Part shown: in pieces, positions 1-64,000 of the stretch | How the letters are laid out: the number at the start of each line of letters is the position of its first letter | Position numbering within the stretch: position 1 is the stretch's first letter | DNA from: Jaapia argillacea MUCL 33604 | Lineage: Eukaryota; Basidiomycota; Agaricomycetes; Jaapiales; Jaapiaceae | NCBI GenBank assembly: GCA_000697665.1 | Contig: KL197727.1 | Coordinates: 310,001-374,000, forward strand | DNA length: 64,000 nt | Reading direction: 5' to 3' | Program-made: the position numbers and the translations under genes | The notes under the pieces: model-generated | What the model saw: the letters and a program-made list of their open reading frames with translations, nothing else | The model's database searches: none | What the model was told of the DNA's origin: nothing

Positions 1-352
1 GAGTTAACACTGTATACTCGAATGGTGTTGACCCCGAGCTGTTGAAGGTAGGGCAAATCACGAGCACAGGATGTGCCATCAGCCAGCGGGTCGATGAAGC
101 TGTTAGGCTCGAGGAAAGGGTTGCTGGCACTGGCGACGACAGCACCTAATCAGGGGTCAGGAACGCCTGGAGAGGGAAGAGAGTGGAGGATGTCGTACCT
201 TGCTCCTGATAAGCAACACCCTTGATGTAAAACCTGTTTCCATCAGCGGTGTAGAGATATCTCCCGGCCCTGGTGACCTTGGAAATAGCAGACACGCCCG
301 ATAGGAGGGCAGCAGCGAGGGCCACAGCAGTGGCGCAGACGGTGGTCCGCAT
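1..352 (-). CDS. GH72 beta-1,3-glucanosyltransferase (GAS/GEL family), 5' part only
   Basis: Enzymes of this family cut and re-join beta-1,3-glucan chains at the outer face of the plasma membrane to elongate wall glucan, and are usually GPI-anchored. The ATG at 352 opens a signal peptide (Ala/Leu-rich core, cleavage probably after GVSA), followed by the start of the GH72 domain: [20 protein letters not shown]. An intron lies at 146-198 (GT at 198-197, AG at 147-146). Exon 2 continues in frame with [17 protein letters not shown] and [17 protein letters not shown], the typical beta-strand 2 region of GH72. The gene runs off the left edge, so the catalytic glutamates and the C-terminal half are outside the window. 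Family assignment is secure; the GAS/GEL subclass cannot be decided. Confidence 0.93.
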
Positions 353-1365
353 TATTTTGATGGAAGTACAGAAGGTAAAGGACTGGAAGGTAGGGTGGAC
401 TGAGGGAAAACGTTAGGAGAGAAAAGGAAAGACGACGGCGAGACACAAGGAGAAGCCTTGTAAAAACGTTGACGGTTGGTGGCTGTTTTCGGCTGACCTA
501 AACATAGTCCATTGATTTGTCCTGTCCGCAGCTCGGTTCTAAATCTAAACAGCATTTTACTCCGCGCCTGCAGGTCGTCCTCGCCGCTTCTAAGATCTAA
601 GAGCCCAGCAGTCTGCAGACTGTTTTTCCGACTACCAATTCCACACCCCCATGGGACGTCTGCCCTCGCGTCCCGCAGACACGCCGTTGAAGGGTCGGGC
701 AAGCTCAACCGTTTATTCGCCTGGACTGGTTCTTGGCTCGATCCCTGTCATCTCTTGGCAGCTCGGAATGTGGCGTTTTGTCGGGTATGAAACACAAGTA
801 GCCCCGAGTTCTCGATTTGAAGCTTTCGCGACCCCTGACAGCTGTTGCGCCAGGGCAATGCTCCAGTCGACTGTCGCCGACTTCCTTGCTCTACATACAG
901 TAGCATTCTCAACGGTGGCTTGCCTAAGCCGGATTTGTCTCGTCGTTTCCCGATTGCCTGCCCTTTGTTTGTCGACATCATGGGGGCTGAATCCCTGTTT
1001 AGATTCACCGCCTCCTGCTTCCACGCCGTTTCTGTTTGTCCCACCGTCCGCGGAGGTAGATATGCATGTGTTTGCCATTATTCTCTCTCACTCCATTCCT
1101 TATTTTTTGATCATTGCCGACGCGTTGACGGTTTGAGGATTGACTCATGGGAGCTGAGGCAACTGCGGATTTACACGTACATCCCAGCCGCCTCCTCTTC
1201 TGATCCACGTTACACCGACTTCCAGTGACATCACATTGTTCACCGCCTCTGAACGTTCCAATCGCCTCCCCGCAGGCGATGGTCTCCACCCTCCGTCTGG
1301 TGTCGTGGTATGACTCTCTCCACACGCTCACTGCACTTATAGACACCCGGGGTACAATTTACATC
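353..1365. other. intergenic, upstream of the GH72 gene and tRNA-Lys
   Basis: About 1 kb without a recognised gene. It should hold the GH72 promoter and 5' UTR (pyrimidine-rich on the GH72 strand near 360-450). The open frames here have no family resemblance and no believable splice structure. Confidence 0.6.
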
Positions 1366-1455
1366 GCCCGCCTAGCTCAATCGGATAGAGCGTCAGACTC
1401 TTACCTAGGCTTCTACGGCGATCTGAAGGCTGCGAGTTCGACCCTCGCGGTGGGC
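1366..1455 (+). tRNA. tRNA-Lys (anticodon CTT) with a 17-base intron
   Basis: The cloverleaf folds by eye. Acceptor stem GCCCGCC (1366-1372) pairs with GGTGGGC (1449-1455). D stem is GCTC/GAGC. Anticodon stem TCAGA/TCTGA encloses the loop CTCTTAA. T arm is GCGAG-TTCGACC-CTCGC. The loop reads CTT at 1400-1402. A 17-base intron at 1404-1420 sits after position 37, the canonical place for a nuclear tRNA intron. The mature body is 73 bases before CCA addition. Isotype was read from the anticodon and body, not from a covariance model. Confidence 0.95.
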
Positions 1456-1756
1456 TAGAAACACTTTTTGTGGTGAAGGAACAATGATTTTGTTATCGCA
1501 TAATTCTCCAATATTTCCCAGTTTCTATGAATTAACGTTGAAGAACCGGTGAAAGCGATGGAGAGTTCCTCTCCCCAGACCCACGGAAGCGCAGCGATTT
1601 CGGCATTTCATAGAATGTCGAGGACAGAACCAAGTCGTCTCATCAATTTCAAGATCATGTCATGGCCCAGTCGTACTCAAGTAGATTGTGAGAGTGGGGA
1701 ATCGCGGGAGCGTATTAGATTAGAGCAACCATCCATATATCTATCTATAGATTATT
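1456..1756. other. intergenic between tRNA-Lys and GGC1
   Basis: About 300 bases holding the 3' flanks of the tRNA (+) and GGC1 (-), which converge here. The Pol III stop for the tRNA is probably the T5 run in 'cactttttgt' just after 1455. Nothing else is seen. Confidence 0.5.
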
Positions 1757-2980
1757 CTAAACATAGTTGGCAAACAATGGTATCAGCGATTGTGCCAGGG
1801 TGTAGCTGAAGACGAGTTTGGGCCCGACGACCAAAATCTACAAAGGGTTCAGCGTCAGACAGAGACAAGTCAAGGAATATAGTCCATACCTTGGGTGTCA
1901 GCCCTTTGAACAGCGCCAGCGGACCCTCATTCTTCAACAAATCTTTGATGACTGTAACCCCGCTAACTTTATTCTCAAAGTTGGCATTTTGGATCCGAGT
2001 CTTCACTGTATCGAGTGGTGCTGCGACCGTGATGGAGGCGACCGCACCAGCGACAGAAGCGATGAAGTTTTGCGTCCAGGTGGCCTTCGAGTAGTCGGTC
2101 ACACCCAAGACGTATTCTTTTGTTACCGCCGAAGCACCGAATAGCTAGGAAAGTTGGCGTCAGCGCTGAAAGGACAAGACAAGGTTCCAAGGGGGAGTGC
2201 TTACAGAGAAACTACCTGGCGCATTCCTCGCCATGGTCCATCCCCAACCACGATACAGGGTCGTGCCCTCCTCCATGAATATCCGGATAGCACCACGTCC
2301 ACGGAAGGCCTCAGGGTTGACCTGTCGCTTAATCTTGAGCGCGTCTAAGGGAAGGAGCACCTAGAACAATGGTTAGTTTGCGAAAATCACAAGCGAATGT
2401 GTCCAACTTACAACTTCACCAATGCCAGTCAAGCTGATAACAAAATTTGAGTATCCAGATCGATATTTAAGGGCTCTTTCGACATACCTTCCAGCAGTTG
2501 CCTGCATCATCATCTTCCCCTTGCGTTCTCCAAATGTATTGGTGAACTCGGTCTTGTAATGCCGCGTAATCAAGTCGTTAAACCAGGGTTGACCACCGAA
2601 TTTGTAGACACGCTGAGCAACTTTGTAGCCCGCTGCGTATCCCAGACCAGGGAAGAGGGACATCATGCGACGGCCCAGGGTCGCAGTGGCCTGGTCACGA
2701 AAGATGACGGTCGAGAGAGACGCAGATCCCAACTAGCATCAAAGTTGATATATGGGCCTTCCGTTCACGACGAAGTGGAGACAAACCTTGGCCTTGTTAC
2801 TCATCAATCGTTTCGCGATCGTGTCCACTGGGTGGAAAATCAGGAGTTCGGCGATACCTGTAAATGTTCATTAGTACTCCAGTTGTTGGCATGCCAGTTG
2901 CGCTACGAACCTGAAGTGCCAGACCCCAGTACGCGGGCTGTACCAGACTCTTTGCCTTTGCCTGACATAGGAGGGGACAT
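1757..2980 (-). CDS. GGC1: Mitochondrial GTP/GDP carrier
   Basis: Inner-membrane carrier of the SLC25 family; yeast Ggc1 (Yhm1) exchanges GTP for GDP and affects mitochondrial iron and mtDNA upkeep. Seven exons fit without a frame problem: 2911-2980, 2787-2857, 2488-2732, 2412-2433, 2205-2360, 1890-2144 and 1757-1837, giving 299 residues, against about 300 in yeast. The three carrier signatures are present: FHPVDTIAKR, LLPLDALKIKR and AAPLDTVKTR. Ggc1-specific stretches are FPGLGYAAGYKVAQRVYK, GWGWTMARNAPGSF and the C-terminal GPKLVFSYTLAQSLIP. The start is the first ATG (2980); a second in-frame ATG lies at 2968. Other SLC25 members match poorly in these stretches. Confidence 0.93.
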
Positions 2981-3347
2981 CCTGGCTATCTGATGAGAAG
3001 GGGTAAACGGAAACCAGTCGTTTTTATGGGCAAGGGGGAGGAGGCAAAGAGTCTGAGCAACAGCGGATTGAGCGCAGAGCTTCCGAGGATTGCTTCAAAT
3101 TTTGGACTGAAGTCCGTTTTGGGGTAGCCTAGATGCATTCACGTGATCGGGACGCGTCGCGCTTTCGGCCGAGCACCAGGGTTAGTGAGTACCAGCTTAC
3201 CCTGCAGAACACAGACTGTCGCTGTATTGCATAGCTGCAGGGGATAGATGGAACGAGTGTCCGAGAGTGTCAAGTGGGGATTAATTCTCGCCCAAGAGCC
3301 AAGCGACAGATCTAGACGTATCAAGTATCATAATAATAAACTTTTCG
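2981..3347. other. intergenic: GGC1 upstream region
   Basis: Holds the GGC1 5' flank and the CBP3 3' flank. The palindrome TCACGTGA (3139-3146), about 160 bases upstream of the GGC1 ATG, contains a CACGTG E-box core that bHLH regulators could bind; its use is inferred only. No gene is seen. Confidence 0.45.
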
Positions 3348-4571
3348 TCACTGGCGCACTCGCCCGAATTTGAGCTTGCCAAGATGCTCATACTCCATTC
3401 CAGGTTTATGCGCAGACATCACTTTGTCATCGCCTATCTTCTCCAGCCTGACCAACTCCCTCCTAATATACACAACCAACGTCTCCATCAATTCGGGATA
3501 CGCGAGGTACTTGTCCGCCTCTTCCGGGAAGTAGTCGTGGACTCCCGATAAATCATCCTGGGACTCAGCTGCTCGAAGCTCGGTCTCGGATTTGAATGAT
3601 TTGGCCTTGCTGTCAGTGATGTTGATCGAACGCCGGAAAACAGGGTTCTCAGCTCCCTCGGACGGGGTGGGCAGCATAATCCCGTTTGCGCCCCTAGCAC
3701 CCAAAAGATTCCTCCAAATAGCACCTGCTAGCTCCGTATCACCCTTTGCCAGGCCAAGGTCTAAAGCCATCCCCATTCCTGCCCACTGTTCCCTGAAGAT
3801 TTTCATCTGCCTCGTGATCAATGTCTCCGGCGCATTTCCTTTGGGCCTTTTTCCCGTCTTGAGGTCACCTCCGTCGGGAACTTCTGCGACCTGGTCGGCT
3901 GGAATGTGATAGAATGTCGATGACGGTGGGGTGCGACCTGAGGCTGCGTATGATACAGGTTGTAGTAATGCTCGCATACGGTCCTCGACGTCAAGGAAGA
4001 AGTGATCGATGAGCCCTTGGACATAGTACTGTCCATGTGAAGGTGGGAGGGCACGAAATCGGACGGTGAGAAGCCAAACGTGTAGATTGGTGACGGTGAA
4101 CCACGACTGGAAGGTAGGGGGCAGGTCACATTCTGAATCGAGAAAAAAGTGAGTAAAGTTCTGAGGGCAGAGGGGGAACATGGCATGGACCAAGTGACAA
4201 CCAACGCGGAGAACAAGCTAATGATTGAGCGAGATTCACGCACCGTGTTGCCAGAAATCGCGCTCCTCATCCGCTCGGACCGTGCACAAGCGTTGGTAGA
4301 GGACGTTGGCCCGCCTCGCAGCGGACTGCTTCGGACTATCGTATCCGAGTAGCCTAATGAATTGCAAGAAGACTGACATCGCAAGGGGCGATCCCTTGAC
4401 TGTTTTTGTGAGCCATGACTGCTGTCGAGGAATTGTCGCAAGTGGTGAAGTTTTTGCTGGCTCTTTTGGAGATTTCTGCCTCGGACTTTGCGTACTTAGG
4501 GAGCGAGGGTGGATTTGTGTGAACCGAGGGATTCGAGGTGGGTGGACGAGCCGTGAAGAACGAGGCAACAT
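3348..4571 (-). CDS. CBP3: Ubiquinol-cytochrome c reductase assembly chaperone (Cbp3/UQCC1 family)
   Basis: Cbp3 works with Cbp6 at the mitochondrial ribosome exit in cytochrome b synthesis and complex III assembly. Two exons (4244-4571 and 3348-4132) give 370 residues. The first about 60 residues are basic and Ser/Pro-rich with no acidic cluster, as expected of a matrix-targeting sequence. The family core follows: LYQRLCTVRADEERDFWQH spliced to ECDLPPTFQSWFTVTNLHVW, then LTVRFRALP and GLIDHFFLDVEDRMR. A poorly conserved middle precedes a second helical block (MKIFREQWAGMGMALDLGLA) and a variable tail. The fungal protein is typically 300-400 residues. The assignment rests on the Ubiq_cyt_C_chap core and is firm. 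Confidence 0.92.
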
Positions 4572-4888
4572 GTGGAAAGGGTGAACGAATGTGCAAGAGT
4601 TGGTGTGCTGGAGCCAGACGCGTCGGGAGACAATTCTGACGTCGGGTCGCGATCGGAGGGCTACCTCCGCTGCTGATCACCACCGACATCGTATAGAATA
4701 ATCCAAAAAATAGTTGAATACATAGAGCATCAATATATGTTACATCTATCAGCTCCTCGTCAAGTAATCGTAATGTCCATGACTGTCGCTGCAGTTTTCG
4801 TTGAATCGTATGGTCGTTCCGGATATAACAGGTATGAACAGTATTCGGTATTTTCAGTATACGATGAAACCAGCATCGCCGACATGAC
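4572..4888. other. intergenic: CBP3 upstream region
   Basis: About 315 bases between the CBP3 start and the stop of the Sur7-like gene, both on the minus strand. It is AT-richer around 4690-4790. No gene or clear motif is seen. Confidence 0.5.
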
Positions 4889-5986
4889 TCATCCACGGTA
4901 TGTGCAGGACCTGAACCACGATGAGTTGTGAAGATGGGTGAAAAATGGGAAATAGTCACTTACACAAGCATGTATGGGATGAAAGCGAGGACAAGACAAG
5001 CCCAAGCTATCCAAGCCAGGTAGATGCCGGTCCCCATGGTCACCGCAAATCCGAGGGGTATCGAACTAGGTGGGGTTCCGACGACGAACGCATTGATACT
5101 CTCAGTTTTCTTCACGATCGAAGTCCAGATCGCGGCGCCAACTAGAACCAGAATAGTGCTTAGGAGGGAGAAGACAGTAGCGGCAAGGAAGGTGACGGTG
5201 TGCCTCGTCAGCCCACTGCGATTGGAAAGAATTGAGTACATGATCAAGGTATTAAGCAGAACCAACGTACAGAACGAATGCCAGTGCCGTTGTTATCGTC
5301 CCAATTAGCAGCAAGTAGTACGCGGAGTTCGATAAGCTGCCCAATGTACCCGAGTCTCGGAATGTAGCATCGCCGGGGATGATGGCATTAGTGAAGGCGG
5401 AGTAATTGGCTGCCATGTCGTTTGTGATCGCATCGTACGGTGTGAATCGGTATCCGGCAGAGGAGTTGGAACATATTCCTTCATGGGGTACAACATATGC
5501 ACAGTGGGAGTACATGCCCCACTCGTACAATTGCCGCAGCCCATCCTGTGCCTCGAGGGGCAGTGATGCGTTGGATGTGTACAGCCCTTGGATGGGGTCT
5601 CCAAACGCTTGCGCCAAAGCCTCGCTAGGAACGGTAAGGCAAGTATCATGTGTAATCGGGGTGGGCGCTCACCCATATGTCGACACGTTGATCTTCACCT
5701 AAGTAGAGTTACTCGGTTAATCCGACGGCCGTAACTGAAACTGAAGGACCAATCACCATCGCGATACTTCGAGGGAGCGAGGACGTATTAATTTGTCCAA
5801 GCTGAAGGGTTCAAGATAAGATTCCCCGAAGCATATCACCAGAAGGCTACCAAACACTTACCTGCATGAATATTAACAGGAACAAGGCTGCTAGCCTTGG
5901 AACTCAATCAACACGCGGATCCATTGGAGGTGAATGGATCCTTACGAGAAGAAGGACCCAAGACCGACGCATATTTCTCCTCGCAT
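4889..5986 (-). CDS. Sur7/PalI-like four-span membrane protein
   Basis: A small first exon (5946-5986, opening MRGEICVGL) splices to exon 2 (5862-5895), giving the first membrane span SLAALFLLIFMQ; no other start keeps this span in frame. The extracellular loop carries the Sur7/PalI-type pattern WGMYSHCAY...GICSNSSAGYRF (Gly-x-Tyr-x-x-Cys plus a second Cys). Three more spans follow: YYLLLIGTITTALAFVLYV, FLAATVFSLLSTILVLVG and IYLAWIAWACLVLAFIPYML. The last short exon ends at a TGA at 4889-4891. Sur7 proteins organise eisosome/MCC patches and PalI/Rim9 proteins take part in ambient pH sensing; which role applies cannot be told. It is divergent to ATG26 with 318 bases between the ATGs. Confidence 0.8.
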
Positions 5987-6304
5987 GGTATCGCAATTAG
6001 AGGGTCAGTTGAGAGTAGGAAAGCAAGTGCAGAAATCGTTTGGAGAAGCCGCAGCGAGCATGAAGCATGGACAGCCCGGGCCAAGAGAACGCGTTTGCAA
6101 CATGGTCACGATTATTTATCTTTCCCACGGTCATCAGAGCCAAAATACTTCGCACGCCGCGACCGCCATACGCGGACACCTCGCCCAATCACCCCGAGCT
6201 TCCCTCTGGCTTTGCAACTACTACCACCTTGTCCGCAGTCGTTTCAGATACGCCCTGCCTCCTTGCGCCCCGTATATCGTGGATAACTTCAACGGTGGGC
6301 AAAG
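5987..6304. promoter_or_regulatory. divergent promoter region (Sur7-like / ATG26)
   Basis: These 318 bases separate the two divergent start codons, so both promoters must lie here or overlap the 5' UTRs. No TATA box or other clear element was recognised. Confidence 0.5.
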
Positions 6305-9300
6305 ATGAGCACTCCAGAGGCTTCCATGGTGGAGGAAAGGGTCGAGGACCTAGCTGGGTCGAAGAGCATTGTAAAGCGTGCTGTGGACCGTCTTGGCCGC
6401 AGTAAGTCCACGGGAAAGCAACCACCGGCACCACCGAAACCTTCATCAAACGCAAATCCGAGACGCATTTTCAGCTTGAATCGCAAGGGAAAGAGCAAAG
6501 AGGAGGCAAACGGCCAAGATGCTGTGAACAATGATGGTGAGAGTCCCCCCCACACCCGTTGGTGCTCCGACGTCTTAAACACGAGCCGTGGTATTCAGGA
6601 TCAGATTTCTCTCAATCCCTTTCATCCGTCACTGTTCAATCCCCATCAGACGATTCCCCATTTATTAGACCACCTTCCCCTTCTGTCCCCCCTTCAAGAC
6701 CCTCTTTGCAGAGTTTCCGTGGAGAAGGCTCGGTAAGTTCCCTCCACCTGTCTAGTATGCCTGATTCGAGATGGGAAATGTAGATGCGCGCAGGAACCCA
6801 AACACTTATCCAAGCCCTTCAAAGTATCCCTTGGGCTGACGATCAGGATAACGACGACGAAATAGTCAACCATAACATATCTGCGGCTGAGATCGAAAGT
6901 GATGAAGAGGACAAGCCCAGTGAGCACCCATATTCAGCTGACCATCCCATCCACTCATCGTCCCTGAGGCGTCCAATTGTCCTCTTCCTTACACACTATC
7001 CACCGGCCAATGGCGCGATCTCGTCGGGCGGGAACAAATCTCAAGGCCGTGTTTAATGGATCTGATACCTCTGAACCCTCTGACGACGAACAAGAACCAG
7101 ATCAAATTTATACTTCGGAACCAGAAGACACAGACTTCGAAGTAGCTACGCCTCGCATCCCGGACCACACACGCACGACCTCTAATCCAGAAGGACGTAA
7201 TACGATCCCTTCACGGTCCATCCATGGGCGCATGGGATCACATTCAACGGTCATGACTCGTACTGGCAGCATGGCGACTGTTCGCTTGCAGCGTAGGGCT
7301 CGTTTGGCAGACAAGTTGAGGGAAGTCTTTGATTTAGATGGAATCGAAGAGGTTATCTCAGGTATGTTTGTCTTGTCTCCCTTCCTTTTTCTCCCATTAA
7401 ATATCCCATAGAAATGCCCTGCTGGCTTCTACGATCGGTCTGTGAGTACAATGCCTACGCATCATTGCTCTCAGAGTCTCCCAGAGCTGATCTTTCGCAG
7501 TGTTGCAGGGATATATGTATTTAACTAACTCCTACCTCTGCTTCTTCGCCCACATGCCTGCCAGAGAAGTCCGTCCACTTTCCCCCAGACTCATTTCATG
7601 CTAAATAGTGTACAGGATCAAGTCTTGAAGTCTGGTTCCCTGCACAAGAAAGCCCAGCGAACAAAGAGGTGGATCAAACACTGGTTTGTGTTGAAGAATG
7701 ACGTCTTATCCTGGTATCAATCTTCTTCCGTGAGATTGACTTCTATTTTACGTTTGATTTTACCATCTCATACATCCTCACAGGACCCTTACTTCCCACA
7801 TGGTATGGTCGACCTGCGGTATGCAATGTCGTGCGAACACGCGAGCGAGAAAGAGTTCCGTATTAGAACAAACGAGAAGACCATCATTCTCGCGGCTGAC
7901 TCGATACCAAGCCGTGACGAGTGGGTTAAGGCCATACGCAAGGTCATGTTTAAAGCCCAGAACCGGGGTGATAGTGTGAAGGTAGCTTGCTAGGTTTTCC
8001 CATCTGAACCATCAACTCATGACTCGCGTTGAATAGATCGCCATTCCATACTCTGCTATCATTGATGTGGAAAAGTCAGCGGCCATTGATTTCAGCGAAA
8101 CGATAGAAGTCAAGGTCCTTGATAAGGATGAAAACTATGCTGTCGATTCTTACTTTTTCGCCTACTTCCACGAGTTGCCTGTAGCCCTCGACCAGATCCG
8201 CGATGCCGTTCGCAATAATCGCGCGGTTTCTCAGACCTCCTCACCTCTCCCCGTCATGGACACGACAACGCCTCGGGTTTCCACTGCACTTCCAGTTGGC
8301 CCAACCCATCCAACTACTGAACGAGCCCAGACCGTTCCAACCCCAGATACTCCGAGGGCTTCGGCCTTTCGGTTGGCATCTCTTTGGCGCCCATTCCAGG
8401 ATTCTCCACCTATTCATCGTGCTACCAGCGCCCCAACTCCCGAACGTCCCGAGGAGAACGAGGAGTTTACCCACATATCCAAACGAACCTCATTCATACC
8501 CCACACTAGTTCACCTGATGATTTGACACATGCTGAGTCCAGTGATTCCAGCCTTGCTCGTCCCTCGACAGACAACAACACCCCCAAATTGCATCCTTCT
8601 GTTCTGAGTGTCACAGACCACACGTATCCTCCCCAAACCACTCCTGGGTTTTACGATTTGCCATCCAAGGATAGTTCCAGTAGTTCATGGGGTGTGCCGA
8701 CATGGTTGAGGGTGCCCTCACGCAAAGTGTTTACTGCTCCCTTTGGCAGTTCGTCAACCACAGAGCATGGTAGTACCGTACCCATTGCTTCTGTCACGGA
8801 GATTTATTCTACAAACGAGTCTCCAACCAGCAGTAACCAGAGTGGGGAAACTGGCTTCAGCGTTCTGGATGTTCCCGATGCAACAATTGACGCTGCAATA
8901 ACTGCCAAATTTCGCGCTGCTTTTGCTTTGGATGACAAGGAGGTTCTGCTTGGGTGTATGCTATGAATATCTTTTAATTATCTTTCGCTTATCTTACTGG
9001 CATTCTCCAGACTTCCCAGGTTACATATATCGCCTCCTTCCTGTATACGGACGCCTCTACATTTCGACCAATTTCTTCTGTTTCAAGTCCAGTGGTCCAT
9101 TAGCCTCGAGGACCCGTGTACGTATCATCCATATCTCGGGATGCTGTCTTTTGTTCACTTGATTTGCAGATGATGCTGCCTATACGTGATGTTCTGGCCA
9201 CTGAGAAATCCAAGGCTTTCCATTTCGGGCACTTTGGGCTGGTTATCATTGTAAAGGGCCACGAGGAGCTTTTCTTTGAGTTTGGCCTCGAAGAGCGCAG

Positions 9301-11575
9301 GGTGTCCTTCATTCATCTCCTGAAGCGACAGATGGAAGATTCCCAGAGACGATTGGCAAATGGTGAATCGCCAACCCCAGGGCGGCGTGAAGCGTCAATT
9401 CTGGAGGCCTTCGATTCAAGAACGTCACTTGTCCGTGCAAACGAACCGAAACCACCTCCGGAGTCAATGACAGAATCGCTCCCTGCGATTATGTTCACCT
9501 CGGCGTCTTCGACATTCTTGACTTTCAAGCCGACAAAGTCACTCCATTTCACCTTTTTAACGATTGGATCAAGAGGCGATGTTCAACCCTACATTGCACT
9601 TGCGAAGGGTCTCAAGGCAGATGGTCATCGTGTCAGAATCGCCACACACGGCGAGTTCAAGCAATGGATAGAAGCCGTAAGCGCAATTTCTTTCCGTTGC
9701 ACAACGCCAACTCACCGAGGTACAGCATGGGATCGAATTCGGATATGTTGGTGGTGATCCAGCCGAATTGATGCGCATATGTGTCGAGAACGGGACCTTT
9801 ACCGTGTCCTTCCTCAAGGAGGGCCTTATGAAGGTTCGTGTCCCTAATTATCCATCCTATCTGATCCCGACGACGTATGTTCTTTGAAGTTCCGAGGGTG
9901 GATAGACGACCTATTGAAGACCTCTTGGGAAGCTTGTCAAGGTACTGATGTCTTAGTAGAAAGTCCTAGTGCAATGGCAGGCTATCACATTGCTGAGGCC
10001 CTGAAGATACCGTATTTCCGCGCTTTCACTATGACATGGTCACGAACAAGGTATTAGCATGATTTAACTTTATTGACTTCATCCTCACGTCGGTTTAGGG
10101 CGTATCCCCATGCTTTCGCTGTGCCTGAACATAAGGTAAGCTGAATACCGCTGGAGTCTTTCACACCGCTTATATACGTAGATGGGAGGGGGTTATAATT
10201 ACATGGTACGTATGCTGCGTTATACTTCCATGTAGATGCTCGTTCTTCTGACTCTCCCTTAGTCGTATGTCATGTTCGATCAAGTGTTCTGGCGCGCAAT
10301 ATCTGGCCAGATCAATCGCTGGAGGCGAAACCAGCTGGGCCTTGCCAGTACAAACCTGGACCGCATGGAACCGCACAAGATTCCCTTTCTCTACAACTTT
10401 AGTCCTGTCGTAGTCCCTCCGCCATTGGATTGGCCGGAGTGGATTCGTGTGACTGGTAAAGGGATTGTTGACTGTCGCAGAGCTATCTCTCACTATTCTC
10501 CAACAGGTTACTGGTTCCTCGACGATGCCGAAGTTGGCTCGAAGACATGGGATCCACCACCTTCACTTGTCAAATTTATCGATTCAGCCCACAACTCGGG
10601 AAAGAAGGTCGTTTACATCGGTTTTGGAAGCATAGTCGTCTCCGATCCCAAAGCTATGACTCACTGCGTCGTTGAAGCAATCGTGCGCAGTGGTGTCCAT
10701 GCCATCCTCTCAAAAGGATGGTCAGATCGTCTTCACAAGACCGGCTCCGAAGTGTCAAAGCCAGAGGAGCCACTGCCTGAACAAATATATCCAATCAATT
10801 CCCTTCCCCACGACTGGCTATTCAACCGAATTGATGCTGCTTGCCATCACGGTGGTGCCGGTACAACAGGCGCAAGTCTTCGTGGTATGTACTGTCTCGT
10901 GTCTTTCTTTCGTTTCCTCATAGTGGACATGTTTCCCAGCCGGCATTCCAACTATCATCAAGCCTTTCTTTGGAGATCAATTCTTTTGGGCTGATCGCGT
11001 AGAAGCTCTTGGCGTCGGATCTGGCGTCCGCAAACTGACTGTGGAAGGACTCACCGAAGCCCTCGTAGCCGCAACAACGGACCCGAAACAAATCGCTCGT
11101 GCAAAGATATTAGGAGAGGAGATCCGCGCAGTACGTTTACTGTCGGTCTCTCCAGACCAACGCTAACTTTATCATACTCTAGGAGAAAGGTGTAGCAACC
11201 GCGATTGAAGCCATATACCGAGATCTGGAGTACGCTCGCTCACTGATCAAACGAGGCGCGCCCGAGGATGTTGTTCCAGATGTTGAGAACACCGCCCTCA
11301 GAGATAGTCAGGACTCTACGCCTCAATCAACTCTCGAGAGGCCTGGAACAGGTGATAGCTCCAGCGAGCGTGCCAGCGAAGATTGGAGTGTCATCTCCGA
11401 ACATGAAGGCCAGCGACGAACCTCGTTTGGTTCACGCCAGAGCGAGATCAAAGCCGACCAGACAGCGGCAAAGCGTAGCAGCTTGTCTGCTGCCGTCCTA
11501 TCCGTTTTTCCAACTGGCCTGACGATAGGTTCACCTCTCAGCTCTCCTCGGTCACCCTCAAGACCTCGCACATAA
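6305..11575 (+). CDS. ATG26: UDP-glucose:sterol 3-beta-glucosyltransferase (Atg26/Ugt51)
   Basis: Transfers glucose from UDP-glucose to ergosterol; in some yeasts it is also needed for selective autophagy of peroxisomes. The gene has many short introns, the first at 6537 after AATGATG. Domain order is that of Atg26. An acidic, Ser-rich N-terminus is followed by half of a GRAM domain ([19 protein letters not shown]), which is interrupted by a PH domain ([20 protein letters not shown]...[10 protein letters not shown]). A low-complexity linker comes next, then a second GRAM ([19 protein letters not shown]), then the GT1 domain from [20 protein letters not shown] through [10 protein letters not shown] to the UDP-sugar motif [16 protein letters not shown]...[14 protein letters not shown] Ser-rich tail ends at TAA 11573-11575. 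Length is roughly 1,400 residues, normal for fungi. No defect was seen. Confidence 0.95.
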
Positions 11576-11700
11576 TGGCTTTGGTCGTCGTAGGCTCGGA
11601 CGATATCCCTAGAATTTCCTGTTCTGTGTCATCATTTCCCTACTTGTAACGACCACCACCTCAGGTGTATATATGCCCTAGATATAGTGTAATACCCGCT

Positions 11701-13279
11701 TCACTTCGATGTAGACTCTTCGTAATGATCGTCGAAGATTCGCTTGCTGAACTGCCCAAAGCTCTCGGTGGATGAGAGCTGCTGGTCTGTATCAGGCTGC
11801 ATAAAGAGGGCGAAGGTCTCCCGAGACACAAATTGAGCTGCTTCGCTGCCTCCAACGCGGACGCAATGAGGTGTGGCCCGCAATTTCCCAGCAGTTGCAA
11901 GTTCTAGGGCTTCTCCTGTTTGGAAGGCGAGGCAGTCGACTGGGATTGATACCTTCGTTAGTGCGCCACCCCTAGTTTTGATATACAGCCCTGAAGCGGG
12001 AGAAGGGGAAGGAACCACGGTTGGTTCTGTGTTTGGCGCATTGTGCAAGAACATCGCCTAATCATGAATTTGAGAAGGGGATAAATAGGACCAAGTGAAG
12101 TGTCCCGACATACGGAGCATAATCCCGTGAGGAGCGAATGGTCGAGGTGAAACCCACACCAGCTATCAATAGGCTCGTCCTCACTGGGTAGGGGGGTGTG
12201 CGGAGATGGGGGGAAGTAGTGTAGAAGTCGAGCCTTTGTGGTTTGCGAATTTGCGATCAAACTCGACAAAGAGAGGGACGAATCACTCAAGTAGGTTGAC
12301 GCTGTAGGTAATATTCATCTCCAGATTAGGTGTAAGAGGTTCAAAGTTACCGAAAGGTTGACAGGCAGTTGCAAGTTCGCATCCTACATCGAAGACAAAC
12401 CTGTGGGGTCAGGGAGATTCAGATATTAGAAATGGAAGTGGAATTGAGAAACAAAAGTATCACCTGCCAAGGTCTTTGAAGGCCTCTTCAAAACCTTCCA
12501 CACCTTGCTCCTTCTTGTCAGGCCCTGATGCAACATATCAGTACTATCAGCTGGGATGATATGGTGAGAAAACGTCTGGAGACCAACATATATTTTGGCC
12601 ATAATATTCCGGATACGCATCTCGCGATGCTTGTGACACAGTGGGGACATCGACGACAGGATTGGCGTAGTAAGAGCCCTTTAGGGTATCTGAACGGTAC
12701 ACGCATCAGCTAGAACAAGGGAGAGGTCGGGGAAGCTGATTTCTCTGTGCACCTGGTTTACCGTTCATAATTTCCTTCGAGGGGCTGAGATCATTGACAA
12801 CGCAAGTATTGTAAAGGGCAGTACCTTTCCATGAGACCAACCGAAGCTTCATCGTGAATGGAACTCAGGGGTCAGACTTGGAGCTTCAACTGGTGAGAGA
12901 CCGCGTCCATACCTGTATCTACTCTTCGGATCTGCATACTTCTCTCTGGTCTTTTCGTCAAGGTGAGCAAACCTAAACGCCAGTCGAAGAAGTCGCTCCC
13001 TGAGAGCCGGATATGCTGGAGGTAGGTCCCGGACAATAATGATACCAAGTGAATCAGCGTGCGATCCGAACGCCTTTTCTGTTATATTTTCAGTCGATGA
13101 GAGATTGTTGAGAGAGGAGATAGACGGGGCACCTTACCGATAGAGTTGGTCAACGAGAGAGGCGAAGATACAAGAGCCGAATATGAGATTGACACAGCGC
13201 CTTCCGGAGTGAAGGTGATGGGGATTGGACGTCCGGTGGTCGCCAAAGTGGCCATAGTGCGAGATAGGTTTCTGATCAT
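11701..13279 (-). CDS. 2-oxoglutarate/Fe(II)-dependent oxygenase (isopenicillin-N-synthase-like)
   Basis: A multi-exon gene whose ATG at 13279 opens MIRNLSRTMATLATTGRP; a second in-frame ATG lies eight codons on. N-terminal segments include a DIOX-N-like piece (GIIIVRDLPPAYPALRERLL). The iron site is visible as GFHLDHSLLTGL (His-x-Asp), and the second half has GLYIKTRGGALTKVSIP, DCLAFQTGEALELATAG and TPHCVRVGG (distal His), then VSRETFALFMQPD. These are the usual double-stranded beta-helix landmarks. Proteins of this group hydroxylate or desaturate small molecules, but the substrate cannot be inferred and no pathway genes flank it. It converges on ATG26 with 125 bases between the stops. Confidence 0.85.
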
Positions 13280-13507
13280 TCAGGGTCTCCAGTAGGTTGG
13301 ACAATACAAATGTTGAGGCAATCTCGTCGATCTCAAGGCAATCAGATCAGTGGAAGCTCGCGCGCGTGGCTACGATCGATATACAGTGGGCGCTTGGAGG
13401 GTTAAGGTCATATACGGTAACTGATAAACCGACAGTCATGAGCCCAATTTCTACTAAATACAAAAAAACAGCCCAAGATATCAACATGTCCAAGGAATAC
13501 ATGTCCG

Positions 13508-16500
13508 TCAACCTTCTACAGTCCCATTCACACTACTGACAACCTCGCCATTAGAGACCTCGACTATACCCGTCACTTCCACCGCGTTCCGCAAGGCGGC
13601 ACCTGTTTCATCGATGGAATGCAAGAATCGCAAGAGGTCGCGACACAGTTGCCAGTCCTTGGAGTCAATCGCACACGTCAACAGTCGGATGGCGTCATCG
13701 TTGCTCTCCCCAAGTTGCTCGAGGGTATGGAGAACGAGAAGGTATGACGCTGCAGTTTTGAACCGCTTCGTGGCGATGCACGTCTGCATTGACCAACGGT
13801 GTCAGCCACGCGCAAACGCTCGAACAAACATTATCGAAGCACCTCAAAAAGAGACTTCGGGTTTCCAACCACTCCAAACAGCCTCCTCCAGCGTGTCATC
13901 TCGGTTTTACGAGCGCATCGTACGACGACGTCCAAAGCCTCGTCGAAATAGTCCAAGAACTCGATGACGGATGAAAGAGTTCCATCACCAATAGCCAAGG
14001 GTTCGTCATCTCCGTTTGAACTCGATTGTGTCGGCTCCGATTCCACCACAGTGTGGAGAAGGATCTCCAATGCGTGGGCAAAATACACCAAATTCTGGTA
14101 ATGTGTCGCGAATACAACCGCCTCTTGTACTTGGCCAGTTTCCAGCCGAGAACGCAGGACGTGGTCTAAGAATAGATGAGACTGGAAAATGATGAGTAGT
14201 GCGACTTCAATCCAGAATGGATGCTTACGCTCGTTGCGTGTCGGAACAAGACAAATGGCAGATTGGTTCGAGTCGCGGTCTCATGCTCCGCGCCGATGAT
14301 GATTCCCTTGTCCATGAGAACAGCTAACGCGAAATGAGGTCAGGGAGTTGCGATGCAGAACGAATTTGATGATGCTTACACAATGGATAGAACTCCAGGG
14401 GAATGTACACGGTTTCCTTGACGGTCTCCGGAACATCATTGATATTCGACGGTTTTGGGGCTTCGATTGTCAGCGCATTCAGCCAGACACGGATTCCTTG
14501 CCCATCATAACCCCATAGGGAGTTCTCCAGTGCACCGATACCGCGGAGATGAATCCAGCAAAATTCAATTCGATCAGCAAGAATCTGCATGTCATATCGA
14601 ACTTCTTGATTTGCCAGCTACAAAGCGATATGAGCAAGGGCTAACATGCAGAAATGGACGACCGACCTTTCGGGGTCGCAACAGAACAAGCTTTCCGCCA
14701 ACCATCATCAGCACAGTGGCCACAGCAAGATCATCCACTGGGTCGCCCAACTCTACGGAATAATCTCAGTCCGATGTGTATCTTCGATGAAGAAGGGTGG
14801 ATTGCCAACGTTTCTGTGCGCTCGGGATCAACCAGCTCAAAACTCTCACCGCGCTTGGGGCAGCGATGATCCCATCAAAGGTAATGCTGCCACACAAATG
14901 CAGCTTGATGGTAGTGGCGGTTGGCATGATCAGAAAATGCGAAAGGGTATTATCAGCCGTATACACGAGCAATGAGTTGTCCACAAGGGAAAGTATTACA
15001 ACGGGAGAGGAGAGAATCTCCCGATGCAAGACATTCTTATTGCTGAGTTCCTGGTCTCGAGAATACAATCGAATCTGTGGCCAGGAATCAGTTGATGTGG
15101 AAGTTATGACGGATCAAGTAACGATACCTGATATGACTTTCCAACTTCGACAGAGGCAATGAGGACATGATGAAACCAGAGTAAGCCTCCCCTCACAGAG
15201 AACGCTTGTTCTTGTACTTCATCCGCGAAAGACTTCCATCGACCGGAGGTGGTACTGTAATGAACGAGCCCTCGACGCCCAGCCACGGCGATTAATCTGC
15301 CGTCTGTACTAATGGAGGAATATCTTAAAGGCCAATTCATGGCTAGATATACTTGAGGGATCTGAAATCATATCTGAGAAAGAAACTGCCTATTTTCAAA
15401 GATAATCACCGACCATAATGTGCTGCCACACATCTGACTCAGGATTGATGACGCTCATATCTGGCTGGTCAGCTCCGCGATAAACAAGAACGCGATCGTC
15501 CATCTGGAGAAAAGCGTATCGGGTATTGTCCTAGGTTTCTGGAGTCAGTAAAGCCAAACGTGGGCTTGCGGAAAAAACTCACAGGTGCATGCTGGCCAGT
15601 GGTAGCGCTTCTCGCGAAAGGGACAACAAACATCTGACCGTCGTCATCTAGAAGATACAGTTGATTGACGAATAGTGCAGGAGACAAGGGAATTCACTCA
15701 CTCTTTAAGGTCCGCTGGGCCAGGACAACTAGTTCAAAATTTCCGGGAGCCCAGAACTCACCAATGAAGTGTGAATACCGAGCCGTACAAATAAAACCAT
15801 AGAAGATGCTCACCAGGCTACGCAAGCCGTACATGAAGGTGTCTTGGAATCTGGAGGTAACTGCGTGAGTATACTTGGAAAGAAAAAAATTGAACCTACT
15901 TGTCCTCGTCAACCTGGTCTTCTACGCCAAACCCCCAAGCAAGACATCGACCACCGACACTCCATACAGCCCAACCGTGTTCCCATCCGACAGCGAGAAC
16001 GTAACCATCAGAGCTCCATTCCATGGCGCAAACGCCACCGGACGGGCTCCGATTGTATGAGTCTGGTATCTGGAGAACTTGTGATTTGGGGATTGCACCA
16101 TCTTGGGAAGGAAAGTTGGCGAGAGCAACAGAGCCACTGATCGGGATAAAATTGAGTACCAGTATCGTCTCGGCCATCATGTAGAGAGTCACCCATGAGT
16201 CCCAATAGCTATCAGCGAAAAGACGGTGTTCACAGCAACGGCAACAGCCCTTCGGGGCTCGTCATATGGGTGCTGATAAGGGGAATTATCATCTTGGTCG
16301 ACACGACGTTGTTTCTGAACCCAACGAGGTACATCAAAACTATGAATGCAACTTCCATGCCATTGAAACTGTCGGGCAAATGTGGTGTCGTCCGTGGAGC
16401 CGCCTTTTCTATCCATTCGGTTAACAGTTGTCCGGCTGTTGGGGATTTCCGTATTCTACGACAAAGTTGATTGTTAGGTTGAACTTTCCAGAGGTCGAAC

Positions 16501-17529
16501 AACCAACCTCATTCATTTCGTCGTCGGCCACCCCAAGTTCGGGTGCGATGCCTTCTGAGTTGATATTCTCTTGAAGCTGTACGAAATAAGCCCTGCCATC
16601 AGAAGTTATCCATATTTCAACTCCCAGCTGGCGCGAGTGTAGTATCTTCAGGATGGAAACTAGGCAGATACATCAGAAGGGATAAGTTGGAAATGAAAGA
16701 GAACGTCGAAACAAAACAAACCATCGTTGTCAACCATCCATGGCAAATCCTGGTCCTCCAACACCCAGCTGCTTGGCCCCTGGTAGGCCCTCTCTCCTTG
16801 CCTTCCGAAACTGCTGTCGCCTTCCTGGATTCTTGGGTATGGTACGCGTTGTATGGATGGGGGATTTCTAGTGGAGAATAGTATGTAATGCTTCCGCGGT
16901 GACACACTTCAAAGAATGGATCATAACTATAGTGAGTCGTGTGGAGACTTTTCTTGACGCACCTCAAGAGCTGACCATCTATGCGCACAACACCATCGAG
17001 ATGGAGACCAATGCCTTGAAAGGGCAGGGCTTCCCCTGGACCATACAAGAAATGGGGCTGAGCACCTGGTGCTAATGGAGGCGATTTGTATACCACCGCG
17101 TCTTGTTTATACTCGACTGTTACCAGGATCAAGAAGGACTTTGATGTCTACAACCTAGGCTTCAGCTGACATGTCGAAGGAATGACCATGTCCTCCTCGC
17201 AATCGCACCTGGATGACAATACGCTTGCCATCTGGAGACCAATGTGCTTCGCTACTCTCTCCATGCTCGACTAGTGATGTTGGTGTCCTAGCAAGGTGGG
17301 CAAGAATTGCAGAAGGCTACGAATCGAACACAACACCTCAGCTCGCGAAAGAGGCAACGATGATGGACACACGAACGCGAACACGCCAGATAGTCAACCC
17401 ACTCTTAGTCAAGGCACAAAACAAGGACCTGCGTGGACTTGGGCAAAGCGATATGACGAGTTCGTGAGGAAGGTTGGGCAACGCTGGGACGGTGCACAGC
17501 TGCCTCGCCGCGGAGGTCGGAAAGTACAT
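13508..17529 (-). CDS. RIC1: RIC1-like subunit of the Ric1-Rgp1 guanine nucleotide exchange factor
   Basis: Ric1-Rgp1 activates the Rab GTPase Ypt6/Rab6 at the Golgi for endosome-to-Golgi traffic. The N-terminus from ATG 17529 (MYFPTSAARQL...SGLTIWRVR) and the next exon (SLVEHGESSEAHWSPDGKRI) form the start of the WD40 half, encoded in many small exons. The C-terminal RIC1 domain is plain: IEFCWIHLRGIGALENSLWG, YDGQGIRVWL, VYFAHALEILLHTV, EFLDYFDEALDVVVRCARKT, EMTRWRRLFGVVGNPKSLFE and AASYLLVLHTLEQLGESNDD. The stop is at 13508. The exon 1/exon 2 junction near 17320-17390 could not be resolved with a canonical GT donor in the right phase, so the N-terminal model is uncertain; the rest is sound. 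Confidence 0.88.
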
Positions 17530-17918
17530 CTCAGATATTTATGCTTGAGGGATAAGACAGTGACTGAGCAGCAGATGTAAACCCGTCATGGTCATAGAGA
17601 GGATCATACTCGAGCAATGTGTATCATTATATCATACACAACTTAGTCTCACACGCTCGGTGTTCAAGTATGGGAGATCAACATCATGGACACGGACGAT
17701 CGCTGCAGCACAGGAACGAAACAAATAAATTAGTTGGCAATGAAGTCGTAGGCAAGTTGAGAATGAGCGGCGGGATGAGGCAGGTTACTGCAATAACACT
17801 AGAAATACACTGGTGACGGCACAAACACAGAACTAGAGACGACGACAACGAACTGGAACCCAGGGTGCTGAGTACTGTACAAAATATCCGATTAAAATTC
17901 GTGTATAAACTGATCCCT
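17530..17918. other. intergenic: RIC1 upstream region
   Basis: About 390 bases between the RIC1 start and the stop of the next minus-strand gene. It contains 'tcattatatcatac' (about 17627-17640), which is AT-rich but not a clear TATA box. No gene is seen. Confidence 0.5.
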
Positions 17919-18771
17919 TCAAGCCGCGCGAAGCCACCGTGACAGAGAAGTCCATGAACTGTTTGAGCGTCGTAGCGGAGGGGGAGCGTCGGCTCTATGA
18001 GAACTCTCTCCTTCACGGTTAAAGGAAGGGGTAGAATCGGAGTTCGCGAAAGTATTGGGGGAATTTGGCGTCGATAGACCCAACGTCATCCGATGTGAAT
18101 GCGAATGTCGGACCAACTCCAGGATGGTTTTCAATCCTTCACGAGACTATGAAACAGGTCAGTGACAAACGCCCAACCAGTATATTCGCAGAAGCATACT
18201 CTTTGAATGTTGGACTTGAATTTTGCTAACCCGTAGCTCTCTATCCGCTTGGTGAGACCCCAACCAAAGCCGGACACGATACTAACATCAGTTCGCTGCA
18301 ATGTTTTCCTGGAAAAAGACATCAGGAGGATACCATGCGAGGACGAGTTGGACTATATACCCGTCCTCAGTTGGCTTCAGCACAACCGATTCTTGCGCTG
18401 ACATGACCTTCACATGATCCAAGTTTCTCGATTGACACCGCACGACCTTCCCGTATGGGTCGACCTCACTCTCCTCAATAACCCAGGACTCTGACCGAGG
18501 AACCATGCCTTGGGGCGCCCACCTGGGGAGAGCTCCTTGTTTGAGGATCAGACGGGTGGTTAACAATGTGCCGGTCGATGTGAGAGTCCTCGAGATGACA
18601 TCGCAGGAAAGGACATGAGAGGCGTAAGGATTTGGGTATCGGAGAAAGTAAGCAAGAGAGACGATGGACCAGGGTTCGCTATGGTGGGTTGTTGTTAGTG
18701 GTGGGAAACTAGGATACCGGGAATATGAAGGGCACTCACTCGTACAAGAAGGACTGAGAAAAAAACCTCAT
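17919..18771 (-). CDS. PRELI/MSF1 domain protein, Ups1-like
   Basis: PRELI proteins bind Mdm35 and carry phospholipids across the mitochondrial intermembrane space; Ups1 moves phosphatidic acid for cardiolipin synthesis. The ATG at 18771 opens MRFFSQSFLY, spliced at TACGA to EPWSIVSLAYFLRYPNPYAS, then HVLSCDVISR, LTTRLILKQGALPRWAPQG, SWVIEESEVDPYGKVV and CQSRNLDHVKVMSAQESVVL. A further exon gives VSIVSGFGWGLTKRIESYGL and AKFKSNIQR. The last exon (SREGLKTILELVRHSHSHR) leads into a Ser/Pro-rich tail not typical of yeast Ups1. The pattern TRLILKQG...PRW with RNLDH favours Ups1/PRELID1 over Ups2. Another PRELI gene lies 20 kb away at 39.1 kb. Confidence 0.88.
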
Positions 18772-19081
18772 TGCCAACGAACCCAGAAGCGTCCTGCAGA
18801 GTAGTTTAGAGGGGAAATTTGGAGGCTCAGCTGCGTTTTTCGAGACGACCCGAGGTGGTCGTCGTGGTGGTAAAGATCTGGGTTCTGGATGGTGCCTAAA
18901 CGCACGAGAGCTTGCAGAACGAATGTCCTCGGCTTGCACATCATCAGTTACGTAATCCTGCCCTTCCCGACTATTTTAGTAGCCGCATGCCCAGTCACAA
19001 GAGCGGGGTAATTAAGCGCGTCCCTTGGTCCTGTGTAAACTCCACAGCAGATCGAGGGAGAAAAGTATATTAAGAGAAGCC
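18772..19081. other. intergenic: upstream of the Ups1-like gene
   Basis: About 310 bases between two minus-strand genes. An open frame runs upstream of the Ups1-like ATG, but its Arg/Pro-rich translation has no resemblance to the family and is taken as UTR. Nothing else is seen. Confidence 0.45.
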
Positions 19082-20528
19082 TCATGTACGGTCCACATCG
19101 TAACCCTCGTCGTGTATCTCCCCTATCTCTGACAAGAAAACCCTCAGACCATCGTAGGCAGGTCGGACCCAGATATCCTTCCCCTCATCCAGCAAGTCAA
19201 TTCCTCTTCGTACTAGCGGCGACACGGTGTCCAAGTCGAGGTGCTGGCCCCCAACAGCCTCTCCAACGACAACGTATTCATCATGGCTCACTTCGTGGCC
19301 GAATCCTACCAGGTAAGTCTTGGTAGCGTCCATCCTTCTGGCTGCTGCGATTGAATCCTTCAAGCCGAAATGTGAAGTGTGCGGTGCTAGACGCAGACAA
19401 TCAAGAACCAACAGCGGTAGGGGGGTTTCTGCTGTCAGAGATCCAGCAGGGCGTCCCAAAAATGACCAAACGTCTTCTGGAATATGAGAAACGTCAGACA
19501 TATAGACAAGTTCCTCCTGGAACTTGAATCCAAAGCACAGGTAAGGGTGGATGATATTGTTAGGAAGGGTAAGCTCCGTCGATTTTGTCGGAGTAGCAGC
19601 TCCTGATGCGGGAGGTGATGATGGGGCTGTGCTGGTGGGGGTGGGAAGGCATGCTGGCGGAGGGGAGAAGTGTCGCCCGTGATGAACTGCAAAAAAATGA
19701 TGTAGCCGAATCAGTGAAGAGAAAATGTTGAGTCTTACCTGAAAAAGGAGTGACCTCTATACCGGTGTCACCGATTTCAAACGGCACTCTGTCGTCAATG
19801 ATGTGCCACTTGAAGTCCGGTACCTACATTGACCACCACAATAAGTCGCTGAAATTCCAAATGAGAAGTTGAACGAACATCACCGCCACCCGAGGCAAAC
19901 TCTTTTGCGACGAGGTAAGGGAAAGACCTCAACACCTCTGTGAAAGTGGTTTGAGAGACGTAGACGTCTATGTAGGGCTGTATGGCGCTATGCAAAGTCC
20001 AACCTGTGGCAGAGATGTGAACACTGCGCAAACTCGGTCAGACGATGAGTAACTCTCACCTCTAAGGTCGTCCAGTCCATTCATAGCTGCGATTCCAAAT
20101 TCAGCACCGATCGAAGGGAGTGGTGTAGAAACCGTACCATCGGCATGCGGATGAGTAACTAGTACCGCATCTATCCGTCGTAGCCCATATTTTGGGAACC
20201 ATTCCAATGCTGCTGCTTGGAATGTCTTCCCTACATCGATCACAATCGTTCTAAATGATGTGGGTGAATTGAGGGAATTCAGCGGGTTATCAGCAGAACG
20301 AATTTACTTTTTCTCCCCATCCTTTCCTTTGGCCCTCACTACAGCAGAGGTGTTTCGCCGGCAGTTTTTCTTTCCTTGCGGTGTGAGAGTGGACAGGCAA
20401 GTACGACACGGTTTGGCATCAGGTGGTGCAGTAAGACAGTCCACGTGGGGAAGGCTCGAAGAAGTTCCCGTCCCCAGGAAGATGAGCTCTATGGCATCAT
20501 CACAGCATGCTTTCTCATAGGATCCCAT
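19082..20528 (-). CDS. Metallo-beta-lactamase-fold hydrolase, PhnP/lipoyltransferase-like group
   Basis: The ATG at 20528 opens MGSYEKACCDDAIELIFLGT, then GTSSSLPHVDCLT and a Cys pair (PCRTCLSTL), as in PhnP-type phosphodiesterases. The next exons give IVIDVGKTFQAAALEWFPKY, IDAVLVTHPHAD and, after an intron, AMNGLDDLRG. The metal motif therefore reads H-P-H-A-D-A, not HxHxDH; the last His is replaced by Ala. Later come SQTTFTEVLRSFPYLV, VPDFKWHIIDD, FGFKFQEELVYMSDVSHIPE (metal-ligand Asp region), LLVLDCLRLAPHTSHFGL and YLVGFGHEVSHDEY. PhnP removes a ring phosphate from ribosyl 1,2-cyclic phosphate in bacteria; the fungal substrate is not known to me. A Pro/Ser-rich insert sits mid-protein. 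The stop is at 19082. Confidence 0.82.
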
Positions 20529-20913
20529 GGTGGTTTACTGCAAGTGATGGCGAGGGGAGGTGGTTGCTTGTGGTTGCTGTGAAGATAGGCAGTTTTTTTT
20601 GCTGACGGGCAACGTTATGAGCGTCTCAATCCACGTGGAAGCGATTACTACGCTCTTTTCGGCATCCGATTTAGCGTCATATAACTCAGACTATCGCAAG
20701 AGATTAAACGCCGAAGCCACAACATCGAAGGAGGGTCTGCGAGCGAACAGAGCAGGACGGACGATCTTGTGACACCTTGAACAAGGTTTGGATTGGGTTT
20801 GGATGCCAGGTTAGCTGGACCACGTGGTAGAGAGGATAACATTCAGGCACGGTACAGATTCAGGTATAAGTACACTCGACTCCAAATGAGCTACACAGAT
20901 CCAGTAGACGAGT
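20529..20913. other. intergenic: MBL-fold gene upstream region
   Basis: About 385 bases between the MBL-fold start and the DRG1 stop. CACGTG cores occur at about 20633-20638 and 20821-20826; whether they are used is unknown. No gene is seen. Confidence 0.45.
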
Positions 20914-23020
20914 CTACTTCGTAAAGACTGATCCCAACGTCAGCTATTAGCTCCACTGGAAAGACGAACGACCTACTCGAAACAACGTCCTCGTCGGCCA
21001 CGAGGTGGGTTAGGCCTACTTTCTGAGCGTGCGGTGAAAACTTTGACGATTTCCCCTAGAAGAGATCAAGCATCAGCACGGATAAATGCTTCATAATGAA
21101 GACTCGTACCCTGGATAGCCGTCAGTAAGGCGTTCATTAGTTAAAGCGTGATGCACTCACCAAACAAGTCCATAACGGAAATTCGCCAAGAGGGACCTAT
21201 GGATACCGTTACAAACATCCTGCCAGGCTGTGAGAGTCATGCAACATAAGATAATGATCCGCTGACCTCGATAGTAGCTCCTTTCCTCATACACACCGGA
21301 TCAGCAAGATCAGGATGTGCGCCTCGTTTCTTGGTGTATATCCTAACCATCCCCAGCTTCTCCCATATACGTTCAATCAAATAGTCCAAGCTGGTTACAG
21401 TAATCAGTGACTCAGGTCAGTGAAATTGCGATGAAAATCCTAACTTGAGACCCAGTTCGCAACTGATCACGACGGTATTCTCCTCCCGAGCCAGTTTGTT
21501 CATTTGCTCGAGGCTGATAGAGTCGACCTTGTTGTAGACATCTGTATGCTTTTAGTGACAAGGTACTAATGAATCGAGAGGGAATCCTCTCACAGAGACA
21601 CGGAATATACTTGCGTGTTCCTGCAATTTCCTAAAGTCAGAAATATGACCAAGTGGTGTGGGCAGGCACGCTACCGATTAACACATCGATAAACTCGTCT
21701 GTCGTGATCTTGCAGCAGAATAAGCGGACGTCAAATAAGCTGCCGCTGCCACTTACATCTTCTCTGATCATCACCTCGCAATTGTGGAGTTTGTCTGCCT
21801 CCGTATAAGCTGTCTGAGATCAGAAGTAGGATATCAAAACTCACAGCTGGCAAGGATTGTGCGAATGGTCTTTTCGTCTGTTTTAGTCAACTTCACGGTG
21901 GTATTCAGCTGGCTGGCTGGGTGAGTGGGTGGTGAGGACTGTGAGTGATTCGGGACCTACTGTAATCTAAGAGAGACCGAAGGCGGAGTCAACACCGTAA
22001 AGGAGACATCAGGCCTAGACGACGTACACCACCGGTTGTCTTGCGCTTGAATACTACATCAGGCTTCTGCTTGTTGAGCCGGATACCGACAGCATCTAAC
22101 TCGATCTCTAACAGTCTACGTTGTTCTTCAGACTTTGTGGCATCCAGCATAATCAAGATCACATCGGCCGTCTTTGCAGCTGTACCGCTATTAGAACATA
22201 TTTGACCTAGAAATATGACGGACTCACTTGAAACCACTTGTCGGCCTCGACCACGACCTTGTTGGGAGTGAAAAGGATCCAGATAAAACTGATGATGAGG
22301 TTCTTACCCTGACTAGCACCCTCAACGATACCGGGGAGATCCAGCAGTTGGATACGAGCACCTTGATATTCGATGACACCAGGAATAGCCTGAAAGACTG
22401 ATGAGCAAAACGGAAACTTAATGTGGAGAGTCCTGCAGAAAGATACCTACGGTTAAGGTGGTAAACTCGTAGGCCGCAGTCTCCGATTGTGTATGGGTTG
22501 TTTTGCTCAATAATGTTGACTGTCAGGTCCGCGTTGTCAATACAAATACCTGGTTGAGGTTGGCTTCGTCACCTTTCCAACCGAGGGGAATCCTATCAGG
22601 GCAACTCTCGCATCGCCAGACTTTTGAACGTCGAAGCCTGTGCCAGCACCGCCGCCCTTCTTATCGGGTTCAAGCAGTTGTGCTCTGTATCGTGCTAGCT
22701 TTGCTTTGAGGAGACCAAGGTGGTACTCGGTGGCCTACTTAAGGTTCTGTTCAGAAATGCTGCACACCACACGATAAAGTGTTCTCACCTTGTTCTTCTG
22801 AGCTAGATAGCCACACGAACTGTTAAGATTTTTAGCACTGCGAATAAAGGAGGTTCACGAACTCCTGGCCATCTCCTCTACATTGGGGATGAGCTACAGA
22901 TGGTCAATCATCGAGTCGACTTTTCCACTGGCACACCTTCGATTTCTTTGATCTGTTTGGAAATTAGGCATCGGTTGAGACGCAATGAATCGCTTTCCGT
23001 ACCTTCTCTACGATACCCAT
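20914..23020 (-). CDS. RBG1: Developmentally regulated GTP-binding protein 1 (Drg1/Rbg1)
   Basis: Rbg1 with Tma46 (DRG1 with DFRP1) is a ribosome-associated OBG-class GTPase that helps stalled translation. The ATG at 23020 opens MGIVEK, followed after an intron by IKEIE and a helix-turn-helix region. G1 is read as [14 protein letters not shown]; other segments are FTTLTAIPGVL, LLDLPGIIEGASQGKGRGRQ and [20 protein letters not shown]. The [37 protein letters not shown] and the TGS domain ([39 protein letters not shown]) follow. The last coding exon is only 14 bases (IFTK then TAG at 20914), giving the family-typical ending EDVVSIFTK. Many introns of about 50 bases are present. Length is near 367 residues as expected. 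Confidence 0.94.
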
Positions 23021-23095
23021 GATTGTGATGAGGCTGGTGGATGTGCAAGTGAAGGCTATCTGTCTGAAGATATGATTATCCCTTGAGCCGTGACA
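23021..23095. promoter_or_regulatory. very short divergent promoter (DRG1 / SSK2)
   Basis: Only 75 bases separate the DRG1 ATG (minus) from the first SSK2-frame ATG (plus). Both core promoters must overlap each other or neighbouring UTR/coding sequence. If SSK2 starts at the later ATG at 23225, the gap is 204 bases. Confidence 0.5.
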
Positions 23096-26000
23096 ATGAC
23101 GAAGTCAGAAATTCCACGTGCCGTAGCTCATAGCGCTCGGCGTTCATCCCGCTCTGCTGCATTCTTGCGCAGATTCTGCCGCCTGACAACCTCCATACAA
23201 CACGCACCCGAGATACCAGGTATTATGAGGAGACATACCCCGACTTTGTTTACACACAGCGAACTAGATGGCAATGAGGAAGATGACGAATGGCAGATGC
23301 CCCTACCGTACCAATACGCATCCCCTCCATCCGCATCCCAACCAAATCCCTCCAGGAGCCGGATGAAGCTCCGCTCACGACCCTCGTACTCATCCAACTC
23401 CAGTTCTGGCAGTGCTCCATCACCTGGACAAGTTCCAAAATACTCTGATATCTACTCTCAGTTCGTGCAGAGATATCGCTCTGGTGCAGGGGTTGACGGC
23501 GACCCACGCAATGACCCAGATAGCCACTACTACCAAAGAGGTCTCGGTCAACTCCTTGACACGGGAGAGAGTGACGACGAAGATTTGGCACGAGGCTCGA
23601 TAATGTCAGGAGATGCCTTCGCGGCTCTGAATCTTGACTCTGAGTTTTTGGAGCCCGCCACCTTGGAGGAGAGGGAGCGGTTGGAATGGCAGACAATGCT
23701 TGCTTCTGTCCTCGCAGGCGACATCCTCAAATCAGAGAAGACTCGAATAGCAGTCGCTCTTCAGTCTTCTGCCGAGCATCAGAACCTGCTTCACGCGAAT
23801 ATCTGGCTAGGCATTCGAGCAAAGCTGCATGGGAGGACCGAGGATGATGAACGAAAAAGATTGGAGGAGCGGAGGCTCAGGACGGTGGATGCTGTTATCA
23901 GCGAAATCATGACGTTTCGTGCCGGAGATGTGAGGGAGGGGTCAGGTCTTTGCCAGCACACTGTCGCGTTGAAGAACGTGAACGACGTCCTTCATCGATG
24001 GGACATTGCTCTCTCCTTGTACCCGAATCTTAAAACCCTCTACCTCGACAAACCTTCAACCGGAGAAGGTTCATTCCAGGCGCGGTGTGACACGCTCAAT
24101 ACGTGGGCTTCTGTCCTTACATCTGTTCGGACACAGACAGACTTGCTTCGCAAATGGACGGGTAGTCAAACGTTAGATGTCACCCAGCCTATGCCAAGCC
24201 CGAGGTTGTCTAATAACGGACGTCCGCTTCACGACTCTCGAGATGGATCACCTGTGGCAGACAGGACCTCTTTCGTGGAGAGGGTGCTGAAGGAGGATTC
24301 AATACAGCGCACTTTCGAGAAGGCACTCTTGACCACAGTCCACAGCCTCATTGGGACGGCTCGGGATGCTCAGGTTAATCTCGCACCTATATTCCGAGAG
24401 ATGAACCTCCCTACTTTCGAAATCGAACTAGTCCCTCTCATCTCGTTTCCCACAAAACTGGTGCAAGCTAGTTTGCGCCTGCGCCTCGAATACGTGCAGA
24501 AGCTCAAAGATCCCGAAGTCTTGATCATTGACCAAATGATCGACGATCTCAAAGTCAGCATTGGCCTTGCTTGTACCCTCAAGCGACAATATGAAGCCTT
24601 TCTGGCCCCTGATCCAGGCGGGAACTGGAACTTGCCCCCTTGCATCAGCGAGGATTATGACCATACTGTCCTCGAAGCCTTAAACTTCTTCTTCAAGCTG
24701 ATTCACTGGAAGTTGAAGGGGTCACCTAAAGGCATCTACTTCAAGGAAACGGACGTACTGGAAGCGCAATGGGCTACTTTTAATGACGTTAGTCTGAGCA
24801 CCGCAGGGGGTGCATCCTTAGTTGCAGAACAACTTTGGTATGTCTACGGGGAATTCATTTTCGTCTCCGTCATATATTGATGGTCATGTAGCGCGCTCAC
24901 CAACAAGCTCATGGTCCGAGTAACCAACTACTTTGAAACGCAGCTTCGTGTACCAATGCTGGATGGGATTGCCAGGCAGACTGCCGAACTGCGGATGAAT
25001 GGCATTGGGAAAACGCCAGCAACTTCATACCCCACCCATATTCATGAGGGAGTCAACGGAAGCCAGAAGATGAACGACGAGCAATTGGTGAACTGGTACA
25101 GCAAGATTCTGGACAGCGTACGGCTGCGGTCTCGAAAACTACAACGATTTGCTCGGTTAGTCAAATTTGCTCCTTCTATCGTCTCAGCTCTGACATCCCT
25201 CTGACATCCCCAAAGTGTCCTGACCCAGAGATTTAGCAACTCTGCGGAATACACGCTTGAGAACGTGCCCTTGGATCACTTTATCGCCGCTCTTGTCGAG
25301 ACAGACCACTTCCTCGTCTACACACAATCCTTTGAGGAAGAAGGAACCTACATCGTCGCCCCCCATAGCCTTCGAGATCGACCGGATGCTATTCGCCGCC
25401 TCCTCCTTGAAGCATTCCATGTCCAGGAACTGTCAGCCGACGATGGTAGCCGGATGGCCGATGATAACGAGCCTGACGTCGACGATTACGATGATATTGG
25501 CTATCTCCTCGTCTTGTCTCCTCGCAGCCGTTTCCTGTGGAATGGGTTGGTGCTTATGTTGGAGATGCCGAAGCTCGATCTTGATTTGAAAGACAATCGC
25601 GTTCGCTTAATCGCCGACGGCGCCCAGCAGCGGCTAGTTTTGGCAAAAGACCAATTCGCCGAGATCTTCTTAGCTGTTGATGAAGACGGAGAACTGGTTG
25701 AGGCTGCCTGTGGTCCATTGACTTGCATCGCGGAGCAACAGGCCCATCTTCCTGCAGTCAATCGAGAACTTCGTAAGATCGTCCGCGCTACCAATCGGTT
25801 GGCAGAATCTTTCGTCGATTCCGTCCATCATGTCCGGAATGCCCTTCGAGGTGTCAAAGGTTGCCAGGAGCTCTTGGAGAACTGGTATCTTTTCGCATCA
25901 GAGTATGGCCAACATGCGCAGCGACACATGGATCGATCTAACCTCATGAAGTTCAACCGTTTGCTCATCAAGCTCGCAATCTCTTGGGTATCTTTCATCT

Positions 26001-27708
26001 GCGACGACTGCGATCCTAACGACCGGAAGACGTTTAGGTGGGCGGTTAATGCTCTGGAGTTCGCTTTGCATCGTACAAGACGGAACAACATTCTCCAGCT
26101 ACCCAGTGACCAGTTTGAGTTGTTACGCCAAAAGGTGGCCAGCTGCATGACACTTCTCATCAGTCATTTCGATATTCTTGGCGCCCGCTCCAGCCTCGCG
26201 CAGCAAGAAAAAGAGAAGCAGGAGGAGGTGCTGCGACAACAGGCCTTGAACGGTCGTCTCATAGACGATGAAGCATTCTCAAGATCATGCTCACCTGGCA
26301 CCGATAATGATGATACAATCGTCATCGTTGCTTCTCGTGCGTACAGAGACCCGAGTGTGCGCATCTTCTGGGAGAAGACCACGCGTGCTCTACGGGACCT
26401 CGAGGGTAGACGTGCCAACCTTGGTTCAGAGCATCGCATGGTCGGCCGAGTCCTGGATGCGGAGAAACCTGAGAATCGATCCCTTGTGTTCCTCGCTTCG
26501 TCGAGTTCGAATATTGGGATTCGGTGGCAGCAAGGTCGATTTATCGGAGCTGGCGCATTTGGCTCAGTGTATCTGGGCGTCAATCTGGACTCCGGGTCAC
26601 TTATGGCTGTGAAAGAAATCAAGTTCCAGGACTTATCAGGAATGCCGAACCTCTACTCCCAAATCAAGGATGAACTACACGTCATGGAAATGCTCCACCA
26701 TCCCAACGTTGTCGAATACTATGGGATCGAGGTCCATCGCGACAAAGTCTACATATTCGAAGAATACTGTCAAGGCGGCAGCCTAGCGGCTCTACTGGAG
26801 CACGGGCGTATTGAGGATGAAGGCATAATCCAAGTTTACACCATGCAAATGTTGGAAGGTTTGGCTTACTTACACTCCCAAGGTATTGTCCATCGAGACA
26901 TTAAACCCGACAGTACGTGTGACCATCGTTTGCTACTATGGGGAGCTTACTCAATCGCCCTTAGATATTCTTCTCGATCATCTGGGCGTGATCAAGTTCG
27001 TCGATTTCGGCGCAGCAAAAATATTCGCCAAGAACCAACGCTCTATCCAGTTGTCCCGTCGCGCCGCACCGGAGCCTCCACAACTGGGGGTTCCAAAGGA
27101 TGACAGCCTGACGGGCACACCCATGTATATGTCTCCTGAAATGATAAAAAATGACAAACGTGGGCGACACGGCGCGATGGACATATGGTCTATGGGTTGT
27201 GTAGTATTGGAATGCTCAACTGGGAAGAAGCCTTGGAGTAACCTTGATAACGAATGGTACGCATTCGCCTTAGCTGCAGCCTCTACAGTAGCTGAGTGTT
27301 CCCTCTTGTAGGGCTATCATGTTTCAGATCGGTGTTGCCACTCAGCATCCACCTTTACCCGAGCCAGGACAACTGAGCGATCTTGGTATCAATTTCATCA
27401 AGCAGTGCTTGACCATTGATCCTGTTCGACGGCCCACAGCGGCTGAGCTCACCGACCACCCCTGGATGCTTGAATTCCGTGAAGCGCTTCGGAGTTACGA
27501 AGAAGCAGAAATGGCCAATAACCCTCCGAACGAGATGCCTCCACAAGAAGAATACGAGTCGGCCACTGTTGCGCGACAGGCAGCTATCAACCAGGAAAAG
27601 GAAATCGAAGCAATCACATCCCAGTCCCCCGTCATATCACCAATAGCAACACCGGAATCAGAGTCCGCAAGTGGCACCCCGTCTCCTCCCTTACCTGGAT
27701 CCTTTTAA
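23096..27708 (+). CDS. SSK2: MAP kinase kinase kinase of the HOG pathway (Ssk2/Ssk22/Wis4 type)
   Basis: Relays the Sln1-Ypd1-Ssk1 osmotic/oxidative stress signal to Pbs2 and Hog1. The long N-terminal part has a disordered start and then the Ssk2-specific region, including VDSVHHVRNALRGVKGCQEL, WYLFASEYGQHAQRHMDRSN and WVSFICDDCDPNDRKTFRWA. The C-terminal kinase domain starts near residue 1,100: GAGAFGSVYLG (Gly loop), AVKEIKFQ (catalytic Lys), HRDIKPD|N (catalytic loop, split by an intron), VDFGAAKIF (DFG), GTPMYMSPEMI, and DIWSMGCVVLE, ending near EFREALRSYEEAE. About five short introns are present. The first ATG in frame is at 23096; MRRHTPTLF at 23225 is a possible true start because the preceding Arg/Ser-rich stretch looks like UTR. 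The gene is complete, with stop TAA at 27706-27708. Confidence 0.93.
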
Positions 27709-27919
27709 TTTTGACTTCCCATATGATATTACACACGATTGCCATGTAGCCCATAGTCTTTCCTCTTTTCTTGTACTACTAACCCTGCTCGCTCAAACAT
27801 GAAACGCGAATTCTGCTTGTCCTGTCCTGCTTGTGATACAGTCAGACCAGCTTTATTCAGCACGCAACGATTAACGACAAGCATCTATACTACAGTTAAC
27901 GATAGAGTACAGCAGGGTC

Positions 27920-30446
27920 TTACTCGATGATCCACCTCCTCCCAGTCATCGAGAATTCAGATTTAACACTGGCTTGGCTTTCCGTTCGCTGGTGAGAGGC
28001 GTTACTTTCGGTGTTTCCAACACTCGATAAACTCCGCTCGCTGTTCTGACTACCACTACGAACCAGGTCCGCGTACTGCGGGAGGCTTCCACCGATCACA
28101 CCAGATGGTGATCTAGTATGGGCAAGCGAAGGCGCCGCCACTAACGCGGCCCCAGGTTGGGGGTCAAACGGGACGTTCGAGGGGTTGTAGAACCGAGGAC
28201 CCAACGTTCTTGTCGGGAACATCTGGCTAGGAATAGGTACGTTCTGACCAGACCCGAAAGCAGCCGAATATGTGGGGATCGCGGTGTCGGAGGAAGGGAA
28301 TGCCACCTTCTCAACATCGGATTGCACCTCTCGAGTTTGTGTGACGGAAATGAAATCATCACCGGGGAGGGGTTGTTCTGCGTTGACTGAGGAGGAGAGT
28401 TATTAAGCCGAACTGAGATGAAAATGGGTAGCTCACGATAACGTGGGAGGCCCTTGCCGAAGTTCATGCGGCAGACAATGGCCAGGATGAAAGTGACCAT
28501 AGTTAACGCCACCGATGCAGTTGCGACGAGGCCAAAGAAGCGCCATTGCACAAAAGTCCACCTGAACGTAGGCGAAGCAAACATACTTCCCCAGCCGGCC
28601 ATGTAGAGGAAGGAGAGGATGATGAAGATTAACATTGGTACCTTCAGCTCGCGTCGGACAGCAAACCATCCCTGAGCATATCGTAAGTTCATAATTCATC
28701 TTCGAAAATGTTCATTTCATACCATTGCCAACCAAGGGATCAAAAGCTAATGAAATGTCAGCGATATGTGAGGGCCACACCAGAAGACGAAAGACACACA
28801 ATGAAGACAATAATGACCACGGCCTTGTAAACTTCAGTCCTCGGCGCAAGTTTGGCGATTTCTCCGTTCCAAATCTGATCAATCCACAGACCCATAGATG
28901 CCACAATGAAGAAAAGTGACAATTGGATGACGATGGATAAACTCAGGACCGCTTTGTAAATACGATTGATGGTGAGAGACGCCCCGACGCGTTTGAATGT
29001 CTGCCAGCCGAAGAGCTGGACATAGATGTATCAGATATGGACGTTTTGGAGGAACCTCATGAATTGGGAGCTCACCTTGATGAGCCTCCACGACAGGAAT
29101 AGGGACAAGATGAGAGCGACAACGTTCAAAACGAGGCTTGCGATCTCGGCATCCCCGCGAGCTTTCCAGTAGGTAGGTAGAAGCTGCTCGTGATTGCACG
29201 CTCCGTAGACGGTGAGTCGATTGAAATCTTGACGGAAGTCGGCGGTTTGAGCAATCTGAAAGCTACCCCATGCAGTAGCCAACGCGTGGGTGAGCAAGGA
29301 CGCGATGCTGTGTACATGCGCATAAATACAAGCTACGAGATAGCGATTAAGGACCGCGCACATGTGGGGAATAGATTCATTCAATAGCTAATATCAAGCA
29401 TGAGCACCGAGATCAGAGCATGAGGAGATAATTGCTCACTGCGACGACAGACATTCCCAATACCCAAAACTGGAATGCAATGAACGTGATGTCTTCTCGC
29501 TTTGTGTCTTCCAACCTAAAGACCTTCCCATCGATGAATGTCTTCACAACGACGTCAATACACGTACGTCATCACAGGCCAATTGAGTGCCCACAGACAG
29601 CTGCGATCGAGAGTAACATTTCGGTCCGTATTGCCAAGACCTTGGATGACTACCTGAGTGGTGCCGTTAACCTGCACGGCTTCGATTGTCCCAAGGCTGC
29701 TCCTCTGTTTGGGAATTCAACGAAATATACAGGAGAGAAAGATCATTCAAACAACTAACCTTAACCCACGATTCTGTCTCGCTTATTACTACAGAGTCTC
29801 CTTGGGCGGGTCGGTGTGAAGAGTCGTTGACTTCGGCAGGGGAGGGGGAGACTGTATGCGTGGCGAGGGGTACAATGGTAAGAGTGATCGTTAGTTCCCC
29901 CGTATCGCTGGCCGTCGAAGGCACAGGGGATGTAGTACTAGCAGGTGAACTCAATATGGACGGTGCAGATGATGCGATAGTGGATGTAGGCACGGAGTTC
30001 TCCTCCATCTGCATGGTAGTCTCCATATTGGAGGGTGTCCCATCCCATATGACTTCGCACGAGCTATCACTCGCTCCGGATGGCACGGAGTCACACCAAC
30101 GAAGATCTGGCCCAAGTACAGGGAAACCGAAAGAGGTCGCGTTTCCCTGAATGAGGATCCCCCAGAGAAAAGATGCAGCCTGTGCATTGATGGAGAAGGC
30201 TTGAGCTTGAAAGGCCACTTGAACTAAGCAGTGGAGGATGGAGAAGGCCAGGTACGCTGCGGTGAGCCGGGAGTATGTGAATCGTTCCCACTGGTTGGAA
30301 AATCAGTCAGGTTTTATGTATTCATCGGAACTGCAATGAGGGATTGCAACAGATGGTCCTGTTACGATGACGCACCCTCTGGCACTTACCAAGATCTTGA
30401 GTTTTGAGGGAAGGGGAACATGATCCCAGATCTGTTTTACACGCAT
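27920..30446 (-). CDS. Multi-pass membrane protein of unknown function
   Basis: I do not recognise a named family. The ATG chosen (30446, MRVKQIWDHV) precedes a cytosolic stretch PLPSKLKIL and, after an intron, the first span YSRLTAAYLAFSILHCLVQV. A Ser/Thr-rich loop of about 100 residues with a conserved-looking WCDSVPSGASDSSCEVIW follows. Later hydrophobic segments include AEIASLVLNVVALILSLFLS, AVLSLSIVIQLSLFFIVASM, KAVVIIVFI, PMLIFIILSFLYMAGWGSMF and VATASVALTMVTFILAIVCR, about seven or eight spans in all. The C-terminal about 130 residues are Ser/Pro-rich, probably cytosolic. An upstream in-frame ATG at 30494 is an alternative start. The gene converges on SSK2 with 211 bases between the stops. 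A receptor-like layout is possible, but nothing proves it. Confidence 0.72.
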
Positions 30447-31052
30447 CTTGTGTATTCTGTAGTAAGCCCGTCTGTAAGCACTGGTATATACCATTTCAGG
30501 TGTCTGTCTACCTACAGGGAGGCCGCTGGGCAAGGTACCGGTTGTTGGATGGAAGGGGGAAATTGGATGTGCCTCTAGGGCGAGAAACTGAGGAAAGAGT
30601 CGACCAGGACTGGAAGGAGAGTATTATCAAGATAAAAGAGAGTGCACTGTGGCCCAGCCGAGAGCAGAAGAAGAGAAAGTGAGGGAAAACAAGCAGAAAC
30701 GACGAGGAGAGAAGCAAGAACTGAAGCTCTCAACGTCCGTCGCGACACCGCCGTTTAGGTCAGTTGCTGTTTACGTAACCGCGCATGGCAAGCGCCCACA
30801 GACGCCCACACCTCCTCCATCATCTGTTCTTGCCAGAGACATGTTTCACCGGCTCGAGTCCACGCAATGTTATCACGATTCAGTGGTCCGAGTCAGAATA
30901 CATTCTCAAAAAGGCTATAGCTACACTACAAATCTCAGACAGTATGCAGTTGACAAGTGGCTACAAAAGGTGACGAATCTGAACGGTCGGGTCAGATAGG
31001 TTCGTTCACCGGGAAGAAGTAATGCTCACAAGTTACTTATGCCCACCAAGTG
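30447..31052. other. intergenic: upstream of the membrane protein gene
   Basis: About 600 bases between two minus-strand genes, including purine-rich sequence (about 30600-30725). The open frames have no family resemblance. It should hold the membrane protein promoter. Confidence 0.5.
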
Positions 31053-34000
31053 TCAAATTTGATACCAGCGCCTATTTCCGAGGAACCAGAATGTCGGCAC
31101 CTCCGCTACATCTCCCGTGCCCAGCTGATCCACGTCCTCGACCACGGGGTCTGTTTTCTTGACCAGAAACCCCTCATCGTGCAAATATCGCAGGAGGTCG
31201 TCGACCTCCTGTCTATCATATACATTCCGAAGCCTCCAACGAACTTCAGTCTACACCAAATCGACATGGGTAAGTTTGCGAATATACTGACGCACAACAC
31301 CTACCTGTAAAACACCAGGACGGAAGAGGACGACCCCCATCACGGCTCGCAGCGCTGCGTCCCAGATATCTCTGATTTTGCATCCTTGTATATCAAGCCA
31401 TCTTCGAGGAAAAACTCTTGTCATGGGATCCTCCGAGACTACAACGGTCCAGGAGCGAAGGTATGACGAGGACACGAGGACCACAGTCGAGTACCCAGCC
31501 CAGAACGCAAGAGGACAAATCCCGTCTGTCATGGCACCAACAATGACCAGGAGGTTCTGCCGCGATGGGATCCCTACCTCACTCTGTAGGAGGGGATGAC
31601 GGATGTACACTTAAGCTGCCGGTTGGAGAGACTCACCAGAAGATCACCAAAGGTCAATCCGGACGGACCAGCCGTATCCAATAACTGCACAATCCTCGGC
31701 ACAAGCTGGGCATGGTCGATGGCCAAGGCGGACATTTCTTCCTCGAGACAAGATTTACAATCGACTGGGCCGTGGATTGCTCTGCGGCAAGTGGCCTTGA
31801 GGCCCTCAATAGTTAATCCGTGCCCTTCTTTCTGGGGTTCAGTCTCCACTGAGGCCATAACCACCGTAGCTGACTGAGATTTTGGCGACTCTGGGGTGAC
31901 GATGGCCATGTCACGGAAGCGAACGAATAGGGCCGTTTCGATATCATCATCATCTGCGGCTACAAGTTAGATACGAGGAAGTGTAGCATCGCGTCGGACC
32001 TACCAGCTTTCTTGCTGTTCCAATCGATAGCCCCGCGAGCGTTTTGAGCGCCGGATGTATCGACACGAAATTCCACCTGGAAGATAAGGTGAGATGAGAA
32101 ACATAGCTTGGACGAAGGGAGGTTGCACACCTTAACATCAGAAGTCAGCTCAAGGAGTGCGGCACAATCCCCGTCTGTGGCGAGCAACGGCCATTCTCGC
32201 CAATCGACTTGGTCAGTTGAGATATCTTCGAGTGCAGATGCATCCTGAAATGTATCTCGGGGGATCAGGCCGCCGACCAAGTTTTGATTCCTTTTCAAAG
32301 TAATGGAATGAGCCTTCGTAACAAATCAGATAGATTAGACTTGCATCTCAGATATCTTTAATGTTCTCCCTGGCTTTGCCTTGCGTGGATCTCGAACAAC
32401 TTTGGAAAGAACACTCCGGCCAAGAAGATTTGAGGTCGCAACAGAGACAGATTGCTCTCCGACATGGTGGAGCAACTTAGAGGCGCAATCGAGATTGTAC
32501 TTTTCATTGGGAGTTCCCATAACCATCTTCTCTGCAATGAACAAACCGACGACTGACAAGGAAGGTTAAAGGGCATACCTTTACGGCGGCTTCGGCCACA
32601 TTCACAGTCTCAGATCCTGGCTCGCCCTCGGTGAACATTACCTCGGGGATGGTGGTAAAGGCATATCGTTTCATCGTCTTTTCACGACCTTCTTCCAAGG
32701 TAACGTTCCACATAAAATCCCACAGCGGCGCTGCTGGCTGCTTCTCTTCGACTTCCCAATCCCGGCTTAACACTTCGATCGAACTTGGCAAAACTAGGGA
32801 CGGTGTTTGCTCTTGGGGTCGAGTGAAGCCAACACGTCTGCAAAGGATCTTTATATAAACAGAGCCAAGATGAAAGTTCGATGCTTACAATGCATTCTTG
32901 TCGATATGTCGTCGGAGAAACTCGACGTGCTGAATGAGGTCGAAATTGGTGGGGCTCTCTGGATCGTCGTCAGGTAGCATGTCCGTCCCTCGATGTTGCG
33001 CCCATAAGTCATTCCACCCGTCCTCTAGTCGCTGGAGGTAACTTTCACCACCTGGGGCTTCTCTCAGAGTACCCAGCCTCTGCCGGACGGTATTACGGGG
33101 AACGGAGGGGAAGACTTGTTCAAATGCGCCCCAATCAATGCGTTGTTTACGACAGCGAGCTTTGATGATCGCAGATGCGTCGCGAACGAGTTCGTCGTAG
33201 TCTTTGTTCCATTGAAATCTGTTCCTTCGCTGAGGTTTTGTGGGAGGCGCATCGACTTCTGCAGATGGTGCCTTGGTTAATTGACATCTTGCCAATGCAA
33301 CAAACAGGACTCACCACGTGCGGATTTCCGTCCCTTCTTCGTCCTCTTATCAGATTGTAGCCTCTGGAGAGGGGGTCCTTGCTGCGCTATGAGACTCTCA
33401 ACCGACTTTTCGAGAGGGTTGACTGTGACAGGCCGAAGCGGCTTAGCAGGCGATATCGGTCTGATCGACGGTCGGCGGTCAGCTGATGAGAGGATCTTTT
33501 GCGCAGCCAAGCTGGCATCTCGTATCGCTTGTGCAATCTCATCTTCCCATTTGCGAAGATCTTTGCTCGAGCCTGTGTTAATGAAACGTGTGCGGACTCG
33601 ACGAACGCGAATGGCAGCAGATCCCTTTAACTCTTCGGGCTGAACGCATTTAAGCATCTCATCCCAGTCACGTTCTCGGCGAACCTTGGCTTCCATAACC
33701 TTTTGAGCAGACAATGCTTTGGCCTCGGAAGTCCTCTTCGCCTTTTCCTCTGCTGCCTCTCTCTTCGCTTTGCGGCGCGCCTTCTCGAGCTCTTGCAGAC
33801 GCTTTGTCCTCCCCTTGGAAAAGAATTTGTGGACAACATCCTGAGGAGCACAAGCTACCCAACATATCCTGTGGAAGCTACTCGCACCTCCGTCTCCGTC
33901 TTCCAACGGCGTGTCCCCAGTGGCAGGGTCGACAAACTTCTTTAGGTAGTGGCTTTGATGCCAGGAAAGGACGTAGGTGCTATTCCAGGAGATTGGACGC

Positions 34001-37000
34001 CTCAGTGTCTTGCACATCGCGGCAGCGACATCGAGAGGTCCCGTTAGACTGTCGGATTCAGGGCAGATGAGGCCTTGGGCGTAGTCGTCATTGAGACAAA
34101 CGTCCCTCAATTCCTGCCAATATGCTGCAGCATCAGAATGGCCAGCAACTTGGTAGTCTTTATAAAATGGCGGACAAGTCTCTGACAGAACCCAGAGGTG
34201 TAGCGGTGCCACTGAGTTGAACCGCCAGTAGACTGGCGCCAACACCGGTGTCTGAGTCGACCAACCCTCGAGGGAAGCCATCTCAAAGGCGGTCGGGTAA
34301 TCTCCATTTGCAGCACACACCAGGAGTGGGGAAGTGGAGTCTGACGAGCGTAGAGGCGTGACTAGCTTTAGGGAACGCATGATCTCGAATAAGTCGAGAA
34401 AGCGAGAGCGGGACCGCGCTCTCCCGATCTGAAATGCCGAGTGAAGGCCTTCTTCCAGTTCGCGGACTGGAGTGTTCTTGCCCTCGTCCGTCTCGAGTAA
34501 GGCGAGGAGTCTGTCATCATAAACGAGGGCGGAGACAACGGCGAAGTAGAGAGAAACGGGGATGTCCGAATGAAGATATGAAAAATGGATGATGCGTTCT
34601 TGATGAGATACAATGCGGGGAGAAGCGTCGAGGTTTTCGAAGGCCTTGAGGAGGTGAAGGTGAAGCTTCTGAGCTCGCATTACTTTCCCCACAATGAATC
34701 CAGACATCTGCGCCAAAGTGTGCTTCTCTGTAAGCAGGACGTCACGGATAGTGTCTTCGTCGTATGTAAAAAGCTCGTCAGCACGGGATGTATTTTTCGC
34801 CCAGCGTTCACCGTCTCCTTTGCCGGGCGTTTCCATCTGCATCAATTGCAATGGGAGAGCGCGGCGCGGCATATGTCGATCGCCACCGTAGTTGAGTTCT
34901 TCGTCTACCTTCTTGACAGCCGATAACTGAACCGGAGGGCACGACTTACTAAGGTCCGCGAGGAAGGAATTAAGGAGGTCAGGCGGTGTGGTTGGAAGGT
35001 AGGCAACTCGTGCGGAGCGACTGCTTCCCGTTGGCATGATGACGGATGTTTTCAATGTTTTGATCTGCGATCGACTCTCGAGAGCATTGAGGGTGGCATC
35101 AATGGTCCGCTTGTCGAGACGAGAACCGATCGGTGCACTTGTGGGCTCGCCAGCTTTCGTAAGGATGTCGATGAGGCCGACATGGGCTTCCACGAAGTCT
35201 TTGGTACTTGTGAGAGCAATGCCACCCAGATCCTGCAATAACCGAAGGATTTCGTTCTCTCTCCGCAGATGGGACACGTTCACTTTGGGTCGAGAACTCG
35301 TGGCTTGCAAATCCGGGTGCTTTGGCTTTGCCTGCCTTTGGGAGATCATGTTTGAACCGCCATCTAAATTCTGCCGTGGCTCATCAATCAAGACCCCATG
35401 AGCAACGGTTTCGGATTGGGGATGCTAGAAGTCCCAATGAGCTCACGACAGGGAAAGAGCGGGAAGTAACGTACCTGGGTGGCCTTTTTCAGGGCGTCGG
35501 TGGGCGACCCTTCTTCCTGCAACAGGACAGGATCAATGGGGGTCGGTGCCGGGCTTCCCAGACGGCTTGGTAAGCCTTCGGGTGGCGGCTGTGGACCTTC
35601 TCGCACAGCTGGTATCGCAGAATCGGGCAAAAAAGAGCCCTCCTGAGCAGTGGGGCTCTGAGTTGAACGTGAGGGAGCGGCATCGGACATCGTGGGGAAG
35701 TCACTAGGCTGGGGACTCTCAATGGGATGGAAGGGGAAGTCGAAAGTAGTGGGTTGGGAAGAGAGGTCACTCAGCGGTGAGCCAGTACCAAAGACATCTT
35801 CCATTGTGACCTCTGTTTCAGGAGGAAGTGGCGCCTCTGCGTCCATCTCAAGGGCGAACGGTAGTTCTTGGGAAATGATCGGGGATTGAAATGAAGACCT
35901 AGCCTGGGTTGAATCCACTTGGTCGACACACGGCTGGGTGAGGGCCGCTGGCGACTTAGTCTCTGAGTTTTCATGGAGAGCTTCTGATGGAGATGCGACG
36001 AGAATCCCAAGATGGGCGGACCCGCGTTCGGGGGGCCTGCCTCGCCTTTTGGGTGAAGATGCTCTCTCCGGACTGTCATCTACAGGATCGACGTCATCTT
36101 TATTCTTGGGAGGCCGACCGCGTTTTTTCGGAACGATGGGAGTAGGGGGATCTTGCAACACCAGTTCGGCTGCTTCGACCACCTTCTTTGGACGACCACG
36201 TTTTCGCGGCGGTTCCTTGGGAGCGTCGTCGTCTGCCGCAGTCTGCTTCTTTGGTGGACGACCTCGCTTCTTCGGAGGTGCAGCTAGGTGCACCAAAGCA
36301 CCGTCGCCTTTCGAGTCAGATGATTCCGGCACCTCTTCAATCTTCCTTTTCTTCGCTCCCTTTGACATGACACCACGACTTGACCCTTCAACAAACTCGG
36401 GATCCATTTCAGTATCCTCCTCAACTCGCTTTCGCTTCTTGGACTTTTCCTTCCCTTTAGTTACCGGATTTGCTGGGGGGTCATCAAGAGGCTCCTGGTC
36501 GTCTTGCTCTTTACTGTTCTTCTTCGTTTTCTTCGCTTTAGGTTTCGCGCCGTTAGATTTCTGACCCGCTTTGAAATTATCTTGGTATTGAACCAAGCTG
36601 TTCGGGTCTTCGTAGAAATGGTTTTGGTCCATCGGGAGAAACTCGCCAACAGACGAGAAGTCGGCTTCGGCGTACCGACTCGTAGAATCGTGCAAGCTCT
36701 CTTGAACGACGAGAGTTCGGTAGGAGGTGACAGTGTAGTATCTGTGACGCCGCTCCCTTCCATGTGTCTCCATAAGTTCTGCAATGCCCAGGTCGCTTAG
36801 ATGTGCAGGAGGGGGATATTTGTCCAGGCGTGTCATGAGCAATTCGATCGTTCGCTTGTCCAAATGGCCTAATGCGTCGGACAGCTCCTATACAGGGTTA
36901 TGCAGGCTCATCAGCAGTTGATCAAAAGCTGAAGAACTGGAGGAAGGGGGTTACGTTGAGAGTCAGTCCAGTTGTGCCTGCGTCTTCTAATAGGTCAATC

Positions 37001-38570
37001 ATTTGTTTATGGAGGGACCGGTTGTATTTTACGCCATTCTCTTCGTCATCGACTGCAATAGTTGGTAAGAAGGCCACCCATGATGGAGGACTCCAGATGC
37101 ATACCTGTTGGGTCTTCCCCGTGATCGGCCATCTCAGCAGTATTTTCAGGACGTTGGGTAACTGCGCCTGTGACCGAGGAAGAACCAACACCGTCTGGGG
37201 TGATTAAACGAAGACATTGAATCCAAGACTTTTTCTTTTGGTCTTTCGTCCGTTGTGGAACATATAGTTTCTCGATAAGACCTTGGGAAATGAGATCGTT
37301 GATCCGCGTCTGAAAAAAGCGACGATCCGTCTTCGTTGGATGGGCGAATCCCTACGAGTAAGCCAGCATATAGTCAATCACAGCTCCCATGAGTCGAAGA
37401 GCGAGACGAACGATTTTGATCAACATGTTCTGGGAGGCATGCATATAGTTTGTTGAGTTCCTCAGCAACTTGACGACCCGCGCCCGAACCAGCGGAAGAC
37501 TAGACAAATGCCGTGCATCGATTGGGTCGAAGCGAAGGAGGGTGGTGGCGGCACTTTGTGTCTCCTCTGCTTCCTCCCCTTCACCGATGGTCTGGCTCTG
37601 CTCAACATCAACCGCATCTTGTTTCCCTTTAGCTTCCTCGTCGCGGATTTGTTTCCAGAGTGGACTGCGTTCGAAAAAGTACTTGTGAATGCAAAAGTGT
37701 GAGCCAACGCCTCCACGCCTAATCTTGACACTAGCGCAGGATAAAGGTGATAAGCACAGATATAAGCCATGGGTGGATTGATACGTACACCAAATCAAGG
37801 TCGAGGAGTTGATTTACGAGGTAATGGCATGTCTTTTGATCGTATTTGGATTTCTTTCCCAACTCCAAGACACTGATGCCATCTTCTCGCCCTCGTGTAA
37901 CGAGCTGAAGGGCGGTATAGACCATGGGACTCAGTTTTGAGGGCTAAGGGACATATAAGCATGAATGTTCATTCATAGTTTCAGTATACATACCCTGATG
38001 TGAGAGCCCGTGATCGCGGCGAAAGAGGTTTCAGGATCCACAGCTATCCTGAGTGTATCACCGTATGCCTCATTGAGGTCTGCCAAAGTTCTTAACTTCG
38101 CATCTGGGACGATATCAAGATTCGTGGCTGGAGGGGGTTCTTCGTGAACCTCTCCCCGCTCCTTAGCTTTTCTCTTGGCGCTAATTTGCGGGGCGAGGTA
38201 GACCTCCATGCACTCGCCTGGGGGAACGGTACCTATCCGGACAGTGGGTTGGTGGACGATGATCGACCATACAAACCCATAGTATGCGTCGTCGACAACT
38301 TGTGGGTAGGAAGAGGTGTCATGGGAATGAAACCCTATAATGAAATCTCGCAAACGGGAGACATCACAGCCTAGAAGAATTTTATAAGTAAGCTGGACAC
38401 AAAAAGGGGCATAATGGTGGTGAGTCAGGCCGTTGTGGGTGGGATTCGAACGCAGAGGGCCGACCCAAACACGTCGCTCGATAGCGCGTTCATCACATGA
38501 TGAAAGAAAACTCACCGAGATCTCCGTCAAAGGAGAGTTCCCGGAGGCAATGGTGGATGAGCTCGTCCAT
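31053..38570 (-). CDS. TFC3: TFIIIC B-box-binding largest subunit (tau138/Tfc3 family)
   Basis: Tfc3 recognises the B box of tRNA genes and nucleates Pol III preinitiation complexes. Exon 1 (ATG 38570, MDELIHHCLRELSFDGDL) is followed by a 145-base intron (38371-38515). Winged-helix segments come next: MVYTALQLVTRGREDGISVL, KKSKYDQKTCHYLVNQLLDL, VKIRRGGVGSHFCIHKYF and FFQTRINDLISQGLIEKL, which form the B-block region. A central linker holds four AT hooks with GRP cores (GRPP or GRPK) in highly basic sequence (about 36000-36300). Further winged-helix repeats include ENEILRLLQDLGGIALTSTK, FIVGKVMRAQKLHLHLLKAF and IPVSLYFAVVSALVYDDRLL. The C-terminus ends VPTFWFLGNRRWYQI, TGA at 31053. Length is about 2,200 residues, longer than the yeast protein (about 1,160), largely through linkers. 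Confidence 0.88.
38441..38451 (-). promoter_or_regulatory. B-box-like sequence inside TFC3 intron 1
   Basis: On the TFC3 strand the intron reads CGTTCGAATCC, which is 10 of 11 matches to the TFIIIC B-box consensus GGTTCGANTCC. The flanks cannot form a T stem and no tRNA body surrounds it. A B box without a tRNA would be an 'extra TFIIIC' (ETC)-type site, here inside the gene for the B-box reader itself. Function is inference. Confidence 0.35.
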
Positions 38571-39078
38571 CTCAGAGCTCCTTGAATCTTGGGTTTAGCC
38601 AGACTTTGACAGGGATCTAACCAGAAACCGATGAGAGGTTGGATATAACGACCCACGGAGCCCTGAGGGTTCCGAACTCGGGTTGTTGGATAAATTGATG
38701 GAAGGGGCGATTGTCAGCGATAAGAAATCTTGCTCGTCGTCTGCCGCAATGACGAGGGCAGGTGTGACTCAGTGTGACATCTCGGGCTCACACTCCCCCG
38801 CAGCTGAACTTAGAACTGGTCAATTCAGACAATCGTGCTTCCACACAAGGTCTCTGGTGCAACGACAGTCATGATTGATTACAGAATAGTACAGATGTGT
38901 TGTATCATAAAGTGTCATGGAGAGATGTGGGATGCAATGGATGCGGCACGGGCGGCGACGCTTTTGAAAAACTTGGAAATCTATCCGAGTCAAGGCTCTA
39001 ACTTCTAAAGACCCCCACACAAGATCAACAAAAAAGAGCGAGATGAAAAGAATGGAAAGTAGAGAGACAACCCAGTCG
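38571..39078. other. intergenic: TFC3 upstream region
   Basis: About 510 bases between TFC3 and the Ups2-like stop, both minus strand. No gene or strong motif was recognised. Confidence 0.5.
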
Positions 39079-39741
39079 CTACGAACGAACCGGCTGCGTC
39101 TCCTGCGAATCCCACAAACTTCGTAACACATCTGTAAACGCTAGCTTGCCCAGCTGCGCATTCTGTTCAAATCGCTGCACCAACCAATGTTCAAGTTTAT
39201 CTGCCGCGCTCCGCCAAATTCCCATCCGCGACTGTATCTCCGCCGTTTGCGTGAACGATGTCCGGTTCAAGCCAAGCGGGACATATCGTACTTGTTCGTA
39301 ACACGTCGCGAATTGTGATAATGAGAGGTTGACGGAAGTCATGGTTGTTTCTTGGGTTGTTGGGTCGACGAACGACACCTCCCGAACAAAAGCGTCTTCC
39401 GACCCGCCGAAAAGCTGATTGATAATCCAATTGTTAGCATTCAGGAGAGAGGAAGTAGACTGTTTCGAACATACCTTCACAACCCAGATCGGCGTTTTTT
39501 GTTTGCACCCCAGTATCCGCTCTGTCCGAATGACACCAGTCCTAGGATCCACCGACCGGTCGATCACGTCGACACTCATAACATGCGAACAATGTGGATT
39601 GGGGTATTTATGCCACATTCCAATGACCACACGCGACCATGGATGACTGTCAGCCAGGGAACCTCGATGAGAACACAGGACACATAATTGACTTTGACGA
39701 TTGACTCACTCGTAACTATGGGACTGAGAGAAGTAATGCAT
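39079..39741 (-). CDS. PRELI/MSF1 domain protein, Ups2-like (PRELID3/SLMO group)
   Basis: Ups2-Mdm35 carries phosphatidylserine between mitochondrial membranes for phosphatidylethanolamine synthesis. The ATG at 39741 opens MHYFSQSHSYD, spliced to HPWSRVVIGMWHKYPNPHCS, then HVMSVDVIDRSVDPRTGVIR, TERILGCKQKTPIWVVK and, after an intron, LFGGSEDAFVREVSFVDPTT. The rest gives VNLSLSQFATCYEQVRYVPL, FTQTAEIQSRMGIWRSAADK and LEHWLVQRFEQNAQLGKLAF, ending WDSQETQPVRS. The features TERILG..K..PIW, VREVSFVD and the C-terminal VQRFEQNAQ.GK match yeast Ups2 better than Ups1. An alternative acceptor at the first AG of exon 2 gives an immediate stop, so the acceptor after 'ctggctgac' was chosen. Size (about 185 residues) is normal. 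Confidence 0.9.
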
Positions 39742-40132
39742 AGCGATAATAGAGGAAGAAGATTAACGAATCGCAAGGACAGTGAGGGTCTCTATAAGTC
39801 GTATGGCGCTCTTGAGGCGGCGAGGGAGGCCAGGGTGGGGCACAGAGAGTCAAAGTGGGCTCGGAGGAGCTGTGTTATTTTTCGTCGTCATCGCACCCGA
39901 TTGGACCCGACGGTTACGGCTTCTCCGCCAATCACAAGCCTTTCGATCGCTTACGTTGTGGCGTCGGCAGACTTCGCTGCACACGATCACTGCGCCTGTG
40001 CCAGTCTTTGATCCGCAAAAGCAGGTACATATCATGTGCAACCTTTGTCAAACCTCCGGACATGAACAGCCCTCCGAGCATAAAACATGCTGAGCTCATA
40101 CTATTATAAGTACACCCACAGTACTCCCGTGT
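39742..40132. other. intergenic: Ups2-like gene upstream region
   Basis: About 390 bases between two minus-strand genes. Nothing beyond promoter and UTR is expected; no motif was recognised. Confidence 0.5.
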
Positions 40133-43207
<3,075 letters not shown>

Positions 43208-43396
43208 GATGGGAGACGGAGAAACCGGTGGGCGACTTACAGCAATCCGAGCGTCAATCGAAGGTTCACATTTCGCAGAGCAGGTGAACGGGTCGGGCAT
43301 GTGAATATCCGAAATATGATCCACGTGTCGTAACGTAAGCTGATCTGATCGACCGATCTCCCGCCCTGGGGTTAGGGTCCTGTGGCGCTATTTACA

Positions 43397-44502
43397 TCAT
43401 ATCCTACCATCCCCCCTGGCCTCTTCAACCCACCCAACAACCCCCACCCAATCCCGCACCCTCCAAATGACGTGATCATCCAACCCACTCGGCCCAATCT
43501 CATCATCCTTCCACCACTCCTTCCCAGGTTCAAGCGCACACCTCTCATCAAAACCTAGCTGGTCCTTCTCAGTTGCCGAAACTGAAGGCCTCTTATTCCA
43601 TTCGTAGTCGCCAAAAAGGAGGACTGGCGTAGGGTGCGAATACGACGCGCATGAGATGGCATTATCGATGGAGTCGTCGATTATAAGTGTTGCTGAAAGT
43701 TGTTGGCAGACCTGGAGAGGCTATTATAATTGGGGAGGGGAAAATTCAAGGTGAGATGTACCTCTGCCTTCGTCAATTTAGTGACGAGTTCATGTCCTTT
43801 GCCTTCGATTGCTTCCTCAAATTGGCCTGTACAAATGACACTCTCGAACAATCCTGGAATCTCGTCAGGAAGCTCCTCTCCCAAACCAACATAGAGTGGT
43901 ACGAACCGGTAAAATGCTTCTCCAACCAAGCCCAGCTATTATCCAACTGACTCTTCTGCCTGGCGGTCACAACGATCAGCCGATAGCCCAAATCACGTAA
44001 CTTCTGTACTCCTCTCAAAGCCCCAGGAACAGGAGTGGTGTTGATGATCTCGCCCTCTGCGTAGTAGGCCTTGACTTTCTGATAAGTCTGTTCAGGCGTA
44101 CCCCAGTACGGATTCTAGAGGAGGAAACTGAATGGTCAGATTGGTATCGAGGACGGGGTGTGAACGAACCTTCCAATAATGATAATCTTGACGGACACTG
44201 GGAGTAAATACCTTATCCCACAAAGTAATGATGGATCTCACAGTGAAAATCAGACAGAGTCATATTTGTACCAAAATTCTTGTTATGCCCTTCGTGAAAC
44301 GCGCAAGGTCAACCCAACCCTCCATGGACGGACGCGGCGACTTACACGCAGCGACGTTAACATTGGTTTCGCTCAGTACGTCGTCGAGATCTATTGCGAT
44401 AACAGGTGCATGGGTGGGATGAGTCGAATCTGGAGGTGAAGTTGACAGTGCGCGAAGAGCGGATCCGGCATCTGGGTCGTGCTCATGGCTCGAGGGAGTC
44501 AT
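43397..44502 (-). CDS. HAD-superfamily hydrolase, 5'-nucleotidase (NT5C)-like
   Basis: The ATG at 44502 opens MTPSSHEHDPDAG. HAD motif I is IAIDLDDVLSETN (nucleophile and acid Asp: DLD). Next come PYWGTPEQTYQKVKAYYAEG, VPGALRGVQKLRDLGYRLIV and VTARQKSQLDNSWAWLEKHF, the last containing the motif II Thr. SVICTGQFEEAIEGKGHELV and TKLTKAEV with a Lys (motif III) precede ATLIIDDSIDNAISCA (motif IV DD). The protein ends VGWVEEARGDGRI, TGA at 43397-43399. NT5C-type enzymes dephosphorylate nucleoside monophosphates, but HAD substrates cannot be read from these motifs. The start is divergent to the P450 gene. Confidence 0.82.
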
Positions 44503-44919
44503 TGTGGAATGAATATTAACGAGCTTCGAGAACGAGATATGAGAGCAGTTGACGAGTTCCTAGATGTCAGAATAGTGCCGGTAGTCAACAGACTTGCTGA
44601 AATCGATCTCGAGGATCCTTGAAAGCAAGTAAGAGTCAATTCTGTCCAATTTCTGGCTTCAAAGGATTGCGGAAGAGGGGCTTGCCATTTTGGGACGCTC
44701 ATCTTTGCCTCGTGAACCCAACGCCACCTTCCTTCTTCCACTTATCCTCTAGGAATAGCTTCTCTTCGACTCTGTCAATAGCAGCCGTGTCTATAATCAT
44801 GAGGAACATGCCTCCAACATAAAGGCGACAACAGCTCCTCCGCAGTCTCCCCAGAACCCATCCGACCATCCCGGCAGGAGTAAGTATTGACCCAACGTAC
44901 GAGCCCACTTATCACTTCG
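44503..44919. promoter_or_regulatory. divergent promoter region (HAD hydrolase / P450)
   Basis: About 415 bases between the divergent ATGs at 44502 (minus) and 44920 (plus). No clear TATA or regulator site was seen. An extra upstream 5' exon of the P450 cannot be excluded, but none is needed. Confidence 0.45.
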
Positions 44920-47423
44920 ATGGAGATCCTTGGCGATTTGAGAATTCTACATCTACTCTGCTTAGGCGGAGGTACGTGTTTTCGAGCCCTCTCAAAAATT
45001 TGTCGCTCATCTCTCATAGTATACGTCCTGTACAAACTCCTCCACCAACTCTTCCTCTGGCCGTATCTCCTCTCCCCTCATAGGAAGATACCCGGCCCAC
45101 CTCTCCGTGACCCCTTCCTAGGCGTCTTCCCAGAAATAATGCACGCAGAAGCTGGGATATTACAGAGACAATGGGTCAAACAATACGGACCTGTTGTTAG
45201 AGCCGTCGGACCATTTGGGGTTGAGAGGATCATATTTATGAAGCCGGAAGCGTTGCACAGGATCTTGATTAGTGATTGGTTGGAATATCCAAGAGTATGT
45301 GGTGTCAGATTTATCTGTCAATAATATGCTCATGTGTGGCTTGGTAGCCGGATTTTATGAGGAACATCTTGGGAGTGGTAGCTGGGTATGGATTGCTGAC
45401 AGTCACGGGGAATGAACACAAGCAGATGAGAAAGGTGATGAATCCTGCGTTCTCGATTCCAAATCTAATGGCCCGTAAGCCCTTTCCTCGTTTGTGTGGT
45501 TGAATATTGTCAACCCAATGGACATTAGAAACTGACATGTACTACGACTCGATCGAGAGGTTCGTAGTCGCACATTTAAAAGTTTGGACTACTTTGACCC
45601 GACCGTCAGTTTGGTCGATATACTGTCGAGTGCCACAAATGCTCAGCAAGATCCATCTCAAGGAAAAGAATTCTTGATGTACGAATGGAGTACGTTCCCC
45701 TTTGATATTGAAGTCATCCAACATATTGAAATTACATTCTTCCCAGTGAGTAAAGTAACACTTGACATCATCTGCGAAACTGCTTTCGGATACAAAACCA
45801 ATTCTCTTCGAGACCCTCATAACGAACTCGCCGAGGCATACGAGCACTTGATTGGTCTCCAGAGTGGTGAGCTCGTTCATGGGCTTGTTTTCAGTTGACT
45901 GCTCACATCTTGTAGGTCCCAACATTGCCAGGTTCATTGGTTTGATGTCGATACCCGGAGCTCCTTTCCTCTTTCGTTCTCAATGGGCCTACGACCACCG
46001 CCATTGGTTCTTCAAATCCTCACTGCTCGGTAGGTCTACATTCCACTATAATCAATCGCCCCTGACTTCACGGTCTACTCAGCCCCGGCAGCCACGACGA
46101 TAGAGTCGATGTACCGCATCAAGTCCATCTCTCAACGCATACTGACTGAAAGGCTATCTGAAGCTCAATCGTCTGCTGTAAACCTCGAGCACGACATGCA
46201 AGCCAAGAAGGATATTATGTCGTTGCTTGTCCGGGCTCGGTTGGCTGGTGACCAGGCGAATAAAGGTAGCGGTGTTAAGGGGTACAGGATGAGTGATGGT
46301 GCTGTCATGGATCAGGTGGTGAGTTGTCGACCTTGGATGGGGTTAAATTCTGATCTTATTGAAACGATTGCATCAACCTTCTTTAGTTAACGTTTCTTGG
46401 GGCAGGACATGAAACGACAGCATCTGGTGAAGAGGTTAATCTCGTCAGGTTAATCTCGTGCTGACAAATAGACTCTTTCCTCTCGCACGATATCTTGCAT
46501 TTGCAGGACTTGCTTGGGTATGGGGTATCTGCTTCGTTAGTTAGCCTCTCGAGGTCTCAAACCCCTGATATCAGACTCTCTGGCTCCTCGCGAACGATCC
46601 GCAATCTCAACGTAAACTCCGAGCCGAGGTCACTCCACTCCTCGATGCAAATCCAAGGCCGAGCTATAGGGAATTGAAGGATCTGCAATGGTTGGATTGT
46701 GTCGTGTATGCCCTCCTGTTCATCTTCCCTCAGGATGTTTTCACCAATCTTCTTTGGGCTTGATAGGTTGGAGAGCTTGCGCTTGATGCCACCTGTCCCG
46801 ATGACACTACGCAAGGCAGCCAAGACGGGGACTATCGACGGAGTTTCAGTGTCGAAAGGCACTATTCTATACATTCCGGTCAGTCAGCCATGCATTCGTC
46901 GTCGGGTTTCTTGTGTTGAGAAAACTCTGGCAGATTCGGGTTGTCAATACGTGGAAAGAAATCTGGGGTGACGACGCTGAGGAGTACGTGCCCGCCTGTT
47001 CTCTACCTTTAACATCAATTAATACCCCTCACTGAAGGTTTAATCCCGCCCGTTGGCACAGCCTACCAAACACCTACCATCCCACGTACTCCATGTTGTC
47101 CTTCATAGCCGGTCCACATGCATGCATCGGGAAGACCATGGCTATTATCGAGATGAAATCTGTTCTGGCGTACGTATTTTATCATTCCCCTGGGTCTCAG
47201 CTTGCTTACGGTTACGCCTTTTGCTTCTTCTAGACTACTCGTAGCGAACTTCGAGTTTGAGCCCTCGTTCCCTGGACAAATCGTCAAGCCCACGGCAGCG
47301 GTCACCATGAGTGCGCCCTTTTGTTAGGTTGAATCATTCAAGCTTTGCTGAACAGTTGTTTCATTTTCTGCAGAGCCCGCGGATAGTATGCCTTTGCGCG
47401 TCAAACTCGTAGATAGAATGTAG
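44920..47423 (+). CDS. Cytochrome P450 monooxygenase (microsomal, fungal)
   Basis: Heme monooxygenase of unknown substrate. The ATG at 44920 opens MEILGDLRILHLLCLGG, spliced to VYVLYKLLHQLFLWPYLL (N-terminal anchor), then the Pro-rich hinge KIPGPPLRDPFLG. Later landmarks are WLEYPR...LLTVTGNEHKQMRKVMNPAF (C helix), VTLDIICETAFGYKTNSL, the I-helix GAGHETTASGLAWTLWLLAN (oxygen-binding Thr pair), the K-helix ESLRLMPPVP (ExxR), NPARW, and the heme loop FIAGPHACIGKTMA with the Cys ligand and His where Arg is commoner. The gene has about 12 short introns; two at the I-helix (from 46415 and about 46520) must be removed to see the frame. The last exon ends RVKLVDRM, TAG at 47421-47423. It appears intact, about 520 residues. 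Its 3' end is the left end of the tandem duplication. Confidence 0.92.
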
Positions 47424-47672
47424 TGGGGACCGTATGAGCCGCGAGTGTGAAGCACGTTTGATTGGGTATCAGATTCCCCTTGTACTTCAACAATCTATAA
47501 TATATTAGATCGTAACCAAGCCTCACGGTATATGAATGAGGAACGAGGGGCCTATCCTTGTGCTCAGTGGTGTCCATTCGAGGTTCGGCAATATCCGCGA
47601 TACCCCCGTACCCGCGACCTGAACGAAACCCCCATCTCTCTCAAGCGCCTTCCGTTACTTCCGTCCACTATT

Positions 47673-47800
47673 GTCCCCTCACGGGTGACATACGAAAACT
47701 TGGAACGATACAGAGAAGATTAGCATGGCCCCTGCACAAGGATGACACGCTTCTCCAGAGTGGAAGACCTACGGGTCCCAAAATTTATGCCAAAGTTTTT
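47673..47800 (+). ncRNA. U6 spliceosomal snRNA (probably functional copy)
   Basis: U6 is the catalytic snRNA of the spliceosome and is made by Pol III. The 5' end carries a GTCCCCTCACGGGTGACATA hairpin-like start. The invariant core follows: ACAGAGA box (47710-47716), then AGATTAGCATGGCCCCTGC, ACAAGGATGACACGC (AGC triad and internal stem-loop). The 3' end is uncertain; a GACC-TACG-GGTC hairpin at about 47766-47777 and a T5 run at 47796-47800 are the likely terminator. No TATA box is visible near -25. A GTTCGAGG at 47897-47904 is a weak downstream B-box candidate. The exact 5' end is inferred by comparison with remembered fungal U6. Confidence 0.92.
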
Positions 47801-48820
47801 GAACTCATTTCGCAGCCATGACTTTGAACGGAAGAACTTCGAAGTTTATCAGGTAAGTTCCAGTACATGTGCCCGTTACGGTATGGTTCCACTGTCGTTC
47901 GAGGTGGGAGAGCAGTGTCTAACCCTCTTCCAAAGTTCCAAAGCGCCGGTTGCGGGAGATGGCGACGTCCCCTGACGACTTCCCCTACTTTGGAACTTGA
48001 ATCGAGGATTGACCTCACGCTTGGTTGGTATGACTTTTCGGTTGTCGAGACCCGTTTCGAGGTACGCCGCGGGCCCTTCAGATGCCAAATAGCCAACGAC
48101 CTTGTCCTCCATTGAACATCTCCTTTACTTCCACTTCCACGTTCAACTCAGTACGGCGAACTATCAAGAACGCATACTTCGGGAGCGCGGTTGCCAAGGC
48201 ATCATCCCTTCAATGTATGTTAGGCAAATGGGATGATCGTAGCCTCGCGGATTTGCGTAACTCGCAAGTTCGCACAACTCCGAGTCTATCGCTCCCAACA
48301 GGGCGAATTGCAAGTTCCCCCTTCAAGTTTCCCTTCCAGAGGAGGATTAATAACAGATACCAACCCTTTCCGTTCGAATGCTGATCATTTCCCTACGAAG
48401 ATCTAGGCAACACTTCCTCATCGCACATCAGCGAAGCACACAAGGTTCTCACCTCAGCCGATCCACTCCCATCCAACCCCTTGTCCCTCCTTCATCCACA
48501 AGAATTCTGCAGCGCCCAACGTTCCGCACTAGGAAATCTGTGGCGGTGCCGTCCATACAAAGTCAAATATCACCCTTATGTTAAAAATGGACTAGCGATG
48601 GGATTTGATGCAGTGTTCTGGAATCGCTACTGAAGTATAAGGATATGACGAAAAGACCGTCGTCGCTTCTCATCGTCTATCCCTTGAACAAAGATGTCTT
48701 TGCATAGTGGGGGTTGCGCCCACAAAGACTCAAGTCCTATAACTTTGGAACTCAGGGTGAAGCCACGATAATTTCCGGTATCGCTCTCTACCACCTCTCA
48801 CACTCCCTTGCCCTCCAAAA
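47801..48820. other. non-coding stretch between U6 and the first secreted-protein gene
   Basis: About 1 kb with no recognised gene. It aligns in order with the stretch after the second U6, so it predates the duplication. Open frames on either strand are not conserved between the copies, which argues against coding. Confidence 0.6.
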
Positions 48821-49493
48821 ATGCTCTCGCGATTCTGTCTTTACCCCCTCCTTTCCTTTCTCACCCGTACGTCCCCACAGATCCTGTTTTCAAAGACCTT
48901 GGTTTCTAATCCCCCTTACCCAGTCAATCTTTTCGTAGCTGCTTCGCCCATCTCGGATCAATGGGACTCTCTTCGTCATCTCGATAAAATCGACCAAGAA
49001 ACGAGGGATTGGCATTGGAATAGGTTGTATCCAAGGAGATGTATGACGGCGTGTAGGCTTGTTGATTATGTGAGTGCATCACAGGCAGGTTCAAGTTGAA
49101 TTCCATTCACTTTTCGCTGACTCCCCACCCCAACCCCTTCTCAATCTCATCTTTGCACAACAGCCGACGGCCACTGCTACTACTACGGGAGTAACGACAC
49201 CTAGTACACTCTTGGATGAAGCCCCGACTCCTACCCCCACTGTTTCCGAGCAGGTGACTACTACAACTAAAGCGCCTTCTTCAGGCTCAGGCTTGATTAC
49301 ATATTCGCCGACTGGGACTATCAAAGCTGCAGCGGCGAGTTCACCGTCTTTGGTGACACCTACCTCTAGTGTTGCTACTAGTACTACCAACGTAGGAAAA
49401 AGCAGCGCGTCGATGGTAACTTATGTCGTTTCTCATGAGGTGACTGCGTTGAGTATTGGAATGGTCGTCACCTTGCTCGTTCTAGTTCTCTAA
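48821..49493 (+). CDS. small secreted, probably GPI-anchored Ser/Thr-rich protein, copy A
   Basis: Three exons (48821-48866, 48924-49069, 49164-49493) encode 173 residues; I do not recognise a family. The N-terminus MLSRFCLYPLLSFLTLNLFV is a signal peptide. A conserved block follows: SPISDQWDSLRHLDKID, then TRDWHWNRLYPRRCMTACRL with two Cys. Exon 3 is a Thr/Ser/Pro-rich stalk (TPTPTVSEQVTTTTK) likely to be O-glycosylated, ending in a hydrophobic tail (ALSIGMVVTLLVLVL) after small residues, as in a GPI-attachment signal. A paralogue with the same exon plan lies at 51614. A cell-surface wall or plasma membrane location is inferred. Confidence 0.8.
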
Positions 49494-49543
49494 TCGTCAT
49501 CGTTGTTGTCGATGCGATCTTCTCTTACCATTTTTGTTTTACT

Positions 49544-49680
49544 GGGGGTTCAGTATGCCTGATCGTAGCCCTCTCTACCTTTGATCTTTGTTCCATTTCG
49601 TCTGACCTTTTTTTCCCGGGGGTTCCGTAGGTCTGAGCATAGCCCCCTGCACCTTCAATCTTCGTTCCAATCGGTCCACC
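49544..49680. repeat. 74-base direct repeat, two diverged copies
   Basis: Two copies with a 74-base period begin with a GGGGGTTC element at 49544 and 49618 and share gatcgtagcc/gagcatagcc and the atctttgttcc/atcttcgttcc segments. The matching 3' UTR of the second secreted-protein gene has only one copy (about 52285). This points to a local duplication after, or a loss in, one unit. Confidence 0.7.
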
Positions 49681-49692
49681 CTTTGTGTTATT

Positions 49693-49740
49693 CCCTGTTA
49701 TTTATTTCCCCTGTTATTTATTTCCCCTGTTATTTATTTC
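49693..49740. repeat. 16-base minisatellite, three perfect copies
   Basis: The unit ccctgttatttatttc is repeated exactly three times in the 3' flank of secreted-protein gene A. It is absent from the corresponding flank of gene B. Confidence 0.95.
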
Positions 49741-50033
49741 CTATCGTTATCAAATTTTGTATCGTCAACCTTTGTCTTTCATGCCTGGTGCGTTATATCG
49801 CAGTAGAGTGACTTTCATGTATCGTTCAGCGATGAATTTAGATGGTACCTTTCTCGAGTTTCAATTTGGGGGCGTTGGTCCAAAGCTGTTTGGTGGTGGG
49901 GGCCGGGAAATATTCATACACGGGCAGTACTAGTTACATGCAATGGGTATATCTCGTCGGTACTCCCTTTGGATAGGAAGGACAACCTGAGGTGATGAGG
50001 CTCCTCGATCCGCGAGGAAGGATATGATCAAGC

Positions 50034-50260
50034 CTACGCAACTACATAACGAACGCGTATCAGAACTTGAGTGACTTTTCAACCTGCAAAACGACATGCC
50101 CACCTTGCCAGTCTCAACCTCATAAACCCACCCAGTAACCTTTGTCTCCTCCAACACCAACGGATTCCCCTTCAACCACTTGACATCACCCCTCACCGCC
50201 TCTCTCAACTCACCAAACTCCGAAAAATCAATCTTGTCAATCGTTTCTGGATCAACCTTT
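50034..50260 (-). pseudogene. truncated beta-carbonic anhydrase 3' fragment
   Basis: The minus-strand translation KVDPETIDKIDF, then VKWLKGNPLVLEETKVTG and WVYEVETGK, is nearly identical to the C-terminal third of the complete gene at 52658-53274. The part with the zinc ligands is absent because the duplication junction at 50260/50261 cuts the gene. The last short exon has also lost bases (about ten) relative to the intact copy. It has no start codon or promoter of its own and is presumably inert. Confidence 0.88.
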
Positions 50261-50380
50261 GCAGGGGTCACCATAAGTGCGCCCTTTTACAATCTTGAAT
50301 CGTTCAAGTTTGTTGACAATTTTTTTGCAGAACCCGCCGATAGCATGCCTTTGCGCGTCAACCTCGTAGATAGAGCGTAG
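50261..50380 (+). pseudogene. cytochrome P450 3' fragment (last intron and exon)
   Basis: Contains the end of the penultimate coding exon (GTCACCATA), the last intron and the last exon read as PADSMPLRVNLVDRA then TAG. It matches the intact P450 ending PADSMPLRVKLVDRM. It has no upstream gene body: the sequence to its left is the carbonic anhydrase fragment. It is a passenger of the tandem duplication. Confidence 0.88.
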
Positions 50381-50621
50381 TGGGGATCGTATGAGCGGCG
50401 AGTGTGAAGCATAACTATTTGGGTGTCGGATTTTCCCTTGTACTTCAACAATGTATAATATATTGGATCCTAACCAAGCCTCATGGTACATGAGAGAGGA
50501 ACGAGGGGCCCATCCTTGTGCTCAGTGGTGTCAATCCAAGGCTCGGCGAAATCCGGGATACCCATACCTGAACGAATCTCTCATCTCTCTCAAGCGCCTT
50601 CCCTGACTTCCGTCTACTGTT

Positions 50622-50751
50622 GTCCCCTCACGGGTGACATACGAAAACATTGGAACGATGCAGAGAAGATTAGCATGGCCCCTGCACAAGGATGACACGC
50701 TGTTTCAGAGTGGAAAGACCTACGGGTCCCAAAATTTATGCCGAACCTTTT
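50622..50751 (+). pseudogene. second U6 snRNA copy, probably non-functional
   Basis: Same hairpin start and core as the first copy, AGATTAGCATGGCCCCTGC and ACAAGGATGACACGC being unchanged. The ACAGAGA box, which pairs with the 5' splice site and is nearly invariant in eukaryotes, reads GCAGAGA here (A to G at 50660). There is also an extra A before TTGGAACG. The downstream T run is four instead of five, and about 120 bases of 3' flank present in the other unit are missing. Function cannot be excluded, but the changed box argues against it. Confidence 0.75.
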
Positions 50752-51613
50752 GAACTCATTTCATTCTCCTCCAAAGCACCTGTTGCGGGAGACGGCGACG
50801 TCCCTGATGACTTCCGCTCGCGATGATATGTGGCCTCACTCTTGGTTCTGGTGTGACTTTTCGGTCGTTGAGACCCATTTTCGAGGTGCGTCGCGGGTTC
50901 CCATGTCGAATAGTCAGTCAACAACCTTGTCCTCCAGAGCAGATGTTCCAGTTCCACGTTCAGCCTGGCAACTATCTCAAGTGACGCACTGTTGCCAAGG
51001 TACCATCTCTTCAAATGGATGGTCGTAGCCTCGTGGGATTCACAAAGTATATCACTGGCACTTTGCGTAACCTCGCAAGTTTGCACACTCGGTCGCGCTA
51101 AATAGGGCGTCTTGCTTCTCCTTCTCCCTTCCAGAGGAGGAATAACGGAAATTAGTGTTTCCATTCAAGTGTTGACTTCCCTCTGAAGATCTAGGCAAAA
51201 CCGCACATCAACGAAGCACACAAGGTTCCCACCAGAGGTGAGACCTCAGTTGACCCACTCCTATCCAGTCCCTTGTCCCTTCTTCGGACACAAATCTTGC
51301 AGCGCCCATTCATCACACCCGTAAATTCCGCACTAGGCAATCAGTGGCGGTGCCGTCCATACAAAGTCAAAATCACCCTTATGTTGGAAATGGAATGCGA
51401 GCAATGGAATTTGATGCGGCGTTCCGGAATCATTATCGAAGTATAAGGATACCAGTCGTCGCATCTCGTTGCCTATCCCGTGAATAAAGATGCCTTTGAC
51501 TAGTGGGGAAGCGCCCATAAGGACCAAGTCCTATAACTTTGTATGGTGAAGCTACGACGATCGACTATATACTTTCTGCTATCCCTCCCTACCATCCGTC
51601 ACCTTCCCTTGAA
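50752..51613. other. non-coding stretch between second U6 and second secreted-protein gene
   Basis: About 860 bases corresponding to 47801-48820, with a deletion of about 120 bases near its start. No gene is recognised. Confidence 0.6.
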
Positions 51614-52255
51614 ATGCTCTCGCGACACAATCTTTACCCCCTCCTTCTATTCCTCCTCACCCGTAAGTCCCCCCCCCCCAATCCGTTTTTCCAAAACCCT
51701 TGTTTCTAAACGCCCTTTTGCTCCTCCTTTACCCAGTCAATCTTTTCGTAACAGCTTCGCCCATCTCGGATCAATGGGACTCTCTTCGTCATCTCGATAA
51801 AATCGACGGACAAACGAGGGATTGGTATTGGAATAGGGTGTATCGGCGGAGATGTATGGTAGCGTGTATGTTTGTTGATCATGTCAGTACCATCCATTCA
51901 CGCCTTTTCTTCTGCTTCTTCGTCTCATGTTGTTTTCATACAGTCTACCACCACGGCCACTACGGAAGTAGTTGTATCAACGAAATCTGTAGCCTTGGAT
52001 GAAGCCCCGACTCCTGTTCCCACTGTTTCCGGGGAGACGACCACCACATCAGGCTCAAGTTCATCTTCGCCAACTGGTACTCTTAAATCTGAAGCGACGA
52101 GTTTACTCTCGTCGTCTTCGACGGTGGTGGTGACACCTACCTCTGGTGTTACCAACGCGGGACAAACCAGCGCGTCGTTGGGTACCCATGTCGTTTCAGG
52201 CCAGGTGGCTGCGTTGAGTGTTGTGATGTTCACCTTCTTCGTTCTTGCTCTCTAA
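51614..52255 (+). CDS. small secreted, probably GPI-anchored Ser/Thr-rich protein, copy B
   Basis: Paralogue of the gene at 48821 with the same three-exon plan (51614-51662, 51737-51882, 51944-52255), 168 residues. The signal peptide is MLSRHNLYPLLLFLLTLNLF. The block SPISDQWDSLRHLDKID is identical to copy A and is followed by RDWYWNRVYRRRCMVACMFV with the same two Cys. The Thr/Ser stalk (APTPVPTVSGETTTTSG) has diverged freely in sequence and length. The hydrophobic end (VAALSVVMFTFFVLAL) keeps the GPI-signal layout. Exon 2 is 146 bases in both copies. Intron 1 has a C run (about 51669-51679). Both copies look expressible; no function is known to me. Confidence 0.8.
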
Positions 52256-52657
52256 TCGTTCTTGCCGTCGACACGATATTTTCTTACCGGGGGTTCCGTA
52301 GGTCAATCGTACCTCCTCCACGTTTAATATTTATTCCTTTGTCGTTGTACATTCCTTCCTTCCTGGTTTCCCTCGTATAGTCATCTATGACACGGCTTCG
52401 GTATCGTTATCAACTTTGTATCGTTAACTTTTGTCTTTGATGCCTGGTGCGTTATGTAGTAGTAGAGACTTTCCGTGTATTGTTAAGCGATGAATTCAGA
52501 TGGTACTGTTCTCCGGGTTCATTGTAGAGCGTTGGTCAAGGAGATATGGTGGTTCAGACGAGGGGTCGGGAAATATTCATCCACGCGCATGTTACATGGG
52601 TATATCTCGTCTGTAGTGATGGCTCCTCGACCCCAGAGGGAACGATACTGATCGAAC
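52256..52657. other. intergenic: 3' flanks of secreted-protein gene B and carbonic anhydrase
   Basis: About 400 bases between convergent genes. It corresponds to 49494-50033 in the left unit and lacks the 16-base and second 74-base repeats found there. Confidence 0.55.
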
Positions 52658-53274
52658 CTACGCAACCTGTCGCACCTACATAACCGAGGTGTATCAACAC
52701 TCGACTTTTCAACCCCCAAAGCGACAGGCTCACCTTGCCAGTCTCAACCTCATAAACCCACCCGGTAACCTTGGTCTCCTCCAACACCAACGGGTTCTCC
52801 TTCAACCACTTGACATCACTCTTCACGGCCTCTTCCAAATCGCCAAACTCCAAAAAATCAATCTTGTCAATCGTTTCCGGATCGACCTTCGTTTGCGATT
52901 TGAGGATGGAGTGGAGGTGTTGTGAGGAGAAAGTAAGCATGCCGCAATCTGTATGGTGGAATAGTGCGATTTCACGTGTGCCGAGGAGGCGTTGGGAGAT
53001 TATTAGGGAGCGGAGAGCGTCTTTCGCTGCTCCGCCTGCGTTGCGGATGATGTGGGCGTCGCCTTCTTGGAGACCCAGGTGGGCTGCTGGGTCGATACGG
53101 GCGTCCATGCATGTCACTGCAATCCAAATCAGCTCAGTATCATACGATCGTTTTAGGGGGAGAGGGGAGGGTACCGATTGCTAGTTTCTTGGCTGGGGGA
53201 GCTTTGAGGTGACCCTTGGTAAACCCTTGTGCATACTTGTCGCTGGCTTGTACGAAATCGGTGTGGGCAGACAT
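52658..53274 (-). CDS. Beta-class carbonic anhydrase
   Basis: Interconverts CO2 and bicarbonate. The ATG at 53274 opens MSAHTDFVQASDKYAQGFTK, then KAPPAKKLAIG; after an intron the next exon starts VTCMDARIDPAAHLGLQEGD. Zinc ligands and the Asp/Arg dyad are visible: Cys-x-Asp-x-Arg in CMDAR, and His with Cys in HHTDCGM. IIRNAGGAAKDALRSLIISQ is the usual substrate-pocket strand. The protein ends TGWVYEVETGK and, after a last intron, VRQVA with TAG at 52658-52660. About 165 residues, the short fungal form without a mitochondrial leader. Its 3' part is duplicated at 50034-50260. Confidence 0.93.
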
Positions 53275-53815
53275 GGGGGATGAGAGAGAGGTTGCTGATC
53301 GGGGTGGGGTTGTGGAACAGTGTCGGGATAAGTTTGGAGTGGCACGATTGGGTGGTGGTGGTGTTCGGAGGACTTTATATAGGATTGTGCTGACATGTTG
53401 GCTGAATGGAGGGAAAAAGGGCGTAGAGTGTGTGAGTGAGGTGAGGAGGGGAGTGTATTGCGAGAGCATTGCGTGATTGGGAGTGGGAGCACGTCAGTGG
53501 CTGCAGGTGATTAGTGCCAGGCTAACTTGAGCGCGGTCAAGGAGGTGGAAGGAGAAGGGCATCACGAGGGCAATGGCGAGGACGGTGTTTATCAACTTTA
53601 TGTCGGTTCATCCATCCAATCGGTGCAATTCTGTCATGACTCAAAAAAAGTGCAGTAAATTTTGAGGAGGTGGTTCGGATGCAGAAGCAACACTAAATGA
53701 GGGGTGATGTCATGCGCCGTCCGTCGATCGCGATTAGGTTAGGTTCTGTCATGTGACTAGGAGTGTGGATCACGTGGAGAGTGCCACGTGTAACACGTCT
53801 CCTCCTCCCTCCTCC
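53275..53815. promoter_or_regulatory. divergent promoter region (carbonic anhydrase / RINT1) with paired E-boxes
   Basis: About 540 bases between the divergent ATGs. A TATATAGG-like element at about 53376-53383 on the plus strand (minus-strand CCTATATA), about 100 bases before the carbonic anhydrase ATG, may be its TATA box. Two CACGTG palindromes at 53771-53776 and 53785-53790 lie just upstream of the RINT1 ATG. Confidence 0.5.
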
Positions 53816-56800
53816 ATGGCGTCTGCAGAGATATGCAGGTTGCTGGCACCTGCCAACACACAGATATCCGAACAGCGTGCTCTTGAGCTAATTAACTGGA
53901 AGTATCCGTCATGGGATGCCCTGCCTGCCCTCGACGTCCTGCGCACCCAGCTCGACCAAGCACAGGCTCATTCTACAGCCCTCAACACAAGTCTCGCCGC
54001 ATCACAGGATTCTGTTGCAGAGCTCACGTCCGCCACCCGCTCAGCCCTCGAAAATCACCTGCACACGGCACAGGAACTCTCCTTGCTCAGACATTCACTC
54101 GCCGATGAGCTCGCTTTCCTCTCCGACGAGTTGGTGTCCACTCTCGGTGATGCCCATGGGGAGAGGGGCGCTACCTTGTTGGAAGAACTAGAGGGAATGC
54201 ATCGCAGTTTGAAAGAACTCGAGAGTGTCAAGGGGTATGTCCAGGTCGTTCAGAGGGCTCTGCAACTTAGGTTAGCTCGATCACCCCATTCCGGCTTCTG
54301 CCACTTACGCCTTCCCAGTGAATCTTCTATCAACCAACTCCGCAAAGCCCCTACCACCCCCCTCTCACCAACTTCCCTTTCCTCATACCAGTCCCTCCAG
54401 TCTTTCGTCTCTTCCGTCTCGCAAGCTTGTTCCGACGTCGAGGATGGTGGCGAGAGCCAAGGTGATGAACCCAAGTTGCATCTCATCTTATTCCTAGAAA
54501 AGATCAGAGATAGGACTTGGATCGATATTAAAGGCGTTTTAGCTGCGTACGTCTTGCTTTTTGCTTGGCTCTGACACATCACTAATCTTGCGTCGGGCTC
54601 ATAGACCACTTCTGGAAGCCGCAGAGAAACTCAAATGGCCAATGCGAGTCGACTACATCTCCGCCTCTCCCGAAGACAGAAAAGCGTTCGAGAGCGCTTT
54701 CTTGAACATACTCCGGCTGCAATCCATGTACGTCCCACACCCTTTTCAACAACGCCGACACACGAATAACCGACGACCCGTACAGCGGAGACAAACTCCA
54801 TTCATCAACGAACCAAAAGCAAAAAACACAAACTTTATACCCTCTCCAAACCCTCGTACACCCCATCGCACTCCGGTTCAAATACCACTTTGATACCAGT
54901 AGAGGGACCAACAGGGTTGACAAGGTCCGTCGCCCTCCTCATCCCCTCACTCCCTTCACCTCATCTTTCTTCGTCTGTAGCCCGAATGGTACTTTACACA
55001 CATCTTGAACGTAATCACCGAACACCGTCCTTTCATGGATGGAATCCTCCAACTCTTGATAGATTCAACCGAATACAAAGGGATAAACGCATGGGTAACT
55101 TTCCTCCCCCTCCTCCCCCCTCCACCTCCCAACAACAACTAATTAAAGAAACGAAACCGACAGCAAACACTAACAACCCTCCTCCTCCCCCTCCCCACCT
55201 CCAAAATCCAAAAAACGGTTCCTCAAATCTTACATCATCCAAGTTTGTTGGCGCATCTTGTGGGTGAGGCGTTGGCTTTTGATAGGGGGTTGAGAGAGGT
55301 TGGGTATGAGGGTGGGGATGGGAAGGTGGGGGATGAGGGATGGGAGGGTGTTAGTGAGGTTGTGTTGGGGAGGAAGGAGTGGTTTGATGCTTGGGTTGAA
55401 GGGGAGAAACGATGTATGTGTTTTTTCTTGGTTTTGGTTGTGGTTCCATTCCCTCCACTAACTTTTTTTCTTTGGTGTTATAGTCGCTGAAGATCAATAT
55501 CATGAAATAATATCTGCTTCAGACGCGTGGGTTATCGCTGACGACAGTTCCGGCGATCCCGACGACGACGACGGCATGGGAGGATCTGGGATAGGAGATA
55601 GAGAATTAAGATCTACCAATTCTGCAAGACGGGTTCGAGCCCTACTCGAACAAGTCACAGGTACCGTCCCCCACCCACTCCACCCCCAAAACCCACTTTA
55701 ACACCTTCGAACGACAGATCGCTACGCATCCCTCCCCTCCCCCCTGCACAAAACCCATTTCCTAACAACCATCCAACTCCCCCTCCTCCAAACATACCAC
55801 TCCCGTATCTCTTCCTCCCTAGACGCTTTTGAGACGCTGTCTTCTGCGTTCGTACGTGCCGTACCCGGTGCTATCACTATGACCGGTTCTTTCAGTGGGG
55901 CGGGTGGGGAGGCAGGGGGGAAGGGGGATGGGAGGAGGTTGACGGGTGGTGTGGTGGGTGTTGAGAGGTTGGTTAAGGGGTTCGTTAGTGCTAGGTGGGT
56001 TGAGAGGGGGATGGAAGGGTGGGGTGATGATTTGGTTCGTCCCTTTCTTCCTTTCCACTAATCATGATCATGAAACCCTAAACTGCACTACCTTGGGATA
56101 GTTCTTCTTGGAGTTGTGGAACGAGATTAACAGCCATGCGTCGTTACGAGCTCGAGCGCATGATAACCCTCTCTTACCATCTCCATCTCCATCTCCGGGA
56201 GGAGAGGGGGTCGAAGGGACTTTGCTTGATGTTTTGGTGGAAGAGTATAGGAAATTGGGAGAGAGGGCCGAGGAGATGATCGTTCAGCAGGTTTATGGAG
56301 AGGTTGAAAGTGCGTTGAGACCTCATTGGGTCGCTCTAGGATCGTACGTCCCCCCCGCTCATACCACTCCCTTTGTTGCCTAATTGATGACAAAATAACA
56401 GACCAGACCCAGAAGCCGAACTCTCAGGAATCCCGATCCCCCCCTCCCTCATCTCCCCAATCTCAATCCTAACCTCCCACCTCACCTTTTTGCACTCCAC
56501 TCTCCCCCAAAGCATCACGACGACGTTGTACAGACGTATAAGCGCGAGGTTGAGTCAGCATATTTTGCAGAGGGCTGTTATGTTTAGGGGGAGGGAAAAG
56601 GTTACGCGTGAGAGGGGTTGGGCGATCCAGAGGGAGGGAGAGTTGTGGGTTGATACTTGTCAGTTGGCTTTGTCTTCTCCTTCGGGGGTGGGGGGTGGTG
56701 GTGCGAGTGGTGGTGCGATTTCGAGAACGAGAGTAGAAGCACCGTGGAGGCGGTTAATCCAAGCTGGGCGGATCATCGGAGCCGAAGGCGAGAGATGGAA

Positions 56801-56954
56801 AAGGGTAGTGGAGGCTACGGTTGGGAGTGGGGGAAGGAAGATGTTGGGAGACGGAGAGTGGGAAGAGGAGATGATGGATGTGCTTGGGTATTGTGAGTTG
56901 AGTAGGGAGGAGGTTGGGCAGGTGTTGAGGATGAGAGTTGATTTTGAGGGGTAG
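53816..56954 (+). CDS. RINT1/Tip20 family vesicle-tethering protein (Dsl1/NZR complex)
   Basis: Tip20/RINT1 is part of the ER tether that captures Golgi-derived COPI vesicles. The ATG at 53816 opens MASAEICRLLAPANTQISEQ. The N-terminal coiled-coil region contains LDVLRTQLDQAQAHSTALNT and LLEELEGMHRSLKELESVKG. The family core follows in small exons: VDYISASPEDRKAFESAFLN, PEWYFTHILNVITEHRPFMD, LQLLIDSTEYKGINAW, LLAHLVGEALAFDRGL, DAWVEGEKRFAEDQYHEII, FVSARWVERGMEGWGDDLFF, WNEINSHASLRARA and, near the end, LGYCELSREEVGQVLRMRVD. The stop TAG is at 56952-56954. Introns in this gene are unusually C/CT-rich (for example 55100-55200). About 830 residues. The match is to the RINT1_TIP1 domain; paralogues in fungi are not expected. 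Confidence 0.88.
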
Positions 56955-57509
56955 GATTTTGGGTTGATGCCGGTTGGGTTGGATGGGTCTTCACCCTCCT
57001 GATGTTGGTGACGGTGATGGAGTATGTGTATGCATTGTTTTATTATTTGGATTTCCATCCTTTCTTGGTTCATCAGACCGTAGCTGCTTGAACATGGGTT
57101 CCTGTCTACCCTCATATGGTCACCACGCCACACCTAGTACCAGTGGGGCGATTGTGCCACCCCGGGCCGCCCGCTAGCCTGAGGCGGCGAGGGGAACGAT
57201 GTGATTTGACGAATATTTATGTCTTCCATTGAGGGCAAATTATCGGACAGGAACATCACATTCCAACAGCACAAGCTCCAGTGAAGCGGTCATGAATCCT
57301 GGGAGGATCGGTTCTGGTCTCTCTGTATGCACAAGAAGCAGAGACTGCTGTGGACGCGAATGTCAAATGACATTTCGCGCAATCGCATTCGCCGGGCTGT
57401 GGGTGGCCGGTATCAGGCTGGCATTACGGCTACAATAGAATTACAACAACTAGTACGATGGCGAAAGCAGGTAAAAAAAACAAACAAACCTCTAACACTC
57501 ATTACGACC
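56955..57509. other. intergenic between convergent RINT1 and MCM3
   Basis: About 555 bases holding two 3' flanks. A GC-rich tract (gccaccccgggccgcccgc) occurs at about 57156. No gene is seen. Confidence 0.5.
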
Positions 57510-60245
<2,736 letters not shown>

Positions 60246-61733
60246 GATGGGTGAAGGGAGGCTGAAGGCGTTGTGGCCCGAGTCTGAAAATCAATGAAAG
60301 CTTGACGCGACCTGTCACGCGATTTGACCTGCCCTAAACGATTGTCACACCAGCCCTCCATCACACCAGGCCTCTCCGCCACTCGGAAACATCCACTCCC
60401 TCTAACTTACCACTGGCGGTATCTAAGAGCCAACCACCCCTTGGACATATCTGCTCCCAAATTCTCCGTCGATTATTTCATTCTGCCACTGCCCCTTCCA
60501 GGCCATCCCTCAGAGTATTGTCAGCCAACGTCTCCGTGTATCCATCGCTGAAGCACAATGCTTCATGACACATCGTCCTGGACGATATGCATCCTATGCT
60601 GGCCCACAGAGGCTAAATTACTTCATGTCATGCACACATTCCCGACCGGGCAACTATGTTTCCTCCTCCGACCGGGTTCTGCTTCTCAGAGGCTTGGCGG
60701 AGTAATCATATCTCCGATTTTTTCGCATTCCATGCAACCGCCCTAGGTACGCCCTTTTCACGGTGTATGTACTTATGGCAAACTTATGGCGGAATCGAGC
60801 CGCAATCTCCATCTCGTCAACAGTCGGGATTTACTTTGTTCTGGGCCTCGCCCTTCACCCTTCTGCCAGCACTCATCTCATCGACCTTTCACAACAGCCG
60901 ACTGCATGACGCACGCATGTTGCCGACAACGTGAACAATTCGAAGCATTTCCCACCATCGTGTGCCATCACTCACACAGCAAATTGAACTTGTGATTTCG
61001 GTACCTGGAATGTACCTGTCATCGATGACAAGGATCCACCAGAGTTCCGTATCCCTATGCGGCTGGCCTTGGCAAAGGCCCACCAGTTTCTGACCCGCCC
61101 TTTCCAGAAATGCCAGTCATCCGCTGCATACTCAACGACAGAATCCCGACCCAATGCGAAAATTGGAACCTGATGGGGCATCAATTTACAGCAGGGTTAC
61201 GCATTCCGAGTGGTGAATAAACCACCGATGCTGGTCGAGATCGTTCGGCTGCATTCACCGTTCCAACCGGTCCTACCGCGTGCGCCGTTTTGTGAATCCG
61301 AGTGAAGACGAGGGAACAGTTGACCAAGTACTTGCTGGGGTCACAAGCAACAGTTACACGGATATGACTATTCACTGGTGGTACACAGGGCGCTATGCTG
61401 AAGATCTAACCGCTTCTCTCTTCAAAGAATCACCAGCGAGATACACATTAGCTAGTACACCTGCAGAATATGATGAAATAAGGAAACTTCGAGAGCCAAC
61501 AAAGAATGAGCGTATAAGTGGGTGAAAACAATGATTCCAGGAAAGGTCTGTCCGCGTAAACGCAGATAGTGGAGACGAGAAACTGTTGGATATGTAGGGT
61601 GGGGTAACTTTTGAGTCGAGGAAGGGAGCGGGGTTCAAAGGAGGCGATGGGTAGTATTTTGGTCGGCTGGGGGGGTCGAAGGAGGTGTCAGCGAAACGGT
61701 CGCGAAGGGGGAGGCGAATCTGACTCACATCGG
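60246..61733. other. gene-poor stretch upstream of MCM3
   Basis: About 1.5 kb. The MCM3 promoter lies at its left end. None of the open frames shows a known family, repeat structure or consistent splicing, and no transposon ends or RNA gene were recognised. Confidence 0.5.
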
Positions 61734-61957
61734 TTACCAATCCTTGCCACCTACTCCTCTTTCCCAATCTTTGTCTGCTCCTCTCTTCCAATCTTTCCCA
61801 CTAACGCCCCTCTCATCTAAGCTTGTGTCCGCCGTCTAAGTGGCAACGTCAGAAAAGGTAAAATAAGGAGATCGAGAGGGTAGCTTACGGGCAAAGCAGA
61901 AGCCACGGAAACCAAGAGCAATAGAACGGCTGCAAGGTACGGTCGGAGGAGCATCAT
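61734..61957 (-). CDS. putative secreted repeat-peptide precursor (three KDW-ending repeats)
   Basis: Two exons (61889-61957 and 61734-61835) joined by a 53-base intron with good ends (GTAAGC...ACTTAG) give 56 residues. Exon 1 is exactly a signal peptide, MMLLRPYLAAVLLLLVSVAS-ALP. Exon 2 reads TADTSLDE, then three units each starting after a basic residue and ending Lys-Asp-Trp: R|GVSGKDW, KR|GADKDW, ER|GVGGKDW, and TAA (61734-61736) right after the last Trp. The intron falls between signal and repeats in phase 0. This is the layout of Kex2-cleaved secreted peptides (alpha-factor-like, KEP/RiPP precursors); release of six- or seven-residue peptides is inferred. A TATA-like TTATATT lies about 55 bases upstream of the ATG. 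The gene is very short, so chance is not excluded. Confidence 0.55.
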
Positions 61958-64000
61958 CTGGGTTCTAGCGAAGATCGACTGGCGAAAAAGAACGACGAAG
62001 GTCAGGCAATATAAGAGCCGAAGTGGAGGGGATGAGAAACTGTGGAACCACTCAGGTCCGTAAGCACACCCGTGCCGTTGGGGCCGCAGCCAACCTGGCG
62101 TTCCTGGATGATGCGAAGTATAATTATGGCATATCGACAACCGCTCGGTTTCTATCTCACCGATCGCTTGCGGACTCAATCATGCATATTTGGAACGTTT
62201 GGTACCACGTACATGACACTGATGCAACTACTGTCGGCTTGACCTACTCAACGGACGCTGAGGGGCCAGCTATTTTTGACTCCAGAACCTTGGAAACCCC
62301 CGGTCGCAAACACGCGAGCATCGAAATTGCCCGCCAGGATTTCAACGAACGACCCACTGTCAACCTCGTTCCTTTTGTCGTGACGGACAACGATCTCGTA
62401 TGTTGGCGCCGAGTTCACAATGAGTGAAATACAAATTGTACCAACGATTTAACTCAGAGTTGACTACCTGGCTGTGCACGATCTACCCGAATTTCCAATT
62501 CAATCAGAAGCGTCCAAAACACGCATGGCCGCCACCGCGTCATACTTTAGCGCCATGCGTTTCGGAAGGAGCCACTGGGTGCAGTTGCGTCGTTGTAGGC
62601 GTCTCGCTAAGGGGGTGGGTGCACTCTGGCGGATGCTCCCCTCGCACCCAATGGCTCTCACTCGATGTCAGAATCGGGGCCCGAAGCTGAATATCGCCGA
62701 GACTTTGCCGAGCAAACCTCCTGTTGAGGAGCGTCAATGGATGGTAGAATACATACAGGGTGTACTGAAACCGACCAGAGGCCAAGGAGGTCAATGAGAC
62801 CAGTGAAACCGGTAGCTGAACCTCGCACAAGACTCCCAATTCCATTGGTACCGAGCAGGCCGGTCCCTGGGAATGCATATGAATCGGTCGTCTCACTGTC
62901 AAGAATCCTGAGTCCCCGCCAGTTTGAGAATGCAGGGCACGCCGAAGGCAAGGGCCTGGCAGACAGGATGATCTGCTCGATCAGAGAAGGTGTTTGCCAA
63001 ATTCTGCCGTCGGTGACTATCGATAACAAGCACTCATACAACCCTAAACAAGAGAAGAAACTTCCAGAGTTTTATATCAGCATGTCGTCTGATCTGAGTG
63101 TCGGCCGGAGTGGCCAATGATAGCGCTGTCTGTGGCAAGTCCGCAAACACAGACCTAGGTTTCGCCGCTACAAGCGGCACATTGGGTGAAACATCATGAC
63201 CTGGATGTTGTCCCGAAGTATGGACCTTGCTGAAATGTTGAACTCCGAAGGGGATGGACCGGCGATGTCTACGCCGCGGTGGGTGAGCACTGCGAACACC
63301 CACTGGTATAAGAATAGCAAGGTGGCTTACGTTGAGAACAGGATGACCAGCCGAGATAAGTGCTATATTCAGATCCACGAGCAGTCGCTTAAGCGAACTG
63401 GGCTCGTGATATCTCCATGGGTTGGTCAGGGTTGGTCCTATGAAGGTTCCAGGACGAGAATAAAGTCGTTCGTTCCTCATCAGGATTCAACCTGAGTAAG
63501 ATCAGAATTCAAGAGAAAAGGAAGACTTTAGGGTTGCAGCGAGACATCACCGTTGGGGTTCGAATGAGGAAGAAGGTATGGGACAGTGCCGAGACGTGAG
63601 CGTGCCCGCTCCGATGTTGGAAGGGCACGACACAATCAGACTACCGGTTCAAGGACACTGGGGATGCGGTAACTGGTCAACGCAAGGATTTCCGCGGATG
63701 GTATGTCCCTCCGATGCGCCGCGAAAGAGCAGCCCTGATACTCAGGAGGGCACTGGGTCACATAGCAGACGCAGACATAGCCCTCCTACTTTATTTTTGT
63801 GCTTGACGACAGTACTTGTAGGCGTACGAAGCACATTTGTCTGGCAATCTTCAATAGTAGGTGGTGCTGACTGGGTGGACTCACTTCCCATATTGGGAGA
63901 AGCAGTGTGAATTCCTCAATCACTGAAGGTAAATCAGGACGCGCATCAAGGTGATTAACTCGGCACCTTAGGAAGCCGACATGGTGAATGCGCTGGACTA
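61958..64000. other. gene-poor stretch to the right edge
   Basis: About 2 kb in which I recognise no gene. Frames of about 100-135 codons occur on both strands (for example 62023-62427 and 62737-63120), but opposite strands are equally open, they show no motif, and flanking splice sites do not extend them. A distant part of a gene beyond the window cannot be ruled out. Confidence 0.45.

Follow-up and report, generated by a model that had tools for sequence, protein, structure and literature searches.

A predicted KEP-like precursor with three Asp-Trp-ending repeats, encoded by a small, probably spliced gene of Jaapia argillacea

Introduction

Short secreted peptides that end in Asp-Trp have been described from several basidiomycetes. 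A conserved XSDW repeat motif was found by Le Marquer et al. in the KEX2-processed repeat proteins (KEPs) of an ectomycorrhizal species and of saprotrophic species (PMC6339444). Vogt et al. used mass spectrometry to confirm two such peptides in fruiting bodies, one from shiitake (SGTGEASAADW) and one from two species of Pleurotus (SGVAADW), and reported that six Coprinopsis kep knockouts had no phenotype (PMC9769878). The same paper reports that production of Coprinopsis KEPs in P. pastoris yielded peptides cut after a single Arg. The Laccaria protein MiSSP8 carries a C-terminal repetitive DW[K/R]R together with a kexin site, and a review describes a proposed role for it in the aggregation of hyphae and the formation of the Hartig net (PMC10106355). 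Knockdown of MiSSP8 strongly impairs mycorrhization, as stated by Umemura (PMC7329392). Qsp1 of Cryptococcus is a different fungal peptide that ends in Trp. Its maturation takes place outside the cell, through the cell-wall protease Pqp1, and Opt1 then brings it back in (PMC7537855).

Here we examine a stretch of 64,000 nucleotides from Jaapia argillacea MUCL 33604 (contig KL197727.1, positions 310,001 to 374,000), referred to below as the window. A first-pass annotation had proposed that a small gene near one end of it encodes an undescribed secreted peptide system. Since -DW-ending KEP repeats of basidiomycetes are already published (PMC6339444, PMC9769878, PMC10106355), the precursor belongs to a known kind and is not a new system. 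Its place is that of an added, very small precursor among the basidiomycete -DW peptides, a group in which MiSSP8 is of importance for root symbiosis.

Results and discussion

A small, probably spliced gene on the minus strand

Re-translation of the window reproduced the proposed gene model, including the exon coordinates, the phase 0 join and the reading of the repeats, and places the gene on the minus strand, which the first-pass annotation had left out (Table 1). The spliced exons encode a 56-aa protein, MMLLRPYLAAVLLLLVSVASALP-TADTSLDER-GVSGKDW-KR-GADKDW-ER-GVGGKDW-stop, and the signal peptide and three Trp-ending repeats claimed for it are present in this spliced translation. Hydropathy within the signal peptide peaks at 3.13 over LAAVLLLLVSV, and the -3,-1 rule (rather than SignalP) predicts a likely signal-peptidase cut after ASA. 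By these two measures the protein begins with an N-terminal signal peptide, as KEPs in the broad sense do. Unspliced read-through leads to another C-terminus (a 120-aa open frame, 62179-61817), and the acceptor TAG closes the exon 2 frame directly upstream, so that the repeats are joined to the ATG by splicing only.

Table 1. Coordinates of predicted features of the precursor gene, numbered from the first nucleotide of the window.
Feature	Position	Strand	Description
Possible TATA element	62008..62013	-	TATATT, about 50 nt upstream of the ATG; read from sequence
Exon 1	61889..61957	-	69 nt; encodes MMLLRPYLAAVLLLLVSVASALP, i.e. signal peptide MMLLRPYLAAVLLLLVSVASA plus LP
Intron	61836..61888	-	53 nt, phase 0; GTAAGC donor, CTGAC branch-point-like box, TTAG acceptor; predicted, needed to reach the ATG
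Exon 2	61734..61835	-	102 nt including TAA stop; propeptide TADTSLDER plus three units
Unit 1, GVSGKDW	61788..61808	-	Glu-Arg before; KR after (61787-61782), sole dibasic site
Unit 2, GADKDW	61764..61781	-	Glu-Arg after (61763-61758); XA dipeptide start, a possible STE13 site
Unit 3, GVGGKDW	61737..61757	-	stop codon directly after
Candidate 3'-UTR intron	61667..61728	-	62 nt, GTGAGT...CTGAC...CAG; begins 5 nt past the stop codon; pattern match only

A strict intron pattern (GTRWGY, CTRAC and YAG within 45-75 nt) matched 16 times in the window, compared with 3.3 ± 1.7 times in a set of 20 windows simulated with a second-order Markov model. Two of the matches lie in the 3.2 kb from 60.3 to 63.5 kb, both on the minus strand and both at the precursor gene. 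One is the predicted coding intron, and the other adds a candidate 3'-UTR intron to the first-pass model. A looser scan also returned an 88-nt intron, 61754-61667, whose branch point and acceptor are those of this second match. Its donor (GTAGGT at 61754) lies inside unit 3, and splicing from it to 61667 would remove unit 3 together with the stop codon and create a different C-terminus, in either a minor or the main isoform. We regard such splicing as highly improbable, as the donor is embedded in GVGG codons and may be coincidental, whereas the 62-nt intron past the stop codon has a GTGAGT donor, shares the acceptor and leaves the repeats intact. A scan for bacterial promoters and terminators, a type of scan that does not apply to fungi, found none.

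Repeat units and their boundaries

All three units (3/3) end in Asp-Trp, and GVSGKDW, GADKDW and GVGGKDW provide the at least three similar short repeats that characterize KEPs in the broad sense. The spacers had been described as dibasic or Glu-Arg, of the sort used by Kex2-type proteases. Only one of the three unit boundaries is dibasic (KR); Glu-Arg, found at the remaining two, is monobasic and is not a canonical Kex2 site. The repeats of broad-sense KEPs are split by dibasic kexin sites (KR, RR, KK, RK), and here this is the case at 1/3 boundaries.

Units 1 and 3 differ at 4/7 third codon positions and at 1/14 first or second positions (Fisher two-sided P = 0.025, from a tiny sample), which fits a peptide that is kept while its synonymous sites drift. 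Unit 2 is more divergent, with 1, 2 and 3 changes at codon positions 1, 2 and 3 relative to unit 1, and 0, 2 and 2 relative to unit 3. Because these changes fall at first and second positions too, the pattern is modest evidence for selection within the precursor.

The boundaries allow more than one outcome of processing. Past the signal peptide, KR is the lone dibasic site. If kexin used this site only, the precursor would yield LPTADTSLDERGVSGKDW (shortened to TADTSLDERGVSGKDW should LP be lost) and GADKDWERGVGGKDW, and thus two peptides with a length of 15-18 residues in place of three short ones. KDW would still end both halves, and dibasic sites alone were used in two published KEP searches (PMC6339444 and PMC7329392). 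However, Glu-Arg recurs exactly ahead of units 1 and 3, a placement that suggests use of the Arg, and the single-Arg products obtained from mushroom KEPs in P. pastoris (PMC9769878) also count against a single cut. We therefore consider this outcome unlikely.

Chance expectation and searches for further copies

As a chance model we generated 40 Mb of sequence from a first-order Markov model of the window and searched both strands. The pattern KDW-xR-G...KDW-xR-G...KDW occurred 0 times in this simulated DNA, as did two KDW within 12 codons; three DW spaced up to 12 codons apart occurred 4 times and two DW 252 times. A chance origin of the triple repeat is unlikely, and because the repeat pattern was defined after the sequence had been seen, the simulation serves as a plausibility check and not as a P value. 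The same applies to the intron and signal-peptide tests, which like the repeat test were devised once the pattern had been seen. Under a home-made rule, 8/2194 ATGs in the window had signal-peptide-like starts, compared with 2/2131 in one simulation.

No second place matching the precursor was found in the genome (43.7 Mb, 95 contigs). A DW-[K/E]-[R/S]...DW pattern gave 25 matches in the genome and 11 in a reversed control. When all 25 loci were translated, frames with three DW were found solely in two overlapping matches of the precursor gene itself, and the other 23 contained one or two DW. The nearest look-alike (locus L019, G000:C21) has two DWER in a G-rich, 36-residue stop-to-stop frame, and it was set aside, with no signal peptide in the frames inspected. 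DW followed by two Arg/Ser codons matched 35 times in the genome versus 12 in the control; translation of 20/35 of these loci gave 5 in-frame pairs and 0 triples, while the other 15 are known as matched strings. Three Trp-Lys-Arg units were found 0 times in the genome (6 in the control), and a narrower DWKR pair with G/A/S/C/W/R-like codons ahead of DW was found in neither (0 and 0). Patterns of this kind do not cross introns or cover all spacings, and thus other KEPs may exist in this genome.

A query built from the published -AADW cores, run without a positive control, also gave 0 matches in the genome. A scan of viral contigs, a collection not expected to contain fungi, returned 297 pattern stretches, of which 0 were confirmed as relatives. 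By title, none of the papers among the literature matches listed concerned the window peptide; these matches are a partial set that misses PMC6339444 with its XSDW motif.

These results bear on whether the locus is instead an open frame that arose by chance or has decayed, leaving a remnant or a spurious pair of exons without a product. The gene is very short, it has no second copy and lacks Pfam matches up to E = 1, its model derives from sequence alone, and the pattern was chosen after the fact out of much sequence. Against this, neither triple nor double KDW repeats arose in the 40 Mb simulation, and two canonical intron-like elements lie at the gene with none elsewhere in the surrounding 3.2 kb. 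The signal peptide is intact and the differences between units 1 and 3 are biased toward synonymous sites. We judge a chance or decayed frame to be very unlikely, and a real gene at 61957-61734 very likely.

Processing enzymes in the genome

Exon-level matches to the STE3 pheromone receptor number 62 in the genome, mostly in clusters on two contigs (C50 and C47 of G000) and with a few below the curated cut-off, and the class II peroxidase extension domain has 1 match. Together these matches point to a mushroom-type basidiomycete. The organism possesses the kexin gene that the kexin pathway calls for (G000:C5); it combines the Pfam domains Peptidase_S8 and P_proprotein, and its best PDB match is Kexin (E = 5.6e-101). 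A P_proprotein search found one P-domain gene in the genome, while the number of KEX2 genes given for agaricomycetes is three (PMC9769878). Next to the kexin gene, at 7143-7736 (-) of locus L039 (G000:C5:1480000-1488000), there is an opposite-strand frame that, judged by eye, resembles an MCM helicase.

The genome also contains one DPPIV_N gene (E = 8.2e-70). It may be STE13-like, in a family that includes dipeptidyl peptidases other than STE13. Searches for UstYa (DUF3328) and for the STE2 receptor each gave 0 matches in the genome, and since the control genomes were equally silent, the absence of either is not established by these searches.

Comparison with known -DW peptides and KEPs

The comparison with KEPs made in the first-pass annotation is sound as to type, in that the gene has the anatomy of a small secreted precursor with three repeats and belongs to a genome with a kexin. 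Two published definitions are stricter. Umemura (2020) asked for three or more tandem repeats, each 8 or more residues long and bounded by dibasic sites (PMC7329392), and the units here have 7, 6 and 7 residues with one dibasic site. Le Marquer et al. (2019) required in-silico cutting at KR/RR or KK to yield four fragments or more (PMC6339444), and the one KR here gives two. The precursor, which differs from the published -DW KEPs in its Lys before Asp-Trp, its very short units and its one dibasic plus two Glu-Arg boundaries, falls outside both definitions, and we therefore place the predicted protein among KEP-like variants rather than among KEPs in the strict sense. What remains of interest is this mostly monobasic layout, which the criteria of the two surveys pass over. 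With its 56 residues, two exons, short units and Glu-Arg boundaries, such a precursor lies outside their reach, so surveys of this kind may undercount peptides like these.

At the level of motif, the precursor resembles the -AADW KEPs, in which a secreted precursor also holds short repeats at kexin sites with cores ending in Asp-Trp (PMC9769878). In the descriptions given there, however, Ala-Ala precedes DW where the window gene has Lys, and the window gene has 2/3 Glu-Arg boundaries. Lentinula edodes KEP 2599 has 7 repeats of SGTGEASAADW compared with 3 units here, and the SGVAADW precursors of Pleurotus ostreatus and P. eryngii (KEP 1091723 and 1439342) have a STE13 spacer, of which the window gene has no clear example. 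The XSDW KEPs have Ser-Asp-Trp in place of Lys-Asp-Trp (PMC6339444). Laccaria bicolor MiSSP8, as reviewed in PMC10106355, is likewise a secreted precursor with a kexin site. In place of its repeated DW[K/R]R, the window gene has one DWKR, a second junction that reads DWER, and one terminal DW; the role of MiSSP8 in ectomycorrhiza rests on silencing in Laccaria. Dikaritin RiPPs need a Tyr in the core for cyclisation (PMC7329392), and there is no Tyr in the three units.

Resemblance to other fungal peptides is looser. The layout is like that of ascomycete alpha-pheromone precursors, with a signal peptide, a propeptide, repeats, kexin sites and possible STE13 dipeptides. Alpha-pheromone cores are not present in the window precursor. 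The mating pheromones of basidiomycetes are a-type (PMC9769878). The first-pass annotation had also invoked Qsp1, and this likeness holds insofar as both are short secreted peptides ending in Trp, but the C-terminal Trp is its sole basis. Qsp1 is not known to have a -DW core. The passages on Qsp1 in PMC7537855 describe no repeat precursor.

Proposed product and processing

Our best explanation, to which we assign a probability of about 0.72, is that the gene encodes a secreted, kexin-cut, KEP-like basidiomycete pre-propeptide from a small spliced gene. Gene anatomy, repeats, kexin gene and DPPIV-family gene are the directly shown parts of this explanation; transcription, splicing, processing, secretion and function are what we infer. 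Signal peptidase would take off the signal peptide after ASA, and Golgi kexin would cut after KR; it would probably also cut, with lower efficiency, after both Glu-Arg sites. A KEX1-type carboxypeptidase would then trim the exposed Lys/Arg, and a STE13-type peptidase may take off XA/XP dipeptides, namely the GA of unit 2 and the LP-TA of the propeptide. This would release short linear peptides with Asp-Trp at the end, namely GVSGKDW and GVGGKDW from units 1 and 3, together with GADKDW, GADKDWE or DKDW from unit 2. By analogy with the mushroom -DW peptides, these would most likely act outside the cell, in signalling or interaction.

Several findings weigh against this explanation. Only 1/3 boundaries is dibasic. 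Cutting after Glu-Arg followed by trimming of Arg would leave unit 2 with its Glu (GADKDWE), breaking the rule that all units end in Trp unless it is trimmed further. Others are the lack of a second match to the precursor in the genome, the empty -AADW query (run without a positive control), the first- and second-position changes in unit 2, and the single P-domain gene, compared with the three KEX2 genes attributed to agaricomycetes.

More speculatively, and in our view unlikely, the combination of a single dibasic site with two Glu-Arg sites might itself be the feature of a lineage-specific KDW signal. The precursor would then give graded products, long by default and short when single-Arg cutting is active, for communication between hyphae or with a host. 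Should this hold, a class of 'monobasic KEPs' that fail both published criteria could be hidden in mushroom genomes.

Surroundings of the gene

The gene-poor setting noted in the first-pass annotation is borne out by the tested frames, with the precursor gene lying in a stretch without Pfam matches between an MCM helicase gene and a WD40 frame. Pfam at E up to 1 gave 0 matches for the precursor and for five nearby open frames (61393-61800, 61969-62427, 62728-63120, 63034-63486 and 63500-63910). The MCM helicase gene lies on one side (open frames 58776-60290). Beyond the window, the nearest match among the frames tested is the WD40 protein (L037:1084-1911).

Elsewhere in the window, positions 47295-52889 form a tandem segmental duplication with a spacing of 2.6-3.0 kb, comprising 16 repeat families at 75-96% identity. 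Each copy contains a U6 snRNA gene (47673-47787 and 50622-50727). The open frame 52554-53180 matches carbonic anhydrase, and a shorter frame, 49930-50286, has a 187-nt repeat in common with it at 90% identity.
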